From Pseudomonadota bacterium (lineage in GTDB: Bacteria > Pseudomonadota > Alphaproteobacteria > Micropepsales > Micropepsaceae): a DNA stretch of 64,000 bases. The position numbers were made by a program, and so were the translations under genes. The DNA lies in NCBI GenBank assembly GCA_016201105.1, contig JACQDN010000030.1, positions 1 to 64,000 of the forward strand. Reading direction: 5' to 3'. Positions 1 through 64,000 of this stretch are shown here, piece by piece (position 1 is the first letter of the stretch; each line of letters starts with the position of its first letter). Below the pieces are notes generated by a model. It did not search any database, was not told the DNA's origin, and saw only the letters and a list, made by a program, of their open reading frames with translations.

Positions 1-1
1 A

Positions 2-94
2 TGCGCTGACGCTCTCGGCGCAGCCGCGCTCGAGCGTCTGGGCGCCGAGCCCGGCGCCATCACCGGCGTCTACCTACTGCACTACGTGCTGTAG
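2..94 (+). CDS. C-terminal fragment of an unidentified protein (5' truncated by window edge)
   Basis: An open frame enters from the left edge and stops at TAG 92-94. The last 30 residues are Ala/Leu/Gly rich and end in HYVL. GC-rich codon use fits a coding tail and the other two forward frames look non-coding. The fragment is too short to assign a family. It is followed at once by palindromic repeats and then by the TPR protein gene on the same strand. Confidence 0.4.
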   Translation, partial: CADALGAAALERLGAEPGAITGVYLLHYVL

Positions 95-97
95 AAC

Positions 98-213
98 CCC
101 CTCACCCTGCCCTCTCCCCCGATGGGGGAGAGGGAATATTTTTTTGGTGAGGGCGCGGCATGACCTCTCCCCGAAATTTGCTCCGCAAATTTCGACCCTC
201 CCTCAAGGGGAGG
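98..213. repeat. Two adjacent intergenic palindromes (families A and B)
   Basis: Family A (98-154) has complementary arms, CCCTCTCCCCC and GGGGGAGAGGG, inside outer CCCTCACC/GGTGAGGG arms. Family B follows (about 160-213) with the inverted pairs AAATTTGC/GCAAATTT and CCCTCC/GGAGGG. Related copies recur through the window. The family B unit overlaps the start of the next gene. Confidence 0.8.
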
Positions 214-3200
214 GTGGAAGTGCTGCTCATCCTTGCGGCATTTGTTGCTCTGATTAGCCCTGCCCGCGCCGATGCCGTCAGCACGACGACGGCGAACGGC
301 TATGGCCGCATGGTCTTTACCCTGGCGCCCGTCGCTTCGCCGAACGTGGCACTGAGCAACGGCGTTCTCACCATCAGCTTCGACCGCGCGGTCGCGATCG
401 ACGCAACCCAAATCGCCCGCGGCCTGAACGGCTATATCTCGACGGTGCGCGCCGATGCCGACGGCAAGACTTTCCGTTTCGCCCTCTCGCAGATCGCGCG
501 GCTGCACATCTCGCGCTCCGGCAATCAGTTCGCCGTCGATCTGGCGCCGCAGGGTTTTGCCGGCACACCGCCCGAGCTTCCCCCGCCGCCGCCCAAGCAG
601 CCTGTCGCCGTCGATGTTGAAAAATTGCCGGTGCTCAAAGTGCGCAGCGGCATGTACGCCAATTTCACGCGCATGGTGTTCGATTGGCCGCAGAAAATCC
701 CTTATGCGATCTTTCCCGGCTCCGGCCACATCACTTTGCGTTTCGAAGCCGAGGCCAGGCCCGACTTCTCGGCGTTGACCAACAACGCGCCGCCCTGGGT
801 GAAGAAAGCCTCGTGGCGCATCGAAAACCGCGGCACCGTCGTCGATCTCGAAACCGACGCGGATGCCGGCTATCACGATTTTCGCGCCGGCACGCATGTC
901 GTGCTCGACGTGCTGGCGCCGAGAGCCGACGCCGACGTCTATAGCCCGCCGCAGGACGACGGAAAGCCCGGCGCCAAAACTAAATTCATCAAGCTCGCCG
1001 ATAGCGCGAAGGCGGCCAAAGTCACCTCTGCGCAGGCGCAGGAAGTGGCCGACACGGCGCAGAAGCTGAACGCCAAACCGGCAGAGCCGACGAAATCCGA
1101 TTCCAAGAAGACCGACAACCCGCAAGCAAGCGATACGTCCAAGACGCCGGCGGCAGAGCCCGTCAAAACCGATGCGCAAGCGGTGCAAACCGCTCAACAA
1201 ACTGCTCTGACGACGCCGCCCGCAGCGACGGACGCCTCCTCGTTCGATGCCAATGCCGCGGCCGCGCAGCGCACAAAAGACGGCGCGGTTCTCATCTTTC
1301 CGCACGCCGGCAGCCGCACGGTCGCCGTGTTCGTGCGCGGCACAACGGCTTGGGTGGTGATCGACGGCGCCATCAAGATCGATCCCGCCGCGCTCAAAAC
1401 CGCGCTCAAGGATTTTCCGGCGTCGCTGGATTCCGCCAGCGGCAACGGCGTCAGCGTGCTGCGCCTCGCGCTGAAGCAGCAGGAACAGATTTTCGCGCGC
1501 GCCGACGGAAAGGACCTCAAGGTCATCCTCGCGCCGCGCATTCCAGTCAGCCTGCAACCCATCACCTTCACGCGTACCGACAGCGACGCCAAGCACGCAA
1601 GCCTCGGCACGCTTGTTCCCGGCGCCGTACGCCCTGTGACGCTGAACGATCCGGCAGTGGGCGACGAACTGACCATCGTGCCCGGCTTGGTGGGTTACGG
1701 CGTGAGCGGCGATCACCGTTATGTGGAATTCGCGGCGCTGCCGACGGCGGCAGGTCTTGTGCTGACGCCGTTCGTGGACGATCTGGCAATCGCGGTCGCC
1801 AATGCGCGCGTGACCATCGGCCGTCCGGGTGGCCTCGATCTCACGCCGCCGAGCCTTCCCGCGGTCGACACGCCTGCCGCGCTGGCACGCAACACCGACG
1901 GTCCGGCCTTTCTCAACTTCGCGCTATGGGCGAACGCCAAGAACAAGAATTTCCTCGGCATGGAACGCCGGCTGCGCAGCCAGATCGCCGCGCAAAACTC
2001 CAACGCGGCCAATCCCGCACGGCTCGCGCTGGCGCGCTTCTATCTCGCCAACGGCTTTTCCGCCGAAGCGCTCGGCCTCATCAATCTCATCCAGGCCTCC
2101 GACCCTGCGCTGCAAAGCGACATGCAGCTGCAGACGATGCGCGGCGCCGCGGATTTCATGATGGCGCGCTATCGCGATGCCCACAACGATCTGTCGCAAT
2201 CGATGTTCGACAACGACCGCCATGCCGCGCTGTGGCGCGGGCTGACGGAAGCCGCGCTCGAAAACTGGAGCGACGCGCGGCGTTATCTGCTGCAGGCCGA
2301 TCCGGTGCTGGGCCGCTATTCTGCCGATTGGCAGGCGCGCGCGCGCATCGCCGAAGCCCGCGCCGCGCTCTCCGTCAACAATCTGGTGGTGGCCGATCAG
2401 CAGTTGAACCACCTGCCCCGCGATCTCGACAAGCCGATCATGCTGGACGCCCAGCTCGCCCGCGCCCGGCTTTACGTTCAGGAAAACCGCTATCGCGATG
2501 CGCGGACGATCTTTACCGCGGTCGAACACAGCGGCGACGAACGCGCTGCGGCCAATGCCATCTACGAGCGGGTCAATGCAGGCTTGATCGCCGGCGCCAT
2601 CACGCCCGATGCGGCGGCGGATCAGCTGGAGAGCTTGCGCTTTCGCTGGCGCGGCGATGCGCTTGAACTCAAGACGCTGCGCAAACTGGGCGCCATCTAT
2701 TTCGCCAGGAAACGCTGGCGCGAAGGCCTCGGCGTGCTGCGCGCAGCCTCGCAGAATTTCCCCAACGAGGAACTGGCGCGCCAGGCGCAGGACGACATGC
2801 GCCGCGCGTTCGAAAATCTCTTCCTCAAAGGCGGCGCCGACAGGTTGCGGCCCGTCGATGCGCTGGCGCTCTTCTACGACAACATCGATCTGACGCCGAT
2901 CGGACCCAATGGCGACGAGATGATCCGGCGCATGACCGAGCGGCTGGTCGCGGTCGACCTGTTGGGACCGGCCGCCGCGCTGCTCGACTATCAGGTGAAC
3001 AAACGCCTCGACGGCGTCGCGCAGGCGCAGGTGGCGACGCGGCTGGCGATGATCGAGTTGATGGATCACAAGCCGAAGGAGGCCTTGGCGGCTTTGCGCG
3101 AGACCCGCCTTGCGGGACTGCCGGACGACGTCAATCATCAGCGCGTGCTTTTGGAAGCGCGTGCGCTCGCAGCGCTCAAGCAATGGGATCAGGCGCTCGA

Positions 3201-3606
3201 CATGATCGCAGTGGACGAACAACCCGATTCCCGCCAGCTGCGCGCCGACATCTATTGGGAAAGCGGCAATTGGGCGGTGGCCGGACAAAAGTCGGAAGAA
3301 TTGCTCGGGGGCCGCTGGCAGGACGGCGCGGCGCTGAATGACAGCGAGCGGCGCGATGTGATGCGCGCCGCCATCGCCTATTCGCTCGCCGAAGACCAGA
3401 CGAGCCTCAATCGCCTGCGCGATCATTTCGGGCCGAAGATGAAGGCGAGCGTGGATGCGCCGGCGTTTGCGGTGGTGACCCAGGATATCGAGACCCGGGG
3501 CCTCGCGTTCCGCGACATGGCGGGCAGAATCGCGTCGGTTGATACGCTTGAGACCTTCATGCAGGATTTCAAGAAGCGCTACGGCAGCGCTGTGGCGACG
3601 AATTAG
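160..3606 (+). CDS. Large exported tetratricopeptide-repeat protein
   Basis: This 1148-residue protein has an N-terminal hydrophobic stretch ending in ISPARA-DA, which looks like a signal peptide at about residues 21-37. A beta-rich, AMIN-like first part (about 45-260) is followed by a Lys/Pro/Ala-rich low-complexity linker (about 265-365), a second beta-rich part, and a long helical TPR-type region from about residue 590 to the end. Similar TPR proteins occur near motility genes in alphaproteobacteria, so a periplasmic scaffold role is an inference. The ATG at 160 and the first 20 residues are encoded by a palindromic repeat. GTG codons at 214 and 220, preceded by AGGGGAGGG, are alternative starts, but they would remove the positively charged n-region of the signal peptide. 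No enzymatic motif was recognised. Confidence 0.75.
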   Translation: MTSPRNLLRKFRPSLKGRVEVLLILAAFVALISPARADAVSTTTANGYGRMVFTLAPVASPNVALSNGVLTISFDRAVAIDATQIARGLNGYISTVRADADGKTFRFALSQIARLHISRSGNQFAVDLAPQGFAGTPPELPPPPPKQPVAVDVEKLPVLKVRSGMYANFTRMVFDWPQKIPYAIFPGSGHITLRFEAEARPDFSALTNNAPPWVKKASWRIENRGTVVDLETDADAGYHDFRAGTHVVLDVLAPRADADVYSPPQDDGKPGAKTKFIKLADSAKAAKVTSAQAQEVADTAQKLNAKPAEPTKSDSKKTDNPQASDTSKTPAAEPVKTDAQAVQTAQQTALTTPPAATDASSFDANAAAAQRTKDGAVLIFPHAGSRTVAVFVRGTTAWVVIDGAIKIDPAALKTALKDFPASLDSASGNGVSVLRLALKQQEQIFARADGKDLKVILAPRIPVSLQPITFTRTDSDAKHASLGTLVPGAVRPVTLNDPAVGDELTIVPGLVGYGVSGDHRYVEFAALPTAAGLVLTPFVDDLAIAVANARVTIGRPGGLDLTPPSLPAVDTPAALARNTDGPAFLNFALWANAKNKNFLGMERRLRSQIAAQNSNAANPARLALARFYLANGFSAEALGLINLIQASDPALQSDMQLQTMRGAADFMMARYRDAHNDLSQSMFDNDRHAALWRGLTEAALENWSDARRYLLQADPVLGRYSADWQARARIAEARAALSVNNLVVADQQLNHLPRDLDKPIMLDAQLARARLYVQENRYRDARTIFTAVEHSGDERAAANAIYERVNAGLIAGAITPDAAADQLESLRFRWRGDALELKTLRKLGAIYFARKRWREGLGVLRAASQNFPNEELARQAQDDMRRAFENLFLKGGADRLRPVDALALFYDNIDLTPIGPNGDEMIRRMTERLVAVDLLGPAAALLDYQVNKRLDGVAQAQVATRLAMIELMDHKPKEALAALRETRLAGLPDDVNHQRVLLEARALAALKQWDQALDMIAVDEQPDSRQLRADIYWESGNWAVAGQKSEELLGGRWQDGAALNDSERRDVMRAAIAYSLAEDQTSLNRLRDHFGPKMKASVDAPAFAVVTQDIETRGLAFRDMAGRIASVDTLETFMQDFKKRYGSAVATN

Positions 3607-3775
3607 CGTTTTCAAAAAAAGGAATGGTTCACGCGGAGACGCGGGCGCGCCTTGCGCGCCGCGGAGGCCGCGCAGAGAGCGGAGAAGACCGTTCCGGTAG
3701 AATTCCTCCCTTAGATGATTTTGGAATCGCTGACGCGCTTCGCGCGCCGAAGAAACTCTTGCCTTCAAACCAAAG
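3607..3775. repeat. Intergenic family C element and GC-rich palindromes
   Basis: GGTTCACGCGGAGACGCGG near 3628 belongs to family C, seen again near 10380, 25360, 34950 and 57570. It is followed by self-complementary GCGCGCC tracts (3645-3670 and 3735-3752). No coding signal is visible between the TPR gene and the DUF559 unit. Confidence 0.65.
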
Positions 3776-3829
3776 CTCTCTCCCTCTCCCCCCGCTTTAG
3801 CGGGGGAGAGGGCGGGGTGAGGGGGTCTC
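3776..3829. repeat. Left inverted repeat flanking the DUF559 gene (family A)
   Basis: This family A palindrome ends in GGGGGTCTC at 3821-3829. Its reverse complement matches 4260-4306 with only a few mismatches, so the two copies form a long inverted pair around the DUF559 gene. Confidence 0.85.
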
Positions 3830-3945
3830 GAAATTGAGCAAAACTGTCGCCAAATAGAGCGCTGACAGAAGTTGTTACAAAACTCGCCGTTCGTACGGAA
3901 AAGAAGCGTTCCTCGCGCGCGCTCAATCGCGGACGCGCGCGTCAA

Positions 3946-4260
3946 ATGCGCCATGAACCCGTGGCAATGGAAAAGCTGTTCTGGTCCGAAGCCCGCAATC
4001 GCAAGCTCGGTGACTACAAGTTCAAGCGGCAGTTTTTGATCGGAAGCTACATCGTCGATTTCGTATGCGTGGAGCGTAAGCTGGTCGTTGAGCTTGATGG
4101 ACCGTTTCACCGCGACAAGATCAAATATGACGAAATGCGCGATGCGTATCTGCGCAGTGAAGGTTATCAGGTGATGCGGTTTTCGAATGTCGAGGCGAGT
4201 GATGATGTGGCGATGACGTTGACGATTGTGCTGCACGCGTTGCAATCGCGCCCAGCGTAG
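3946..4260 (+). CDS. DUF559 family endonuclease-like protein
   Basis: This is a 104-residue protein of the DUF559 family, related to very-short-patch-repair and PD-(D/E)xK nucleases. Visible signatures are EKLFW, a conserved RNR, the core FVCVERKLVVELDG with the acidic ELDG, and RDAYLRSEGYQVMRF near the C-terminus. The family is usually 110-130 residues. The frame stays open upstream to 3838 and encodes RGRARQMR, which resembles the family's usual N-terminus, so the ATG at 3946 may be internal or the original start lost. The stop codon overlaps the right inverted repeat. With no partner methylase nearby, a role tied to the flanking repeats is inferred; cellular function is unknown. Confidence 0.75.
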   Translation: MRHEPVAMEKLFWSEARNRKLGDYKFKRQFLIGSYIVDFVCVERKLVVELDGPFHRDKIKYDEMRDAYLRSEGYQVMRFSNVEASDDVAMTLTIVLHALQSRPA

Positions 4261-4306
4261 AGACCCCCTCACCCAGCCCTCTCCCCCGCTGAAGCGGGGT
4301 AGAGGG
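4260..4306. repeat. Right inverted repeat flanking the DUF559 gene (family A)
   Basis: It begins with GAGACCCCC at 4260, using the last base of the DUF559 stop codon, and mirrors the repeat at 3783-3829. Self-complementary GCGCGCGAAGCGCGCC follows at 4320-4336, echoing the tract left of the gene. Confidence 0.85.
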
Positions 4307-4360
4307 AGGAATTCATTTTGGCGCGCGAAGCGCGCCTGCGTGAATCCTTCTTTTCCTAAA

Positions 4361-5152
4361 TCAAACCTGCGCTTCGCTCTCGGCCAGCACTTCGCCCAGC
4401 CACTTGAGCGAGCGGGCGGCGACTTTTTCCCAGCCGGGGTCGCCGATGAGCCAGTGGCTGTGGCCTTTGAGTTCCTCGTAGACGACGCGGCCTTTGTAGC
4501 GCTGGGCGACGCGGCGCACGGTTTGCGGAGGATTGACGCGGTCGCGGGCGCCGACGAGGCACAGCATCGGCGCGGTAACCGCGCGCGCGTCGATTTGGGT
4601 CGCGCGTTTCAGATCCCAGAACCAATGCATGATCTCGAACGTGGCGTGGCCGGATTCCGGCACAAAGCGGGAGAAGACCTCGTTGCGTTCGTCGTCGGGC
4701 AACAGATCGAGCGCATTGGCGGCGGCGATCCAGTGCGAGGGCACCAGCGGTTTGGACCAGAACTCGCCGGCGAGAAAGAGGGCCTGGGCCGACATCACTT
4801 CGAACGGCGTCGACGGCAGCACGCCCCAGGGCGCGGACGGCGCCAGCAGCACGAGGGCGCGCACGGGCATGCGCGCGGCCAGCATCTGCGCCAGCAAGCC
4901 GCCCATGGAATGGCCGACGAGCACGGGAGCCTCGTCCAAGTCCTTCAGTTCGGCTTCGAGATCGGCCGCGTAGTCGAGCACGCTGGTGGTGCCCAGGCTC
5001 TTGGGCGGATAGGCGCCGCAATCGTGATGGCGCAAGGTCGGCGTCGTCACGTCGTAGCCTTTGGCGACGAACGCATCGCGCCAATGATGGAAAGCCCAGC
5101 CACCGCAAAAGGCGCCGTGAATCATTACGACTGGAGGACGCAAACGCTTCAT
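4361..5152 (-). CDS. Alpha/beta hydrolase
   Basis: This 263-residue alpha/beta-hydrolase fold protein has an HGAFCGG oxyanion-loop motif near the N-terminus, the nucleophile elbow GHSMGG (Ser about residue 82), a likely acid Asp in GARDRVNPP, and a catalytic His in GHSHW close to the C-terminus. The triad is complete and the length is typical. There is no signal peptide, so it is probably cytoplasmic. It lies 12 bases downstream of rppH on the same strand and may be the last gene of that transcription unit. The substrate (ester, lactone or C-C bond) cannot be read from the sequence. Confidence 0.8.
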   Translation of the reverse strand: MKRLRPPVVMIHGAFCGGWAFHHWRDAFVAKGYDVTTPTLRHHDCGAYPPKSLGTTSVLDYAADLEAELKDLDEAPVLVGHSMGGLLAQMLAARMPVRALVLLAPSAPWGVLPSTPFEVMSAQALFLAGEFWSKPLVPSHWIAAANALDLLPDDERNEVFSRFVPESGHATFEIMHWFWDLKRATQIDARAVTAPMLCLVGARDRVNPPQTVRRVAQRYKGRVVYEELKGHSHWLIGDPGWEKVAARSLKWLGEVLAESEAQV

Positions 5153-5164
5153 GGTGATTTCCCT

Positions 5165-5656
5165 TCAGGAAGCAGCAAACGCGAGATCGCGGAAAGCTGC
5201 AATCACTTTTTGATAGGTGTCGCGCTTGAAGGGAACGATGAGCCGCGGCAAAGCCTCGATGGCGAGCCATTTCCATTCGGCGAATTCGGGCGTGTGTTTG
5301 GTTAAATCGATGTCGCTGTCTTCGCCCAGGAAGCGCATCGCCAGCCATTTCTGCGTCTGGCCTCGATAGCGCCCATGCAGCGCCACACCCAGAAGATGCT
5401 GCGGCAGATCGTAGGAAAGCCATTCGGGATATTCGCGCAGCAGCTGCGCCTTGCGGGTTCCGATCTCTTCTTCCATTTCGCGGAACCCGGCCTCGGCGGG
5501 CGTTTCGCCGTCGTCGATGCCGCCTTGAGGCATCTGCCAGCCTTCCACCGTCTGCTCGATTCGCCGCCCCATGAAGACGAGACCTTCGCGGCTGAACAGC
5601 ATCACGCCGACGCAAGGACGATAGGGAAGATCTTCATGGCGCAGGCGGTGGGACAT
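5165..5656 (-). CDS. rppH: RNA pyrophosphohydrolase (Nudix)
   Basis: RppH removes pyrophosphate from 5'-triphosphorylated RNA, starting 5'-end-dependent mRNA decay. The 163-residue protein has YRPCVGVMLF at the N-terminus, the QMPQGGID lead-in typical of RppH, and a complete Nudix box GX5EX7REX2EEXG (GGIDDGE to REMEEEIG, about residues 44-66). The later WKWLAIEALPRLIVPFK is also family-like. Length matches the family. Its place next to the divergent deacetylase, ctpA and envC is a conserved alphaproteobacterial arrangement. Confidence 0.92.
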   Translation of the reverse strand: MSHRLRHEDLPYRPCVGVMLFSREGLVFMGRRIEQTVEGWQMPQGGIDDGETPAEAGFREMEEEIGTRKAQLLREYPEWLSYDLPQHLLGVALHGRYRGQTQKWLAMRFLGEDSDIDLTKHTPEFAEWKWLAIEALPRLIVPFKRDTYQKVIAAFRDLAFAAS

Positions 5657-5701
5657 CAGTTAGTTGGTTCGGTTGAGTGCTGCCATGCGCACCTCTAGCA
5701 C

Positions 5702-5811
5702 CGTCATGGCCGGCCCCCGTGCCGGCCACCCATGAACACCCTGTTTGATCAGCTGCGCACTATTTTCGACATCGCGATCATGGGTGGCCGGGACAAGCCC
5801 GGCCATGACGA
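5702..5811. repeat. Family D long palindrome
   Basis: The outer arms CGTCATGGCCGG and CCGGCCATGACG are perfect inverted repeats, with inner GCCGGCCACCC/GGGTGGCCGG. A second copy of the same structure lies at 10437-10545. It sits between rppH and the divergent deacetylase gene. Confidence 0.85.
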
Positions 5812-5896
5812 ATTTTTTTGAATTGTACATTAAGCAACTCGAACTTTCTTGGTTGATGCACAAAGCAGCACGAACCTTTTTACATTCAAACCAGCT

Positions 5897-7186
5897 TCAG
5901 TTCGCTCCCGGCACTATCGCCGAAACGGGGACGAGGACAAGGCCTCGGCCGGGAAGGCCTTGGGCCCAGACCTGAATGCGCTCGATGGTCACCGGATAGA
6001 TGAAGCCGGAACCGGCGGCGCGGCCCAGCGTTCTGGCGCGCGCTTCGAGTTCGGTGAGGCGGCGGTCGATTTCCATGCCGGTTTCGATGGTGTCGATGGT
6101 GACGCCCGATTCCACGAACGGCGCGTTGATGCCGCGCGCGACGTCGGGCGCGGCGGAGCGGTTGGCGGTGCCGGAATCGAAGAACATGAGGCCGCGGCGC
6201 ATCAGGAAGGTCATCACCGGTTCCAGCGCCTGGGAATCGGCAAGGAAACGACCGCCCAGAAGATTGGTGACGCCGACATAGCCGGTGAAGCGCGTCATCG
6301 ACCAGGACAGGCGCTCGATGTTGGAATCTTCGCTGGCCGACGCGCGCAACGTGTGCGGACCGGGATCGCTGTCGGGAAAATCGAACGGCTCCATCGGCAC
6401 TTCGAGCAGCACTTCATGGCCGCGGCGGCGTGCTTCGGACACCCAGTGCTGCACGTCGCCCGCGTAAGGCGCGAAAGAAAGCGTGACCGGCGGCGGCAGC
6501 TGCGCGATCGCGGCCGCCGTCATGCGCGCGCTGATGCCAAGACCGCTGACGACGATGGCGACGCGCGGGCGCTTGTCGGCCGGCAAAGGCGGCGCGTAAA
6601 CTGCGAGCGGCGTGCGTCCGTTGTCGGCGATGCGCGGCAAAGGACCGTTCGCGGTCGGCTCGATGAGCGCGGGGTCGGCGACGAGGGCCGCGCCGGCATA
6701 GACGGCATGCGTAATGGTGGGCGCGACGGGAGGCGTCGCCGGTTTTTGCGGCGTCAGCTGCAGACCCTGTTTGGGCTGCTGCTGTTGTTGCAGCGCCTGC
6801 TGCTGACCCGGTTGCCGCTGCAGAGCCTGCTGCTGTTGTTGCGGCCCGGTCGCCGGAGTTTGGCTTTGGGTTTGGTCCTGAGTCTGCCCCGGAGTCTGGT
6901 TGGGTTCGGTCGGCTGAGGGCCGGCGCCGATGAGATTGGAATTGTCTTGAGCTTGCTGGGCCGGTTGCTGCGGCGGTGGCTTCTGCTGTGCCATGTGGCG
7001 CGGCGGGGCGAGCGAGGTGACATCGAGGGTGGCGACGGGATCGCCGTCGCTGGCTTTGCCGAACAGCACGACGAAGCCGGCTGCGGCGATGACGCCGATG
7101 AGCACGAGGAGATAAGCGAGCGCGAGCGGATGGGCGAAGCGCCGCTTCTCTCCCATGCTTTCGTCCGCTGCACTGGTCATGGCCAT
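5897..7186 (-). CDS. Divergent polysaccharide deacetylase family protein (YibQ-like)
   Basis: This 429-residue protein has one N-terminal membrane segment (about residues 20-42), a long Gln/Pro-rich linker (about 65-135), and a C-terminal domain of the divergent polysaccharide deacetylase family (formerly DUF610). Recognisable pieces are RVAIVVSGLGIS, LPPPVTLSFAPYA, GHEVLLEVPMEPFDFP and the LLGGRF segment. The family adopts the deacetylase fold but its catalytic activity is uncertain. The domain should lie in the periplasm. It follows ctpA in the cell-wall cluster, so a role in peptidoglycan or envelope remodelling is inferred. MTSAAD two codons downstream is an alternative start. Confidence 0.85.
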   Translation of the reverse strand: MAMTSAADESMGEKRRFAHPLALAYLLVLIGVIAAAGFVVLFGKASDGDPVATLDVTSLAPPRHMAQQKPPPQQPAQQAQDNSNLIGAGPQPTEPNQTPGQTQDQTQSQTPATGPQQQQQALQRQPGQQQALQQQQQPKQGLQLTPQKPATPPVAPTITHAVYAGAALVADPALIEPTANGPLPRIADNGRTPLAVYAPPLPADKRPRVAIVVSGLGISARMTAAAIAQLPPPVTLSFAPYAGDVQHWVSEARRRGHEVLLEVPMEPFDFPDSDPGPHTLRASASEDSNIERLSWSMTRFTGYVGVTNLLGGRFLADSQALEPVMTFLMRRGLMFFDSGTANRSAAPDVARGINAPFVESGVTIDTIETGMEIDRRLTELEARARTLGRAAGSGFIYPVTIERIQVWAQGLPGRGLVLVPVSAIVPGAN

Positions 7187-7231
7187 CCCACCACTAGATA
7201 GCGCAATGCATGGTTACTGGGCGGTTAATTC

Positions 7232-7490
7232 GGAAATTCCACCCTCCCCTTGCCGCCTCCGCTAAAGCTACGGCGTGCCTTGAGCTATTTCCTTGCCGCG
7301 CCGAAGCGAAGCGTAGGCGGGAGGGAGGGTCGAAATCTTTGCGAACGAAGTGAGCGGAGATTTCGGGGAGGGGTCATGCCGTGTCGCATGAGTTGAGCGC
7401 ACTGAGTAGCTGGCGCGTCATCTTAAAGGCCGCGGCATGACCCCTCCCCGAAGCGCTTCGCGCTTCGACCCTCCCTCAAGGGGAGGGTAG
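7232..7490. repeat. Intergenic block of family B repeats
   Basis: Inverted CACCCTCCCCTT and AAGGGGAGGGTAG arms border a block that also contains GGGAGGGTCGAAATC, GATTTCGGGGAGGGGTCATG and the reciprocal CATGACCCCTCCCCGAA. A self-complementary GAAGCGCTTCGCGCTTC lies at 7450-7466. No gene is seen between 7187 and 7551. Confidence 0.8.
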
Positions 7491-7500
7491 TTATCAAACA

Positions 7501-7526
7501 AAAGGGCCGCGTTGCTGCGGCCCTTT
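7501..7526 (-). terminator. Rho-independent terminator downstream of ctpA
   Basis: A perfect 10-bp stem (AAAGGGCCGC with GCGGCCCTTT) and 6-base loop lie 25 bases beyond the ctpA stop. On the minus strand the stem runs into TTTTGTTTG. Confidence 0.85.
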
Positions 7527-7551
7527 GGTACGCGATGGAGTGAAGAGAGAC

Positions 7552-8865
7552 TTATTCCGCCTTCGCCGCCGTGACGATGGAGCTGACCGTCGTTTGGCCG
7601 CGCAGCAGATCCAGCGCGTAGGAGAGCTGGAAGTCGTCGTACTTCTTGCCGGGCGCCGGGCGGATGACCTTGTCGCCGGCCTTGCGCGGATTGACTTCCG
7701 CCGCGAGGTGGCCGGGAAGATCAGATTCGCTTGGACGCACCAGCTTCGGGGGATCGTCGGAGGCCGGACCCTGCGCCACCTGCACGTCGGGGACGATGCC
7801 GGTTGCCTGGATCGAATGGCCGGACGGGGTGTAGTAGCGCGCCGTCGTCAGACGCAGCGCGCCGCCGCCTTCGCCGAGCGGAATGATGGTCTGCACCGAG
7901 CCTTTGCCGAAAGAGACCATGCCGAGGATGCGCGCGCGCTTGTGATCTTGCAGCGCGCCGGCGACGATTTCCGAGGCGGACGCCGTGCCGCCATTGACGA
8001 GCACGATCACCGGCTTGCCGTCGGTGATGTCGCCGGGACGCGCATTGTAACGCTGCGTGTCTTCGGGATGACGGCCGCGGGTGGAGACGACTTCATAAGT
8101 GCCGTTGAGGAAATCGTCGGACACCGCGATCGCCTGATCGAGCAGACCGCCTGGATTGTTGCGCATGTCCAGGACATAGCCTTTGAGGCCCGGACCGATC
8201 TGCGCCTTCAATTCCTTCACCGCTTTTTCCAGACCCGAATCGGTGCGCTCGTTGAACGCCGTCAAGCGGATGTAGCCGACATCGCCTTCGCGGTGCCACT
8301 TCACGCTGTCCACTTTGATGATGGCGCGGGCCAGGGTGACGTCGAACGGTTTTTTCTCGCCGGTGCGCAGAATGGTGAGCGTGACCTTGGAGCCGATTTC
8401 GCCGCGCATCTTGTCGATGGCGTCGTTCAAGGCCATGCCCTGGATCGGCGTGCCGTCGATCGCGGCGATGTAATCGCCCGTCCTGATGCCGGCTTTGGCG
8501 GCCGGCGTATCGTCGATCGGCGAGACGACTTTGATGAGGCCGTCTTCCATCGTCACTTCGATGCCGAGGCCGCCGAACTCGCCCTTGGTCTGCACCTGCA
8601 TGTCTTCGAACGCTTTGGCGTCCATGTAGCTGGAGTGCGGATCGAGCGAAGAGACCATGCCTTCGATCGCATCGCCGATCAGCTCCTGATCATCGACCGG
8701 GCGCACGTAATTGGCGCGCACGCGTTCGAACGCATCGCTGAAGAGATCGAGTTGGCGATAGGCGGTGAGATTTCCGGCGCCATGCGCAGCGGGAAGAATC
8801 ATCAGCGCGAGCGCGAAGCCCGCGGCCATACCGCCACCGACGAAGGCGTACTTGCTTTTGTTCAT
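7552..8865 (-). CDS. ctpA: Carboxyl-terminal processing protease (S41 family)
   Basis: This 437-residue periplasmic serine protease cleaves C-terminal tails of envelope proteins and often controls cell-wall hydrolases. An N-terminal signal or anchor (about residues 6-29, ending AAHGA) precedes a PDZ domain (about 95-165, GGLGIEV and AGIRTGDYI) and the S41 catalytic core. The Ser-Lys dyad is Ser296 in GGTASASEIV and Lys321 in FGKGSVQ, 25 residues apart as in Prc-type enzymes. The start overlaps the end of the envC-like gene by 4 bases (ATGA), so the two are translationally coupled. A partnership of protease with LytM activator is known in other bacteria and is inferred here. Confidence 0.95.
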   Translation of the reverse strand: MNKSKYAFVGGGMAAGFALALMILPAAHGAGNLTAYRQLDLFSDAFERVRANYVRPVDDQELIGDAIEGMVSSLDPHSSYMDAKAFEDMQVQTKGEFGGLGIEVTMEDGLIKVVSPIDDTPAAKAGIRTGDYIAAIDGTPIQGMALNDAIDKMRGEIGSKVTLTILRTGEKKPFDVTLARAIIKVDSVKWHREGDVGYIRLTAFNERTDSGLEKAVKELKAQIGPGLKGYVLDMRNNPGGLLDQAIAVSDDFLNGTYEVVSTRGRHPEDTQRYNARPGDITDGKPVIVLVNGGTASASEIVAGALQDHKRARILGMVSFGKGSVQTIIPLGEGGGALRLTTARYYTPSGHSIQATGIVPDVQVAQGPASDDPPKLVRPSESDLPGHLAAEVNPRKAGDKVIRPAPGKKYDDFQLSYALDLLRGQTTVSSIVTAAKAE

Positions 8866-10337
8866 GTTCTTTTTGCTTTCCTTAGATCGACTTCAAGCCA
8901 TGGCGCCGGACTAATGCCTTTGCCGTTCTGCCGCATTTCAAAGTAAAGCCGGGGAATCTGGTTATTCCGCGGCAACGTGCCCAGTGGCTCCCCCGCCAGC
9001 AACCGATCGCCGGACCGAACGTCGATCCGCTCCAACCCCGCGAGGACAAGATCGTAACCGCCAGACATTTCCAAGATCAATACGCGGTCGGTCTTATGGT
9101 AAGGACCGGCGAAAAGAACGTGGGAGTCCGCGGGCGCCACCACGCGCGCGCCGGGGGTGCCCAGGAAGGTGATGCCGGGCGCCGACGCCCCGCCCACCCC
9201 GTCGAGCCCGCCTTTGACGAACTGTCCCGCCACGGGGCGCAATAAACTTCCGCGTTTGGGCGCTTGGTCCGGAGTTCCATTCGAGTCTTTGGCGGCCGCG
9301 ACAACCACCATGGTCTGGGCGGCGGGTACTTGGCCCGCGGCCCTGAGCGCGGCAACCCGCTTCATTAAAGTTTCGAGATCACCGGCCTCGGCGGCGATGC
9401 GGTCGAGCCCGGCCTGCATTTCGCCGTAAGTTCCAGCGGCGGATTGCGCCTCTTCTTCCTTGATCGCCAAAAGTTGATCGAGATCGCGGCGCGCCAACCT
9501 CAGCTGATCGGCGTTCTTGGCGCCTTCCGCCCGGCGCGCGATGAGCGCGGCGCGGGTGTCGCGCAAGGTGGCGAGCCGGCGCGAGAGTTCGGCCGCGGCG
9601 CCATAGACGCGCGGCAGCGAGGCGCCGAGCAGCATCGCGCCGCGCGCCGCGCCAAGCGCGTCGTCCGATTTGATGGCGATGACCGGCGGCATGTCGTGCT
9701 GCAATCTTTCGAGCACCGCGAGCAGTTTGGCAACTTGGGCGCGGTCGCGCTCAAAGCCCGCCGCGAGAGATTTTTCTTCGCCTGCGAGTCTTACGATGTC
9801 CGCATCGAGGCGGATCTTTTCGCCTTCCAGGAATTGCACGCGCGCGGCGGTAGCGATGAGGCGGCGTTTCAGCCGCGCGGTTTCGGCGGCGAGCGCGTCG
9901 CTTTTCTGTTTGGCGGCCGCGACTCCGGGCTTGGTTTCCTCGATCCTGGTTTTGAGGGAGTGGAATTGTTCTTCGGTGGAAGGAAGCTTGGCGGCCTGAT
10001 CGAGCGGAATGGCTTTGGTCATATCCACGACGATCGGCGGCGCGGGATGCGGCGTCTCGGCGACGGGCGGTTTGGGCTTGGCGGCGGTTTTGGTTTTTGC
10101 CGCCGGCAGCTTTGTGGATGCCGTGGTTGTGGCGTGCTTCTTCTTGTGCTTTAGCGCCGGTTTTTTGAGGACGATGATCGCGGGATCGGCCTGCGCGAGG
10201 TGCTTCGGCTTTGCGAAAGAAGGTTCAGACCACGCAAACGCCAGCGCGCAGAGCACCAGCACGCTTCCTGTCATCGCCATGCGAACCAAAGAAGAAATCG
10301 CCGCAGTCCTGTAAATGTGGGCGGGAGAGTAGAGCAT
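8862..10337 (-). CDS. Murein hydrolase activator EnvC-like protein (degenerate LytM domain)
   Basis: The 491-residue protein has an N-terminal signal region (ending EPSFA, about residue 42), a Lys/Ala-rich stretch, long coiled coils (about 110-330) and a C-terminal LytM/M23-fold domain (about 365-490). The usual zinc ligands are lost: the expected first His/Asp motif is replaced by GGASAPGITFLG, and the final HLHFE-type motif reads LYFEMR. This matches EnvC-type proteins, which activate amidases rather than cut peptidoglycan. Gene order gpmA-envC-ctpA is conserved in alphaproteobacteria. The start could also be the Met codons at 10280 or 10274, just before the hydrophobic core. Confidence 0.9.
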   Translation of the reverse strand: MLYSPAHIYRTAAISSLVRMAMTGSVLVLCALAFAWSEPSFAKPKHLAQADPAIIVLKKPALKHKKKHATTTASTKLPAAKTKTAAKPKPPVAETPHPAPPIVVDMTKAIPLDQAAKLPSTEEQFHSLKTRIEETKPGVAAAKQKSDALAAETARLKRRLIATAARVQFLEGEKIRLDADIVRLAGEEKSLAAGFERDRAQVAKLLAVLERLQHDMPPVIAIKSDDALGAARGAMLLGASLPRVYGAAAELSRRLATLRDTRAALIARRAEGAKNADQLRLARRDLDQLLAIKEEEAQSAAGTYGEMQAGLDRIAAEAGDLETLMKRVAALRAAGQVPAAQTMVVVAAAKDSNGTPDQAPKRGSLLRPVAGQFVKGGLDGVGGASAPGITFLGTPGARVVAPADSHVLFAGPYHKTDRVLILEMSGGYDLVLAGLERIDVRSGDRLLAGEPLGTLPRNNQIPRLYFEMRQNGKGISPAPWLEVDLRKAKRT

Positions 10338-10376
10338 TTCCGTCGATGGTTGAATCGGTGGAGAGAAAGAAAGAAG

Positions 10377-10592
10377 GATTCACGCGGAGACGCGGAGCCG
10401 CGGAGTTTCTCGAAGCTTCGCCAATTTAAAAGATTCGTCATGGCCGGCCCCCGTGCCGGCCACCCAGGAACACCCATGTTGATCGTTTCGCGTGAACCTA
10501 TTCGCATCGAGATCATGGGCGGCCGGGACAAGCCCGGCCATGACGGATGTTTGGACTGGTGAAGAACTAAGAACTCCGCGGCTCCGCGCGAG
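10377..10592. repeat. Nested composite repeat (family C arms around a family D palindrome)
   Basis: GATTCACGCGGAGACGCGGA near 10379 is mirrored by CCGCGGCTCCGCGCGAG near 10573, and between them lies the family D palindrome at 10437-10545. The whole region between envC and gpmA is thus a palindrome within a palindrome. Confidence 0.8.
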
Positions 10593-10594
10593 AC

Positions 10595-11416
10595 TTATTT
10601 TTTCTTCGTCTGGGATTTGACGGCGGCGATTTTGGCTTCGATTTCGGCCGCGTTGCCGATGTAGCGGGCTTCGGCGGATTTGAAGTCGGGGGTGAGGCGG
10701 TAGGCGCGCGGAACGCCGGTGGGGATGTTCACCGCCACAATTTCATCCTCGCTGAGGCCCTCGAGATGCTTGAGCAGGGCGCGCAACGAATTGCCGTGGG
10801 CGGCGATGACGAGGCGCTTGCCCTTCTTCAGTTCCGGCACGATGCGCGCGTTCCAATAGGGCAGCACGCGGGCGAGCACGTCCTTGAGGCTCTCGCCGCG
10901 GGGAAGTTCCGCCGGCGTCAGCCCCGCATAGCGCCGGTCGTGGCCGGGATAATCGGGGGAATCCAGATCCACCGGCGGCGGCGCCGTGGCGTAGGAGCGG
11001 CGCCATTCCAGCACCTGGGCTTCGCCGAATTTGGCGACCGCTTCGGCCTTGTTGTCGCCTTGCAGTTTGCCGTAGTGGCGTTCGTTGAGCCGCCAGTGGT
11101 TTTCCACCGGCAGCCACATCAGATCCATCTCTTCCAGCAGCAGCCACAGCGTCTTGATGGCGCGCGCCTGCACGGAGGTGAAGCAGGAATCGAAATCGAA
11201 GCCTTCGGCTTTGAGCACACGCCCCGCGTTGCGCGCCTCGCGCTCACCCTCCTCCGTCAGCCGCACATCGCGCCAGCCGGTGAAGAGATTCTTCTTGTTC
11301 CACTCGCTCTCGCCGTGGCGGACGAGAACGAGCTGGCAATCGCGAGGGTTCAAAGCGGGGGGCTCTTTAATCTCAGGTCGCAGGCGAAAATAGAAACGGT
11401 GCACGAGGGAGTCCAT
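10595..11416 (-). CDS. gpmA: 2,3-bisphosphoglycerate-dependent phosphoglycerate mutase
   Basis: The enzyme interconverts 3- and 2-phosphoglycerate in glycolysis. The catalytic phospho-His lies in LVRHGESEWN, followed by NLFTGW and the YGKLQG, EWRRSY and PRGESLKD motifs of the BPG-dependent family; the second His is in VIAAHGNSLRAL. The ATG at 11416 has a strong GGAGG upstream, but that sequence is part of a palindromic repeat. A TTG at 11353 preceded by AAAGAG would give a protein starting just before the family's usual N-terminus, about 252 residues, and may be the true start. It heads the cell-wall cluster on the minus strand. Confidence 0.92.
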   Translation of the reverse strand: MDSLVHRFYFRLRPEIKEPPALNPRDCQLVLVRHGESEWNKKNLFTGWRDVRLTEEGEREARNAGRVLKAEGFDFDSCFTSVQARAIKTLWLLLEEMDLMWLPVENHWRLNERHYGKLQGDNKAEAVAKFGEAQVLEWRRSYATAPPPVDLDSPDYPGHDRRYAGLTPAELPRGESLKDVLARVLPYWNARIVPELKKGKRLVIAAHGNSLRALLKHLEGLSEDEIVAVNIPTGVPRAYRLTPDFKSAEARYIGNAAEIEAKIAAVKSQTKKK

Positions 11417-11421
11417 GTGAC

Positions 11422-11570
11422 TCCACCTCCCCCTTGTGGGGAGGTCGGCGCTCGGCGCGAAGCGACGAGCCGCCGGGTGGGGGAAGTCGCTTGCACCGGT
11501 GCACTCACTGCCCCCACCCGCTGATGCTCGCTTCGCTCGCACAGCGACCTCCCCACAAGGGGGAGGTGGA
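11422..11570. repeat. Long inverted repeat, family E
   Basis: The 25-bp arms at 11422-11446 and 11546-11570 are perfect reverse complements (core CCTCCCCCTTGTGGGGAGG), separated by about 100 bases that include AGCGACGAG and CTCGCTTCGCTCGC tracts. It lies between divergent gpmA and flgI. Confidence 0.88.
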
Positions 11571-11661
11571 TTTGGCCGGGAAGATATTGCCGGGCGGGCG
11601 GATCTGAGTTTCTGAACGGCGTTTAACATATTGATTTTGCTGCTATTTTCTAAAACACCCC

Positions 11662-11678
11662 CCGGCACGGAACTGGCA
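11662..11678 (+). promoter_or_regulatory. Possible sigma-54 promoter of flgI
   Basis: CCGGCACGGAACTGGCA matches the -24 element (GGCACG) with correct spacing to a -12 GC. The -12 box is TGGC rather than TTGC. It ends 36 bases before the flgI start. Confidence 0.45.
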
Positions 11679-11714
11679 AGGAGCTTTCCCGGAAAAGTCT
11701 GTCGCAGAACGCTC

Positions 11715-12848
11715 ATGCTGAACCGCCGCTCTCTCACCTCCCGTCTCCTGGCCGCTTTCGCAGGCCTTCTCGTCGCCCTCTCGCCGCTGCAGGCCTTCGC
11801 CTTTTCGCGGGTGAAGGATCTCGTCGATGTGCAGGGCATTCGCGACAACATGCTGGTGGGCTACGGCCTGGTGGTCGGGCTCAACGGCACGGGCGACTCG
11901 CTTCGCAACGCGCCGTTCACGGAGCAGAGCCTGCAGACCATGCTGGAGCGCCTGGGCGTGAACACGCGCGGCGAGACCATGCAGACCAAGAACGTCGCCG
12001 CCGTGATGGTGACGGCCAATCTTCACGCCTTCGCCGGCCAAGGCACGCGCATTGACGTGACGGTGAGCGCGCTGGGCGATGCCAAAAGCCTGCAAGGCGG
12101 AACGTTGCTGGTGACGCCGCTGTTCGGCGCCGACAGCAACATCTACGCCCTCGCCCAAGGCCCCATCGCGGTCGGCGGATTCGTGGCGCAAGGCCAGGCC
12201 GCGACCGTGACGCGCGGCGTGCCGACGTCGGGGCGCATTTCCAACGGCGCCATCGTGGAGCGCGAGATTTCTTTCCAGCTTGCCGGCGCGGCGAGCCTCA
12301 AACTCTCTCTGCGCAATCCGGACCTGACGACGGCCACGCGCATCGCCGATGCCGTGAACCGCTATATCGGCCTCAACATCGCCGAGACCAGCGATCCATC
12401 GACCGTGCAGCTCGCGGTGCCCGCGACCTATCCCAAAGGCGTCATCGGACTTTTGAGCGACGTCGAGCAACTGAACGTCGATCCCGATCTGCCGGCGAAA
12501 GTGATCATCGACGAACAGTCCGGCGTGATCGTGATGGGCGCGGACGTGCACATCTCCACCGTCGCCATCGCGCAAGGCAATCTCACCATCCGCGTCAGCG
12601 AGACGCCGCAAGTGAGCCAGCCGACCGCGTTCTCGCAGACCGGCACGACGCAAACCGTGCAGCGCACGCAGATCCAGATCGACGACGGCAAAGGCAACAA
12701 GATGGCCGTGCTGAACGACGGCGTCAGCTTGCAGAAGCTGGTGGACGGCTTGAACGCGCTCGGCGTCGGCCCGCGCGACATCATCTCCATCCTGCAGGCG
12801 ATCAAGGCGGCCGGCGCGTTGCAGGCCGACATCGAGGTGATCGGATGA
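11715..12848 (+). CDS. flgI: Flagellar P-ring protein
   Basis: FlgI forms the ring around the flagellar rod in the peptidoglycan layer. The 377-residue protein has a clear signal peptide (MLNRRSLTSRLL to QAFA), then the family hallmark FSRVKDLVDVQGIRDNMLVG and GYGLVVGLNGTGD. Other signatures are KNVAAVMVTA, GGTLLVTPLFGAD, the PTSGRISNGAIVER segment, and a C-terminus with LNALGVGPRDIISILQAIKAAGALQADIEVI. The start at 11715 was preferred because it begins the signal peptide; an upstream in-frame ATG at 11631 would prepend an unrelated stretch. The stop overlaps the next gene by 4 bases. Confidence 0.96.
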   Translation: MLNRRSLTSRLLAAFAGLLVALSPLQAFAFSRVKDLVDVQGIRDNMLVGYGLVVGLNGTGDSLRNAPFTEQSLQTMLERLGVNTRGETMQTKNVAAVMVTANLHAFAGQGTRIDVTVSALGDAKSLQGGTLLVTPLFGADSNIYALAQGPIAVGGFVAQGQAATVTRGVPTSGRISNGAIVEREISFQLAGAASLKLSLRNPDLTTATRIADAVNRYIGLNIAETSDPSTVQLAVPATYPKGVIGLLSDVEQLNVDPDLPAKVIIDEQSGVIVMGADVHISTVAIAQGNLTIRVSETPQVSQPTAFSQTGTTQTVQRTQIQIDDGKGNKMAVLNDGVSLQKLVDGLNALGVGPRDIISILQAIKAAGALQADIEVIG

Positions 12849-13336
12849 GTTCGCCGCTCAGCATCTCGAATGAGGTTTCGCAGGCGATGATGCTGGCGCA
12901 ATCGGCGCCAATAAATCTCCAAGCGAAGACGCCGGGGATTGCCGTGAACGAAGCCTCGGCGCGCAAAGCCGCGACCGAATTCGAAGGCGTGCTGGTCTCC
13001 CAGATGATGGGCCAGATGTTCGAAGGCATTTCCACCGACGGCCCGTTCGGCGGCGGCGAGGGCGAGCAGATGTTCCGCTCGCTGATGCTGGACGAATACG
13101 GCAAGCAGGTCGCCAAGCGCGGCGGCATCGGACTTGCCGATTCCATCGTGAAATCGCTGCTGAGCCATCAGGAAGCCAAAGCGGATGCCCTGGCGCGCGC
13201 GAATGCGAAGAACGATGCCAGCGCGGCTGTGCCGGTCGATACCAATTCAGACACGAAAGCGAATACGAAGACCGATGCGAAGTTCTTCACGAAGAAGAAC
13301 GTCGTTCTGAAACCGCTCAAGGGCCTCGCGGCATGA
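12845..13336 (+). CDS. Rod-binding protein (FlgJ N-terminal domain type)
   Basis: This 163-residue protein corresponds to the rod-binding half of FlgJ and lacks the muramidase half found in gammaproteobacteria, as is usual in alphaproteobacteria. The signature runs KAATEFEGVLVSQMMGQMF, then GGGEGEQMFRSLMLDEYGK and GGIGLADSIV (about residues 40-105). The C-terminal third is low complexity, rich in Ala, Asp, Lys and Thr. It probably caps the growing rod in the periplasm. ATGA overlaps at both ends show translational coupling with flgI and the next gene. Confidence 0.9.
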   Translation: MSSPLSISNEVSQAMMLAQSAPINLQAKTPGIAVNEASARKAATEFEGVLVSQMMGQMFEGISTDGPFGGGEGEQMFRSLMLDEYGKQVAKRGGIGLADSIVKSLLSHQEAKADALARANAKNDASAAVPVDTNSDTKANTKTDAKFFTKKNVVLKPLKGLAA

Positions 13337-13755
13337 ATCCCGAAGCGCAGCAGAAGGCCGAACGGGTCATTTCGCTGGGCGACCGCTTAAGCGATGCGCT
13401 GGACGCCGACGTGGCGGCGCTGGAAAGCGGGCGCGCGCGCGACATGCGCATGATGGATCCCGAAGTGCAGCAGCTCTCATTGCTCTACGGCCGCGAAGCC
13501 AAAGGCATGGAGATGAGCGCCAAAGCGATCACGCCCGTGCAACGCGCCAGACTCTCGCAATCCACCAAACGCCTGCACGACATTCTCGGACGCCACGCCC
13601 GCATGGTGGCGCGCATGAGCCGCGCCAGCGAAGGCATGATCAGGGCCGTGGCCGAAGAAGTAGAACGCCGCCGCGCGACGACGCGGACGTATGGGCGGAC
13701 GCCTGCGCCGGCAGCGCGTAAGCCGGGTGCGATGCTTTATAATAGCGTGGTGTGA
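13333..13755 (+). CDS. FlgN/FlbY-like flagellar assembly protein
   Basis: This 140-residue, mostly alpha-helical protein overlaps the FlgJ-like gene by 4 bases. Two long amphipathic helices (about 1-55 and 65-115) and no membrane segment fit a cytoplasmic secretion chaperone of the FlgN type. The position after flgI and the rod-binding gene recalls flbY in Caulobacter (from memory; I could not align it). The C-terminal 25 residues, rich in Arg, Pro and Ala, look unstructured. Family assignment rests mainly on context and helical character. Confidence 0.65.
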   Translation: MNPEAQQKAERVISLGDRLSDALDADVAALESGRARDMRMMDPEVQQLSLLYGREAKGMEMSAKAITPVQRARLSQSTKRLHDILGRHARMVARMSRASEGMIRAVAEEVERRRATTRTYGRTPAPAARKPGAMLYNSVV

Positions 13756-13983
13756 CGAAAGACCTTCGTTTACGAGTTGAACCTTCGATATCTATTATTT
13801 GTTTGCCTCGCCGGCAACGTTTTGCACTTGGACCAGCGATCCCTCAGCCAATCGATCTAGAAAAGCTGTTCGGCAATTTGCCGCCGCAGGTGACTATCAC
13901 GCGACTATATATTATTGCTCGTCTAAGTTGATTGCTAGCAAAAAGTGTTGGACTACTAGGGGCATCGTTGGGCAAGTACGGCG

Positions 13984-16900
13984 ATGGATAGTAATCAGCT
14001 CCTAGAATTATTGAAGCAGAAGGTTGAAAACCTCCGCCCAAAGCTTCTTGACTTGAGTCGACGTAACCCTCTGGTGGCGACAAAGCTGAGCCCGAGGTCC
14101 AATTCACACATTCGCGTTGTCGATGAACTCCCCGATATCCTCTTCTTCAAGCTCGGCAACGGCCAAGCGATGCGGCTCGTACCTCTGCCCGAAATTGATG
14201 AGGATCCAAAGGATGAGGAAACTAGAGCGTTTCGAAATGCGCTGGCCAACGCGCGAATAACCGACCAAATCTATATCGCTGAGTTGGAAGCCGTTGAACG
14301 GGACGCAGAAGACTACCTCGATCGGACGCGCACAATCGAAAGAACGCTCAAGGATAGGGTCAGAGCGGAACTCGGCTTGCCGGAACGATCAAAGCGCGCC
14401 GAGACCAATCTCATCCAGCATGCCAAGAACAACGGGATCACACCTTCTTATGACCTACCCGATCCGACAAGTGAACACGCGGACGGTAGGCATACCGACA
14501 ACGATATTCAGACGCTCCTTCTTCCAAAAGATCTCGAGCGCAAATTGAACAGTGTGACTTCGAAGTGCCGAACTTGGATTCAAGAAACCGGCATCAACGT
14601 GATGCATGTTGCATACGGATTTTTGGAGTGGTCCGAGCCCAATCAACCTGACACGTCATTCGCACCGCTCATACTTTCAGCCGCTCAAATTGAAAGACGT
14701 CGAACGCGCGAAGGAATGGAATTCTGAATCTCTGGCTCGGGCGATGAAGCTGAAGTCAACGCTGTACTCTCTGAAAAGCTGCGCTTGGAGTTTGGTATAG
14801 AGTTGCCGGCTTACGATGGCGCATCGGTCGAGGCTTATCTCAACCTAATTGCCAAAATCGCTCCCAAACAGATCACTTGGCGGGTGCGAAGACAGGTCGC
14901 CATTGGCGTTTTTCCATCCGCCCGAATGGCAATGTATCATGATTTGGATCCATCGTCGCCGACGTTTCCAGATAATGACATCATCAGTGCACTTCTAACT
15001 GGCTCGAACACAGAGACGTCCGCGCCATTCGCAGACGAATACGCCGTCGATGAACCCGAAATTGAGAAGAAAGTTCCATGCGTCGTAATGGATGCAGATT
15101 CGTCTCAGTTCAGCACATTGGTGGACATTGCGATGGGCAAAAATCTTGCGGTCGAGGGCCCTCCAGGAACTGGTAAATCGCAAACGATAGTAAACGCGAT
15201 TGCCGCTGCCCTCGCAGACAACAAAAAGGTACTGTTCGTTGCGGAGAAGTTGGCTGCACTGAATGTCGTTCGGTCGCGTTTGGAGGCAATTGGACTTGGA
15301 GAATTCCTTCTTCCACTCCAAGCAGAGAGATCAACACGCGAACAAGTAGTTGCTTCGGTGCGCGACCGGGTCGAAATGGGTAAGCCATCAGCAATTCGTG
15401 ACTATGACGTACAACTAGCCGAATACCGGCGCACAAGGTCGGAGCTCGCAGAATATATAGACCTGTTAAAACGGCCTTTCCGAAACAGCAATCTCACAAT
15501 CCATGCGATCCTCGGTAAGAGCATCGCTACCAATTCGCAGCTGGATGGGGTTCCCGTCGGCGTTTTGGAACAATGCGATATCCCTTCCGGTTACCTGAAT
15601 TCTGTTGGACTTGCGCGTCTCCGAGTAGCAGCGTCGACAATCCAAAAGGCATTCAGCGCAACTTTGGAAGTGTCAGATAGCTGGAAAACTACCCAACTCA
15701 TTCATGCGGACCGGTTCACGGTGGAAGAGGCATGCGCTGCGGCACTCAAGGCATCGAAGGCTTTCCAATTGCTGTCCGAGACACGTGCTGATTTGCCGAA
15801 ATTTGGAGTAAGGGCACAATTTAACGAGAATGAATTGCAAGAGATATTGCAAATTCTGGAACGATTTCAATCGTTACCTAACTCTTTGACGTTGAATCTA
15901 TTGAGGTCTCTGTTGCGAGGGGAAAATGCCGAAAGTGCCTCAGCCTTCTTAAGGGAATGCCAAGCGTGCCAGAGCATAAGTGAAAATCTCGCTGGCGTCC
16001 TTTGCTACATCCAGGAAGCCGCACTTGAATCGCTGAAGAAAATCCAAATCATCTGCACAAACTTAGAGTTCGAACGTCTAGATCTCGTTGAGCTTGAAAA
16101 AATTTGTCGCGAGAAGAACGAAGCTCTAAATGCTACCCGCGTGCTAGTTGATCGGTTACGCCCACTTGTTCACGTGCGACCGGAAGCGGCAGACTGGAAG
16201 CTGTCGGACATCACAAAGGCGCGACAAGCAATCATCGACGCTGGGCGCGAGGCGCTAGTATGCAGAAATGCGTCGGCCACCGACCCCAGTTCCGTTCAAA
16301 TTCTCAGCAGATTGTGCAACGAAGGCTTCGAACTCAGAGCCGAAAAAGCTCGATTGGAAGTCAATGTTTCCTTGGCGGTTGATGTACCGCTTGACGTTCT
16401 GATCAGAAGTGCATCGACGCTTCGGTCTGCAGGGATGTTTGGCTTCATTTCTGCCAACTATAGGAGGGCGCGACGTGTCGCACGATCACTCCTGTTGTCG
16501 GGTAGGTACCACAGGAAGCATGCATTTCGCCTACTTGAGGAATTGATAAATTTTCGAAAAAGGGAACGCGAGTTTCTGCAGGATGCGAACGCGACTGTAA
16601 TGTTTGGGCAGCACTATCGTGGCTTAAACACTGAGTTTCAGTTGTTTGAACGCCTCGCCGGATTTCTTGAAGCATCCTACACAGATTTTCCACAGCCTGA
16701 CCAACGTCGAGTAAGAAGTTTTTTGCAGACCGCGGAGTTCGAAGAACTTGAGCTCCTTCCGGAGTTGCCACTTGCGACATTAGCGCCTTGCTTCAGCGAG
16801 TTGCGCATGGATGCTGTGGCGCGCCAACGAAATCTTGAGGAAATCGAACATGGAGTATCTGCGCTCAAGCCATGCCTGACAGTATTTCGAGACCCGGCTG

Positions 16901-19404
16901 CGATTACTTCTCAGGAAATCGGAAATCTCTTGCTTCGAATGAAGAAGTTCTTTTCGCTTCGCGACTCGCTGACAGCGTCTATTGAGATTGCAGATCTGTT
17001 GGCCGAGCGCTTCAATGGGTGGCAGACTGAAGTGGAGGAATTGGACGCGGCCACTCAGTGGGCCATTGCGGCACGTCCTCACGCAGAGGAAGTCTCGCGA
17101 GTTCTGCAACTGGCTGAAGTCGAAGCCGCGCTTTCCCAGATACGCAGAGTAATCGATGCGTCCGAACGCGCTACTCGAACGCTCGCGGAGCTGTGTAAGA
17201 AGGCGAAAATAGATCCAAATCACTTTCTGTCCGAGCGTAGCGATGATGGTATCTCAAAAACTCTAGAGCTAGCGTCACGGGATCCAGAGGGTCTCTATAT
17301 TCACGCAGCGTTAGCGACAGCAACGTCTGATCTTCGGCCCACAGGCGGAATGCCTCTGGTGAACTACCACCTGGAAGTGGAAGGTTCTCTCGATGGGCTC
17401 GAGGATCAGTTTGAAGCACTTGCTGTTCGGAAGCTTGCAAAAGCCCTTTATGCAGAGCACGGCGCGAAGTTGTCTAAGTTTCCTGGAAGCCGGTTGAATG
17501 CGCTCCGCTCAATGCTTGCCAAGCAAGACAAGGCGATCATTCGCCTGTCGCGCACTCAGCTCCGTTTCAAAGTTCACGCCAGCGCGAAACCTCCGTATGG
17601 CAGCGGCATCGGAAGGAAATCGACTTGGACTGAGATGGCATTAATTGGCAACGAGATCAGCAAGCAGCAACGGTTCATCTCGGTTCGCGATCTGACTCAA
17701 CGTGCTGGCAGCGCTCTACTTGAACTCAAGCCTTGCTGGATGATGTCACCTCTAGCCGTCACGCAGTACGTTCCCCAAGGCTCGCTTGAATTTGATCTTT
17801 GCATTATCGACGAAGCATCCCAAATGCCCCCGGAAGCCGCTATTGGTGCCCTAATGCGGTGCAAGCAAGCTGTTGTCGTAGGCGATACCAATCAGCTGCC
17901 GCCGAGCAACTTCTTCAAGAAGCTAATTGAAGATGAGGAAGCTGACGAAGATGATACCGTGCTCAATGAATCAATTTTGGAGATGGCAAATGCTACATTT
18001 CGCCCCTCTCGTCGGTTGCGTTGGCACTACCGATCGCGCCACTCGGGATTGATCAAGTTCTCCAATCGTATCGTTTATGGAGACGACCTTATCGTCTTTC
18101 CGTCCGCAAATGAATCAATGAAGCGGATGGGTGTCGAATTTCGAACAGTTAAGGGACTATACAAGGCTGGGACAAACCCGACGGAGGCGCGCGTTATCGT
18201 TGAGGCCGCCTTGGAATTCATGCGAACCGACTCTGAGCGGTCGCTTGGCATCGTGACGCTGAACCAAAAGCAACGAGATCTTATCAGCGAGGAGTTTGAA
18301 TATGCCCTCTCCCGTGATCGTCGCGCTCAGGAATATATCGAGACATGGAAGATCAGGAATGATGGTCTAGAAGAGTTCTTCATCAAAAATCTTGAGAATG
18401 TTCAGGGTGATGAGCGGGACGTGATGTTCATAGGGACAGTGTACGGCCCCGAAACAAATGGAGGCAGGGTCGCGCAGCGTTTTGGTCCAATCAATGGACT
18501 CGCGGGTAAGCGTCGCTTGAACGTTTTGTTTTCGCGCGCGAAGGAGAAAATTGTAACATTTTCTTCAATGACGGCGGCAGACGTCGTCGCGGAGGAAAAC
18601 GGAAACGCCGGCGCACACATGCTCAAACGCTGGCTCGAGTACTGCGCCACGGGCACACTCGAAGGTGGCCTAGCTACAAACCGTGAGCCAGATTCGGATT
18701 TCGAAATATTCGTTGCGAACCAGATCAAGGCGATAGGTTGCGAGCCCGTATGTCAGGTTGGTGTTGCGGGATATTTTATTGATATTGGAGTTCGTCACCC
18801 TGATTGGGTTCACGGTTTCGTGTTGGGTGTGGAATGCGATGGTGCCAGCTATCATTCAGCCAAATCTGCACGCGATCGAGATCGGTTACGACAGGAAGTT
18901 CTCGAAGAACTTGGTTGGCGCCTCCATCGCATTTGGTCTACCGATTGGTTCAATAATCCCAAACGCGAAGCGGAGCGGCTCCGTACCGTAATTGCATCAC
19001 GATTAGAGGAACTTAAAACCCGAGAGGCGGAATTCTCGCGGGAAATGATTCATCCTCAACCTACTGCGGTACCGCCGCTCGACGACTCACAGATATCTGT
19101 TGCTGCGGTTTCAGATGGCGTGGGATCAGCACAAAGGCGCACCACCGCTACCGGGATGCACAAAAATGATCGTGGTGTCTCAGCTGGGGATACGGTTCGT
19201 GTGCGATACTTGTCAGGTGATCAAAGAATTCTTCAGGTGAAGATTAGCGACGATAGGAGCGACCCGAATCAGGGAGTGATATATTCAGAAACGCCCCTCG
19301 CAAAGGCTCTAATTGGTGCAGAAGTGGGGGATGAAGTCGAAGTTCTTGTGGGAAGTTACGTACGACCTGCCGTGGTGGAGAGCATCGTTAAACCCGACAG
19401 CTAG
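13984..19404 (+). pseudogene. Giant SF1 helicase-nuclease with GreA-like tail, interrupted by one in-frame TGA
   Basis: One frame runs for 1807 codons from ATG 13984 to TAG 19404, broken only by TGA at 14725-14727 (codon 248). Codons 1-247 resemble the DUF4011 region that precedes COG1112-type helicases (KLLDLSRRNPLV near the start, then PDTSFAPLIL). After the stop come Walker A GPPGTGKS (about codon 392), Walker B CIIDEASQMPPEA (about 1273), VVVGDTNQLPP, and the C-terminal motifs ENVQGDERD and RRLNVLFSRAKE. A PD-(D/E)xK-like nuclease of the MTES_1575 type follows (VECDGASYH about 1614, then RLRQEVLEELGWRLHRIW). The last 70 residues resemble the GreA/GreB C-terminal domain (GDTVRVRYL, PLAKALIGAEVGDEVEV). 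Base composition is lower in GC than the neighbours: line 15901-15960 counts 31 G+C of 60. It may be a recent pseudogene, two polypeptides (restart near TTG 14785), or recoded. Confidence 0.8.
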
Positions 19405-19440
19405 TGAATCACGGGAATTTGTATAGGGCTGCAGGGTAAT

Positions 19441-19453
19441 GCGCCGAGACAAT
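19441..19453 (+). repeat. 13-bp direct repeat, left copy
   Basis: GCGCCGAGACAAT occurs here and again at 21515-21527. The pair brackets the rmuC gene. Confidence 0.6.
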
Positions 19454-19500
19454 TTTATACATCGCGAAAGCGCGTGGGGCATATTGGCGCAATACTCTAT

Positions 19501-21255
19501 TTACGTCGATTCGTTCCCGGGATCACTTCTTTCCAATAAAGCTGGAATAGGGGTGATGGCGACTGGTACGACGTCGTCGCCGCCGGATTCAACCGTGTGC
19601 TTTTCGCCGTTGATAAGGACTTGCGGCAACTCTTTTTTCGATGAGACGCCTAACGCCTTGAGTCTCTGAGTCCGAGAGAGTGCGCTCCCTTTACCCGTAG
19701 CCAACTTTTTCATCGCCTCCCCGTGAGCATCTGCGGCGGACTGGAGCTTTTGTGACACGTCGTTCATATCCCCCACGACGCCCACAATCTTGTCGTAGAG
19801 TTGCCCTGCCTGCTCGGCAATTTGCTGTGCATTCTCACTCTGTCTTTCATATCGCCATATCGACGAAACGGTGCGCATGGTCATGAAGAGAGTGGACGGT
19901 GAAACCATCACAATTTTTCGGCTCCAAGCATACTCAAACAAACTATCGTCTGTTTGCAGGACAAGGGCGGCGATGCCCTCTATTGGGACAAACATAAAGA
20001 CGAGATCGTGTGAATTTATTGCGTCAGCGTACTGATAGTTTTTCGCGGATAGACCATCGATGTGTCCGCGAACTGATTGGAGAAGCTTCTTCAAGCAGGC
20101 AGTGCGCGCCTCATCTGTATCGGCTGCCTCATAGTCAAGGTAGTCAATGAGGGACAGCTTTGAATCAATTACGAAATGCCGATTCTCGGGCAGAAGAATT
20201 ATTATGTCGGGCCGCTGACTGCCACCATCATCCCCCTTCAGATTTAGACCTTCACCTTGGATAACAAACTCACGGCCGCGAACCAGCCCTGAGCTTTCCA
20301 ATATTCGCTCCAATCGCACCTCACCCCAGCGGCCTCGAAGCTGAGCATCTCCTCGCAGGGCTTTCGCTAAATTTTCAGCTTGTGTCCCAAGATTCAAATT
20401 CGTCTGCGCAATAAGTTTGATATGCTCTGCAAGCGCAGATCGCTGACGCGTGTCTTCAAGGTGAGTGGTTTCCACCTTGTTCTGAAATTCAATGATTCGA
20501 GTTCTAAGCGGCTCCAGAATTGCCGTTAGTGCCTCGTTGGATTTCTCGGACAGCTTGTCAGTCGTGACCGCGAGAATTTTATTAGCAATGTTCTCAAACT
20601 CGACTCTCAACCGCTCTTGCAATCCATTCAGCTGTTCATCGCGCTCCACAACCGCTCGAGACAAACTAGCTTCTCTTTCTGCGGAACCCGCCAACTCCGA
20701 TTCCTTGATGCTGAGTCTTGTTCTAATGGTATCCAGTTGGTCGTCTCGTGATTTTATTGCACTGTCTCGATCCGAGATATGATCGCTTGCGCGCTTTAAT
20801 TGTCCCCGAAGTTCCGTCTCCAACTGTTCCGCAGCCGCAAGTTTTTGCGATTGTTCATTGTACGTCTTGGAAATAAAGTCTTTGGTCCGCGTCACATCAC
20901 CGAGTTCAGTAGTGAGTCTTCTCGTGATTTCTTCGGCAAGTTCTTTTTCGCGCGCGAGAGCTTTTTCGAGACCGACTATCCTTTCCTCATTTGCGGCAAG
21001 CCGTTCCTTGGCGGAAGTGAGTTCGGCACCTTGTTTTTCGAGAGTCGAATTCGATACGGATAGCCGATCCTCAAGCTTCGCGATTTGATCGACAGCAAGG
21101 CGCTCGCGTTCTTGTAGGAGCGCAAGCTCAACTTGGGGTGCCTCTGCTGAGGAGCTATCAGACGATCCGCCGAGCTTGAAAAGGTAGCGCCCCGCGAGAA
21201 CACCGAGCATCGCGACTATAGCTACGCCACCAATTGTGAAAATCATATTGAGCAC
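19501..21255 (-). CDS. rmuC: DNA recombination protein RmuC
   Basis: RmuC proteins are membrane-anchored coiled-coil proteins with a PD-(D/E)xK-like nuclease domain; in E. coli loss of rmuC raises inversion at short repeats. This 584-residue member has an N-terminal membrane segment (about residues 4-23), a long coiled coil (about 45-230), and the RmuC domain: GRWGEVRLERILESSGL, RPDIIILLPENRHFVIDSKLSL with D and DSK positions, and MVSPSTLFMTMRTVSSIWRYE. Base composition is lower in GC than the flanks, like the convergent helicase gene whose end lies 97 bases away. It sits between 13-bp direct repeats. Met4 is an alternative start. Confidence 0.92.
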   Translation of the reverse strand: MLNMIFTIGGVAIVAMLGVLAGRYLFKLGGSSDSSSAEAPQVELALLQERERLAVDQIAKLEDRLSVSNSTLEKQGAELTSAKERLAANEERIVGLEKALAREKELAEEITRRLTTELGDVTRTKDFISKTYNEQSQKLAAAEQLETELRGQLKRASDHISDRDSAIKSRDDQLDTIRTRLSIKESELAGSAEREASLSRAVVERDEQLNGLQERLRVEFENIANKILAVTTDKLSEKSNEALTAILEPLRTRIIEFQNKVETTHLEDTRQRSALAEHIKLIAQTNLNLGTQAENLAKALRGDAQLRGRWGEVRLERILESSGLVRGREFVIQGEGLNLKGDDGGSQRPDIIILLPENRHFVIDSKLSLIDYLDYEAADTDEARTACLKKLLQSVRGHIDGLSAKNYQYADAINSHDLVFMFVPIEGIAALVLQTDDSLFEYAWSRKIVMVSPSTLFMTMRTVSSIWRYERQSENAQQIAEQAGQLYDKIVGVVGDMNDVSQKLQSAADAHGEAMKKLATGKGSALSRTQRLKALGVSSKKELPQVLINGEKHTVESGGDDVVPVAITPIPALLERSDPGNEST

Positions 21256-21540
21256 AGTTGGACCTCGACGCCTTCCTGGTCGTTCTACAGCCAGATCGTC
21301 GAAACAAAATCACGATAGTGCAGACGTCACAAACCCTGCGGAGATTTTATCGATTCTTGAACTAAGTTCTGCCTTGTTATACCTGAAAAACGAAACACTC
21401 CGGCGATAAATCGCCGAAATAGCTCCTAAATTCGACTGCGTCGAACACGTTTTTCCGGAGCGTAAGCGGGCCACTAGCAACGAACACATGCAGTGTCGGC
21501 TCATTTCATTCCTCGCGCCGAGACAATCGAGCGCCATTTT
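21256..21540. other. AT-richer gene-free stretch at the right edge of the island
   Basis: No convincing gene is seen. A small perfect hairpin (CGGCGA-TAAA-TCGCCG) lies at 21402-21417 and the second copy of the 13-bp direct repeat at 21515-21527. Composition returns to high GC beyond 21540, so this marks the island boundary. Confidence 0.5.
21515..21527 (+). repeat. 13-bp direct repeat, right copy
   Basis: GCGCCGAGACAAT is identical to 19441-19453, in the same orientation, upstream of the rmuC start. Confidence 0.6.
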
Positions 21541-21574
21541 GCGGGCGTGACCGTCCCGACCCTTACACGCCCGC
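21541..21574 (-). terminator. Hairpin just after the kinase-like gene
   Basis: A 9-bp perfect stem (GCGGGCGTG with CACGCCCGC) lies 3 bases beyond the stop of the minus-strand gene. On that strand it is followed by AAAATGG, not by a T-run, so termination is only probable. Confidence 0.45.
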
Positions 21575-21576
21575 CA

Positions 21577-22521
21577 TCACGGCGGCCCACCCTTCGCCCA
21601 GGCATCGGCGGCGGCGAGGAATTGGCGGGCCACATCGGGCATGCCCTGCTTCACATAGAGGAGGCCGTTGCTCGCGCATTCGAGCAATCCCCATTGCCAG
21701 ATCGCTTCGGTTGCGACGCCCGTCAAATGGGCCAATTGCCGGCAGCGGCGGTGACCGAGGCCGATCTCATCGCCGGCGACGAGTTCGGCGCTCAGCTCGC
21801 GCAGGGAAATGCTTAAGTCATACGCCCGCTCGACGAAGAGGCCGTCGGGATCGACGAACTTGAATGCCTTCGCCTCGCTGCCCGGCACGACGAGCGTATT
21901 CCAGGCGTGCGCGTCGCCGTGGGCGAGCACGGCGGTCTCGGGATCGAACGCGCGCTCGCGCGCGGCCGCGTAGTCGCGCGCCCGTTCGATGGTGCGCTCG
22001 GAACAGGGCTTGCCGAATTCGGCCCAGGCCTTGGCGATGAATTGGGAGTGATCGCGCGCCTTCTGGGCGCCGGTTGTGAAAATCTCGCCTTCGGGGAGCG
22101 AGCGCCAGGCGGTCTTCAAGGTCGCACAAAGCGCTTCGATCTGTGTGTCCGCATCGAAGCCCAGTTCGGCCAACCGAGGCCCAAGCCGTTCGAGCAGCAT
22201 CGCGTCGCGGCTTCTGTCGTGCCGAAGGACGCGCGCGTAGCCTCGCCCGTTTGCCGCCAGCAGCGTGCGCAGTTCGCCGGCGAAGGGATCAAGCCCCGGC
22301 ACGGCCACTTTCAAGGCCGCGTCCTCACCGTCCGCCGTTCTCGCGGCGACGACCACGGACGCCGTGCCGCCGGTCAGCTGCGCGCCGAGCGTGAGGTTCC
22401 ACTGCGCCGCGATGGTCGCGACAAGCTCGTCCACCTGCGCGAGCCACGCCGATCCCGCCTGGCCTTGGGCCTCGGCCGTGGCGCGGACCTTGTCGCGGAT
22501 GAAAAGCGCGGGCGTTTTCAT
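21577..22521 (-). CDS. Aminoglycoside/hydroxyurea phosphotransferase-like kinase (APH(6) family)
   Basis: This 314-residue protein kinase-like-fold phosphotransferase resembles streptomycin 6-phosphotransferases. It shows a glycine-poor ATP-binding segment (LTGGTASVVVAARTADGEDAALKV with the Lys), the catalytic Brenner motif LAHGDAHAWNTL, and the metal-binding FVDPDGLFVERAYDL. The start at ATG 22521 was chosen because residues upstream are not family-like. It is chromosomal, with host-like base composition, and has no mobile element beside it, so it may phosphorylate a metabolite and need not confer resistance. A likely terminator hairpin follows. Confidence 0.8.
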   Translation of the reverse strand: MKTPALFIRDKVRATAEAQGQAGSAWLAQVDELVATIAAQWNLTLGAQLTGGTASVVVAARTADGEDAALKVAVPGLDPFAGELRTLLAANGRGYARVLRHDRSRDAMLLERLGPRLAELGFDADTQIEALCATLKTAWRSLPEGEIFTTGAQKARDHSQFIAKAWAEFGKPCSERTIERARDYAAARERAFDPETAVLAHGDAHAWNTLVVPGSEAKAFKFVDPDGLFVERAYDLSISLRELSAELVAGDEIGLGHRRCRQLAHLTGVATEAIWQWGLLECASNGLLYVKQGMPDVARQFLAAADAWAKGGPP

Positions 22522-22620
22522 GGCGCGGAGGCTATCGCCGCGGCGGCCAAATCTACAATCGTGCAAGTGAATTCGACTTCAACCCCATATCCGGGATTCC
22601 ACCCTCCTCTCAGGCACATA

Positions 22621-22672
22621 GGTCAACTTTTGACCGGATATCTCTTGACCGGGTTAACTATTGCCCTATATT
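22621..22672 (+). promoter_or_regulatory. Promoter and palindromic operator of the DUF4160/DUF2442 pair
   Basis: TTGACC (22645-22650) and TATATT (22667-22672) form a sigma-70-type promoter with 16-base spacing. Just upstream is a perfect palindrome, GGTCAA-CTT-TTGACC (22621-22635), whose half site TTGACC recurs as the -35 box. This layout suits autoregulation by the HTH-containing partner. Confidence 0.55.
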
Positions 22673-22698
22673 AAACGGCGAGACGGACGGCGCCCCGG

Positions 22699-22935
22699 AT
22701 GCCCACGATCCATCGACCGAGCGCCAGATCCGCTTGGAAAATCACGATGTATTTCGGCGACCATGTGCCGCCGCATTTCCACATTGTGTGCAGAGATGGG
22801 AGCGAGGCTCTGGTCGCCATTGCAACGCTGGCCGTTTTTGAAGGTGCCGTTAGACCGGGCATTTTAACGGAAGCATTGACTTGGGCGCGCGCGAACAGAG
22901 CGCTTCTCGTGGCGAAGTGGAAGGAATTGCACTGA
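22699..22935 (+). CDS. DUF4160 domain protein, putative toxin-antitoxin component
   Basis: The 78-residue protein has the DUF4160 signature: MPTI at the start, MYFGDHVPPHFHIV (about residues 17-30), and ALTWARANRALLVAKWKEL at the C-terminus. Genes of this family are commonly paired with DUF2442 genes and annotated as possible toxin-antitoxin modules; the biochemical activity is not established. The conserved His-Pro-Pro-His-Phe-His motif could bind metal. A promoter with a palindromic operator lies directly upstream. Confidence 0.85.
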   Translation: MPTIHRPSARSAWKITMYFGDHVPPHFHIVCRDGSEALVAIATLAVFEGAVRPGILTEALTWARANRALLVAKWKELH

Positions 22936-23000
22936 GTTCTGGGAATGGGTTTTGGGACGTGGAAGACGAAAATCAGAGAGTGTCGGTAAGGAGACGAATC

Positions 23001-23507
23001 ATGGCGCAATTGGCCATGGCGAAGATCGAGAAGGTCGAGGCCGTCGGCGATCTCAACTTGAAGATTAAATTCAAGAAGCAAGGCGTGCGAGAGATCGACC
23101 TGACCGGGTTCATCGCGCGCCTGCCTCAACTTCGGTCGCTGCTCGACCCGAACGTATTCAAGAAGGCAAAGGTAATCGATTGGGGTGCGGCGATCGGCTG
23201 GCCCGGCGATCTCGATGTTGGCGCGAGCACGCTTTGGCGCTTGGCACTGGAGCAGAATCCCTTCGGCAACGTCGATTTCAGGCATTGGCAAGTCACGGTG
23301 AAGCTGTCGAATAACGAAGCGGCGGAAGTTTTGGGCTGCAGCCTCGGCACGGTGAAGAATTACCGGACGAGTGCGGAGATTCCCACAGCGGTCGGCATTG
23401 CGTGCCGCGCGATGATGCACGATCCGATTGTGCTGGCGGCCCATCTTCGCCCCCGAAGACCGGCGGGGCGGCCCGTCATGCACGCCGCTCGGCGGAAGGC
23501 GAGTTGA
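23001..23507 (+). CDS. DUF2442 domain protein with C-terminal helix-turn-helix
   Basis: This 168-residue protein has an N-terminal DUF2442 domain (about residues 6-80: KIEKVEAVGDLNLKIKFKKQ, EIDLTGFI, VIDWGAAIGWPGDLDVGAS) and then a helix-turn-helix-like segment SNNEAAEVLGCSLGTVKNYR (about 104-123), ending in a basic tail. The start is supported by AAGGAG 8 bases upstream. It follows the DUF4160 gene by 65 bases on the same strand. The DNA-binding part suggests it is the antitoxin/repressor that would bind the palindrome at 22621, which is inference. Confidence 0.82.
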   Translation: MAQLAMAKIEKVEAVGDLNLKIKFKKQGVREIDLTGFIARLPQLRSLLDPNVFKKAKVIDWGAAIGWPGDLDVGASTLWRLALEQNPFGNVDFRHWQVTVKLSNNEAAEVLGCSLGTVKNYRTSAEIPTAVGIACRAMMHDPIVLAAHLRPRRPAGRPVMHAARRKAS

Positions 23508-23567
23508 TCGCGTCATTCTTGCGGGCGGCAGTGAACGCTTTTCTGTCGCCACGTTCTCCACCATTTT

Positions 23568-23590
23568 CACCTCCCCTTTGCGGGGAGGTG
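23568..23590. repeat. Short family E palindrome
   Basis: CACCTCCCC-TTTGC-GGGGAGGTG is a perfect 9-bp stem between the DUF2442 and DUF2306 genes, related to the copies at 11422 and 43336. It could act as a hairpin terminator but has no T-run. Confidence 0.6.
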
Positions 23591-23657
23591 AAAGCTAATT
23601 TTGACAAGCCCTCACGACGCTGCGAGATTCCGCGGCGCGCGTCAGGAGGGACATAGC

Positions 23658-24308
23658 ATGACTGCCACGTTTGCCGGTTCGCGATCGCTTCCGCTCAAGA
23701 CCATCGCGTTTGTGCTGCTCGCGGCGGCCGGCGTCTTCGTCATCTCGCAGAGAGACTTGCAGCTGCTGGATGCGAACTCGGCGCTGCGCCATCACTATGC
23801 CGGCATCGGCTGGCTGATCGCGGTGCACGGGATATTCGGGGCGCTCGCGCTGTTGATCGGTCCGTTCCAGTTTTCCAGCCGCCTGCGCCAGCGCCACACC
23901 AAGATCCATCGCCTGATGGGAAAGCTTTATATTCTTGGCGTCGTGGTGGCGGCGCCGGTGTCGATTCCGATGACGATCATCCTGGGGCCGCCTGAGCTGG
24001 TGATGGCCAGCGTCTTTCAGTCCGCGGGCTGGTTTCTGACGACGGGGACGGCGCTTTATTGCATTCGCAGCGGGCGGATCGCGCAGCACCGCGAATGGAT
24101 GATGCGCAGCTATCCCTTCGCGGTCGTCTTCATCGTGACGCGCGTGTTCCTCGTTTTGCCGCCGATCGAAAAACTCGGCCTGCTGGGCCTGGATTCCGTC
24201 GTGTGGACGACCATTGCGCTCGCGGCATTCCTGCCGTCATTCCTCATCGCGCTCAACGCTTCGCTCAAGGCCAAACCGATGGCGAGGTCGCAAGTCCCGG
24301 GTGCGTAG
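23658..24308 (+). CDS. DUF2306 integral membrane protein
   Basis: The 216-residue protein has about six hydrophobic segments and the DUF2306 pattern: HHYAGIGWLIAVHGIFGALAL, then RHTKIHRLMGKLY, and QHREWMMRSYPFAVVFI. Conserved His residues in these segments suggest possible heme or metal coordination, but function is unknown. The start is fixed by a strong AGGAGG 8 bases upstream of ATG 23658. It lies in the inner membrane. Neighbours give no functional clue. Confidence 0.85.
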   Translation: MTATFAGSRSLPLKTIAFVLLAAAGVFVISQRDLQLLDANSALRHHYAGIGWLIAVHGIFGALALLIGPFQFSSRLRQRHTKIHRLMGKLYILGVVVAAPVSIPMTIILGPPELVMASVFQSAGWFLTTGTALYCIRSGRIAQHREWMMRSYPFAVVFIVTRVFLVLPPIEKLGLLGLDSVVWTTIALAAFLPSFLIALNASLKAKPMARSQVPGA

Positions 24309-24414
24309 GACAACCCGGCCTTGCAGCGGGTGATGGTGAATACGTGTCGCGTCGCCGTATTCGATGCCGTGCCGTAGCTTTGTGGCGCGTTGCGAGACGG
24401 TGACCCGCTCGCCG

Positions 24415-24675
24415 TCAATTCGGATCATCCTGGCCCAAATACTCGCACCCCAAACCGTCGCGGTCCGAATCGTGCGAGTGATCCGCGGCTTTGGCCGACT
24501 CGCACTCGGCTTGCTGCTCGTACGGCCCGCTGACGAGTTCATCGTCGAAGCCGGTTTCGCTGTAGCTGAGATACCATCCCGGGCCCGACCACGGAGCCTC
24601 CGCCATTGCCGGCGCCGGCTGCAGCGTCAAAAGCAAACCGGCACCTAGAGACAGATAAAACAGTTGCTTGGTCAT
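24415..24675 (-). CDS. Small secreted protein with Excalibur-like motif
   Basis: The 86-residue product begins with a signal peptide (MTKQLFYLSLGAGLLLTLQPAPAMAEA). The C-terminal CESAKAADHSHDSDRDGLGCE follows the Excalibur calcium-binding pattern DxDxDGxxCE with its two Cys residues. Start at ATG 24675 was chosen because it begins the signal peptide. It would act in the periplasm or outside the cell; the role is unknown. It lies alone on the minus strand between the DUF2306 and GFA genes. Confidence 0.65.
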   Translation of the reverse strand: MTKQLFYLSLGAGLLLTLQPAPAMAEAPWSGPGWYLSYSETGFDDELVSGPYEQQAECESAKAADHSHDSDRDGLGCEYLGQDDPN

Positions 24676-24778
24676 GGCTGCTTCCTTCGATCGAACAGCG
24701 GACACGCGGAAAATATCACATTTCGGGATGCGGCGACATGAAGGGAGAAACGGTAGATGCCGCCCGAGCCCGGTCTTC

Positions 24779-25282
24779 CTAAAAGCCGCCGTCGCTCTCC
24801 CGCCGCCTCTTCTGTTTCGGCCGTTCCCACATCACGCCGGGATATCCTTTGAGCGGCACGAGCTTCGCGCCCAGGTAACTCCATTCCGGCGACTCATCGA
24901 GCGCCACGTGGTAGCGCGGTTCGCGGCCCGTACGGGTTTCGAAGAGGGCGCGCGGGATGTTCACCCATTTGGGCGAGCGCGCGCGTTCGTAAGTGAGCGG
25001 CGTGCCGCAGACGGCGCAGAAGCTGCGCATGCCTTTCGCATCCTCGTCGTCGAAACGGCGGATGCTCTTGGCGCCCTTTTTCACGCGGAACCTGCTCTTC
25101 CAGGTGCCGATATAGGTAACATAGGCGCAGCCATGCGCGCGGCGGCTCGGTTTGGAGTGATCGTGCCAGGCCCAAAAGGCAGGGAAATCGATCTCGAGTT
25201 CGACCGCGCCGCAGATGCATTTGGCGAGAACTTTTTCGCGGGAAGTTTTTTTGAGTTTTGGTGCGGGCGCGGGGTTTCGCAT
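24779..25282 (-). CDS. GFA/CENP-V family zinc protein
   Basis: This 167-residue protein belongs to the GFA superfamily, named after glutathione-dependent formaldehyde-activating enzyme. Zinc ligands are visible in AKCICGAVELEI (Cys-x-Cys) and MRSFCAVCGTPL (Cys-x2-Cys), with GCAYVTYIG between. The classical CHCxxC cluster is replaced by a His-rich HDHSKPSRRAHGC, so the catalytic site may differ. The start at Met 25282 precedes a basic N-terminus; an upstream Met at 25315 is possible. Substrate unknown. Confidence 0.8.
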   Translation of the reverse strand: MRNPAPAPKLKKTSREKVLAKCICGAVELEIDFPAFWAWHDHSKPSRRAHGCAYVTYIGTWKSRFRVKKGAKSIRRFDDEDAKGMRSFCAVCGTPLTYERARSPKWVNIPRALFETRTGREPRYHVALDESPEWSYLGAKLVPLKGYPGVMWERPKQKRRRESDGGF

Positions 25283-25352
25283 GGGGAGAAATCCTTGGGC
25301 GGCGGAGAATATCACTGCGCCGTGCAGGGGTGTGACAGCAGAAGAAGGAAAA

Positions 25353-25672
25353 AGATCGGTTCACGCGGAGGCGCGGAGACGCGGAGGTTCGAGTGCAAGT
25401 TTGAAGAGCGGATATCGGTAGTTTGGCTGGCGCGCTTTGCGCGCCGATCATCCGATTGTCATCCCGGAGCGAGCGGCATCAGCCGCGAGACCCGGGACCC
25501 ATTGCGACATGTCTCGGTGGGTCCCGGCTCTGCGCGTTGCTGCGCAACGCTTGGCCGGGATGACAATAGAGTTTATCGGCGCGCAAAGCGCGCCAGCCAA
25601 ATCACCAGGAGCGGTATTTCAAACTTGCTCCAACCTCCGCGTCTCCGCGTCTCCGCGTGAATCCCTTACTTT
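25353..25672. repeat. Nested composite repeat (family C arms, GC palindromes, family F centre)
   Basis: GGTTCACGCGGAGGCGCGGA near 25360 is mirrored by CTCCGCGTCTCCGCGTGAA near 25650. Inside, TTGGCTGGCGCGCTTTGCGC (about 25421) is mirrored near 25580-25605. The centre (25458-25567) begins TGTCATCCCGG and ends CCGGGATGACA with inner GGGTCCCGG arms. Three palindromes are nested in the space between the GFA and MFS genes; no gene is seen there. Confidence 0.85.
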
Positions 25673-25739
25673 TTCTGCTATCCGCTCCCCTGTTCCCGCG
25701 CTAGCTTCGCCTGGGGCGAAGTCATCGATCGGGGGGCGC

Positions 25740-26990
25740 GTGTCGGTACTTGCGGAGGGCGCGGCGCGCCCGAAAGCCGGCATCGGCGCGGGCGTCGTCA
25801 CGCTGCTCGCGCTGGCGATTTTCATCAACTACGTCGATCGCGGCAATCTGGCGACCGCTGCGCCGTTGATGAAGGACGAGCTGCATCTGTCGGGTGCGCA
25901 GCTTGGACTCTTGTTCTCCGCTTTCTTCTGGACCTACACGCCGAGCCAGATCCTGGCCGGGTGGCTTTCCGAACGCATCAACGCCTATCGCACGCTGGCG
26001 ATCGGGCTGGCGATCTGGTCGCTTGCAACCATATCGACCGGATTCGTGTCGAGCTTCACGGCGCTCATTGCGCTGAGGCTTCTGCTCGGCCTCGGCGAAA
26101 GTGCGGCCTTTCCCTGCAGCTCCAAATTGATCGCGCAGCATCTGCCGGCGCACAGACTTGGCGCCGCCAACGGCGCGATCGGCGTCGGCCTCGCGCTCGG
26201 CCCTGCGTTCGGCACCTTCGTCGGCGGCATGGCGATGGCGCAGTGGGGCTGGCGCACCGTCTTTATTCTCTTTGGTCTTGCCTCGCTCGCCTGGCTGCTG
26301 CCGTGGTTCTTCGTCACGCGCGACGCGAGCCAGCGCCCGGATGAGTCGGCGCACGAATCCGCGCCCGCGTTTCTCACCATCCTGAAGACGCGCGCAGCGT
26401 GGGGCGCGTGCCTTGGCCATTTCTCGGCCAATTACGGATTTTATTTCGTCATCTCGTGGCTGCCGCTTTATCTGGTCAAGGCGCGCGGATTCTCGGTGAC
26501 GCAAATGTCGGAGATCGGCGGGATGATCTATCTGGTCTATGCGGCGAGCGCCTCGATGACCGGATTTGTGTCTGACCGCTGGATGCAGGCGGGCGCAAGT
26601 TCAAATCGCGTGCGCAAGACGATGATCATCGCCAGCCATTCCGGCGTGGCGCTCGCCATGCTGGGTTGCGCGTTCGGCGGCGTTTCGCTTTCCGTCGCCT
26701 GCCTCTTTCTCGCCGGCGCCTCGTTCGGGCTCGGCACGCCCATGATCTATGCCATCGCCCAAACGCTGGCCGGCCCGCGCGCCGCCGGCAAATGGGTAGG
26801 CGTGCAGAATTGCGTCGGCAACATCGCGGGCATCGTGGCGCCGATCGTCACCGGTCTGGTGATCGACAGAACGGGACAATTCTTCTGGGCTTTTGCGGTT
26901 GCCTGCGCGGTGACCGCGAGCGGGATCCTCGCGTGGGGCGTGGTGATCCGGCGGGTCGAGCCGGTGAAATGGAACCCCAACTCGCCCTAA
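25740..26990 (+). CDS. Major facilitator superfamily transporter
   Basis: This 416-residue inner-membrane protein has about 12 hydrophobic segments. NYVDRGNLATAAPLMKDEL in the first helix and loop is typical of the anion:cation symporter group (ACS; hexuronate, tartrate and similar carboxylates). RLLLGLGESAAFPCSSKLIA and the WRTVFILFG motif also fit ACS members. A GTG at 25740 is taken as start, since the upstream in-frame extension is encoded by repeats. Exact substrate cannot be inferred; no catabolic genes are adjacent. Confidence 0.85.
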   Translation: MSVLAEGAARPKAGIGAGVVTLLALAIFINYVDRGNLATAAPLMKDELHLSGAQLGLLFSAFFWTYTPSQILAGWLSERINAYRTLAIGLAIWSLATISTGFVSSFTALIALRLLLGLGESAAFPCSSKLIAQHLPAHRLGAANGAIGVGLALGPAFGTFVGGMAMAQWGWRTVFILFGLASLAWLLPWFFVTRDASQRPDESAHESAPAFLTILKTRAAWGACLGHFSANYGFYFVISWLPLYLVKARGFSVTQMSEIGGMIYLVYAASASMTGFVSDRWMQAGASSNRVRKTMIIASHSGVALAMLGCAFGGVSLSVACLFLAGASFGLGTPMIYAIAQTLAGPRAAGKWVGVQNCVGNIAGIVAPIVTGLVIDRTGQFFWAFAVACAVTASGILAWGVVIRRVEPVKWNPNSP

Positions 26991-27020
26991 TCGGGAGAAC
27001 ATCCTTACCCATCTCCTAAC

Positions 27021-27059
27021 GGCGCGGCGGGCCCTTAAGGCGGATATTAACGCCGCGCC
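27021..27059. terminator. Hairpin between MFS and histidine kinase genes
   Basis: A perfect 9-bp stem (GGCGCGGCG with CGCCGCGCC) encloses 21 bases that contain CTTAAGG and TATTAA. It could end MFS transcription or lie in the kinase promoter; there is no T-run. The enclosed TTAA-N8-TTAA is one base too long for a CtrA site. Confidence 0.4.
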
Positions 27060-27101
27060 GCTAAACTTCGCGCCACATCGAACGGCGCGGACCATTTGCC
27101 G

Positions 27102-28532
27102 ATGAGCGGCGTTGGCGGCATCAGCGAGGACTTCACTTCCGCCGCGGATTTCCCCGCGGGGCCGACGCTGTCCTTGCGCCACCTGCAAACCGCCGCGCGC
27201 TATCTCCGCGTCAACCTGCTGCCGCTGCCGCTCGTCGTGATCGGCCTGGCGGTGCTCATGCGCACGTGGCAGAGCACGGCAGAGCTGGCGATCTGGGCGG
27301 TCGTCACCATCGCAGCGTGGATGGTGACGATCGGCGTGTTGCGCAGCTTTCTGAAACGCAAAGACGACGCCGGCAACCTGACGCGCTGGACCGCGCTGAT
27401 CTGCGTGACGCTGTTCGTCTCGACCTTTGCCTTCGCCAGCGTGTCGTTGTTCTTCTGGGTCGACAACGAGCGGCTGAACAATGTGCTGCTGTACGTGATC
27501 GTGGCGGCGGGCCTTGCCAATGCCGGCGCGCAGTCCGCGCCGAGTATTCCGGTGGTGACGGCCAATCTGGCGCCTTACTGCGTCATCTTTCTCTATCTTT
27601 CCCTCAGCCACGAGGTCACTCCGTTCAACTATGGCATCGCCTTCCTGCAGGTCTGCTACATCGGCCTGGTTTGCATGTATGCGAGGGCGGTGTGGCAACT
27701 TACGCATGAGATGCTCGTGCTCAGAGACGAGAAGCGCTCTCTCATCGGGCGCCTGCAGAACGCGCTCGACGACGCCACCGGTGCGCGCCGACGCGCCGAG
27801 AGCGCCAGCCAGGCCAAGTCGACGTTTCTGGCCAACATGAGCCACGAATTGCGCACCCCGCTCAACGCCATCCTCGGATTTTCGGAAGTTATCCGCGATC
27901 GCACGTTCGGGGCGGCGGCCATCGAGCGCTACGCGGGATATGCCGGCGACATCCACACCAGCGGCCAACATCTTCTCAAACTGATCAACGACATCCTCGA
28001 CCTCTCCAAGATCGAAGCAGGAAAGCGCGAGCTGTCCGAGTCGGAATTCGATCTTGGTGAATGCGGCCGGGCCGTGCTGCAATTCGTCGAGCCGCAGGCG
28101 CGCGCCAAGAACGTGCGCGTGGTGTTCGAAGCGTGCGCCTGTCCGCGCCTCTTCGCCGACGAGCTCGCGATCCGCCAGATCGTCATCAACCTGCTCTCCA
28201 ACGCCGTGAAATTCACGCCGCGAAACGGAACAGTCTCGCTCAGCGTCAGCCGATCGACGGACGGCGGCGCGGAACTGGTGGTCGCCGACAACGGCGTCGG
28301 GATCGCGCGCGCCGATCTCGATCGCGTCCTGGAGACATTTGCCCAAGGCCGGCACGATATCGTGACGACAGAAGATCGCGGCACCGGATTGGGGCTCGCC
28401 ATCGTCAAAGGCCTTGCCGAACTTCACGGCGGAACGGTGAGGATCGCGAGCGAAGTTGGCGCCGGTACGGTAGTGACCGTCGAACTGCCCGCCGCTCGCC
28501 TGCGCCCGGCGCGCGACACGCGCGCGGCGTGA
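27102..28532 (+). CDS. Membrane sensor histidine kinase
   Basis: The 476-residue protein has about five or six N-terminal hydrophobic segments (roughly 40-205), a short coiled linker, then a HisKA domain with the phospho-acceptor His248 in [19 protein letters not shown]. The HATPase domain shows the N box ([15 protein letters not shown]), G1 (VVADNGVGI) and G2 ([14 protein letters not shown]). It resembles PleC/DivJ-type kinases in its H box. No response regulator gene is adjacent, so it is an orphan kinase. An in-frame TTG lies two codons upstream; ATG is preferred. The signal sensed is unknown. Confidence 0.9.
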
Positions 28533-28752
28533 GGGCGCGTTCTGCGGCAAACCAAACCTGTCATCCCCGGCGAGGTTAAGTGGCAAAAAGCCAACACTTG
28601 CCGGGCATTGCGCCGTGAAGGCCACGGCCGCGCGGGCGAAATGCGGTCGCAGACCACGGGAAAATCTGGCTATACTTTAGTTCACGGCCAGGCGGGACGG
28701 GGCGCGCAACCCGGCTCCAGGTCTGTTTGGCCGCGTTGAGGGGAGCGGGGAC

Positions 28753-31212
28753 ATGTTGAGACAGATTGCGGCCGTTGTGCTGGCTGGCGCCATCGCGCCG
28801 GTTTTTGCAACACCTGTGAGCGCGCAAACGGCGACGTCGACGACGAGCGCGAAAACCATCGAGATCGTGCGGGTCACCGCGCGCCGGCGCCTGGAAAACG
28901 GCGAAGCAGTTCCCTTGAAAGTGGATGCCTATTCCGGCGAGACGCTGCACAACAGCGGCGTCACCTCCGCGCTCGATCTGCAGACCGTCTCGCCCACGCT
29001 CACTGTCGCCGGCGATCTGGGCACGCGCGACACCGACGTCTTCACCATTCGCGGCCAGAGCCAGCCGTTCGGCGGCGCCGATCCCGGCGTGCAGACCTAT
29101 TTCGCCGAAGTGCCGTTCAATGCCAGCAGCCAGGGTGCGTTCTACGACCTCGACAATGTGCAGGTGCTGGCCGGACCGCAGGGCACGCTGTTTGGCCGCA
29201 ACACCACCGGCGGCGCCATCCTGTTCGAGCCGAAGAAACCCAGCGATCAATTCGGCGGCTACCTCGACGGCCAGTTCGGCAATTACAACATGCGCGAGAT
29301 TTCCGGCGCGCTGAACGTGCCGTTGGCGGGCGACACCTTGATGATGCGCGTGGCCGGCGATTTCGCGCGCCGCGACGGCTTCACCAAGGACATCTCGACG
29401 GGAAGCCATCTCGACAACGTCAATTATGACGCGTTCCGCGTCGGGCTGACCTGGCGGCCTAGCGACAATTTCGAGAACTATGTCGTCTTCGATTATTTCC
29501 GCGACCGCAATCATGGCACTGGCGCGGAGCTGACCGGCGTCAACACCGCCACGGTCGACCAGCTCATCTCCCAGGTGACCGGCGTGCCGTGCACCGATCC
29601 GACCTGCGGACCCATCGAGGCGGGATGGCTGTTCGCGCTCGGCGTTCAGCAGTCGCTCGGGCCGCGCAAGACGACGACGTCCATTCCCCTCTTCTATAAA
29701 CGCGACAGTTGGGGCATCACCGACATTGCGCGCTACGACATCACGTCCCACCTGCACGTGCGCAATATCTTCGCCTACAGGAGCGACAAGGAGCAGCCGG
29801 CGTTCGATTACGACGGTTCGTTCCTGCCCATCCTGGAAATCCCCAATTCGCGCACCTGGGAATCCAATTCCTATCAGCTGACGGAGGAATTCCAACTCCA
29901 GGGCGAGAGCGACGACAATGCCGTGCAGTGGATCGCGGGCTACTATCACGAGCTCGACCGGCCCAACGGCTATTCCGAAGTCGAGCGTCAGACAGCCGGC
30001 GGACCGGGCGGGCCACTCGGATTCGGAACCACGGAATTCGATTCGCTCAGCAATGGCGGCACCTCCGATGCCGTGTTCGGGCAGGCGAGCTGGAACGTCA
30101 TCGACAAACTGACGCTGACGGGCGGGGCGCGTTACACCTGGGATACCAAGGTCGCGACCTCCAAGAGCTGCATCGAACCGTTTGTGCCGGTCTGTCCGTT
30201 CCCGCTGACGTCCGCGTTCGCCAATCCCACGCTGAAGGACAATTTCCGCGCCCCGACCTGGACGCTCGCCGCCAACTATCAAGTCAGCGACGACACCATG
30301 GCCTACGTCACCTGGCGGCGCGGCTATAAGAGCGGCGGCTTCAACAGCGGCGCCGGCGCGGCCACCGATTTCGCTGAGTTCAAGCCGGAATATCTCACCG
30401 ACGTGGAAGCGGGCGTGAAAACCGGCTGGTCGCTGTTCGGCTGGCCGGCGCGCACCCATATCGACGCTTATTACGGCTGGTATCAGAACGTGCAGAAGAA
30501 CGACCTGATTGCGGTGGAACAAGCGTTCTTCGGTCCACCGTTCTTCACCGTCCAGCCGGTTGCGCTCACCTTCAACGCGGCGCGCGCCACCATCAAGGGC
30601 GTGGATTTCACCTCGACCTTCCAGCCGACCGACAATCTGGAAGTGAACGTGTTCTATTCCTACACCGATGCGACCTACGACAAGTTCGTGCTGCCGCAGG
30701 CTGTGTTCATCGATCCGTTTGGCGGTCAGACGCTGATCGGCGCCCTCGATCACAAGGGCGATCCGTTCGCCTTTACGCCAAGGAACAAGTTCGGCATCTC
30801 GCCGCGCTTGCACATACCGCTCGATTCCAATGTGGGCGATCTTTATATCGGCGGCACGTTCACTTGGCAGAGCAAAGTGTGGTTCACCGACCTCTCCGAC
30901 ATCGAGACGACGTGCTCTGCCTTCATTCGCCCGGTCGTGCCGGGTGCGCCGTATACGTGTCTGGCACCGGCGGGCCAGGCACCCGAGCAGAAGAGCTATG
31001 CGCTCATCAATCTGCGCGTGGACTGGAACAACGTGCTGGGCAGTTCGTTCGATGCGAGCGCCTTCGTGAACAACCTCACCGACAAGACCTACAAGGTCGG
31101 CGCCAATCCGCTACTGCATCTGACGGGCACGTCGGCTTCGATCTACGCCCCGCCGCGGATGTGGGGCATCGAACTGCGCTACCGCTTCGGCGCGGACGCG
31201 GGAGCGAAATAG
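28753..31212 (+). CDS. TonB-dependent outer-membrane receptor
   Basis: The 819-residue protein has a signal peptide ending PVSAQ (about residue 25), a plug domain (about 50-165: TIRGQSQPFGG, FYDLDNVQVLAGPQGTLFGRNTTGGAI) and a long beta-barrel ending with a C-terminal aromatic-rich strand, GIELRYRFGADAGAK. The plug motif VLAGPQGTLFGRN is typical of the large proteobacterial family that takes up siderophores, vitamin B12, or plant and aromatic compounds. The gene stands alone with a GGGGAGCGGGG leader before the start. No regulator or TonB/ExbBD genes are adjacent, so the ligand is unknown. Confidence 0.92.
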   Translation: MLRQIAAVVLAGAIAPVFATPVSAQTATSTTSAKTIEIVRVTARRRLENGEAVPLKVDAYSGETLHNSGVTSALDLQTVSPTLTVAGDLGTRDTDVFTIRGQSQPFGGADPGVQTYFAEVPFNASSQGAFYDLDNVQVLAGPQGTLFGRNTTGGAILFEPKKPSDQFGGYLDGQFGNYNMREISGALNVPLAGDTLMMRVAGDFARRDGFTKDISTGSHLDNVNYDAFRVGLTWRPSDNFENYVVFDYFRDRNHGTGAELTGVNTATVDQLISQVTGVPCTDPTCGPIEAGWLFALGVQQSLGPRKTTTSIPLFYKRDSWGITDIARYDITSHLHVRNIFAYRSDKEQPAFDYDGSFLPILEIPNSRTWESNSYQLTEEFQLQGESDDNAVQWIAGYYHELDRPNGYSEVERQTAGGPGGPLGFGTTEFDSLSNGGTSDAVFGQASWNVIDKLTLTGGARYTWDTKVATSKSCIEPFVPVCPFPLTSAFANPTLKDNFRAPTWTLAANYQVSDDTMAYVTWRRGYKSGGFNSGAGAATDFAEFKPEYLTDVEAGVKTGWSLFGWPARTHIDAYYGWYQNVQKNDLIAVEQAFFGPPFFTVQPVALTFNAARATIKGVDFTSTFQPTDNLEVNVFYSYTDATYDKFVLPQAVFIDPFGGQTLIGALDHKGDPFAFTPRNKFGISPRLHIPLDSNVGDLYIGGTFTWQSKVWFTDLSDIETTCSAFIRPVVPGAPYTCLAPAGQAPEQKSYALINLRVDWNNVLGSSFDASAFVNNLTDKTYKVGANPLLHLTGTSASIYAPPRMWGIELRYRFGADAGAK

Positions 31213-31264
31213 GGGTTTGTAAAGCAGCTCCCCTCGCCGCCTTCGCTAAAGCTACGGCGCCGCT

Positions 31265-31651
31265 TTACGACTGCGGCACCGCGGCGCTCGAGGAGAAGGT
31301 GAGATTGAGGTTGGAGAAGAACGGGACGCTGTAAGCCTTGGTCAGATTGGCGCTGATCGTCGCAACATTGACGCCGTTGGACGCCGCCACCGAATAGGAC
31401 ACCGTCGCATTGCTCATGCCGATGGAGGTGAGATAGCCGTTGACGGCGGTGGCGATCTGGCTTTGCGTCACCGTCTTGTCCAGCGCGGCCATCCGCGCGC
31501 CTTTTTGCACCGCCCAGTCCAGGCTGGATTCGTCCCACATCATGATTCCGAAATAGGCGATGGCGACGAGGAACATCATGAAGACGTTGCCGACGATGGC
31601 GAATTCGATCGCGGCCGTGCCTTGATCGGCGCGAACGAAACGTTTCAGCAT
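31265..31651 (-). CDS. TadE-like pilus assembly protein
   Basis: The 128-residue product has a short basic N-terminus and the classical TadE segment GTAAIEFAIVGNVFMMFLVAI (about residues 10-30), with the Glu that aligns with prepilin-type peptidase substrates, followed by a periplasmic domain. TadE pseudopilins help assemble Flp/Tad pili. It follows a second TadE-like gene on the same strand; the Met at 31666 would make the two overlap by 4 bases. No other tad genes lie in the window, so the rest of the apparatus must be elsewhere. Confidence 0.85.
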   Translation of the reverse strand: MLKRFVRADQGTAAIEFAIVGNVFMMFLVAIAYFGIMMWDESSLDWAVQKGARMAALDKTVTQSQIATAVNGYLTSIGMSNATVSYSVAASNGVNVATISANLTKAYSVPFFSNLNLTFSSSAAVPQS

Positions 31652-31662
31652 GCGCTTTCTCC

Positions 31663-32124
31663 TCATCGCGTCCGCACCGTTTCGGTGACCGTCTTGGTCA
31701 AGGTGTACATATCGCCGCCGAGCGGGGCCGTGGCCGTGGCGGTGACGTAGGTGTAGGGCACCGTGCCATCGGCGCAGAGCACCCCGCAGGTGCCGGCGGA
31801 GCCGCCGCAGGTGCAGGCGGTCGCGACACTCAAAGTGCCGCTCGAGGGCTTGCCGTTCCAGCTTGCGACGCCCAGCGATTGGGCGGCCGTCATGTCGGTG
31901 CCGCCGTTCATCGCATATTGAATGGCGGCGCGAATCGCCGTCTGCATGCGCGAGGAGCCGGTGGCGATGGCGGTCGCATCGGAAATACTCATCGTAGCGA
32001 TGACCAGCACAGGCGCTATCAGCGCGAATTCAACCGCCGAGGTGCCGGCGCGATGTTTTGCAAACCGTTTCGCCGGCGCTGCGCCAAGCAGAGTTCTGAT
32101 CCATCCGCTCATGATCGGTCTCAT
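31663..32124 (-). CDS. TadE-like pilus assembly protein
   Basis: The product is 153 residues from ATG 32124, which overlaps the stop of the TadG-like gene (ATGA); a Met at 32112 is also possible. The TadE-type membrane segment GTSAVEFALIAPVLVIATMSI starts near residue 27. The periplasmic part is Thr/Ser/Gly rich with four Cys residues (CTCGGSAGTCGVLC) that could form disulfides, not present in the sister protein. It is the middle gene of a three-gene pilus unit. Confidence 0.85.
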   Translation of the reverse strand: MRPIMSGWIRTLLGAAPAKRFAKHRAGTSAVEFALIAPVLVIATMSISDATAIATGSSRMQTAIRAAIQYAMNGGTDMTAAQSLGVASWNGKPSSGTLSVATACTCGGSAGTCGVLCADGTVPYTYVTATATAPLGGDMYTLTKTVTETVRTR

Positions 32125-33341
32125 TCGACAAGCGCGACTGAGCCTGGCTCGCCGACATTGGAGATGCCGTGGCTGGCGCAATCGGTGGAGAAGGTGGAAT
32201 TGCCGGAGTAGTAGATGTTGTCCGCCACCACCTGCATGCAACCGCCGCTGCCCGAGAAATTGCCCAGCAGCTGCACTTCCTGGCTGGGGAAATAAATCGC
32301 ACCCGTCATCAGCGAGGAGGCCGTGCCGTTGATCTTGTTGCTGGCCCAGGCCTGCGTGCGGTCGCCGTACATCAGCACGCCGGAATAGGTGCCGGAGGTG
32401 GGCGCAGTGAGATTGACGCTGGCGTTGCCGTTCATCTGCACAGTGGCGCCGCCCGTAAGATAAAACGTCACGCCGGAGCCGGTGAGATTGGCGTTGGCGT
32501 TGATCTTCAGATCGCCGCCAGTGACGACATAGACCCCCGGCGCGAGCGTCACGCTTCCCGACAGCGAAAGTCCGCTGCAATATTTTCCCGGCGACAGCGA
32601 ACTGCTCACGCTGGAACAGCTGGCCGGGATGGTGGGTGCGGGCAGTGAGGCATAGGGATCGGTCGCCGGCGGCGCGTTGCCGATCGGCGCCGAGCAGGAA
32701 TTGAGATGCAGACCGGAATCGACTGAGAAACCGCCGACGCTGAGAGCACACGGCATCGTCGCATTCGCCGAACCGCCGACTTTGAAACTGCTGCTCGAGA
32801 TGGAATCCGAATAGACGTTGCAACTGCTGAACGTCGACGTCGTGTTGCCCCAGAAAGTGATCGCTCCACTTTTGCTCTTGTCGAGCGCCAGCATGCAGGC
32901 ATAGCCCAGATCGTTGTAAGTGGCGACGGCACGGGTGGTGATCGGCACCGTGCCGGTGTTGAAGAGCGAGGTGAAATAGCGCGGCTCGTTCTCCGTGAGG
33001 ATGACTTCGACGGCTCTGCTCGTTTGATGCGTGCCCGACGTCGGCGGGGTGTGGACCGTGATGGTGCCGAGTGTGGATCTCCAGCCGCTCGAGGTGGCGG
33101 TCGACGTCGCGGTCGTGGAGACGGTGGACGAGGAATCGCCGGCGCGCAGTGAAACCGCTGCGTTGTAAGCGGCGGAGTCTACGGCGCCCTGCATATCGCG
33201 CTGACGGAAATACCAATACGCCGTTTCGCCGCCGAGGCCGCAAAAGCCCACGATCATGGGCGTGACCAGCCCCGCAATCATGGCGACGTTGCCTTCGCGC
33301 GCGCTGACAAGTCGCCGCAGGCTCCGCCACATCCACCCCAT
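32121..33341 (-). CDS. TadG-like pilus assembly protein
   Basis: The 406-residue protein has an N-terminal Flp-pilus TadG segment (EGNVAMIAGLVTPMIVGFCGLG, then WYFRQRDMQGAVDSAAYNAA), which anchors it in the inner membrane. The remaining 350 residues are Ser/Thr/Gly/Asn-rich periplasmic sequence with scattered Cys pairs and beta-helix-like repeats (GSVTLAPGVYVVTGGDLKIN). It is the first gene of the unit and starts 41 bases from a CtrA-type site. In Caulobacter-like bacteria Tad pili act in surface attachment and are cell-cycle controlled; the same is inferred here. Confidence 0.85.
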   Translation of the reverse strand: MGWMWRSLRRLVSAREGNVAMIAGLVTPMIVGFCGLGGETAYWYFRQRDMQGAVDSAAYNAAVSLRAGDSSSTVSTTATSTATSSGWRSTLGTITVHTPPTSGTHQTSRAVEVILTENEPRYFTSLFNTGTVPITTRAVATYNDLGYACMLALDKSKSGAITFWGNTTSTFSSCNVYSDSISSSSFKVGGSANATMPCALSVGGFSVDSGLHLNSCSAPIGNAPPATDPYASLPAPTIPASCSSVSSSLSPGKYCSGLSLSGSVTLAPGVYVVTGGDLKINANANLTGSGVTFYLTGGATVQMNGNASVNLTAPTSGTYSGVLMYGDRTQAWASNKINGTASSLMTGAIYFPSQEVQLLGNFSGSGGCMQVVADNIYYSGNSTFSTDCASHGISNVGEPGSVALVE

Positions 33342-33381
33342 GTTTGCCTCCTTCGATGCAGGAGAGCATGGGCCTTGCGCT

Positions 33382-33396
33382 TTAAGCGGGCTTTAA
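33382..33396 (-). promoter_or_regulatory. CtrA-type site upstream of the pilus operon
   Basis: TTAAGCGGGCTTTAA fits the CtrA consensus TTAA-N7-TTAA exactly and lies 41 bases upstream of the tadG-like start. It is part of an 11-bp tandem duplication (CTTTAAGCGGG). Confidence 0.55.
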
Positions 33397-33511
33397 GCGG
33401 GGGCGCGCAATTCGATGCAAGAACGTGCGGAGAACCTTAAAATTGGAGCAATTGTGGTTTGCAGTTGATGCAAATACCGATCTCTTCATCCCAAACCGCG
33501 GATGCACCGAA

Positions 33512-34906
33512 CTATTCTGCGGCAATCGCGGCGGCCGTTCGCCGCTTGCGATCGGCCAGCCAGTAGAGCAGCAGCCCCACCGCGAACATCACGGCAGCGG
33601 CGAGCACGATTTTCAGGAACGCGGCCAGCGGATGGGCTTCGGAGGAACTCGGCACCAATGTGCACACGGTGGCCACGAGCGTCGCGATCTGGCCCAGTGC
33701 GGCAAGCACCAGCGAGGTGCGCGCGCCGCCGGGCGGTGTCCAGGCACCGGGCATGGGCGCGGCGCTCGCGCATTTCCAGTAGACGGCGAACATGAAGATG
33801 TAGGGAATGGTGACGGTGAGCACGCTCATCGCCACCATGAAGTCGTAGGCAGCGGCGACATTGGTTCCGGCCTGGCTCAGCACCACCATCACCAGCATCA
33901 GCGCCGCCTGCAACAGAATCGCGGGAATCGGCGCGCCGGTCTTGGGATTGCGGCGCGCGAAGATGGGGGGAAGAAACGCGTCGATGCCGGCGGCGAAGGG
34001 AAGACGCGCGCCGACGCCGAACCAGGCGGTGAAGCCGCCCAGCATCGCGAGCGCAAAGAGACCGATCGCATAAGGCGCCAGCGCGGCCGCGCCGACATGC
34101 TGCAAGCCCAGGCGCAGGGCGTCGGGAAAGCCGGCCAGACGCGTCAACTCGGACTGCGGCATGACGATGAGAAATGCGGAGGTTCCCAGCACATAGATCA
34201 GGGCGGAGCCGACGCCGACGATGATGAGCACGCGCACGATGGTGCGCATGCCGCCTTCGATCTCGTTGCGCAGAAAGCCGACGGCTTCGATTCCGGAATA
34301 GGCGAAGACGATGGTGCCCCACAGGATCGCGGTGTCGAAATCGAGCGGTGGCACATAGGACGAATGAAGGAAATTCGTGGCGCTCTCGCCCCGTGTGCCG
34401 ATGACAATTGCCATGACCACGATGATACCGAGTACGATCCAGCCGCCGGCAGTGCCGAAATTGGGCAGCCACTTGCCGTATTTGAGGCCAGCGATCTGAA
34501 CGCCGGTGACGAGCGCGGAGATGGCGAGCGAAATGCCGAGATAGAGAAGCGTATCCTTGGGATCGCCGCCGAGGGCCGCCAGGACCAGGCCGCTGAGGAA
34601 ATAGAGGATGCCCGCGAAATAGGGCATCAGGCTGATCCAATAGAACCAGCCGCAAAGAAAACCCGCAAGCGGGCCGAAGGTGTCGCGCGTCCAGGCATAG
34701 ATGCCGCCCTCGCCTTCGAAGCGCGAGGTCAGTTCCGCCGTGGCCGCCGCGAGCGGAAGGAAGAAGACGAAGAGCGCGAGCAGCCACAGCGGCAGCGACG
34801 AGGGCCCGACGGCGGCGGCCACCGCGATCCAGCGCATGCCGGTGCCGATGGCGAGAGAATAAAGCGCGGTGTCGAGGAATTTGAGTTTGGGAGGTGCGGA
34901 GGACAT
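33512..34906 (-). CDS. APC superfamily amino-acid permease
   Basis: This 464-residue inner-membrane protein has about 12 hydrophobic segments. AIGTGMRWIAVAAAVGPSSL, the SRFEGEGGIYAWTRDTFGP motif after helix 2, and WGTIVFAYSGIEAVGFLRNE identify the amino acid-polyamine-organocation superfamily, closest to the glutamate/GABA antiporter-like branch. The C-terminus is short and Lys/Arg rich. Next to it on the same strand is a second APC permease of a different subfamily, separated by a repeat, so they are likely independent units. Substrate unresolved. Confidence 0.85.
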   Translation of the reverse strand: MSSAPPKLKFLDTALYSLAIGTGMRWIAVAAAVGPSSLPLWLLALFVFFLPLAAATAELTSRFEGEGGIYAWTRDTFGPLAGFLCGWFYWISLMPYFAGILYFLSGLVLAALGGDPKDTLLYLGISLAISALVTGVQIAGLKYGKWLPNFGTAGGWIVLGIIVVMAIVIGTRGESATNFLHSSYVPPLDFDTAILWGTIVFAYSGIEAVGFLRNEIEGGMRTIVRVLIIVGVGSALIYVLGTSAFLIVMPQSELTRLAGFPDALRLGLQHVGAAALAPYAIGLFALAMLGGFTAWFGVGARLPFAAGIDAFLPPIFARRNPKTGAPIPAILLQAALMLVMVVLSQAGTNVAAAYDFMVAMSVLTVTIPYIFMFAVYWKCASAAPMPGAWTPPGGARTSLVLAALGQIATLVATVCTLVPSSSEAHPLAAFLKIVLAAAVMFAVGLLLYWLADRKRRTAAAIAAE

Positions 34907-35133
34907 GGAGCTTTTTTGGGTTCTTGCTGGGGAGTTAGAAAAAGAAATGGTTCACGCGGAGACGCGGGCGCGCTGCTGGCGCGCCGCGGAGGTCACAGGT
35001 TCAGGCACATTCACGTACAGCGCAACTCTCTGCTATCTGGTTGGCGCGCTTTGCGCGCCGAAACAAATTGCGAAGTGCGCGAAAGGCCACAACAAACTCG
35101 ACACCTCCGCGGCTCCGCGTGAACCTTTCTTCT
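34907..35133. repeat. Family C inverted pair with GC palindromes
   Basis: GGTTCACGCGGAGACGCGGG near 34950 is mirrored by CCTCCGCGGCTCCGCGTGAA near 35103. Between them lie GGCGCGC-TGCTG-GCGCGCC and TTGGCGCGCTTTGCGCGCC hairpins. No gene is seen. Confidence 0.8.
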
Positions 35134-36558
35134 TCATTCGACCGGCAGCGATGTCGAGCGGCCCATGAAGTGCAAGGTGAGGAACACCGCCGCGCCTGCC
35201 ACCATCCAGGCGGCGCCGGCGATTTTGGCGTTGGCTTCGGCGTTCCACAGCACGTAGCCGATGATGACGAGGCCGATGAGAGGCACGATCAAATGGCGCG
35301 ACCAATCGCGACTCTTTTTGCGCCAGAGGAAATGCGCCATCACCGAGACGTGCAGCAGAAGAAATCCGACCAGCGCACCGAAGCTGACCATCGAGGTGAG
35401 CAGTTCAAGCTCGTTCACCAGCAACAGCCCGAGCACCAGCGTAACCGCCGCAACCAGGAAGATCGCGCGCTCCGGCACCTTGCGCACTCCGTGCACATGA
35501 GCGAGCGGGCGCGGCAGCTTGCCGTCGCGCGCCATGCTGTAGAGCAGGCGCGCGGTGGCGGCCTGCGCCGTCAACGATCCCGCGACGCCGGCAAAGAAGA
35601 CGCCGGGAACGGCCACGAGAAATTTGAGCCAGTAACCGCCGATAGACGTCACGATGTTGTAAAAGGCCTGTTCCGCCGCATCGCCTTTGGCGAAGGCAGG
35701 ATGCCCCAGCACGAAGAGCGAAGCCAGGTAAGTCTGCGCCACAAAGAGCACGGCGGAGAGACAAAGTGACAGCATGGTGGCGCGTGCGATCGTGCGCGAG
35801 CCCCCTGCGGATTCTTCGGAGAGGGTGGAGATCGCGTCGAAGCCCAGAAAGCTCAGCACCGCCAGCGACAATCCGCCGAAAATGATCTGTGGCGTGAAGC
35901 GCTCGGGGTTGTAGAACGGCAGCAGCGACAGATGCGCGCCGCCCGCGTGGTGCATGAGCGCTGCGACGCCTACGATCATGAAGATCGCGAGGATGACGAG
36001 CTGCAGCGCCAGCAGGATGAAATTCATCCGCGCCGTGAGTTCGATGCCGAAATAGTTGATGGCGGTCGCAAACGCGAGCATGCCCACGACCCAGATAGGC
36101 TTGGGAATGAACGGCCAGGTCGCGTGCATCGCGATGGCGACCGCGACGAACGTGAGCGTGGGCAGCAAAAGATAGTCGAGCAGGATCGCCCAGCCGGCGA
36201 CGAAGCCGGCGACCGGCCCGAGGCTGCGTCCGGCATAGGCATAGACCGAGCCCGCCACCGGAAAAGCGTGGCTCATCATCATGTAGCTCAGCGCCGTGAA
36301 AACCATGGCGACGAGGCCGACGAGATAGATGAGCGGCACCATGCCGGCGCTGGCATTGTAGACGATGCCGTACACCGCGATCGGCGCGCCGGGTACGATG
36401 AAGACGAGGCCATAGATCAGAAGATCGAACAGGCTCAACGAGCGCTTCAGCTCCTGCTTGTAGCCGAAGGATTCAAGGCTTGCGCTGGCTCCGTCCGCGC
36501 TCGCCGCCGATGCGGCGACGCGAACATCCGAGGCACTCTCGGCATTTTCTTTCATCAT
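35134..36558 (-). CDS. APC superfamily permease (YjeH/PuuP-like)
   Basis: This 474-residue inner-membrane protein has about 12 hydrophobic segments after a 40-residue Ala/Ser-rich cytoplasmic N-terminus. Motifs include LFDLLIYGLVFIVPGAPIAVYG, AYAGRSLGPVAGFVAGWAIL and FLGFDAISTLSEES, which fit amino-acid/putrescine permeases of the APC superfamily. The start is one of two adjacent ATG codons (36558 or 36555). It ends next to the repeat that separates it from the other APC gene and lies 10 bases downstream of the MAPEG gene, so the two may be cotranscribed. Confidence 0.86.
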   Translation of the reverse strand: MMKENAESASDVRVAASAASADGASASLESFGYKQELKRSLSLFDLLIYGLVFIVPGAPIAVYGIVYNASAGMVPLIYLVGLVAMVFTALSYMMMSHAFPVAGSVYAYAGRSLGPVAGFVAGWAILLDYLLLPTLTFVAVAIAMHATWPFIPKPIWVVGMLAFATAINYFGIELTARMNFILLALQLVILAIFMIVGVAALMHHAGGAHLSLLPFYNPERFTPQIIFGGLSLAVLSFLGFDAISTLSEESAGGSRTIARATMLSLCLSAVLFVAQTYLASLFVLGHPAFAKGDAAEQAFYNIVTSIGGYWLKFLVAVPGVFFAGVAGSLTAQAATARLLYSMARDGKLPRPLAHVHGVRKVPERAIFLVAAVTLVLGLLLVNELELLTSMVSFGALVGFLLLHVSVMAHFLWRKKSRDWSRHLIVPLIGLVIIGYVLWNAEANAKIAGAAWMVAGAAVFLTLHFMGRSTSLPVE

Positions 36559-36568
36559 CGTTGGCCCT

Positions 36569-36997
36569 CTAAGCGGGCAGCAGGTGAGGGATCCAATGGG
36601 TGTCGCGCGCGAGCGTGATGGCGAGCAGCGCGGCGAGACCAAGGATGGACGCAAGCGTGCCGATGACGCCGACGAAACGGAATGGCGTCACGCCGGAACT
36701 GAGCGCAAGCCCCAACACATGCGACAGGCGCACGACGACGAAGCCGAGCGCAAACCAGGGAACGAGCATCGTCCACTGGCCGCTGACTTCGGTGAGGCCC
36801 AGGAGGATCAGGAACAGCGGCGCATTCTCCGCCAGATTGCCGTGCATGCGGATGCGCTTGAGCAGCCCGGGATGCCCGCCGTCACCGAGCCCGGTCTGAT
36901 ATTTTCCCCGGCCCCTGGCGGTGTGCAGCATCAAAAGCATCTGCAACACGGCCAGAACCACCGCCGTGGCGGCGGTGATGTATGGAAAGGAATTCAT
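36569..36997 (-). CDS. MAPEG family membrane protein
   Basis: The 142-residue protein has four hydrophobic segments and the MAPEG pattern: MHTARGRGKYQTG, LLKRIRMHGNLAENAPLFLILL (with the conserved Arg-x2-x-Asn-x2-Glu), and RLSHVLGLALS. Eukaryotic MAPEG members act on glutathione and eicosanoids; bacterial ones are mostly uncharacterised. It is divergent from the marR-type gene, with MarR-type operators in the 189-base gap, so control by that regulator is likely. Confidence 0.85.
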   Translation of the reverse strand: MNSFPYITAATAVVLAVLQMLLMLHTARGRGKYQTGLGDGGHPGLLKRIRMHGNLAENAPLFLILLGLTEVSGQWTMLVPWFALGFVVVRLSHVLGLALSSGVTPFRFVGVIGTLASILGLAALLAITLARDTHWIPHLLPA

Positions 36998-37127
36998 GGG
37001 TGCCCCCTCAAGTCTTCCGACGCTCCGGGGGCATCCTAGAGCATGAATTTGCCATGTCGAATTGGCGCGCTGAAGGCATTCGAGGCGAAAAGGTGGCTCG
37101 AAAGGCACCCATTCAGTAGAGTCGATA

Positions 37128-37175
37128 TTGACAACCCCCTTGTCATAATGCGTATATGACAAGAGACTTGTCATA
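37128..37175 (+). promoter_or_regulatory. MarR operator and promoter
   Basis: TTGACA at 37128-37133 resembles a -35 box. CTTGTCATA (37139-37147), TATGACAAG (37155-37163) and CTTGTCATA (37167-37175) are three perfect half sites forming two overlapping palindromes with spacers of 7 and 3 bases. They cover the region between -35 and the marR start, an arrangement suited to repression. Confidence 0.75.
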
Positions 37176-37186
37176 TCGGCGGAACG

Positions 37187-37648
37187 ATGGCTGCGAAAAC
37201 CGATGACTTGAACAACCTCGTAAAGGCCGTGCGCGCCGCTTTTCAGCGGTTGAAGGCGTTGGGCGAGAATTTGCACGGCGACCTTGGCGTCACCGTCGCG
37301 ATGCGGGCGGTGCTTGAGACGCTGGTCGAGAACGGGCCGCGGACAGTGCCGCAAATCGCGCAAAGCAAGAGTGTTACGCGCCAGCACATTCAGGGAATCG
37401 TCGATTCTCTGCTGCAAGACGGACTTGCCGCTCTCGATGACAATCCCAAGCACCGGCGCTCTTCGCTGGTCGCGGCGACCCGCAAGGGCCAAAAGCTTTT
37501 CGCCGAAATGTGCCGCCGCGAAGAGCATGCGCTGTCGGAGATCGGCAGCGAATTGCGCCAGACCGACCTCAAAGCGGCGCTCCACGCACTCGTACAACTT
37601 AACACCGTACTCGAACATCATCGGCGGGAGACCCGACATGCCGCATGA
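37187..37648 (+). CDS. MarR family transcriptional regulator
   Basis: The 153-residue winged-helix protein has the MarR layout: N-terminal helix, then VAMRAVLETLVENGPRTVPQIAQSKSVTRQHIQGIVDSLLQDGL (recognition helix near SVTRQHIQ), the wing LDDNPKHRRSSLVAATRKGQKL, and a C-terminal dimerisation helix. It likely binds the palindromes just upstream and so controls itself, the downstream methyltransferase (4-base ATGA overlap) and perhaps the divergent MAPEG gene. The ligand is unknown; MarR proteins usually respond to phenolics or oxidants. Confidence 0.9.
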   Translation: MAAKTDDLNNLVKAVRAAFQRLKALGENLHGDLGVTVAMRAVLETLVENGPRTVPQIAQSKSVTRQHIQGIVDSLLQDGLAALDDNPKHRRSSLVAATRKGQKLFAEMCRREEHALSEIGSELRQTDLKAALHALVQLNTVLEHHRRETRHAA

Positions 37649-38265
37649 GCGCGCTAATGGGTGCGAGCATGGTTAGCCAATTCGCCAAACCAACCGGATT
37701 GGTTGGGCGCTTTGTCGGATGGATTTTCGCAAACCGCGGATCGAACGTCAGGCGCAGCGCCTGGACGGTCGGTCTTCTCAAGCTTCTGCTGCGCGACAGG
37801 GTTCTTGAGATCGGATGCGGCCCGGGCATCGCGCTCAAAGCCTGCCTCAAGCGCGCGAGCGAAGGTACCGTCGTGGGTCTCGATCATTCCGGCGTCATGA
37901 TCGCCCAGGCACGCAAGCGCAACCTCCGTGCTGTCCGCAAGAAACGTTTGCGGCTCGTCACCGGCACGCTAGCCGATTTGCCGGACAGCGAACCGCCATT
38001 CGACAAGATATTTTCCGTCAACGTCATTCAGTTCATCGCCGACAAGAAAGCTTTCGTCGCCGACTGCGTGAAACGCCTGGCCCCCGGTGGAATGTTTGCG
38101 ACAACCTTTCAGCCACGGGGCGGCAAGCCAACGCGCGAACAGGCAATCGAAATGGGCAAGACGCTGGAAGCGTTGCTGACAGAGGCCGGGCTGAGCCAAG
38201 TGCGCACGCAGTTACTGGAACTGAAGCCCGTACCGGCGATCTGCGTCCTCGGTCAGAAGACCTGA
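37645..38265 (+). CDS. Class I SAM-dependent methyltransferase
   Basis: The 206-residue enzyme has motif I VLEIGCGPGIALKA (about residues 53-66), GLDHSGVMI as motif II, and PFDKIFSVNVIQF. It belongs to the broad Methyltransf_11/25 group with a short N-terminal lid. Translational coupling to the marR gene (ATGA) suggests it takes part in the same stress or detoxification response, for example modifying a small molecule. Start alternatives at Met5 and Met9 exist. Substrate unknown. Confidence 0.85.
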   Translation: MSALMGASMVSQFAKPTGLVGRFVGWIFANRGSNVRRSAWTVGLLKLLLRDRVLEIGCGPGIALKACLKRASEGTVVGLDHSGVMIAQARKRNLRAVRKKRLRLVTGTLADLPDSEPPFDKIFSVNVIQFIADKKAFVADCVKRLAPGGMFATTFQPRGGKPTREQAIEMGKTLEALLTEAGLSQVRTQLLELKPVPAICVLGQKT

Positions 38266-38753
38266 GGTCCGTACCGCATTATCGCAACGGCCGCGATGCG
38301 CTCCTTCATTGTACGAGACGGCGGCCGAAGGTGAGAACGGATGTCCAACCGCTCCGACAATCCCGCATGGCTCGGGTGCAACAACAAGCTGATATTGGGA
38401 TCGCTCTTCGCGGCAAGCGAGCTATTCCTGCTGCTGCTCGACTCGCATCACCTATTTCTCCACCCGAACCGACGCCCACGATTTAGCGTGCAGACCCATC
38501 AGATGCAGCGGTGAGCGCATCAGCTGCGCCTCGGCTTTCAGGACTGATGAACTTTCGTTTATGCGCTTCACGGCGCCGCCCCAACGTGCCCGCTGCCGAC
38601 GCGCCAAGCGCGCACAGCGTTCCCACTCAGATGGGCGCTGCCACGCTTGCAACAAGACAGCTCCCGCAATTCTTTTAAAACGTAACCTCGAATGCGCATT
38701 TCACCGCGCACGAGCGCGGGAGCGGCTTCACGCCTGTGTGATTAGAAGACCGG
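38266..38753. other. Gene-poor stretch between the methyltransferase and flagellar locus
   Basis: No convincing gene or repeat is seen. A 57-codon frame at 38341-38514 (MSNRSDNPAWLG start, hydrophobic middle) is possible but lacks a ribosome binding site. It may hold remnants of a lost gene. Confidence 0.4.
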
Positions 38754-41504
38754 TCAGGCCGATCCCAAGGTCGAGGAATCGCCGAGCAAACCCGTCTGCA
38801 GCGCCAGCGAATAGTTGGCGAGCTGCGAGGAAAGATAAGACGGCGCAGTTCCCGACGTGTTGCCTTTGGCTTCTGTCGCCGGCGCGGTGTTGGCCGTTCG
38901 ATACGCATCGCGGACCGCGGTCAAGACACCGATCAACTGCGCGCGCGCCGACGACGCGCCGCCCGCCGAGGAAATATCGAGCTTGCTGGAGAGACCCAGA
39001 CCGAACACGTGCGTGCCGGAATCCGTCGCGGAGGTATCCGCACTGCTCTTCGCATCCTTAGCGGCCGCAGGTTTGATAAGCGTACCGGCCGCAATGCCCA
39101 GACGCGCCAATGCATCGAAGCCGTCGGCACCGGGAATGAGCGTTGCCGTCACGCCCTCATTCACTTCCAGCTTCAATGTCTTGCCGCCATGACCGTAAGT
39201 CACAGTCGCTTTGCCTTTGAACAACAGTGCCGTGTTGATCTTGGTGGCGAGGCTTTGCAGCGTTTCGCCTTTGGAAATCGTGATTCTGACGGTGCGCCCA
39301 CCGGTGCCCGCGAGTTTGACGGAGAAGCCGTCGCCTTCGCGCAAGGTCGTCTGATTGGTGAGATCGACGGATTGCTGAACGCCGATGTCGCCGCGCGGCA
39401 GGCCCAGCGCATCAAGCACGCTTGAGCCTTGGACATCGAGCGCGACCGCCTTGCCGGTGGATTGACCGCTGGCGCCGCCATATTGGCGCGTCCAGGAGAT
39501 CGAGCCGTCATTTGCGAGCGCGCTGACGAAAAGATTGTTGGTGCCCGCGACCGTGCGGGTTTGACCCGCGAGCGTGCCGGTGGTGGTTCCCGACAGATAG
39601 ACCGTGCCGTCGTTCGCGACGGCGACGCTGCCGGCCGTATCGGTGCCCGCACTTCCGATATAGCTCACATAGTTTGCCGCGCTGCTTGAGCCGTTGTCGG
39701 CAAGACGGAAGACGAAGGCGTCCATATTGCCGGAGGAGGCATTGACGATCGAAGCCGTGCCACCCGCATCGAGCGAGGCATTGCGCGTCGAGCCGGATAG
39801 CGTGACTTGGCCATTTTTGACAACGAGTCCGCTAAGGGCGCCGTTGGCGCCGAGATCGCCCAGATCGCTTTGCCATGCGGGCATTGCGGTGATGTCGCCG
39901 CCCGCATATTTGGCGATCACGGCATGGCCGTTCTGGACGCTGGCGACGAAGAGATTGCCGTTCTCGTCATAGGCGGTGGCCGCAACCTTGTCGGCGCCCG
40001 CGGTGCCCAGCTGCTTTTCGGCCAGCAATTTGCCCTTGGAATCGAATTTCGCCAGATAGGCATCGGCATCGCCGCTGTTGCTCTGGCCGCTGCCGATGAC
40101 ACCGGTGACATCGCCGCCGATCGTGACATTGCCGCTTGCGTCCACCGAAACCGCCAGCGCTTCGTTGCGCGCCAGCGTGGCGATCTGTTTCACCCAGCTC
40201 TGGTTGCCCTCGGCGTCGTATTTGGCAACGAAGCTGTCGTCCTTGCCTTCGTTGACCGCGGCGGTGGAAAGCTTCGAGGTGGTCGAGCCGGTGACGACGA
40301 CGCCGCCAGTGGGATCGAGCGCCAGGCCGAAGCCGGACGCGCTGTTCGAACTTCCCAGCATCTGCTGCCACACCAGATGGCCCGCGGAATCGTATTTGGC
40401 GAGCGTCACGTCTTTCTGCGCCTGATTGAGCAGATTGCCGAAATCGCCGGTGCTGGTGCCCAGCACATAAACATTGCCCTGTGCATCCACCACCGTCGCA
40501 TCCGCCGTGGTGTTGCCGGTGGTGGGCGTGAACGTGGCGCTGAAGACGCCTTTGGGATCGCTTGTCAGCGCATCGAGCTTGACCAGACGGCCCTGCTGAT
40601 CGGCGGCGATTTGCTTGGACTTGTCGGTCGCCTGGCTGGCGTTCGGCGAACCGTTCGAACCGGCGACATAGAGCGACGGCGTGGCGGCGGAAGACGAAAG
40701 CGAGATTTTTTCGCCCGCCGCGGTCTGGATCGTGATGCCGTAGCGTGCGGTTTTTGCATCGTCGATCGAGCCTCCCGTCAGCACGCGATGAAAGCGCGTG
40801 TTGTAACCTTGTGCGGAGAGCTGCTGGTTGATGGTGGAAACGATGTTGTCGGCGGTGAGCGCGCCGCTCACCTGCGACAGATCGATTTCGACATTGTTGG
40901 TCGTACCGCCCTTGGTGACGGCAATGGTAAACTTGTCGCTGGCGCTCACATTGGCGAGAGACGCGGAAACCGCATCGCCCGTCGCGATCGTGGCACCGGT
41001 GTAGTCGGTTTGCAGCAGCGGCAGCGAGATGCCGGCCGTCACCGACGAACTCGGTTTCGCCGCCTGCAATGTGAAATTGTTGAAGGTCTGATTGCTCAGG
41101 AACGACTGCAGTTCGTCCATGCCGCTCTGAAAGCGGCTGTTGAAGCCCGCCTTCTGGCCCGCGGTCACCCCGTCGCGGCGCGACATGGCGGCAAGATTGG
41201 AAAGCGTGTTGACGGCCTTGTAGAGGGCGAAGAGCTTCTGATTGTCCTGCTCTTTCTTTTCGTCGCTGGTGGAGGCGTGCTTGGGCACGCTGGAAAGATC
41301 GACGAAGCTCGTGGTGGTCAGGATCTGCGCGTCTTGAGCCTGCTGCTTCTTCTTGGAAAAATCTTCCCAGGGTGGCGCGTCGTTGGCGGTTGCGCTTTTC
41401 CGCGCTGTCCTGGCGGCGGTTTGCGTATTGGCCGCGAGCGAACTCTTCGTGCTCAGATAATTGAGCAGAATGGAGCTGTCGAGGCTGGGAAGGATCGAGC
41501 TCAT
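38754..41504 (-). CDS. Large propeller-repeat flagellar protein (FlaEY-like)
   Basis: The 916-residue protein starts MSSILPSLDSSILLNYL, without a signal peptide. Residues about 80-160 are helical and flagellar-filament-like (FQSGMDELQSFLSNQTFNNF). From about 290 to 640 lie several SBBP-type propeller repeats, each containing AKYDxxGxxxWxxx and a Gly/Val-rich partner (LAKYDSAGHLVWQQ, VAKYDAEGNQSWVKQ, LAKFDSKGKLLAEKQ). A hook-associated-like segment follows (GGRTVRITISKGETLQSLAT), then a Ser/Ala-rich C-terminus. Caulobacter encodes a large protein named FlaEY in its flagellin cluster; context and size suggest equivalence, which I could not align. It may be secreted by the flagellar export system. 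Start at ATG 41504; the frame upstream is repeat-like. Confidence 0.6.
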   Translation of the reverse strand: MSSILPSLDSSILLNYLSTKSSLAANTQTAARTARKSATANDAPPWEDFSKKKQQAQDAQILTTTSFVDLSSVPKHASTSDEKKEQDNQKLFALYKAVNTLSNLAAMSRRDGVTAGQKAGFNSRFQSGMDELQSFLSNQTFNNFTLQAAKPSSSVTAGISLPLLQTDYTGATIATGDAVSASLANVSASDKFTIAVTKGGTTNNVEIDLSQVSGALTADNIVSTINQQLSAQGYNTRFHRVLTGGSIDDAKTARYGITIQTAAGEKISLSSSAATPSLYVAGSNGSPNASQATDKSKQIAADQQGRLVKLDALTSDPKGVFSATFTPTTGNTTADATVVDAQGNVYVLGTSTGDFGNLLNQAQKDVTLAKYDSAGHLVWQQMLGSSNSASGFGLALDPTGGVVVTGSTTSKLSTAAVNEGKDDSFVAKYDAEGNQSWVKQIATLARNEALAVSVDASGNVTIGGDVTGVIGSGQSNSGDADAYLAKFDSKGKLLAEKQLGTAGADKVAATAYDENGNLFVASVQNGHAVIAKYAGGDITAMPAWQSDLGDLGANGALSGLVVKNGQVTLSGSTRNASLDAGGTASIVNASSGNMDAFVFRLADNGSSSAANYVSYIGSAGTDTAGSVAVANDGTVYLSGTTTGTLAGQTRTVAGTNNLFVSALANDGSISWTRQYGGASGQSTGKAVALDVQGSSVLDALGLPRGDIGVQQSVDLTNQTTLREGDGFSVKLAGTGGRTVRITISKGETLQSLATKINTALLFKGKATVTYGHGGKTLKLEVNEGVTATLIPGADGFDALARLGIAAGTLIKPAAAKDAKSSADTSATDSGTHVFGLGLSSKLDISSAGGASSARAQLIGVLTAVRDAYRTANTAPATEAKGNTSGTAPSYLSSQLANYSLALQTGLLGDSSTLGSA

Positions 41505-41584
41505 GGAAAGGGCAGGAACGGTCCGGGCGCAACAGCCCAGTATCGTCAAAGCGCCGTTAATGGGGTGATAACGATAAAGTTTCC

Positions 41585-41763
41585 TACCCTCCCTCGGGAG
41601 GGTCGAATTTTCATGCGAACGAAGTGAGCAGGGAAATTCGGGGAGGGGTCGTGCCCAGACTCCTCTGTGCTCGCGCCAACGTTGAACCACGAACTCAACC
41701 GACACAGCATGACCCCTCCCCGAAATCGCTTCGCGATTTCGACCCTCCATCAAGGGGAGGGTG
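41585..41763. repeat. Family B inverted repeats between divergent genes
   Basis: CTACCCTCCCTCGGGAGGG (41585) opens and CAAGGGGAGGGTGG (41751) closes a block that also has inverted GAAATTCGGGGAGGGGTC and GACCCCTCCCCGAAATCGC. This fills most of the space between the FlaEY-like gene and the TPR glycosyltransferase gene. Confidence 0.8.
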
Positions 41764-41781
41764 GACCGCGCGCCAACGTGC

Positions 41782-41796
41782 TTAACGCGGGCTTAA
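41782..41796 (+). promoter_or_regulatory. CtrA-type site upstream of the TPR glycosyltransferase
   Basis: TTAACGCGGGCTTAA is an exact TTAA-N7-TTAA, ending 24 bases before the ATG at 41821. It sits in an 11-bp tandem duplication (CTTAACGCGGG) like the one before the pilus operon. Confidence 0.55.
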
Positions 41797-41820
41797 CGCG
41801 GGGTGCGCGACAACTGCGTG

Positions 41821-43368
41821 ATGAACGCGCCCGCGTCTTTGTCTTCGGCAGATTACGAGCACGGCCTTCGCCTTTCGGCTGACGGCAGACACAGCGAAGC
41901 CATTGCGCGCTTCGAGCGGGCTCTTGCTCTCAAACCCGACGACGTGCGCGTGCTCTTTGCACTCGGCAATACCGCGCGAGCCTTGGGGCTCGCCAAACCG
42001 GCCGAAGAATTCTTTCGCCGCGTACTCACGGCGGAGCCCGAACGGCTCGAGGCCCTCGTCAATCTGGCGAATCTGCTGCGCGCGCGCGGCGATGCGCAGG
42101 CCGCGATCGCGCTGCTTTTGCCGGCCGCGCAACGCAATCCCGAAAGCGCCGAATTGTGGCTCACGCTGGGATCGGCTTACCGCGAGCGCGGCGAGAGAAC
42201 CGAAGCCGAAGCGTTTTATCGCGAAGCCCTGGCGCGGCGTCCCGATTATTCCGCGGCGCTGGGCAATCTCGCCGATCTTGTCGCCGATCAAGGCGAGATC
42301 GATACGGCGCTTGAACTTTACGATCGCGCACTGAAGCGCGAGCCGGATAACGCGCAGGCCAAGCTCAATCGCGCGGTGTTGCATCTGCTGAAGGGCAACC
42401 TGAAAGACGGTTGGCGCGATTACGCGAGCCGCCTCAAGGTTCCCGGCAAGGCGCCGCTGTGCAATCACGGCCTGCCGCGCTGGGACGGGCACACTGTCAA
42501 GCGCAAGAGGCTGCTGATCACTACGGAACAAGGCATCGGCGACCAAGTGATGTTCGCGAGCCTGTTCGGTGAACTCGCCGCCCGCGCGGAGACCGAAGGC
42601 GGCAGCATTCTGCTGGAATGCGAACCAAGGCTCGTGACACTGTTCGCGCGCTCGTTTGCGAATATCACGGTGAAGCCCTGTCACGTGCAGAACAAAGGCG
42701 GCGCGACGGTTGCGGACTACGCCTGGCTAAAGAGCGCCGGCGGTGCCAATACGGCGATCGAAATGGGAAGCCTGCCGCGGTTGATGCGCGGCGATATCGC
42801 GAAATTTTCCGCGCCGCACGTCTATCTGGCGCCCGATGCGCAGGAGAAAGCGCGTTGGCGAAAGACGTTTGAGGCAGCCGGAGAAGGACCGTCTGTCGGC
42901 ATCTGCTGGCGCAGCGGCAAGAGCGGCGGTGGGCGCACAATTCAGTATGCGCCGCTGACGGCCTGGGCGGACTTCCTGCGCGAGCTGCCGGGCGCGATCG
43001 TCAGCGTGCAATACGATGCGACGGTGGAAGAGATCGCGGAGCTCGAACGTCTGAGCGGACGCAAGATCATCGTGCCCAATGGCATCGATCAGAAACTGGA
43101 ACTGGATCGTGCCTGCTCATTGCTGTCGGCGCTCGATGGCGTCGTGAGCGCGCCGACCGCGGTGTCGTGGCTTGCCGCGGCGGCGGGAACGCCGACCTAT
43201 AAAGTGCTCTACGACACGAGCTGGACGAGCTTCGGCAGCGGCTATGAGCCCTTTGCGCCGGCCTGTGTCTGCGTGATGCCCGAGAGCGCGGGCGATTGGG
43301 CGGATGTGTTTGGGAAGGTGTTGGCGGCTATCAATCTTCCTCCCCCGCCGTTGCGGGGGAGGTGCTGA
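41821..43368 (+). CDS. TPR-repeat glycosyltransferase-like protein (FlmG-like)
   Basis: The 515-residue protein has about six N-terminal TPR units (residues 8-205, each with A/G/F positions such as LFALGNTARALGLAKPAEEFF) and a C-terminal GT-B-like domain with LLITTEQGIGDQVMFASLFGEL, VGICWRSGKSGG, and DGVVSAPTAVSWLAAAAGTP. The same plan occurs in the gene at 61384 (EQGLGDEFMFA). Caulobacter FlmG, a TPR glycosyltransferase, modifies flagellin; the position beside flagellin-sugar genes supports a similar role. The last ten codons (NLPPPPLRGRC) are encoded by a palindromic repeat. A GTG at 41803 is an alternative start. Cytoplasmic. Confidence 0.75.
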   Translation: MNAPASLSSADYEHGLRLSADGRHSEAIARFERALALKPDDVRVLFALGNTARALGLAKPAEEFFRRVLTAEPERLEALVNLANLLRARGDAQAAIALLLPAAQRNPESAELWLTLGSAYRERGERTEAEAFYREALARRPDYSAALGNLADLVADQGEIDTALELYDRALKREPDNAQAKLNRAVLHLLKGNLKDGWRDYASRLKVPGKAPLCNHGLPRWDGHTVKRKRLLITTEQGIGDQVMFASLFGELAARAETEGGSILLECEPRLVTLFARSFANITVKPCHVQNKGGATVADYAWLKSAGGANTAIEMGSLPRLMRGDIAKFSAPHVYLAPDAQEKARWRKTFEAAGEGPSVGICWRSGKSGGGRTIQYAPLTAWADFLRELPGAIVSVQYDATVEEIAELERLSGRKIIVPNGIDQKLELDRACSLLSALDGVVSAPTAVSWLAAAAGTPTYKVLYDTSWTSFGSGYEPFAPACVCVMPESAGDWADVFGKVLAAINLPPPPLRGRC

Positions 43369-43509
43369 GCGAGCCCTTTGCGAGCGAAGCGGAGGGGGTG
43401 GCGGGAAATTCGACGGACAATCGCGATTACCCTTCGCGTCTATCGTCACCCCCTCCGTCATCCGCGCGTTGCGCGGATGACACCTCCCCCGCAACGGCGG
43501 GGGAGGAAG
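43336..43509. repeat. Long family E inverted repeat overlapping a gene end
   Basis: The 29-bp arms (43336-43364 and 43481-43509) are perfect reverse complements, each itself a hairpin (CCTCCCCCGCCGTTGCGGGG). Inner arms CCCCCTCCGTC and GCGGAGGGGGTG also pair. The left arm is translated as the tail of the TPR gene; the right arm ends 4 bases before the minus-strand fusion gene's stop. Confidence 0.85.
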
Positions 43510-43513
43510 ATGA

Positions 43514-45349
43514 CTACCCCACTGCCCATTTCGGCAGGGCGTGTTTTTCCGCCAAAGCTGTCTTGAGATCGGTTGCGATTCTCGCGGCGCCGTCGCCATC
43601 GATCGTCATCAAACCTGCGGCGCGCATTTCGCGACGGCGTGTGGCATCGCCGAGCAGCGTCCAAACGGCGCCGGCGATATCGGCGGCGTCAGCCCGTCCG
43701 GCGAGACCGAGCGACACGCCCATGCCTGCCTGTTCGAAGGCGGAGGCCGAGAGCGCATGATCTTCCGTCAGGCAAAGATAAATGGCGGGCACGCCATAGG
43801 CCGCAAGCTCGCAGGCCGTGACGCCGAAAGCCGCGAGCGCGACATCGCAGGCCGCGTATTCCACTGCCAGATCGTTCGCCCCTTCTACGGTTTCGAAATT
43901 GGGCGCCAGCTTCACGACCGTACGCGCGACGATCGCCGCATCCTTCACGCCGGGACCGATGACGAAGCGGGCGCGGAAGACGGGATCGAGTTTGGCCAGC
44001 GCGCGCGCCGCCATCAGCGTCAATCCGTGCGGATCGCTGCCGCCCATCGCCACCAGCAGGGTGGGCCGCGGCGATGTCTTGCGCGGGAAGGTGGCGGCCT
44101 TGGATTGGCCAAGCAATGACCATTCCCAGCCGATGCGCGGTTCGCAGCGCGAGCTTTCCCAATCCAGCGCGTAAGCCTGCGGCACCGGCGGATAGTAGGC
44201 GAGGTCCGCCGCGAGGCGGCGGTCGGAGCCGTCGTCGATGATGGCGGTGAGCGATACAGCGCGTGAAAGCACCTCGAGCTCTTGGCGGCTGACGCCGTCG
44301 CGAAAATCGCAGATCAAAAGATCGGGCGCCCGCGAATGGATCGCGGTGGAAAGGATCTTTGCGTCGTCCTGCGGATTGGTCCGGATGGACTCAAAGCCCG
44401 CACTGGTTATGGGTTCAAGCGCATCTTTCGTGCCGTTCACCGCGAATACCGCGCCGATCCCTTCGCGGTCGCGCAAGGCGCGCGCCAGCGCGACCATGCG
44501 CTTGACGTGGCCATAGCCGTATTGGCCGCCGCCGTCGCAACGGATCAGCGCGAGCCCGCCGCTCGACGCAAGCTTCTTCTGTCGCACATGCGCATTGAGC
44601 GCGCGCAATTGCGGCTCCCGCTCCAGCAGAATCAAAAGATCGGAAAGCGAGGCCTCGCCGGCCTTGGCGGCCAATCGTTCATGCACCGCCTCGACGAAAA
44701 CCAGATCGTCCGGCGTGTCGACGGTGAGCCGGCCGCCTGCGCGCGCAAACTCGGCATATTCCGGCGCGCGGGCGATGCGCACGAAATCGGGATGTTGCTT
44801 GAAATAGCCGGTGACGTGCTCGCGCGCGATAGGATCGGAACCCGCATCCATCATCAAGCGGTCGAGCGCGCGGCGGGTAAAGGGATCCACGCCTTCATGC
44901 GCGGTGACCGCGCCTTCTTCCAGAAGCACGTAATCGCCGTTCTGTTCGATCAGCGAGGTGAGGAGATGATCGATGAAGCCGGCGTCGATGAAGGGCGCGT
45001 CCGACGATACGCGCACGATGATGTCGGCATCCAGGAGTTCGGCAGCACGGGCAAAGCGCGCCAGCACGTCGTCTTCGGGGCCACGCACCACGGCGACACC
45101 GTTTTCCTTGCCCCATTCGAAAATCGCGTCGTCGCGCGGATGGGTGGAGGTGGCAACGGCGATCTGCTCGATGAATTGCGAGCGCTTCAGGCGATGCACG
45201 ATGTGCCAGAGCAGCGGTTTGCCCGCGATGGGTTTGAGCACTTTTCCCGGCAAGCGCGTGGAGCCCATGCGCGCCTGAATGACCGCGACGATGCGCAGAT
45301 GATCGCCCGGCTCCGGTGTGAGGTCCGCATGATGATCTTTGAGGATCAT
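43514..45349 (-). CDS. Fused cytidylyltransferase (SpsF-like) and PseG-like nucleotide-sugar hydrolase
   Basis: The 611-residue protein has an N-terminal CMP-sugar synthetase-type domain (about residues 18-250: VAVIQARMGSTRLPGKVLKPI, VRGPEDDVLARF, VRVSSDAPF) and a C-terminal domain of the PseG/SpsG type (about 275-590: RCDGGGQYGYGHVKRMVAL, then AMGGSDPHGLT and the ACDVALAAFGVTACELAAYGVPAI motif). PseG removes UDP from the UDP-linked 2,4-diacetamido intermediate; the cytidylyltransferase would activate the finished nonulosonate with CTP. Thus two non-consecutive steps are joined. Start overlaps the nonulosonate synthase stop (ATGA, 45346-45349). Caulobacter FlmD is a related PseG-type protein (from memory). 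Confidence 0.82.
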   Translation of the reverse strand: MILKDHHADLTPEPGDHLRIVAVIQARMGSTRLPGKVLKPIAGKPLLWHIVHRLKRSQFIEQIAVATSTHPRDDAIFEWGKENGVAVVRGPEDDVLARFARAAELLDADIIVRVSSDAPFIDAGFIDHLLTSLIEQNGDYVLLEEGAVTAHEGVDPFTRRALDRLMMDAGSDPIAREHVTGYFKQHPDFVRIARAPEYAEFARAGGRLTVDTPDDLVFVEAVHERLAAKAGEASLSDLLILLEREPQLRALNAHVRQKKLASSGGLALIRCDGGGQYGYGHVKRMVALARALRDREGIGAVFAVNGTKDALEPITSAGFESIRTNPQDDAKILSTAIHSRAPDLLICDFRDGVSRQELEVLSRAVSLTAIIDDGSDRRLAADLAYYPPVPQAYALDWESSRCEPRIGWEWSLLGQSKAATFPRKTSPRPTLLVAMGGSDPHGLTLMAARALAKLDPVFRARFVIGPGVKDAAIVARTVVKLAPNFETVEGANDLAVEYAACDVALAAFGVTACELAAYGVPAIYLCLTEDHALSASAFEQAGMGVSLGLAGRADAADIAGAVWTLLGDATRRREMRAAGLMTIDGDGAARIATDLKTALAEKHALPKWAVG

Positions 45350-46287
45350 GCGGCTTCGGGCTTCCAGGCCGCACGGATGTGACGAAGCGGGCGCATGCCG
45401 TCCATGGGATCGGCACGCCAATCGCGGTCCGAGAGTTCGGACGGCTGCGGGCCTTTGAAGCCGCTGCCGTCGGCGATGAGACTTTCGCGGATGCGCGCGA
45501 TGACGGGCGCGATCTCTTGCGGCAGCCAGCAATGGCCGGAGGCGTATTCCGCGCCCTCACCGTCGAGATCGAGATGGAATTCGACCGCTCTGGCGCCCCA
45601 GCGATGCACGGCGCGTTCGATGACGGCGGGGCGGCGCGTGTGATCGGACCAGCCGGTTTTGCATCCCGTCGCATCGCGAATGCTGGCGATGGCGGAAAGA
45701 TTGGCTTCCGACGCTGGCGTGGGATAGGCCGAAACACAGTGCAGCAATGTGATGTCGTTCGCGCCGGCGCGTTTCAAGATGTTCGCGGCGGTGACGATCT
45801 CTTCCATCGTCGCCATGCCGGTGGAGAGCACAACCGGCTTTGCGGATTTCGCGCACGCTTCGAGCAGCGGCGCGACGAGAAGCTCGTATGAGGCGACCTT
45901 GTAGAAATCGACGTAAGGCGCGAGCTCGGCGACGGCTTCGAGATAGAACGGCGTGCAGGAAAACTGGATGCCGCGCGTCTTGCAGCGCGCGGCGATCGGC
46001 GCGAGCTGCGCGACCGGCAACTCCCATTGGCGCCGCGCCCGGTGCTTGGCGCTCTGCGCCAAGATCTCGGGCGCGAACATGCGATCGATCTTGAAGAGCT
46101 GAAACTTGACCGCGTCGCAGCCGGCATCGGCCGATGCGTCCACAAAAGCGAGCGCGCGGAAGAGATCCTGCGCGTGATTGCTGGAAGCTTCAGCGATGAA
46201 GAGCGGAAAATTCTGCGGCAAAGCTGATTCCTCGTCCTTAACCGTTTCTAAACGCGCTTTGGCTAAGACTCGGTTAACGAGGGGCAT
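45346..46287 (-). CDS. N-acetylneuraminate/pseudaminate synthase family protein lacking the SAF domain
   Basis: The TIM-barrel NeuB/PseI family condenses phosphoenolpyruvate with an acetamido sugar. The 313-residue product shows PLFIAEASSNHAQD, DAVKFQLFK, FSCTPFYLEAVAELAPYVDFYKVASYEL, VVLSTGMATMEEI, LLHCVSAYPTP and GWSDHTR. Typical members are about 340-350 residues with a C-terminal antifreeze-like SAF domain; here the barrel ends with RPLRHIRAAW and SAF is missing. The usual EKHF after the barrel reads EFHLDLDGEG. A TTG at 46221 with GAGGAA upstream would begin exactly at the family's N-terminus and leave an 82-base promoter gap to the divergent gene; it may be the real start. Confidence 0.8.
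   Translation of the reverse strand: MPLVNRVLAKARLETVKDEESALPQNFPLFIAEASSNHAQDLFRALAFVDASADAGCDAVKFQLFKIDRMFAPEILAQSAKHRARRQWELPVAQLAPIAARCKTRGIQFSCTPFYLEAVAELAPYVDFYKVASYELLVAPLLEACAKSAKPVVLSTGMATMEEIVTAANILKRAGANDITLLHCVSAYPTPASEANLSAIASIRDATGCKTGWSDHTRRPAVIERAVHRWGARAVEFHLDLDGEGAEYASGHCWLPQEIAPVIARIRESLIADGSGFKGPQPSELSDRDWRADPMDGMRPLRHIRAAWKPEAA
46238..46252. promoter_or_regulatory. Possible CtrA half-plus site in the divergent promoter region
   Basis: TTAACCGTTTCTAAA fits TTAACC with a partner TAAA at N7 spacing, one base off TTAA-N7-TTAA. It lies between the nonulosonate synthase (if it starts at TTG 46221) and the methyltransferase gene. Confidence 0.4.
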
Positions 46288-46303
46288 TTCCGGATCAGGA
46301 AAG

Positions 46304-47233
46304 ATGGGCGCCGTTGCAGCCGAAACCGTCATTGCGTGGCAGACACATGAGGGCCCGCGCATCGCGCGCGCCAAGGGGTACGACATCATTCACTGCCGAA
46401 TGTGCGGCTTTCGCCATGTCGTGCCGCTGCCCGACCCGCAAGCGCTCGAGCGCGCCTATCGCGAAGCCTACTATCGCGATGAAAAGCCGACTTTCTTAAC
46501 GCATGCGGGCGAGGATCAAGCTTGGGCGGAACTCGCCCAAAGCGACCGGCTGGAGATTTTCGAGCGCCTTCTGGGCGGCGACCGCCGCCGGCTTCTGGAC
46601 ATCGGTTCCGGTCCCGGTTTCTTCTTAAAGACAGCAAAATCAAGGGGTTGGCGGGTGCTTGGGATCGAGCCATCGCAGCAGGCCGCTGCCCATGCCCGCA
46701 GCCTCGGGGTCGAGGTGGCCGAGGGCTTTTTCGGCGCGGAAACCGCTCAAGGGCTGGGCCGGTTCGACGCGATCCAGCTGAACAACGTCCTGGAGCATGT
46801 TCCCGACCCGATCGAACTTTTGATCATGGCCCGCGAGATCCTGGAGCCGGGCGGCGTTCTCTGCGTGAACGTGCCCAACGATTTCTCGCCCTTCCAGATC
46901 GCGGCCAGTGCCGCCCAGGGTCTGCCGGAATGGTGGATCGCCCCGCCGCATCACCTCAACTATTTCGATTTCGACTCGCTGACCGGACTGATGGAGCGCA
47001 TTGGGCTTCGTGCGGTGGAGCGCACCACCAGTTTTCCGATGGAAGCGTTTTTGTTGATGGGCGACAATTACACCAACGATCCCGCGCTAGGGCGCGCCTG
47101 TCACGCCAAACGCAAGACGTTTGACACGGCACTGGAAAACGCGGGACTGAAAGAGACGCGACGCGCCTTCTATCGCGCGCTGGCTAGCGCAGGATTGGGC
47201 CGCGAAGCGGTCGTCATCGCCGTCAAACCGTGA
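46304..47233 (+). CDS. SAM-dependent methyltransferase with zinc-ribbon-like N-terminus
   Basis: The 309-residue protein has an N-terminal HCRMCGF (Cys-x2-Cys) segment, then motif I LLDIGSGPGFFLKTAK (about residues 95-110), GIEPSQQAAAHA, FDAIQLNNVLEHVPDP and LEPGGVLCVNVPND, which match the Methyltransf_23 group of sugar and lipid methylases. AGGAAAG precedes ATG 46304. It opens the plus-strand operon that runs to pseC. Likely acts on a nucleotide sugar or glycan; the exact acceptor is unknown. Confidence 0.82.
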   Translation: MGAVAAETVIAWQTHEGPRIARAKGYDIIHCRMCGFRHVVPLPDPQALERAYREAYYRDEKPTFLTHAGEDQAWAELAQSDRLEIFERLLGGDRRRLLDIGSGPGFFLKTAKSRGWRVLGIEPSQQAAAHARSLGVEVAEGFFGAETAQGLGRFDAIQLNNVLEHVPDPIELLIMAREILEPGGVLCVNVPNDFSPFQIAASAAQGLPEWWIAPPHHLNYFDFDSLTGLMERIGLRAVERTTSFPMEAFLLMGDNYTNDPALGRACHAKRKTFDTALENAGLKETRRAFYRALASAGLGREAVVIAVKP

Positions 47234-47242
47234 CGCCCGCCC

Positions 47243-48079
47243 TTGAGCGATAAGACGCAGGCCTTTTTCGTCGTCTCGAGCGGCCGCTCGGGGACCGCGA
47301 TGCTGCACAAGGCGCTGTCGGCCGCCGGCGATATCGAGATGCATCACGAATACATGGTGCATATCGCTCAGCCCTTGGCTGTGCGCCGTTATATGGGATT
47401 GATCGACCGGGCCACCGCCAAACGAATCTTGCGCGACACACAAGGCGCCGCGATCCGTCATAGCGCGTCCGCCCATTGGGGGGATTCCTCCAACAAACTG
47501 TCCTGGTTGATTCCGGAATTGGCGGAACTTCTGCCCAATGCGAAGTTCGTTCACCTGGTGCGTGACGGACGCAAGGTTGCCGGCTCCTATTTCCACAAGC
47601 TAAGCGCGGAATGCTACGACGACCGTTCCGTGCAGATTTTACGCGCTTATTGTGACGATCCCTCACACAGCTTTCCGCCGCCGCCCGAGAAGAAATATTG
47701 GTGGCCAAACCCGCGCAAAGGCGACCGCTTCGAAGAGGCGTTCCGCAGCTTCGATCAATTCCAGCGCATTTGCTGGCATTGGGCCGAGATCAATCGCGTG
47801 ATCTTCGAATCGCTGGAAGCCCTGCCGCCGGCGCGCTCCCACTTCGTGCGGCTGGAAGACTTGCAGTCATCTCCTTCCGCCGTGAAGGAACTTTTCCACT
47901 TTCTTCATCTTCCTTACCAAAATGAAAACTCTTCCGTCTTCGCCCGACCGCACAACGTGAACCGCCCCCAAGACCGCTTGCTCGACGCCAGCCAGCGCGC
48001 CCAATTCGACGCCATCGCGGCGGCGATGATGGAGCGTTTGGGCTATGCCGATCGCGCCGAGTACGTAGTGAATTATTAA
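47243..48079 (+). CDS. Sulfotransferase family protein
   Basis: The 278-residue protein has the PAPS-binding P-loop-like SSGRSGTAMLHKAL at residues 12-25 and KFVHLVRDGRKVAGSY, the 3'-phosphate-binding motif (Arg and Ser positions), about 105-120. This fits the Sulfotransfer_1/3 families. The start is TTG 47243; no ATG or GTG is in frame before the P-loop. It lies 9 bases after the methyltransferase gene in the glycan operon, so it may sulfate the flagellin sugar, though no PAPS-synthesis genes are in the window. Confidence 0.75.
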   Translation: MSDKTQAFFVVSSGRSGTAMLHKALSAAGDIEMHHEYMVHIAQPLAVRRYMGLIDRATAKRILRDTQGAAIRHSASAHWGDSSNKLSWLIPELAELLPNAKFVHLVRDGRKVAGSYFHKLSAECYDDRSVQILRAYCDDPSHSFPPPPEKKYWWPNPRKGDRFEEAFRSFDQFQRICWHWAEINRVIFESLEALPPARSHFVRLEDLQSSPSAVKELFHFLHLPYQNENSSVFARPHNVNRPQDRLLDASQRAQFDAIAAAMMERLGYADRAEYVVNY

Positions 48080-48126
48080 GCACGACCGTCCGATGATGGT
48101 TACCGGTTTCTTCCCGGGCACCATCC

Positions 48127-49299
48127 ATGAGCAACATCTGTGAGCTTTGCCGTCGCGACTCGCTCGAGCAGGCCTATGAGCCTGAGCGTTCGACACGTGG
48201 CCTGAAAATCCACGTTTGCCAACATTGCGGACTGGTGCAGAGCCTGCCGCGCATCGATCGCGCCCCACGCGCGCAAGCGGCGGTCTCCGGCGGCGCGGAC
48301 TGGGGCAATGTGCGCTACGGCAAAGGTTTTCGCACCCAAGCCGCGCTCTCCGCGATCAAGAAATATGCGGACATGTCGAAAGACATCGCGCTGCTCGACG
48401 TCGGATCCAACCGCGGAAGTTTTGCGCGCGCCTTTCTCGACGCAGCGCCCAATGCGAATATCGTCGCGGTCGAACCCGACGAACGGGTCGCCGATCTTTC
48501 GGCAAGCCTGGAGCGCACCGAACTCGTGCGTGCGCGTATCGAAGAAGCACCGCTCGAAACCGGACGATTCGATATCGTCCACTCCTGCCACACTATCGAG
48601 CATCTCGCCGAGCCGATGCGCGTCCTCGCCGATCATTGGCGCGTGCTGAAGCCCGGCGGATTGCTGGTGGTGGACGCCCCGAACATCGCGCTGATCGATT
48701 CCGAAGACATCGTCGAGGAATGGTTCATCGACAAGCACCTCTATCACTTCTCCGCGCGCAGTCTGATGCGGATGATTTCAGCGTCCGGCTTCGAGATCAT
48801 CAGCGCGCCGGATTTGAACGATCGCGAAAATCTGCTGATCGTCGCGCGCAAGGCCTACACCGCCTTCCCGGCCATCGAATCCGATTCCCGCGAGATCGAA
48901 GAAGCCGAAGCGCGGCTGACGGCCTACATGTCGTCGCGCGCGCGCAATCTTTCCGCCCTGACCGCGATGGCGGCCGAGATCTCAAGCTATGCGCCCAAGC
49001 GCGTGGCGATGTGGGGCGCGGGCCGACTGTTCGACAGCCTTGTCGTGCACGGGCAGTTCGAGCCTTCACTGCTTTCACTTCTGATCGACAAACATCTCAA
49101 AGCCCATGTCGGCACGCGCCATGGTACGGCGCTGCAGGAGCCCGAAGCTTTAAAGGACGCCAATGCCGGCGTCGTTGTCGTCATGTCGCGCGGCTTTGCC
49201 GACGAGATCGTCAACGAAGCGAGGCGCCTTGCCCCGCGCGCGGAAATTCTTCTTTACAGCGATCTGATGGCGCGTGCCCGTCACGCCAAGGCGGCCTGA
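48127..49299 (+). CDS. C-methyltransferase-like protein (zinc-binding, Methyltransf_14 C-terminus)
   Basis: The 390-residue protein carries Cys-x2-Cys pairs (CELCRRD, CQHCGL) within the first 40 residues, a SAM domain with LLDVGSNRGSFARAF, VAVEPDERVADL and FDIVHSCHTIEHLAEP, and a C-terminal domain with RVAMWGAGRLFDSLV. This order is that of sugar C-methyltransferases such as those of deoxysugar pathways. It begins 47 bases after the sulfotransferase gene and ends 3 bases before the transketolase subunit gene. A branched or methylated sugar is therefore plausible; the substrate is inferred only. Confidence 0.78.
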   Translation: MSNICELCRRDSLEQAYEPERSTRGLKIHVCQHCGLVQSLPRIDRAPRAQAAVSGGADWGNVRYGKGFRTQAALSAIKKYADMSKDIALLDVGSNRGSFARAFLDAAPNANIVAVEPDERVADLSASLERTELVRARIEEAPLETGRFDIVHSCHTIEHLAEPMRVLADHWRVLKPGGLLVVDAPNIALIDSEDIVEEWFIDKHLYHFSARSLMRMISASGFEIISAPDLNDRENLLIVARKAYTAFPAIESDSREIEEAEARLTAYMSSRARNLSALTAMAAEISSYAPKRVAMWGAGRLFDSLVVHGQFEPSLLSLLIDKHLKAHVGTRHGTALQEPEALKDANAGVVVVMSRGFADEIVNEARRLAPRAEILLYSDLMARARHAKAA

Positions 49300-49302
49300 T
49301 CC

Positions 49303-50214
49303 ATGGCGGCCCAGCCAGCAAATCTTCAGAAGGCGGATCGCCACCTCACCGTCGAGGGGCGCGATCTGGAAACCGATCTCGCCAGAGCCGCGGCCTTCGT
49401 GCGCAAGCATTCCATCGCGTCCATCTATCACGCGGGCTCCGGCCATCCCGGCGGCGCGCTTTCCTGCGCCGATGTGCTGACCTGCCTGTTTGGCGCGGAA
49501 TTGAACTTGTGGGCGACCGATCGGGAAGATCCCAATCGCGACCGCTTCGTGCTGTCCAAAGGACACGCCGCGCCCGCGCTCTACGCCGTGGGCGCGCAAT
49601 ACGGCTTCTGCGGCAAGAAAGATTCCTTGCGCCTGCGCAAACTGGGAAGCCCGTTCCAGGGCCATCCCCATGTGCTCGATCTGCCCTGGGTTGAAACCAG
49701 CACCGGTTCGCTGGGGCAGGGGGTTTCCGTCGCCATCGGCATGGCGATGGGATTGAAGCTGCAAAACAAGAGCGCACGCGTCTACGCGATGCTGGGCGAC
49801 GGCGAACTGCAGGAAGGCGAAGTGTGGGAAGCAGCCATGTGCGGCGCCCATCACAAGCTGGACAACCTTTGCGCCATTATCGACTACAACAAGCTGCAGA
49901 GCGACGACCGCAACGACAACATCATGCGGCTCGAACCCCTGGCGGCAAAATTCCGCGCCTTCGACTGGGCGGTCGCCGAAATCGACGGACACGACATTGC
50001 GGAAATTCTCAAGACCTTCCGCCGCGCGTCTGCCACGCATGGCCGCCCTTCGATGATCATCGCGCACACGATCAAGGGCAAAGGCGTGCCCACCATGGAA
50101 AACGTGCCGCAATGGCATGGCAGCGTGAAACTGACGCGCGAACAGGCCGAGGAGGCGCTCATCTCGCTCGGCGCCGAGCACAGCGAAATCCGGGAGCTTC
50201 TCGATGGCCAATGA
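49303..50214 (+). CDS. Transketolase, N-terminal (TPP-binding) subunit
   Basis: The 303-residue protein corresponds to the TPP-binding half of a split transketolase. Motifs: HAGSGHPGGALSCADVLTCL, DRFVLSKGHAAPALYA, TGSLGQGVSVAIGMA, and the TPP/Mg motif GDGELQEGEVWEAAM ending in DNLCAIIDYNKLQ. Split transketolases are found in archaea and in several bacterial secondary-metabolite or polysaccharide clusters. It overlaps the C-terminal subunit gene by 11 bases, so the two should be made in equal amounts. In this setting it may transfer a two-carbon ketol unit to an aldose used for a glycan sugar. Confidence 0.92.
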   Translation: MAAQPANLQKADRHLTVEGRDLETDLARAAAFVRKHSIASIYHAGSGHPGGALSCADVLTCLFGAELNLWATDREDPNRDRFVLSKGHAAPALYAVGAQYGFCGKKDSLRLRKLGSPFQGHPHVLDLPWVETSTGSLGQGVSVAIGMAMGLKLQNKSARVYAMLGDGELQEGEVWEAAMCGAHHKLDNLCAIIDYNKLQSDDRNDNIMRLEPLAAKFRAFDWAVAEIDGHDIAEILKTFRRASATHGRPSMIIAHTIKGKGVPTMENVPQWHGSVKLTREQAEEALISLGAEHSEIRELLDGQ

Positions 50215-51175
50215 AGCAGCACCCGCGCTGATCGGCACAAGCGGGGATTCCCTGCGCGAAGCTTTCGGCAAGGCGCTCTCGGCGCTGGCCGACGAATTTC
50301 CCAAGCTCGTCGTGCTCGATGCGGATATTGCAGGCGGCACCGGCGTGCATCATTTTCGCAAAAGTCATCCCAAGCGCTTCCTGCAATTCGGCATCGCCGA
50401 GCAGAACATGATGGCGGCGGCAGGCGGTTTGGCAGCGGTGGGGCTCATCCCCGTCGTGACGACCTTTGCGGTATTCTGCCTGCGCGCTGTCGAACAGGCG
50501 CGGCTTTCGCTGGCTTACACCAGACGTAACGCGAAGATCGTCGCCAGCCATCCCGGATTGGACGTCGGCCCGGACGGCGGCTCGGCGCAGGCGCTGGAAG
50601 ACATCGCCGCGTTTCGCGCCATTCCCGGCATGACGGTGATCTCGCCCGCCGATCCTGTGGAAACCGCGCTTGCCACACGCGCGATCCTTGAATTCGAGGG
50701 TCCCGTCTATATGCGAACGGGCAGAAGCCCGTCGCGGCGTCTCTTCGGCGAAGATCACACCTTCAAGATCGGCAAAGGCCAGATCGTGCGCGATGGCAGC
50801 GACGTGACCATTGTCGCGTGCGGCGTCGAAGTCGCCCGCGCGCTGGAAGCGGCACAAAAGCTTGCGGGCGAAGGGATCAGAGCGCGCGTCGTCAACATGG
50901 CGACCATCAAGCCGATCGACACCGAGTTGCTGACGCGCTGCGCCGAAGAAACCGGCGCCCTCGTGACAGCGGAAGACCACAATATTCACGGCGGGCTTGG
51001 CGGGGCCGTGGCCGAAGCGCTCGCTGCGACGGTACCCTGCCCCATCGAATTCATCGGCATGAAGGACGTGTTCGGCGCCTCGGGCGAACCGGAAGAATTG
51101 GCGACGGTCTACGGCTTGACCGCGCCGCACATCGCCTCGGCTGCCAAGCGCGCAATCGCGCGGAAGAGGAAATAA
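50204..51175 (+). CDS. Transketolase, C-terminal (pyrimidine-binding) subunit
   Basis: The 323-residue partner has DSLREAFGKALSAL, VVLDADIAGGTGVHHF, the catalytic-Glu segment FGIAEQNMMAAAGGLA, GLDVGPDGGSAQALEDIA, MRTGRSPSRRLF, and the transketolase C-terminal domain (DVTIVACGVEVARALEAA, HNIHGGLGGAVAEAL). Together the two subunits give one complete enzyme. Its stop overlaps the SDR start by one base (TAATG). The housekeeping transketolase would be elsewhere; this one is dedicated to the cluster by position. Confidence 0.92.
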   Translation: MANEAAPALIGTSGDSLREAFGKALSALADEFPKLVVLDADIAGGTGVHHFRKSHPKRFLQFGIAEQNMMAAAGGLAAVGLIPVVTTFAVFCLRAVEQARLSLAYTRRNAKIVASHPGLDVGPDGGSAQALEDIAAFRAIPGMTVISPADPVETALATRAILEFEGPVYMRTGRSPSRRLFGEDHTFKIGKGQIVRDGSDVTIVACGVEVARALEAAQKLAGEGIRARVVNMATIKPIDTELLTRCAEETGALVTAEDHNIHGGLGGAVAEALAATVPCPIEFIGMKDVFGASGEPEELATVYGLTAPHIASAAKRAIARKRK

Positions 51176-51930
51176 TGTCTCGTTTCTCTCTTGCAGGAAA
51201 AAACGCAGTCGTCACAGGCGGCAGCCGCGGCATCGGCCGCGCTATTGCGCTTGGACTTGCAGAGGCCGGCGCCAATGTCGCGCTCACCTACCGCGAGAAG
51301 CGGGCAGAGGCCGATGCGGTCGTGCGCGCCATCGAAAAGCTGGGCCGCAAGGCCGTCGCGCTGCAAATGGACGTCGCCGACCGCACCAGCGTCGAAGCTG
51401 CCGCGCGTGACGCGCGCGGCTCGCTGGGGCCGATTTCGGTCCTGGTGAACAATGCCGGCATCAACAAGCCGACAGATTTCGATCAGGTGACGGATGCCGA
51501 TTGGGACTGGATTCTTTCAACCAACCTCAAAGGTCCGTTCGTCTGCGCGCAGGTGTTTCTGCCGCTGCTGAAGGAAGCAAACGGCGGCAGCATCGTGCAT
51601 ATCGGCTCGGTCAGCGGCCAATATGGCGGCCCTCGTACGGCGCACTACGCGGCCTCGAAAGCGGGATTGATTTCACTAGCGCAGGTCATCGCTCGCTTCG
51701 GCGCGCCATTTGGCGTGCGCTCCAATGTCGTCGCGGCCGGCTTGATCGCGTCCGAGATGGCCACGGCCGGCATGGCGGCGGCAAGCGTGCAGAAAACGGC
51801 CGAAAGCATTCTGCTCAAACGCCTGGGGGCGCAGAACGAAGTGGCCGATGCGGTCGTGTTCCTGGCTTCGGATGCCTCCTCCTACATCACGGCGCAGACG
51901 TTGAATGTGAACGGCGGGCTCTACTTCTGA
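51175..51930 (+). CDS. SDR family oxidoreductase
   Basis: The 251-residue classical short-chain dehydrogenase/reductase has the nucleotide motif TGGSRGIGRAIA (TGxxxGxG), NNAG, the catalytic Ser in HIGSVSGQYG and YAASK (Tyr-x3-Lys), and the C-terminal NVNGGLYF similar to FabG-like enzymes. The Arg-containing SRGIG suggests NADP(H). It is coupled to both neighbours by one-base overlaps. In the pathway it could reduce the keto sugar made by the transketolase, but the substrate is an inference. Confidence 0.88.
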   Translation: MSRFSLAGKNAVVTGGSRGIGRAIALGLAEAGANVALTYREKRAEADAVVRAIEKLGRKAVALQMDVADRTSVEAAARDARGSLGPISVLVNNAGINKPTDFDQVTDADWDWILSTNLKGPFVCAQVFLPLLKEANGGSIVHIGSVSGQYGGPRTAHYAASKAGLISLAQVIARFGAPFGVRSNVVAAGLIASEMATAGMAAASVQKTAESILLKRLGAQNEVADAVVFLASDASSYITAQTLNVNGGLYF

Positions 51931-53144
51931 TGAAGACGATCCTCATCGTTTCGGGTGGGATTGAAGCCGCCGACGCCGCCAAACGCGCCAAGGAGATGGG
52001 GTTCTATGTCGTCGTCTCCGACCGTGCTCCCGACGCGCCGGGATTTGCCTTTGCCGATTCCTGTTTGATCGCGGACGTCTACGGACCCGAGGAAACTGCG
52101 GCCGCCGCCGAACGCTTCAGCCGCAAGATCCGAAAGATCGACGGCGTGATCTGCGTGGCCGCCGATGCTCCCATCACCACCGCGACCGTCGCCGCGCGCC
52201 TGGGGCTTCCCGGCATCTCGCCGCAAAGCGCGCGCATCGCCTGCGACAAGCTCGCAATGAAACGGCGCTTTGCCGAATGCCAGGTGCCCGTGCCGTGGTT
52301 CGCCTCCGTGCCGACACCGCAGGCGCTTTCCCGTTTCGCCATCGAACGCGGCCGCGATCTCGTCATCAAACCCGTCGACAGCCGCGGCTCGCGCGGCGTG
52401 CAGCGTGTGGCGCAGGTCACAGATCTGGATGCCGCCTTCGCGCTCGCCAGATCGCATTCGCCCACTGAGCGCGTGATGGTCGAGCAGTACCTCGACGGTC
52501 CCCAGGTTTCGACGGAATCCATTGTGGTCAATGGAGAATGCTTCACGCCTGGCTTCTCCGACCGCAACTACGAATATCTCGAACGCTACGCTCCGTTTTT
52601 CATCGAGAACGGCGGCGATCTGCCGAGCCATCTTCCACAAGAAACCCAGGCAAAAGTGCGCGACGTGGTGGCGCGCGCGGCGGCGGCGCTGGGCGTGACC
52701 AACGGCACCGTCAAAGGCGACATCGTCGTACACAACGGCGAGCCCTATGTAATCGAACTGGCGGCACGGCTCTCCGGCGGCTTTTTCTGCACGCGGGAGA
52801 TCCCGCTCAACACCGGCGTCGATTTCATCGGCGCGGCTCTGAAGGTGGCCCTGGGCGAAACGGTTCAGGCCGACGAACTCGAACCGAAGAGCTTCACACC
52901 GGTCATCCAGCGCTACGCTTTTCCGGATCCGGGCCGGGTGGTTTCGGTGGAAGGCGCCGAAGAAGCGCGTGCCGTGCCGGGTGTGGCCGAAGTGGTCGTC
53001 ACCGCGAAACCGGGCGACGTGATTCCGCCCGCCGGCGACAAACGCCCCTCGGCCGCGATGGTTTTGACGACCGGGACTTCGCGCGAAGCGGCGCTGAAGG
53101 CGGCGAACGACGCACTCGCGCAACTGCGTATCAAAACCGCATGA
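51930..53144 (+). CDS. ATP-grasp ligase-like protein
   Basis: The 404-residue protein has the ATP-grasp order of PurK/carbamoyl phosphate synthetase-like enzymes: N-terminal preATP domain (ILIVSGGIEAADAAKRAKEMG), ACDKLAMKRRFAECQVPVP, ATP-binding FVIK-type strand (DLVIKPVDSRGSRGVQRV), VMVEQYLDGPQVSTES, and metal-binding YVIELAARLSGGFF near residue 280. Such enzymes form amide, ester or phosphate bonds from a carboxylate and ATP. It could couple an amino acid or carboxylate to a sugar. It overlaps the SDR stop by 1 base and the next gene by 4. Not a component of known pseudaminate pathways. Confidence 0.85.
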   Translation: MKTILIVSGGIEAADAAKRAKEMGFYVVVSDRAPDAPGFAFADSCLIADVYGPEETAAAAERFSRKIRKIDGVICVAADAPITTATVAARLGLPGISPQSARIACDKLAMKRRFAECQVPVPWFASVPTPQALSRFAIERGRDLVIKPVDSRGSRGVQRVAQVTDLDAAFALARSHSPTERVMVEQYLDGPQVSTESIVVNGECFTPGFSDRNYEYLERYAPFFIENGGDLPSHLPQETQAKVRDVVARAAAALGVTNGTVKGDIVVHNGEPYVIELAARLSGGFFCTREIPLNTGVDFIGAALKVALGETVQADELEPKSFTPVIQRYAFPDPGRVVSVEGAEEARAVPGVAEVVVTAKPGDVIPPAGDKRPSAAMVLTTGTSREAALKAANDALAQLRIKTA

Positions 53145-55138
53145 ACGCGCCATTTCTTCAACGTGAGGCAATCGCCGCGGGCGGTACGCTGCATCTCTAC
53201 GCCGCGTTCCATCTCAATCTCGCGTTCTCCTCCATCGAGGAGGAACAACGCGGCGAGGTGATCAAGCGCTGCTATTGGCCGCTTTTGGATCTCGCCTGCA
53301 AGCACGGCCCCATCGGCATCGAAGCCACCGGCTTCACGCTGGAGGAAATCTTGGCTCGCGATCCCGAATGGATCGGACGCTTGCGCTCGCTGATTGCGCG
53401 CGGGCGCGTCGAACTCATCGGCTCGGGCTATGCGCAGATCATCGGGCCGCTGGTGCCGGCGCGGGTGACAGAGGAAAATCTCAAGATCGGCAACGAGATC
53501 TATCAACGTCTCCTGCGCGCCAAACCAACCCTGGCGCTGGTCAACGAGCAGGCCTATTCGGCCGGTCTGGTCGAACTCTATCGCGACGCCGGCTACCGGG
53601 CGGTGCTGATGGATTGGGACAATCCGGGCGTGCAACATCCGGAATGGCCGAGTGAAACACGCTATCTTCCGCAGCGCGCCAAGGGGGTGAGCGGCGAGTC
53701 GATCGGCCTTCTGTGGACCAGCACGGTCGCGTTCCAGAAATTGCAGCGCTTCGTTCATGGCGACATCGCGCTGGAGGAATATCTCGAACACACCCGTTCG
53801 CGGCGCGGGCGCGATGCGCGCGCGCTTTGCGTCTACGCCAGCGACGGCGAGATCTTCGATTTTCGTCCTGGGCGCTATCGCACCGAGGAAACGCTATCGG
53901 ATAGCAGCGAATGGAAGCGGCTGAACGAAGCCTTTGCCGCTTTGCGCAACGAAGCGAACATGAGGCTGATGCTTCCCAGCGAAGCCCTGGAATTGAACGG
54001 GCTTGCCGATGCCGACCAGGCGCTGCATCTGCAATCGGCTGAATGCCCCGTGCCGGTCAAGAAGCAGCGCAAATACAATCTCTCGCGCTGGGCGGTCACC
54101 GGCCGCGACGACATCGCCGTCAATGCGGCGTGTCAGCGGATCTATGAAGCGCTCGCTGCCAGCAATGCCGGCAGCGGGGCCTGGAAAGAGTTGTGCGGAT
54201 TGTGGGCCAGCGATTTCCGCACGCATATCACGCAGAAGCGGTGGGCAAAGTTTTGCGAACAACTGAAAGCGGCGGAGGCTCGCTTTTGTATTGCGCCTTC
54301 TCCGTCACCACCCCCTCACCCCGCCCTCTCCCCCTGCGGGGGCGAGGGAGAGCGTTTCATTCTTGTAGAAACCCCTACGCTTTCTGCGCGCCTCGATCGG
54401 CGTCGCGGGCTGGCGATTGAGAGTTTGCGCTTTGCGGGTCATGAGCAGGCGGCCGTCGGCGGCTTGCCGCACGGGCATTTCGACGACATCGCGCTGCAGG
54501 CCGACTGGTATACCGGCGACTGCGTCTTCGAAGCACCGGGCGAGCACAAGATCACCGATCTGGAATGGTGCGAGGCGCGGGTTTGGACGGAAGCCAATGG
54601 CGATGTGGTCGCCTGCGCCAAAATCGAAACGGCCAAAGGCCCGATCGAAAAGACGTTGCGCTTTCTGGCAAACGCGCCGCGCGTCGAATTCGACATCGTC
54701 TTTCATTGGCAGGATTGGGGACGCGGCAGTTTGCGTCTCGGACACATCACGCTGCTGCCCGACGCCTTCGAGTGGACGAAGCTTTCCTTAACGACGCACA
54801 ATGGCGGTAAGGAAGCGGAAACCTTTTCGCTTAACGGCGCGACGGTCGAGCACGGCGCGCCGGTGTCGTTTCTCGTCTCTTCCTCCTTCGGCCTTGGAAT
54901 GACGGAAGGTTGGGCCGAGCTGGGCGACACCAAGACTCGTGTTCGCGTCGACGTGGACCGCAAGACGGCGCCGCTGCTGGGCCTCCTGACGCACAAACGC
55001 ATCGGCGGCAGCCTGTTCTGCCAGTTGATGCTCTCCGCTTTGGAACTCGACGAAACGCGCAAGCCCGCGCCCTATTGCGACGGCGCTCGCCGCTTCCGGT
55101 TTGGTATCTCCGCCGCGGCCAAATCCACCGATCATTAA
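53141..55138 (+). CDS. GH57-like glycoside hydrolase with an in-frame palindrome insertion
   Basis: The 665-residue protein resembles family 57 glycosidases: HLYAAFHLNLAF at the N-terminus, then GIEATGFTLEEIL, RGRVELIGSGYAQIIGPL, and LALVNEQAYSAGLV with a candidate catalytic Glu. The C-terminal half (about 400-660) is beta-rich (DIALQADWYTGDCVFEAPGEH). Residues about 386-405 (SPSPPPHPALSPCGGEGER) are encoded by a family A palindrome and interrupt the join between halves without breaking the frame. ATGA overlap with the ATP-grasp gene. The role may be editing or trimming an oligosaccharide, or a lyase-type reaction. Confidence 0.7.
   Translation: MNAPFLQREAIAAGGTLHLYAAFHLNLAFSSIEEEQRGEVIKRCYWPLLDLACKHGPIGIEATGFTLEEILARDPEWIGRLRSLIARGRVELIGSGYAQIIGPLVPARVTEENLKIGNEIYQRLLRAKPTLALVNEQAYSAGLVELYRDAGYRAVLMDWDNPGVQHPEWPSETRYLPQRAKGVSGESIGLLWTSTVAFQKLQRFVHGDIALEEYLEHTRSRRGRDARALCVYASDGEIFDFRPGRYRTEETLSDSSEWKRLNEAFAALRNEANMRLMLPSEALELNGLADADQALHLQSAECPVPVKKQRKYNLSRWAVTGRDDIAVNAACQRIYEALAASNAGSGAWKELCGLWASDFRTHITQKRWAKFCEQLKAAEARFCIAPSPSPPPHPALSPCGGEGERFILVETPTLSARLDRRRGLAIESLRFAGHEQAAVGGLPHGHFDDIALQADWYTGDCVFEAPGEHKITDLEWCEARVWTEANGDVVACAKIETAKGPIEKTLRFLANAPRVEFDIVFHWQDWGRGSLRLGHITLLPDAFEWTKLSLTTHNGGKEAETFSLNGATVEHGAPVSFLVSSSFGLGMTEGWAELGDTKTRVRVDVDRKTAPLLGLLTHKRIGGSLFCQLMLSALELDETRKPAPYCDGARRFRFGISAAAKSTDH
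54306..54354. repeat. Family A palindrome inside a coding sequence
   Basis: CCCCCTCACCCCGCCCTCTC followed by CCCCTGCGGGGGCGAGGGAG is a family A unit like those at 98, 3776 and 4260. It is 49 bases long and read through in frame. Confidence 0.85.
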
Positions 55139-55182
55139 CGACGTTCTGTAACTATGAACCCCAGATTCGAGGGGCACAGAGC

Positions 55183-56304
55183 ATGGCGCAACGCGCTGCA
55201 AAAATTTATCTGCCGCAGACCACCGAGCGTCACGAACGTGCCAGCAATGCGCGCAGCAATGTCGCACCGATCGCGACGAACTTGCGAGATTTCACCCAAC
55301 CCTGGCTCGATCTGAACGACAAGGCCGTGCTCGTCACCGGCGGCACGGGTTCGTTCGGCAAACATTTCGTCAAGACTGTCATCGAGAATTACAAGCCGCG
55401 CCGGCTGGTGATCTTCAGCCGCGACGAACTCAAGCAGTATGAGATGCAGCAGATCTTCCCGATCGAACAGCATCCCTTCATGCGCTACTTCATCGGCGAC
55501 GTGCGCGACCGCGACCGCCTCGAGCTTGCGATGCGCGACATCGATTATGTGATCCACGCCGCTGCGCTGAAGCAGGTTCCGACCGCCGAATACAATCCTT
55601 TCGAATGCATTCGCACCAACGTGTTCGGAGCGGAAAACGTGGTCTGCGCCGCGCTCCGCCGCAATGTGCGCAAGGTCGTGGCGCTTTCCACCGACAAAGC
55701 GGCCAACCCGGTCAACCTCTACGGTGCCTCCAAGCTCGCTTCCGATAAGATCTTCGTCGCCGCCAACAATCTTTCCGGCGCCGACGGTACCAAGTTTTCG
55801 GTCGTGCGCTACGGCAATGTGTTCGGCTCGCGCGGCTCGGTCGTCCCCTTCTTCCGCAAGCTTGTCGCCGAAGGCGCCGAAACGCTTCCCATCACCGACG
55901 AGCGCATGACGCGGTTCTGGATCACCCTGACGCAAGGGGTGAACTTCGTGCTTTCCAGCATGGAGATGACCTGCGGCGGCGAAATCTTCGTGCCCAAGAT
56001 CGCTTCTACGACGATTTGCGATCTCGCCGCTTTGCTCGGACCCAAACTCGGCAAGAAGATTGTCGGCATCCGTCCGGGCGAGAAGCTGCACGAGACCATG
56101 ATTCCGGCCGACGATTCGCGCTGGACCGTCGAAATCGAAGACCGCTTCGTGATCCTCGCCAGCTTCGCTGCGGCCGCGCGAGAAGCCTATATCCGACGCG
56201 GCGCCAAGCCGGTTCCCGAAGGCTTCGCTTATTCCAGCGACAACAATCCCGAACAGCTCGACGCCCGCGGCTTGCAGATGCTGCTGGCACAAAGCTTCTC
56301 CTGA
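55183..56304 (+). CDS. pseB: UDP-N-acetylglucosamine 4,6-dehydratase (inverting)
   Basis: PseB makes the 4-keto-6-deoxy-L-AltNAc intermediate from UDP-GlcNAc, the first step of pseudaminic acid synthesis. The 373-residue protein has the Rossmann motif VLVTGGTGSFGKHFVKTV, ALKQVPTAEYNPFECIRTN, the catalytic segment STDKAANPVNLYGASKLASD, and RYGNVFGSRGSVVPFF, all PseB-type (Asp-Lys in the active site). It carries an N-terminal extension of about 40 residues relative to typical PseB. The start is at 55183; no other Met is available. pseC follows 11 bases later. Confidence 0.94.
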   Translation: MAQRAAKIYLPQTTERHERASNARSNVAPIATNLRDFTQPWLDLNDKAVLVTGGTGSFGKHFVKTVIENYKPRRLVIFSRDELKQYEMQQIFPIEQHPFMRYFIGDVRDRDRLELAMRDIDYVIHAAALKQVPTAEYNPFECIRTNVFGAENVVCAALRRNVRKVVALSTDKAANPVNLYGASKLASDKIFVAANNLSGADGTKFSVVRYGNVFGSRGSVVPFFRKLVAEGAETLPITDERMTRFWITLTQGVNFVLSSMEMTCGGEIFVPKIASTTICDLAALLGPKLGKKIVGIRPGEKLHETMIPADDSRWTVEIEDRFVILASFAAAAREAYIRRGAKPVPEGFAYSSDNNPEQLDARGLQMLLAQSFS

Positions 56305-56315
56305 GCTCTCGCCCC

Positions 56316-57554
56316 ATGAGCCATCGCGCGTTGAAGGCCGAGGCGCCGCTGAAGCGAAACGCCTTTCTTCCCTATGGCCGCCAGGTCATCGACGAAGACG
56401 ATATTGCCGCCGTAGCCGAAGCCATGCGCGGTGATCTTTTGACGACGGGTCCCTACGTCGCCCGCTTCGAAACCGCACTGGCCAAGACGGTTGGCGCCAA
56501 GCATGCCGCGGTCTGCGCCAACGGCACGGCGGCGCTGCACATGGCGGCGCGCGTGCTCGATCTTGGACCCGGCACGACCGTCATCGTTCCCGCCGTCACC
56601 TTTCTCGCCACCGCCAGCGCGCCGCATATGAACGGCGCCGAGATCGTGTTCGCCGATGTCGACGGCGAAACCGGTTTGATGCGGCCCGATGATCTTGAAA
56701 AGGCTTTCGTCCGCGCGGGCAGCGCCGCCGCGGTATTCAACGTGCACTTGAACGGGCAATGCGGCGACCTCGAAGGAATTGCCGCCACGGCGCGCGCCCA
56801 TGGCGCCAAGATCGTGGATGATTCCTGCCACGCGCTCGGCACCGGTTACGTGGCGCAGGACGGCACCGTGAGCCAGGTCGGAGGCAATACGTTTGCCGAT
56901 TTGAGTGTGTTTTCCTTTCACCCCGTCAAAGCCATCGCCATGGGCGAAGGCGGCGCGGTCACGGCGAACGATTCCGATCTGGCCAAACGCCTGCTGCGCG
57001 CGCGCAATCACGGCATGACGCGAGATCCGTCGGATTTCGAAAACGGCGGCGATGCATTCGACAACGACGGCACGCCGAACCCCTGGTATTACGAATGCGT
57101 CGCCCCGGAATTCAATTGGCGCGCCAACGATATTCAGTGCGCGCTCGGTCTGTCGCAGCTCGGCAAGCTCGGCCGCTTCATCGCCCGCCGGCGCAGCCTC
57201 GCGGCGACTTATGATTCCCTGCTGGCAGAACTCGCACCCATCGTGCGGCCCACCGCGCGCACGCGCCCTTGCCTGCCGGCGTGGCATCTCTATGCGGCCC
57301 GCATCGACTTCGAAACCGCCGGCATCACCCGCGCGCAGCTGATGAAAGCGCTGGCGCAGGACGGGATCGGAACGCAGGTGCACTACTACCCGGTACATCG
57401 CCAGCCCTATTACGCACAGCGCTACGGCGCGCTCAGCCTGCCCGGCGCGGACCGCTACTATTCGCGCGCGCTCAGCTTGCCGCTTTATGCCGCGATGACG
57501 CAAAGCGACGTGGAGATCGTGGTCGACGCGCTCAAGCGTCACCTGGGGTTCTAG
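56316..57554 (+). CDS. pseC: UDP-4-amino-4,6-dideoxy-N-acetyl-beta-L-altrosamine transaminase
   Basis: PseC is the PLP aminotransferase for the second pseudaminate step. The 412-residue protein begins with LPYGRQVIDEDDIAAVAEAM, continues with LTTGPYVARFETALAK, CANGTAALHMAA and the PLP-binding Lys in FSFHPVKAIAMGEGG, and ends with GTQVHYYPVHRQPYY. This is the DegT/DnrJ/EryC1 fold with PseC-type N-terminus. It is the last gene of the plus-strand glycan operon. PseH, the acetyltransferase that should follow, is not found in the window. Confidence 0.93.
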   Translation: MSHRALKAEAPLKRNAFLPYGRQVIDEDDIAAVAEAMRGDLLTTGPYVARFETALAKTVGAKHAAVCANGTAALHMAARVLDLGPGTTVIVPAVTFLATASAPHMNGAEIVFADVDGETGLMRPDDLEKAFVRAGSAAAVFNVHLNGQCGDLEGIAATARAHGAKIVDDSCHALGTGYVAQDGTVSQVGGNTFADLSVFSFHPVKAIAMGEGGAVTANDSDLAKRLLRARNHGMTRDPSDFENGGDAFDNDGTPNPWYYECVAPEFNWRANDIQCALGLSQLGKLGRFIARRRSLAATYDSLLAELAPIVRPTARTRPCLPAWHLYAARIDFETAGITRAQLMKALAQDGIGTQVHYYPVHRQPYYAQRYGALSLPGADRYYSRALSLPLYAAMTQSDVEIVVDALKRHLGF

Positions 57555-57570
57555 AGGTTTCCAAAAAAAT

Positions 57571-57622
57571 CTCACGCGGAGACGCGGAGGTTGTTCGACC
57601 CTCCCCCTGAGGGAGGGTTGGA
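57571..57622. repeat. Family C and family B fragments
   Basis: CTCACGCGGAGACGCGGAGG (57571) is a family C arm, followed by GACCCTCCCCCTGAGGGAGG, a family B-type hairpin. They separate convergent pseC and the FlaG-like gene and may act as terminators. Confidence 0.65.
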
Positions 57623-57651
57623 ATCGCCTCCGCAAGAGTCAGCCAAAAAAT

Positions 57652-57930
57652 TCAAACCGATTGGTCGAAGAGCGTTAGCTGCTGCTTGCGAATGTATTCG
57701 CTCAGCGCAGCCATCTGACCTGCCGACCACTGCCCGACCAAGGCACCGGTCCTGGCGTTGACGATATTGTAGACGACGGCCCCGGTTTGCTTGTCGTGCT
57801 CGACTTCAAGCCGCAACTCCGACGACGTGCGCGCCGGTTGTGCAAACGGCGAGGGTGAAGCGGCATCGCGCCGGACCTCGACCGACTTGGTCTTCCGCGT
57901 ATTGCTCGCGATTGAGACTTTATCGACCAT
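57652..57930 (-). CDS. FlaG-like small flagellar protein
   Basis: The 92-residue protein has a variable basic N-terminus and a C-terminal FlaG-type core: LRLEVEHDKQTGAVVYNIVN, then ARTGALVGQW. FlaG proteins are small cytoplasmic/filament-associated proteins that influence filament length. It lies 158 bases downstream of the flagellin gene on the same strand, so context supports the call. Its membership in the FlaG family is by pattern only; length (usual 100-120) is slightly short. Confidence 0.55.
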   Translation of the reverse strand: MVDKVSIASNTRKTKSVEVRRDAASPSPFAQPARTSSELRLEVEHDKQTGAVVYNIVNARTGALVGQWSAGQMAALSEYIRKQQLTLFDQSV

Positions 57931-58031
57931 GATCCGGCACGATCCGCATTTTTTTGGTATTCAGAAAACCCACCGCCACGACGCCCCGGGGCGCAGCCGG
58001 CTATGAAGCCGCCCACGCCAACCGGAAAGCT

Positions 58032-58080
58032 GTGACGGGCCTGTTCCCCCCAAAGGTTTCCCCTTAGCCAGGCCCGTCAC
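58032..58080 (-). terminator. Long stem-loop after flagellin gene 1
   Basis: A perfect 12-bp stem (GTGACGGGCCTG with CAGGCCCGTCAC) encloses a 25-base loop and lies 8 bases beyond the flagellin stop. No T-run follows, so it could stabilise the mRNA instead of terminating it. Confidence 0.5.
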
Positions 58081-58088
58081 ATCAGTGC

Positions 58089-58913
58089 TTACCGGAAGAG
58101 CGAGAGCGTGATCGACGGCGCCGAATTGGCGATCGACAACGCCTGAACGCCCAACTGCTGCTTGACTTGCAGCGACTGGAGCCGGGCGCTTTCCTGGGCC
58201 ATGTTGGCGTCGACGAGATTGCCGATGCCGGCGGACAACGTGTCCGACAGCTTCTGCACGAAGTCGACCTGGATCGAGTACTTCTTCGCACCCGAAGACA
58301 GACGCGCCAGAGCGGCGTTCACGTTGGTGAGCGAGCTCTGGATCGTGGCGACCATGGTGGACGCCTTCGTCGAGGTTGAAATCGTGCTCGTGGTCTTCAC
58401 CGTCACGACCGAACCGGACAACTTCATCTTTTCGGCGTTGACCGTGATGCGGCGCGAACCGTCGGTGGACGCAAGCGCCGTGATCTTGGTCGTAGAACCG
58501 TCGATCAGGTTGAAGCCGTTGAAGACGGCATTCTGCACGACCGTTGAGATCTGATCGCGAAGAGCTTTGAAGTCTTCGTTCAGAGCGTTGCGGCTGGCGG
58601 TGTCGAGAGAAGTGTCGGACGCGGACAGCGCCTTCTGCTTCATTTCGATCAGCAGATCGGAGATCGACTGGCCGGCCGAGAGAGCCACGTCCACGGACGA
58701 GATGCCGCGGTTCAAGCTGTCGGTGACCGATTCATACGCCGCCACGTTGCCGCGCATGTTTTGCGCAATGGCGTACACGGCGCCATTGTCTTTCGCTGAA
58801 GAGACCTTCAAACCGGTGTTGATGGCGTTTTGGGTCTTCTGCAGGCTGGCTTCTGTGTTGCTGAGGTTTTGCAGCGCGATCATGGCGCCGACGTTCGTAT
58901 TGACGCTAAGCAT
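58089..58913 (-). CDS. Flagellin (copy 1)
   Basis: The 274-residue flagellin has the conserved D0/D1 ends, MLSVNTNVGAMIALQNLSNTEASLQKTQNAI and ALSIANSAPSITLSLFR, and lacks the variable D2/D3 domains, as is common in alphaproteobacteria. The N-terminal TGLKVSSAKDNGAVYAIAQNMRGN region is typical. It is the same length as copy 2 and very close in sequence; differences are concentrated in residues 5-30 and the C-terminal third. A sigma-54 promoter lies about 70 bases upstream, and the FlbT/FlaF pair for its control is nearby. Ser/Thr residues in the middle are candidate glycosylation sites. Confidence 0.95.
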   Translation of the reverse strand: MLSVNTNVGAMIALQNLSNTEASLQKTQNAINTGLKVSSAKDNGAVYAIAQNMRGNVAAYESVTDSLNRGISSVDVALSAGQSISDLLIEMKQKALSASDTSLDTASRNALNEDFKALRDQISTVVQNAVFNGFNLIDGSTTKITALASTDGSRRITVNAEKMKLSGSVVTVKTTSTISTSTKASTMVATIQSSLTNVNAALARLSSGAKKYSIQVDFVQKLSDTLSAGIGNLVDANMAQESARLQSLQVKQQLGVQALSIANSAPSITLSLFR

Positions 58914-58982
58914 TAATGCCTCCGTTCTGGCTTACGTTGATGAGCATTTTGCTCTTGGGGCGTTTTGCCCCGCACTGCTCAA

Positions 58983-58999
58983 GGCAACCGCCGTGCCGG
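58983..58999 (-). promoter_or_regulatory. Sigma-54 promoter of flagellin copy 1
   Basis: Read on the minus strand, CCGGCACGGCGGTTGCC matches TGGCACG-N4-TTGC with one mismatch in the -24 box. It lies 70 bases upstream of the start codon. Confidence 0.8.
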
Positions 59000-59140
59000 A
59001 GGTGTTTTTACCGTTGGCTAACTTTCATTTTCGGGATCGAGGTTGGAAATCTTGCCTAGCGCGAAACTGCAGCGCGCCGAATTTGCCCGGCAGCTCTTGC
59101 CGGAGGTGGGAATTTTTTGCCGGATGTTCTAGGCAGAAAT

Positions 59141-59281
59141 TTCCACCCTCCCTTGGGAGGGTCGAAAAATTCGCGAGCGTCCGCGAGTGGATTTTACGGG
59201 GAGGATCAGGACGAGATATCTCCTTCGGCATCATCCCCGAATTTGCTTCACAAATTCGACCCTCCCAAGGGAGGGTGGTAG
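59141..59281. repeat. Family B inverted repeat between the flagellin genes
   Basis: TTCCACCCTCCCTTGGGAGG and CCTCCCAAGGGAGGGTGGTA are outer inverted arms; inner GAATTTGCTTCACAAATTC is a hairpin. It lies between the sigma-54 promoter of copy 1 and the terminator of copy 2. Confidence 0.8.
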
Positions 59282-59296
59282 TTCCGCTCAAAACGA

Positions 59297-59326
59297 GAGC
59301 GGCGCAGGAGAGCCCCCGCGCCGCTC
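59297..59326 (-). terminator. Terminator after flagellin copy 2
   Basis: A 9-bp perfect stem (GAGCGGCGC with GCGCCGCTC) with a 12-base loop lies 32 bases beyond the stop. On the minus strand it is followed by TCGTTTTG. Confidence 0.65.
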
Positions 59327-59358
59327 GAACCCCAATTTTTCCCCAGGAATAGCCAAGA

Positions 59359-60183
59359 TTAGTGGAAGAGCGAAAGAATGACCTGCGGCGACTGATTGGC
59401 GATCGACAGAGCCTGCACGCCGAGCTGCTGCTTGACCTGCAAGGACTGAAGTTTCGCGCTTTCCGTTGCCATGTTCGCATCTACGAGGTTGCCGATGCCC
59501 GCTGTCAGCGTGTCGGCAAGCTTCTGCACGAAGTCGGCCTGGATCGAGTACTTCTTGGCCCCCGACGACAGACGCGCAAGCGCGCTGTTGACGTTGGTCA
59601 TGGAGGTCTGGATCGTGGCGATCATCGCCGACGCCTTGGCCTGCGTCGAGATCGTCGACGTGGTCTTGATCGTGACGATCGATCCCGACAACGTCATTTT
59701 TTCCGCGTTCACCGTGATGCGCCGCGAGCCATCCGAAGATGCCAGAGCGGTGATCTTGGTCGTCGAGCCATTCACGAGGTTGTAGTTGTTGAACACTGCG
59801 TTGGTCACGATCGTGGCGATCTGATCGCGCAGTGCCTTGAAATCCTCGTTGAGGGCCTGACGGCTCGCCGTATCCAACGAGAGGTCGGAGGCGGAGAGTG
59901 CCTTCTGCTTCATTTCAATCAACAGATCCGAAACCGACTGCCCTGCGGAAAGGGCGACGTCGATCGAGGAAATGCCGCGGTTGAGGCTCTCGGTAACAGA
60001 GCTGTAGCCCGCCACGTTGCCGCGCATGTTCTGCGCGATCGCGTAAACCGCGCCGTCGTCTTTGGCGGTCGCGACTTTCAGGCCGGTGTTGATGGCGTTC
60101 TGCGTCTTCTGAAGCTGGGACTCGGTATCGTTCAGACTCTGCAGCGCGACCATCGCACCGTAGTTTGTATTGACGCTAAGCAT
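59359..60183 (-). CDS. Flagellin (copy 2)
   Basis: The 274-residue product has the flagellin ends MLSVNTNYGAMVALQSLNDTESQL and ALSIANQSPQVILSLFH, again without D2/D3 domains. Start at ATG 60183, with GGAGAA upstream on the minus strand; a longer upstream frame is not flagellin-like. It has its own near-perfect sigma-54 promoter and terminator, so the two flagellin genes are separate transcription units and can be expressed independently. Multiple flagellins with this layout are known in Caulobacter. Confidence 0.95.
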   Translation of the reverse strand: MLSVNTNYGAMVALQSLNDTESQLQKTQNAINTGLKVATAKDDGAVYAIAQNMRGNVAGYSSVTESLNRGISSIDVALSAGQSVSDLLIEMKQKALSASDLSLDTASRQALNEDFKALRDQIATIVTNAVFNNYNLVNGSTTKITALASSDGSRRITVNAEKMTLSGSIVTIKTTSTISTQAKASAMIATIQTSMTNVNSALARLSSGAKKYSIQADFVQKLADTLTAGIGNLVDANMATESAKLQSLQVKQQLGVQALSIANQSPQVILSLFH

Positions 60184-60252
60184 GCTTGTTCTCCGTTCTG
60201 GTGCTCTGGCGGCGTTCTGCCCGCCCGGGGCCCAATGCCCCGCACCCAAGTC

Positions 60253-60269
60253 CGCAACAGCCGTGCCAT
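60253..60269 (-). promoter_or_regulatory. Sigma-54 promoter of flagellin copy 2
   Basis: On the minus strand ATGGCACGGCTGTTGCG carries exact TGGCACG and TTGC boxes with 4-base spacing. It ends 70 bases upstream of the start codon, the same distance as in copy 1. Confidence 0.9.
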
Positions 60270-60391
60270 CGGAACGCTCGTTGACGTTCCTATAACATGT
60301 TGGTTTTGTTGAGTTTATCTAGTCTTAAGCGGCGTGCAGCGGCGGCATTTTCTGCCCATCGGCAGAAGCGTAAGGGCGCGCGCTAAAAACA

Positions 60392-60419
60392 AAATGCCGA
60401 CCGTTGCCGGCCGGCATTT
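60392..60419 (-). terminator. Terminator of the flbT-flaF unit
   Basis: The stem AAATGCCG/CGGCATTT with a 12-base GC-rich loop is followed on the minus strand by TTTTGTTTTT, a typical rho-independent terminator. It lies 35 bases beyond the flaF stop. Confidence 0.85.
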
Positions 60420-60454
60420 CATAACCCCTTGGTCTTTAGCCAAAAAAAGAAATG

Positions 60455-60805
60455 TCAGGCGGCGCCGCGCAGGCCTTCCATGATGGTGCGGTTGATTTCG
60501 ATCAGAGGATCGACCGAAGCCCCCTGGCGGGTGACTTCCTTGGAATAGCGCGTCACCCAGAGCGAGAGCGAAACGATTTGCGCGCGCACAGTTTCCGGCA
60601 ACTTGTTGCGCTCGTCCATGCAATCCACGGCAAGCGTGCGCCACAGCCGGCGATTCCAATCGATGGCTTCCACCAGCGGACCGCCGGTGGTGCCCTTCTG
60701 CTGGGCGTCAATCAACGCTCCGGTCACCTGACCGAACAGCCGGTATTCAGTGTCTCTGGCGTCTTCAGTAATTCGCTGCGTGTTGCGATACGCTTGATGG
60801 GCCAT
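60455..60805 (-). CDS. flaF: Flagellar biosynthesis regulator FlaF
   Basis: The 116-residue protein has the FlaF pattern: MAHQAYRNTQRITEDARDTEYRLFGQVTGAL and WNRRLWRTLAVDCMDERNKLPETVRAQIVSLSLWV. In Caulobacter and Brucella, FlaF is needed for flagellin translation or secretion and opposes FlbT. It overlaps flbT by 41 bases, so the two are produced together and their balance controls flagellin. Cytoplasmic, helical. Confidence 0.94.
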   Translation of the reverse strand: MAHQAYRNTQRITEDARDTEYRLFGQVTGALIDAQQKGTTGGPLVEAIDWNRRLWRTLAVDCMDERNKLPETVRAQIVSLSLWVTRYSKEVTRQGASVDPLIEINRTIMEGLRGAA

Positions 60806-61190
60806 ACCTCAGTCGCTCCTGTTCAAACTCGAAAAGTTTTTTGCAGTTCATGAGCGCCCTGTAATAGGCGCCGCTCATGACGTCCTTGCTGATTTCCATG
60901 CACGTCGCCAGAGCGCCGCGATTGGAGATCGCACCCATGAATTCGGTCATCCGAAGCGCGAAATCGTTGTAGTATTGTTCGCAGCCTTCGGAATCGAGAT
61001 ACATCATCATGATCGGGAAATAGATGCGGCGCGCGGGTGTCGACGCGTCTTCCGGCTGCATGATGTCCTTTTCGCGCAGCACGCAAGCCTTGTTCTGGAT
61101 GACAAGGCTGGTGCGCTTGTCGCCGTTGGTCAAAACTGCGCCGTTAAGCACGAACTTCTCGCTCGGTTTCAGCGACAGTTTCAGCGGCAT
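60765..61190 (-). CDS. flbT: Flagellin mRNA repressor FlbT
   Basis: The 141-residue protein starts MPLKLSLKPSEKFVLNGAVL and contains NGDKRTSLVIQNKACVLREKDIM, typical of FlbT. FlbT binds the 5' untranslated region of flagellin mRNA and promotes its decay when assembly stalls (known from Caulobacter). Length is usual. The Cys-rich LATCMEISKDVMSGAYYRAL helix near residue 100 is family-like. The flagellin leaders here are about 55 bases long, enough for such control. Confidence 0.95.
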   Translation of the reverse strand: MPLKLSLKPSEKFVLNGAVLTNGDKRTSLVIQNKACVLREKDIMQPEDASTPARRIYFPIMMMYLDSEGCEQYYNDFALRMTEFMGAISNRGALATCMEISKDVMSGAYYRALMNCKKLFEFEQERLRYGPSSVSQHAANY

Positions 61191-61383
61191 TGTGAAATCC
61201 TCCCAGTGAAATCGGCGGGTGAAATTGGTTACCAGACGGTTACTTTCCGTCTCACCCGTCTTTCATCGGAGCTCACGCTAGCGCGGAATGTTTAACAAAA
61301 ACCTTGCTGCTTTACGCGTCGCATTCACCCAAGATTAAGCGTGTTTCGCGTCAGATGCCTGCTGTTGAAGGAGCAAGACATCC

Positions 61384-63147
61384 ATGGCGCAAGCAGCAGT
61401 CGCTCCCGGTCTCGATCTGACCGCGGGCGTAGGCGCTCACCAAGAGACGCTGAGCAAGCTGGAAGCCCTCGTCGAGGAAATCGACGCGGCGCTTGCCCGG
61501 CGCAAATCGAACGGTCATCTGCGCCGCGCCATCAAGGCCTTTCGCCGCGGCAAGATCGTGCGCGCGGGCCAGCTTGCGCTTTCTGCCACCGAAGTCGACG
61601 ACACCAACGCGCAAGCCTTTCACGTGCTCGCCATGGCGCTCGAGCGCATGGGCCATCTGCACAAGGCGCTGGTGACCTATGAGCGTTCGTTTCAACTCGA
61701 CCCCAACGATCCGGAACTGCTGCTCAATCTCGGTTTGACGGCGTGGAATCAAGGCCTGACGGCCGGCGCCGAAAAAATGTTTCAGCTCTATATCCAGGCC
61801 TGTCCGGAGTCCCCGCTCGGCTACAACAATTTAGGCAGCGTGCAATCCGATCTTGGCAATCCCGATACCGCGATCGAAACGCTGCGTGCCGCCATCTATC
61901 GCATGCCGATGGAATCGATTCTGTGGAATTCGCTGGCAACCGTCTTGGCCGAAGAAGGCCGGGTCGATGAAAGCCTTGCCTTCTATGAGGAGGCCGTGCG
62001 TCTGGCGCCGGATTTCGCGCGCCCCTATCACAATCTGGGTTACGCTTACTCCCATCTGGGCCGCCTCGGTGACGCGCTCGAGGCTTATGAAAATTCGCTC
62101 GCGCGCAGCGTCGATGAGGCCGAACAACGAGAAAGCCGCCATTCGCGCAGCGTCTGCCTGATCGGCATGGGCCGGCTCGAAGAGGGATTCCGCGAATACG
62201 AAATCCGCAATACCGAACGTTTCCGCGCCTACGTCCATCACATGACGAACGCCCCGCTGTGGAAAGGCGAGCCGCTCACGGGAAAACGCATTCTTATCGT
62301 AGGCGAGCAGGGGCTGGGCGATGAATTCATGTTCGCCAACATCCTACCCGATCTGACGAACGCCGTTGGAGAGACGGGCAAGGTTCAGATCGCCGTCGAT
62401 CCGCGCCTCGTGCCGCTGTTTCAGCGCTCTTATCCGAATGCGCAAGTCGGCGCCTATGACGACCGCAAGCTGCTTGATCCCGATGGCGCGAAGGAATTGC
62501 GCTTCATTCCCTGGGCGATGGAAAACGGCGAGCCCGACTTCTACGCACCGATGGGCACCGCGTTGCAATTCTATCGCAAACGCGTGGAAGACTTTCCGAA
62601 GGTTGCGTTTCTGACGCCTGATCCCGCCCGCGTCACCGAATTCCGCAAGCGCTTGGAAGCGCTGGGTAGCGGACCGCTGGTCGGCGTCTGCTGGCGCTCC
62701 ATGATGCTGGGCGCCAAGCGCTCGAAATATTACAGCCCGCTCGATACCTGGGGGCCGATCCTGAAGACACCCGGCGTCACCTTCGTCAATCTTCAGTATG
62801 GCGATTGCAAAGACGAGTTGGCGCGCGCTTCAACCTTGCACGGCGTGAACATCCACGTGTTCGACGACCTTGATCTGAAAAACGACATCGATGGCGCCGC
62901 GGCTTTGTCGGCGACATTGGACCTGGTGGTTTCCGCGCCGACCGCGGCGGCCGCGACGGCTGCCAGCGTCGGCGCCGAAGTGTGGTTTCTCACGGCCGGC
63001 CGCACCTGGCCGCAGCTCGGCACCGATCATTATCCCTGGTATCGCGCAACGAAAGTTCTCAGCCCCGAAACCTTCGGTGACTGGAAAGCGCTGATGCCGC
63101 GTGTGGGCGAGAAGCTGCGCGAGTTCGCGCTCCACACAGCGAACTGA
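61384..63147 (+). CDS. TPR-containing flagellin glycosyltransferase (FlmG-like)
   Basis: The 587-residue cytoplasmic protein has a helical N-terminus (about 1-60), about six TPR units (65-270), and a C-terminal GT-B-like domain: RILIVGEQGLGDEFMFANIL, VGVCWRSMMLGAKRS, YSPLDTWGPI and DLVVSAPTAAAATAASVGA. Caulobacter FlmG has the same domain plan and joins pseudaminic acid to flagellin. Its place next to flbT/flaF and the flagellins, on the other side of the pse genes from the related gene at 41821, strongly suggests flagellin is the acceptor. It starts divergent from flbT, 193 bases away. Confidence 0.82.
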   Translation: MAQAAVAPGLDLTAGVGAHQETLSKLEALVEEIDAALARRKSNGHLRRAIKAFRRGKIVRAGQLALSATEVDDTNAQAFHVLAMALERMGHLHKALVTYERSFQLDPNDPELLLNLGLTAWNQGLTAGAEKMFQLYIQACPESPLGYNNLGSVQSDLGNPDTAIETLRAAIYRMPMESILWNSLATVLAEEGRVDESLAFYEEAVRLAPDFARPYHNLGYAYSHLGRLGDALEAYENSLARSVDEAEQRESRHSRSVCLIGMGRLEEGFREYEIRNTERFRAYVHHMTNAPLWKGEPLTGKRILIVGEQGLGDEFMFANILPDLTNAVGETGKVQIAVDPRLVPLFQRSYPNAQVGAYDDRKLLDPDGAKELRFIPWAMENGEPDFYAPMGTALQFYRKRVEDFPKVAFLTPDPARVTEFRKRLEALGSGPLVGVCWRSMMLGAKRSKYYSPLDTWGPILKTPGVTFVNLQYGDCKDELARASTLHGVNIHVFDDLDLKNDIDGAAALSATLDLVVSAPTAAAATAASVGAEVWFLTAGRTWPQLGTDHYPWYRATKVLSPETFGDWKALMPRVGEKLREFALHTAN

Positions 63148-63154
63148 GCCTTTC

Positions 63155-63178
63155 ACCTCCCCGCGAGGAGGAGGTGAA
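63155..63178. repeat. Short family E hairpin after the TPR glycosyltransferase gene
   Basis: CACCTCC-CCGCGAGGA-GGAGGTG gives a short stem between two convergent genes. It may act as a transcription end point. Confidence 0.5.
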
Positions 63179-63200
63179 GCGCAATTTCGGAATCCTACTT

Positions 63201-64000
63201 CTAATAGCCCGACGATTTATCGTCCGTTGCCGGCGTCAAGAACGCCCGCACGTCGGCGGCCGATTGATCGGCCACTTCTTCCATCGGGATGTGTCCGACA
63301 TTTTTGTAGATGATGAGCTTGGAGCCGGAAATCGCCTTGTTGAATTCGTGCGCGGCTTCGACCGGAATCAATCCATCCTGATCGCCCCAGAGAATCAGCG
63401 TCGGTGTTCTGATGTCCTTGGCATGATCGCGGACATACCAATCCCAGGCAAGCTGGAAGCGCGCGCCCGTCGCGGCGCGCGTTCCTTCCATGAGGGCGAA
63501 ATCCCAGTACATGTCGATCATCTTGTCGGTAATGATCTCTTTGCGCATGATCGCTTTGTTCAAGCCGTCCACCACCAGCGAGCGCGGCGTGATGTGCAGC
63601 ACGATCTGGTTCAGCACCGGAATGCGCGCGATCTGAAACGCCAGCGGAGTGCGATCGCCTTGCTTGCTCGGCATGCCTCCGGCATCGACCAGAATTAAAT
63701 GCGTCAGCGAATCCGGATAGGTCTCGGCAAAACGCGCGGCGACGCCGCCGCCCATGGAATTGCCGGCGATGGCGAATTTCTTGATGCCGAGCTTGTCGGT
63801 CACCGCCTTGACGAATTCAACCATGCCTTTCTGGGAATAGTCGTGCGACGGCACGGCGCCGGTAAGCCCGTGACCGGGCAGATCGAGCGAAACGACACGG
63901 AATGTATCGCTGAGGCGCTTGGACCAAGGTTCCCAGGTGAACAGCGAGGCATTCGAGCCGTGCACCAGCACGATCACCGGCGCATCGCGGGGGCCGACGT
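63201..64000 (-). CDS. Alpha/beta hydrolase (5' end beyond the window)
   Basis: At least 266 residues are visible; the reading frame continues past the right edge with GPRDAPVIVLVHGSNAS, so the start is outside. Motifs: VHGSNASLFTW oxyanion loop, nucleophile GNSMGGGVA, acid Asp in LWGDQDGLIP, and His in NVGHIPMEE close to the C-terminus. The triad is complete. The fold resembles haloalkane dehalogenase/epoxide hydrolase-like and C-C hydrolases; GNSMGG is typical of meta-cleavage product hydrolases and related esterases. Substrate not determinable. Confidence 0.82.
   Translation of the reverse strand, partial: VGPRDAPVIVLVHGSNASLFTWEPWSKRLSDTFRVVSLDLPGHGLTGAVPSHDYSQKGMVEFVKAVTDKLGIKKFAIAGNSMGGGVAARFAETYPDSLTHLILVDAGGMPSKQGDRTPLAFQIARIPVLNQIVLHITPRSLVVDGLNKAIMRKEIITDKMIDMYWDFALMEGTRAATGARFQLAWDWYVRDHAKDIRTPTLILWGDQDGLIPVEAAHEFNKAISGSKLIIYKNVGHIPMEEVADQSAADVRAFLTPATDDKSSGY

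Follow-up and report, generated by a model that had tools for sequence, protein, structure and literature searches.

The DUF559 gene of the window (the whole stretch of DNA analyzed, 64,000 nucleotides long) and the two inverted palindromes that enclose it probably form a two-part unit. A gene for a Vsr-like nuclease would have two inverted repeats of the triplex type as its ends, and the dispersed gene-less copies of such repeats would be its non-autonomous followers; we give this reading a probability of roughly 0.6. DUF559 is best read, by analogy, as the candidate trans-acting nuclease of these repeats, with a RAYT-like role and an unrelated fold. The basis of the analogy is the palindrome nuclease of the RAYT/REP model, as outlined in the available text of Nunvar 2010 (PMC2817692).

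The left flanking repeat, a family A copy found by repeat search and alignment (3782–3829, + strand), contains a pyrimidine arm (3782–3793), a purine arm (3802–3812) and a third, mirror arm that faces the gene, GGGGTGAGGGGG at 3814–3825, with TCTC next to it. The gene for the PD-(D/E)XK, Vsr-like nuclease occupies 3838–4260 on the + strand and was assigned to DUF559 through Pfam PF04480 and its predicted fold. The right flanking repeat is an inverted family A copy recognized in the same way (4260–4306, − strand), with the complement of the third arm at 4264–4274, that of the purine arm at 4277–4287 and the outer arm, which has one mismatch, at 4296–4306. The earlier note had the gene exactly bracketed by inverted copies of the family and placed the first base of the right copy on the final base of the stop codon; both statements were borne out. 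The two copies are separated by 430 nt: the left one runs up to 3829, and the right one begins at 4260, the final base of the TAG at 4258–4260. The repeat search of the window aligned 3790–3829 with 4260–4299 as an inverted match of 40 nt that is 95% complementary. When the 400-nt upstream and downstream flanks were aligned, the unit received an inverted-repeat score of 36, and the best of 781 controls scored 21.

The frame of the gene is open from 3838, the first codon past an upstream stop, and its first ATG lies at 3946. The true start is unsure because none of the codons ATG, GTG and TTG occurs in frame from 3838 to 3946 (the 36 codons upstream of the first ATG). Read from 3838, the frame matches Pfam DUF559 (PF04480) with 115.8 bits, and a start at ATG 3946 would leave out five residues at the beginning of this match.

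Repeats of these families are also found in the window away from the gene. Further family A units had been noticed before, including one within a gene, and the repeat search recovered them as solitary units on the − strand at 96–135 and 54310–54349. The second of these, for which relatives were also compared, lies within an 878-aa open frame and is translated in frame; the linker at this place varies in length among relatives. Gene-less inverted pairs, also found by repeat search and given without a strand, belong to type B (11422–11570), type C (7359–7491, with the tails and the right hairpin but without a perfect left hairpin, and 41586–41765), type D (43334–43511) and a type C-like kind (59138–59283). 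Many of the listed gene-less copies form inverted pairs with a spacing of roughly 90 to 190 bp. The source genome as a whole has 135 pattern matches of type C and 84 of type B, a site that matches on both strands being counted twice, and the reversed control pattern for the type B/C search gave 0 matches in every genome. Another dispersed family, TTCACGCGGAGACGCGG, is present in the window at 3616–3650, 10367–10401, 25348–25382 and 34939–34973, and has inverted partners at other places in the window; one of its copies sits just outside the DUF559 unit.

The window unit is one of many. In the source genome (3.85 Mb in 84 contigs) eight genes match DUF559 strongly, and a further, weak match lies within a long frame. 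All eight strong genes are enclosed by inverted palindromes, which belong to four repeat families and score from 18 to 97. Across the order, 73 of 96 genomes have DUF559, and 137 loci were used of at least 150 matches; 13 listed ones were left aside, ten of which were the weakest. The bracket noticed in the window recurs in these relatives, whose DUF559 genes are mostly flanked: the score is ≥14 in 110 of 134 scorable loci and ≥20 in 89 of them (L040, which has a short flank, L144 and L158 are without a score in this count). Among the first 76 DUF559 loci of the order the score is ≥20 in 54, against 3 of 781 control cores; these were placed elsewhere in the fetched loci and belong to the 76-locus set, with L040 left out.

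The inverted-repeat bracket of DUF559 genes reaches other phyla. Of the named loci, 62 of 79 score ≥14, against 9 of 871 controls. The named loci are the best 80 of 575 relatives found by a peptide pattern, less L265, which was dropped for a run of N, and the set includes Acinetobacter, Pirellulaceae, Gastranaerophilales, Nitrospira, Legionellaceae, and Bacteroidaceae. Some high scorers among them, such as L241, have repeats outside the C/T-rich kind. The rate is lower in an even draw across the phylum, in which 14 of 29 DUF559 loci score ≥14 (7 of 143 controls). RAYT-like genes also score high for inverted flanks (≥20 in 12 of 31), so the score alone is no test of specificity. One could suppose that palindrome-rich genomes make any short lone gene look flanked, and the window is rich in repeats, but only three of the 781 same-locus control cores reach 20 and none of nine GIY-YIG genes outside the small NGTLY subfamily reaches 14. 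Such a coincidence is extremely improbable. Chance or REP-rich surroundings as the cause of the bracket are ruled out by the same-locus controls (3/781; 9/871).

The earlier note had spoken of a dispersed palindrome, and an inverted repeat is present, but it is not one family and not a simple palindrome: at least eight repeat families were found, and the repeats have three arms. Each repeat consists of an outer hairpin, with a C/T-rich and a G/A-rich arm, and a G-rich tail directed toward the gene. In seven of eight types a second hairpin of variable sequence lies between arms two and three. The tail is a mirror of the purine arm, in which A may be T (G.GC, A.AT or T.AT), and the mirror is perfect in 106 of 139 instances. 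Perfect mirror tails are found in 8 of 8 instances of family A and in 0 of 4 of type I. The mean mirror scores of the types range from 0.67 to 1.00, as compared with 0.37 to 0.58 for shuffled tails.

In this architecture the DUF559 repeats are like the purine-motif intrastrand triplex motifs (TM, PIT), which also have a pyrimidine arm, a purine arm, and a third purine arm mirroring the second. According to the available text of Holder 2015 (PMC4666352), such motifs are widespread in bacteria and occur in inverted pairs, 23 of them were counted in E. coli, and an E. coli motif was reported to form a triplex in vitro; no mobility gene is reported there as a neighbor of the E. coli motifs. There are two differences. 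Here a DUF559 gene is enclosed by the repeats, unlike in the motifs as reported in that part of the paper (PMC4666352), and in seven of the eight DUF559 families the second, variable hairpin splits arms two and three.

Repeat type follows the DUF559 protein tree, and enzyme and palindrome change together. The types were labeled from the outer-hairpin DNA only and then mapped onto the tree of the DUF559 domain, which is short (107 columns) and has many open forks. In the first tree, 66 labeled rows of 8 types required 12 changes (minimum 7), against a mean of 43.8 after shuffling. The larger tree had 125 rows, of which 36 were unlabeled; 12 loci syntenic with another had been removed, and L043, whose two flanks differ in type, was left unlabeled. 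Its 89 labeled rows required 13 changes (minimum 7), with a shuffled mean of 57.9 and none of 200 shuffles as low. Where both flanks could be typed they agreed in 62 of 63 loci. Since each DUF559 branch tends to keep its own repeat type, the enzyme is suggested to help its repeat spread. The link between clade and type could also stem from joint descent of the gene and its ends, with the enzyme not acting on the dispersed copies.

The presence of a repeat type in a genome is likewise associated with a gene of that type. Copies of type C away from DUF559 genes are found in 12 of the 13 genomes that have a type C gene and in 30 of 83 others (p = 1.5e-4), and for type B the counts are 18 of 19 and 24 of 77 (p = 3.5e-7). 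For these tests matches within 400 nt of fetched DUF559 genes were removed and genomes were counted as independent; a genome was scored as lacking a type by its fetched genes, and may hold an unfetched one. Within the genus of the window, gene-distant copies of type C occur in 11 of 11 genomes with the gene and 27 of 58 others, and those of type B in 17 of 17 and 16 of 52. The repeats are not wholly confined to genomes with DUF559, and this tells in part against the earlier note, which had named spread without the gene as a refutation: of the 23 genomes without a DUF559 match, 16 carry neither type B nor type C, but 7 carry some.

Two genomes stand out as exceptions. In G048, which is rated 100% complete and consists of about 50 contigs, type C gave 183 matches, and the DUF559 found there is of type A only; the 100 of these matches that were listed are near-identical and mostly paired (sites on both strands counted twice). 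G065 has 38 type C matches, counted in the same way, and no DUF559 match. The type C repeats of both genomes are uniform and often paired, and neither genome has a RAYT match. A same-type gene therefore need not be present now. For G048, the gene may have been lost recently or be absent from the assembly; otherwise a different enzyme would serve the repeats.

A RAYT match was detected in 32 of the 96 genomes of the order, and 64 are without one. Beside 31 RAYT-like genes, the top inverted alignments involve sequences other than the DUF559 repeats. RAYT was accordingly rejected as the mover of the DUF559 repeats, given its presence in only 32 of 96 genomes and the other sequences at its flanks. 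The Y1 (RAYT-like) genes (L081–L109, L010, L011) are often flanked by inverted repeats of the GGGGTCAGAGTA and GGGGACACGATACATATT kinds.

These observations bear on the possibility that DUF559 is a passenger or homing parasite, a selfish gene that invades inverted pairs, and that the palindromes are moved otherwise, by RAYT, another transposase, or replication slippage. Gene-less inverted pairs are common, as such a history would predict, repeats persist in genomes in which no same-type gene was found, and the modeled fold appears close to that of the homing endonuclease I-Bth0305I. However, with matching flanks in 62 of 63 loci and the agreement of clade and type, each clade would need one preferred repeat family. 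RAYT is also lacking in the 64 genomes mentioned, which include the repeat-rich one-contig G017, G066, and G067, and where it is present its flanks hold other sequences. We consider a passenger gene unlikely. The proposal that a Vsr/DUF559-type nuclease plays the RAYT part for this repeat family, made in the earlier note, gains from the flanking repeats (110/134), the agreement of clade and type, the co-occurrence in genomes, the loss of similarity near the repeats, and the absence of RAYT from most genomes; it is weakened by repeats without a same-type gene (7 of the 23 genomes, and G048).

Homologous DUF559 genes mostly occupy unrelated sites, and their similarity ends near the repeats. Only 14 of 755 locus pairs with alignable DUF559 genes align for more than 250 nt past the domain. 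In L037 and L055, a close pair from one genome, similarity is lost at a distance of approximately 65 to 80 nt, near the position of the outer hairpins.

At the site of the window unit, the downstream neighbor and the next gene were found together in each of the 29 fetched relatives; 18 of these also have the upstream neighbor in view, and 11 do not. None of the 18 relatives with both neighbors in view has DUF559 between them. The gap between the neighbor genes (approximate lengths) is at most 61 bp in 12 of these relatives and 90 to 758 bp in the other six. Two relatives have other repeats at the same site, a gene-less type D pair in G067 and a CGTC-type pair in G065. Because none of the 18 relatives holds the gene and these two hold other pairs, the window unit was most likely gained there, in a spot that receives different repeats independently of one another. 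Loci empty in relatives, to which the earlier note had looked for a comparison, do exist as the 12 short gaps, but exact junctions did not follow from them: the insert at the window site is 760 bp long and includes other repeats too, so its exact ends were not read. Neither the neighbor-gene site nor the in-gene copy yielded a target duplication or a precise junction, the relatives being too diverged at the base level.

E14, D43, E54, D56, and H60 are kept in an alignment of 11 diverse DUF559 domains. In the window protein, E45, D74, E85, D87, and H91 are invariant in 28 rows that were recruited by a pattern around D74, itself part of the motif; the 11-row alignment was recruited without this pattern. 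These alignments show strong conservation of the putative catalytic residues (E, D, E-x-D, then H). The dN/dS ratio is 0.05 to 0.19 in 15 of 16 close DUF559 pairs, with synonymous sites near saturation, and the 16th pair is saturated. The predicted structure of the window protein has a mean pLDDT of 92.3. The solved structures nearest to the predicted fold are 3hrl (Z 15.3), the homing endonuclease I-Bth0305I (13.6), and Vsr (11.0), and TnsA of Tn7 is a weaker structural match (Z 6.6). In a Pfam search of the window gene DUF559 alone was above the cut-off, with no Y1/HUH domain (Pfam01797).

Other roles for DUF559 were considered. Cargo of plasmids was rejected with at least 44 matches in 72,556 plasmid records (several of them chromosome-sized), and cargo of phages with at least 3 in 50,697 phage records; the figures are lower bounds because each comes from a single query at 1e-5. 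Unlike ordinary mobile cargo, DUF559 was seldom found in either search. A defense role was set aside after no PADLOC family matched.

A repair function was also considered. The available text on Caulobacter VsrA, which has a DUF559 domain, describes an effect on the SOS/DNA-damage response in cells without a cytosine methylase and proposes a role in repair (PMC12907096). DUF559 might then act in repair as a very-short-patch or structure-specific nuclease, with the repeats as its substrates or as a source of its ribosome-binding site and their spread as a side effect. Besides the VsrA effect, two observations agree with this. In types B and C the G-rich third arm, or tail, immediately precedes the likely start codon and could act as a ribosome-binding site, and the E. 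coli full-length matches, among those listed, have ycjD at one place. Yet one would not expect to find a house-keeping gene at unrelated places where similarity stops close to the repeats, or in eight diverged copies with four repeat families in one genome. Repair as the explanation is decidedly improbable.

If DUF559 is the trans-acting nuclease of its repeats, as we prefer to read the data, the link between clade and type suggests that it would recognize its own repeat once the strand is exposed and the arms are folded. The nuclease would then nick or cut at the folded repeat, and host repair might place copies of the palindrome, either alone or together with the gene, at new intergenic positions. 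Such spread by breakage and copying would be nearer to homing than to classical transposition. We know of no strand-joining activity for the PD-(D/E)XK Vsr-like fold alone, and break-and-copy would therefore be more likely than cut-and-paste.

The unit has several features in common with the REPtron, as far as the latter is described in the available parts of PMC2817692 and PMC3733652. In both, a single nuclease gene lies between inverted palindromes, palindromes without the gene occur elsewhere as single copies and inverted pairs, and the nuclease and its palindrome coevolve. The presence of the palindrome may track that of the gene here too, significantly so for types B and C but with G048 and G065 as exceptions. 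They differ in their components: RAYT, according to the same sources, is a Y1/HUH enzyme (Pfam01797) associated with GT(A/G)G-headed REPs, whereas DUF559 is a PD-(D/E)XK protein (PF04480) with C/T-rich three-arm repeats. No GTAG-type head was seen in the window repeat or in the hairpins and tails of the families viewed. As in MITEs, short non-coding copies with inverted ends accompany a coding unit with the same ends, but the DUF559 gene is not a known transposase and a target duplication was not readable. The predicted fold is the same as that of I-Bth0305I and Vsr (Z 13.6 and 11.0). Unlike both, the DUF559 gene has its own palindromic ends, with no intron or intein seen, and unlike I-Bth0305I it is found at many unrelated sites and not at one conserved homing site.

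In E. coli, a query resembling the triplex motif has matches in 5358 of 5426 genomes, at a median of 14 places. The E. coli DUF559 protein YcjD was earlier assigned to the PD-(D/E)XK superfamily (PMC1189080, available text). In MG1655, ycjD has one motif 3′ of the gene and a degenerate one at the stop codon, and in another E. coli strain this place holds a three-arm motif with one arm mismatch. The hairpin on the 5′ side of ycjD is different, and E. coli is therefore a one-sided case. The 791-bp fabI–sapF interval of MG1655, which includes ycjD, is matched over at least 80% of its length in 3362 of 5426 E. coli genomes. In four fetched E. coli strains, in which the match stops beside fabI, an empty ycjD site was considered and rejected: a regulator gene and efflux genes are located there.

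A second pairing of this kind was encountered in small GIY-YIG genes with an NGTLY motif (loci L110–L139 and L347–L376), a family chosen first as control genes. In the order, inverted palindromes flank 18 of 21 of these genes and 0 of 9 other GIY-YIG genes. Across the phylum 25 of 30 score ≥14 and 23 of 30 score ≥20, with 4 of 188 and 0 of 188 controls, respectively. Many of their flanking repeats, for example CGTCATTCCCGCGAATGCGGGAATCCA, fit the description of CGTC REPs in the available text of Di Nocera 2013 (PMC3733652), in which these REPs are apparently without a dedicated transposase. Neither the pairing of DUF559 with triplex repeats nor that of GIY-YIG with CGTC REPs was found described in the literature, which was searched by title and abstract opening and with few subscription papers covered.

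It is about an even bet that bacterial palindromic repeats comprise several superfamilies, each with an unrelated nuclease: HUH (RAYT) with GTAG REPs, PD-(D/E)XK (DUF559) with intrastrand-triplex repeats, and GIY-YIG with CGTC REPs. If this is true, selfish elements made of a short palindrome and its own small nuclease would be of a general kind, with at least three origins, and the triplex motifs and the CGTC REPs would have their missing partners. DUF559 is widespread, and the sole proposal for its function so far is repair. If each repeat class is paired with a specific small nuclease, the questions raised become accessible to purified proteins and short oligonucleotides, and more than one origin of such palindrome–nuclease units would be demonstrated. 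The window itself also contains gene-less pairs of the CGTC type, at 5702–5817 and 10436–10552.
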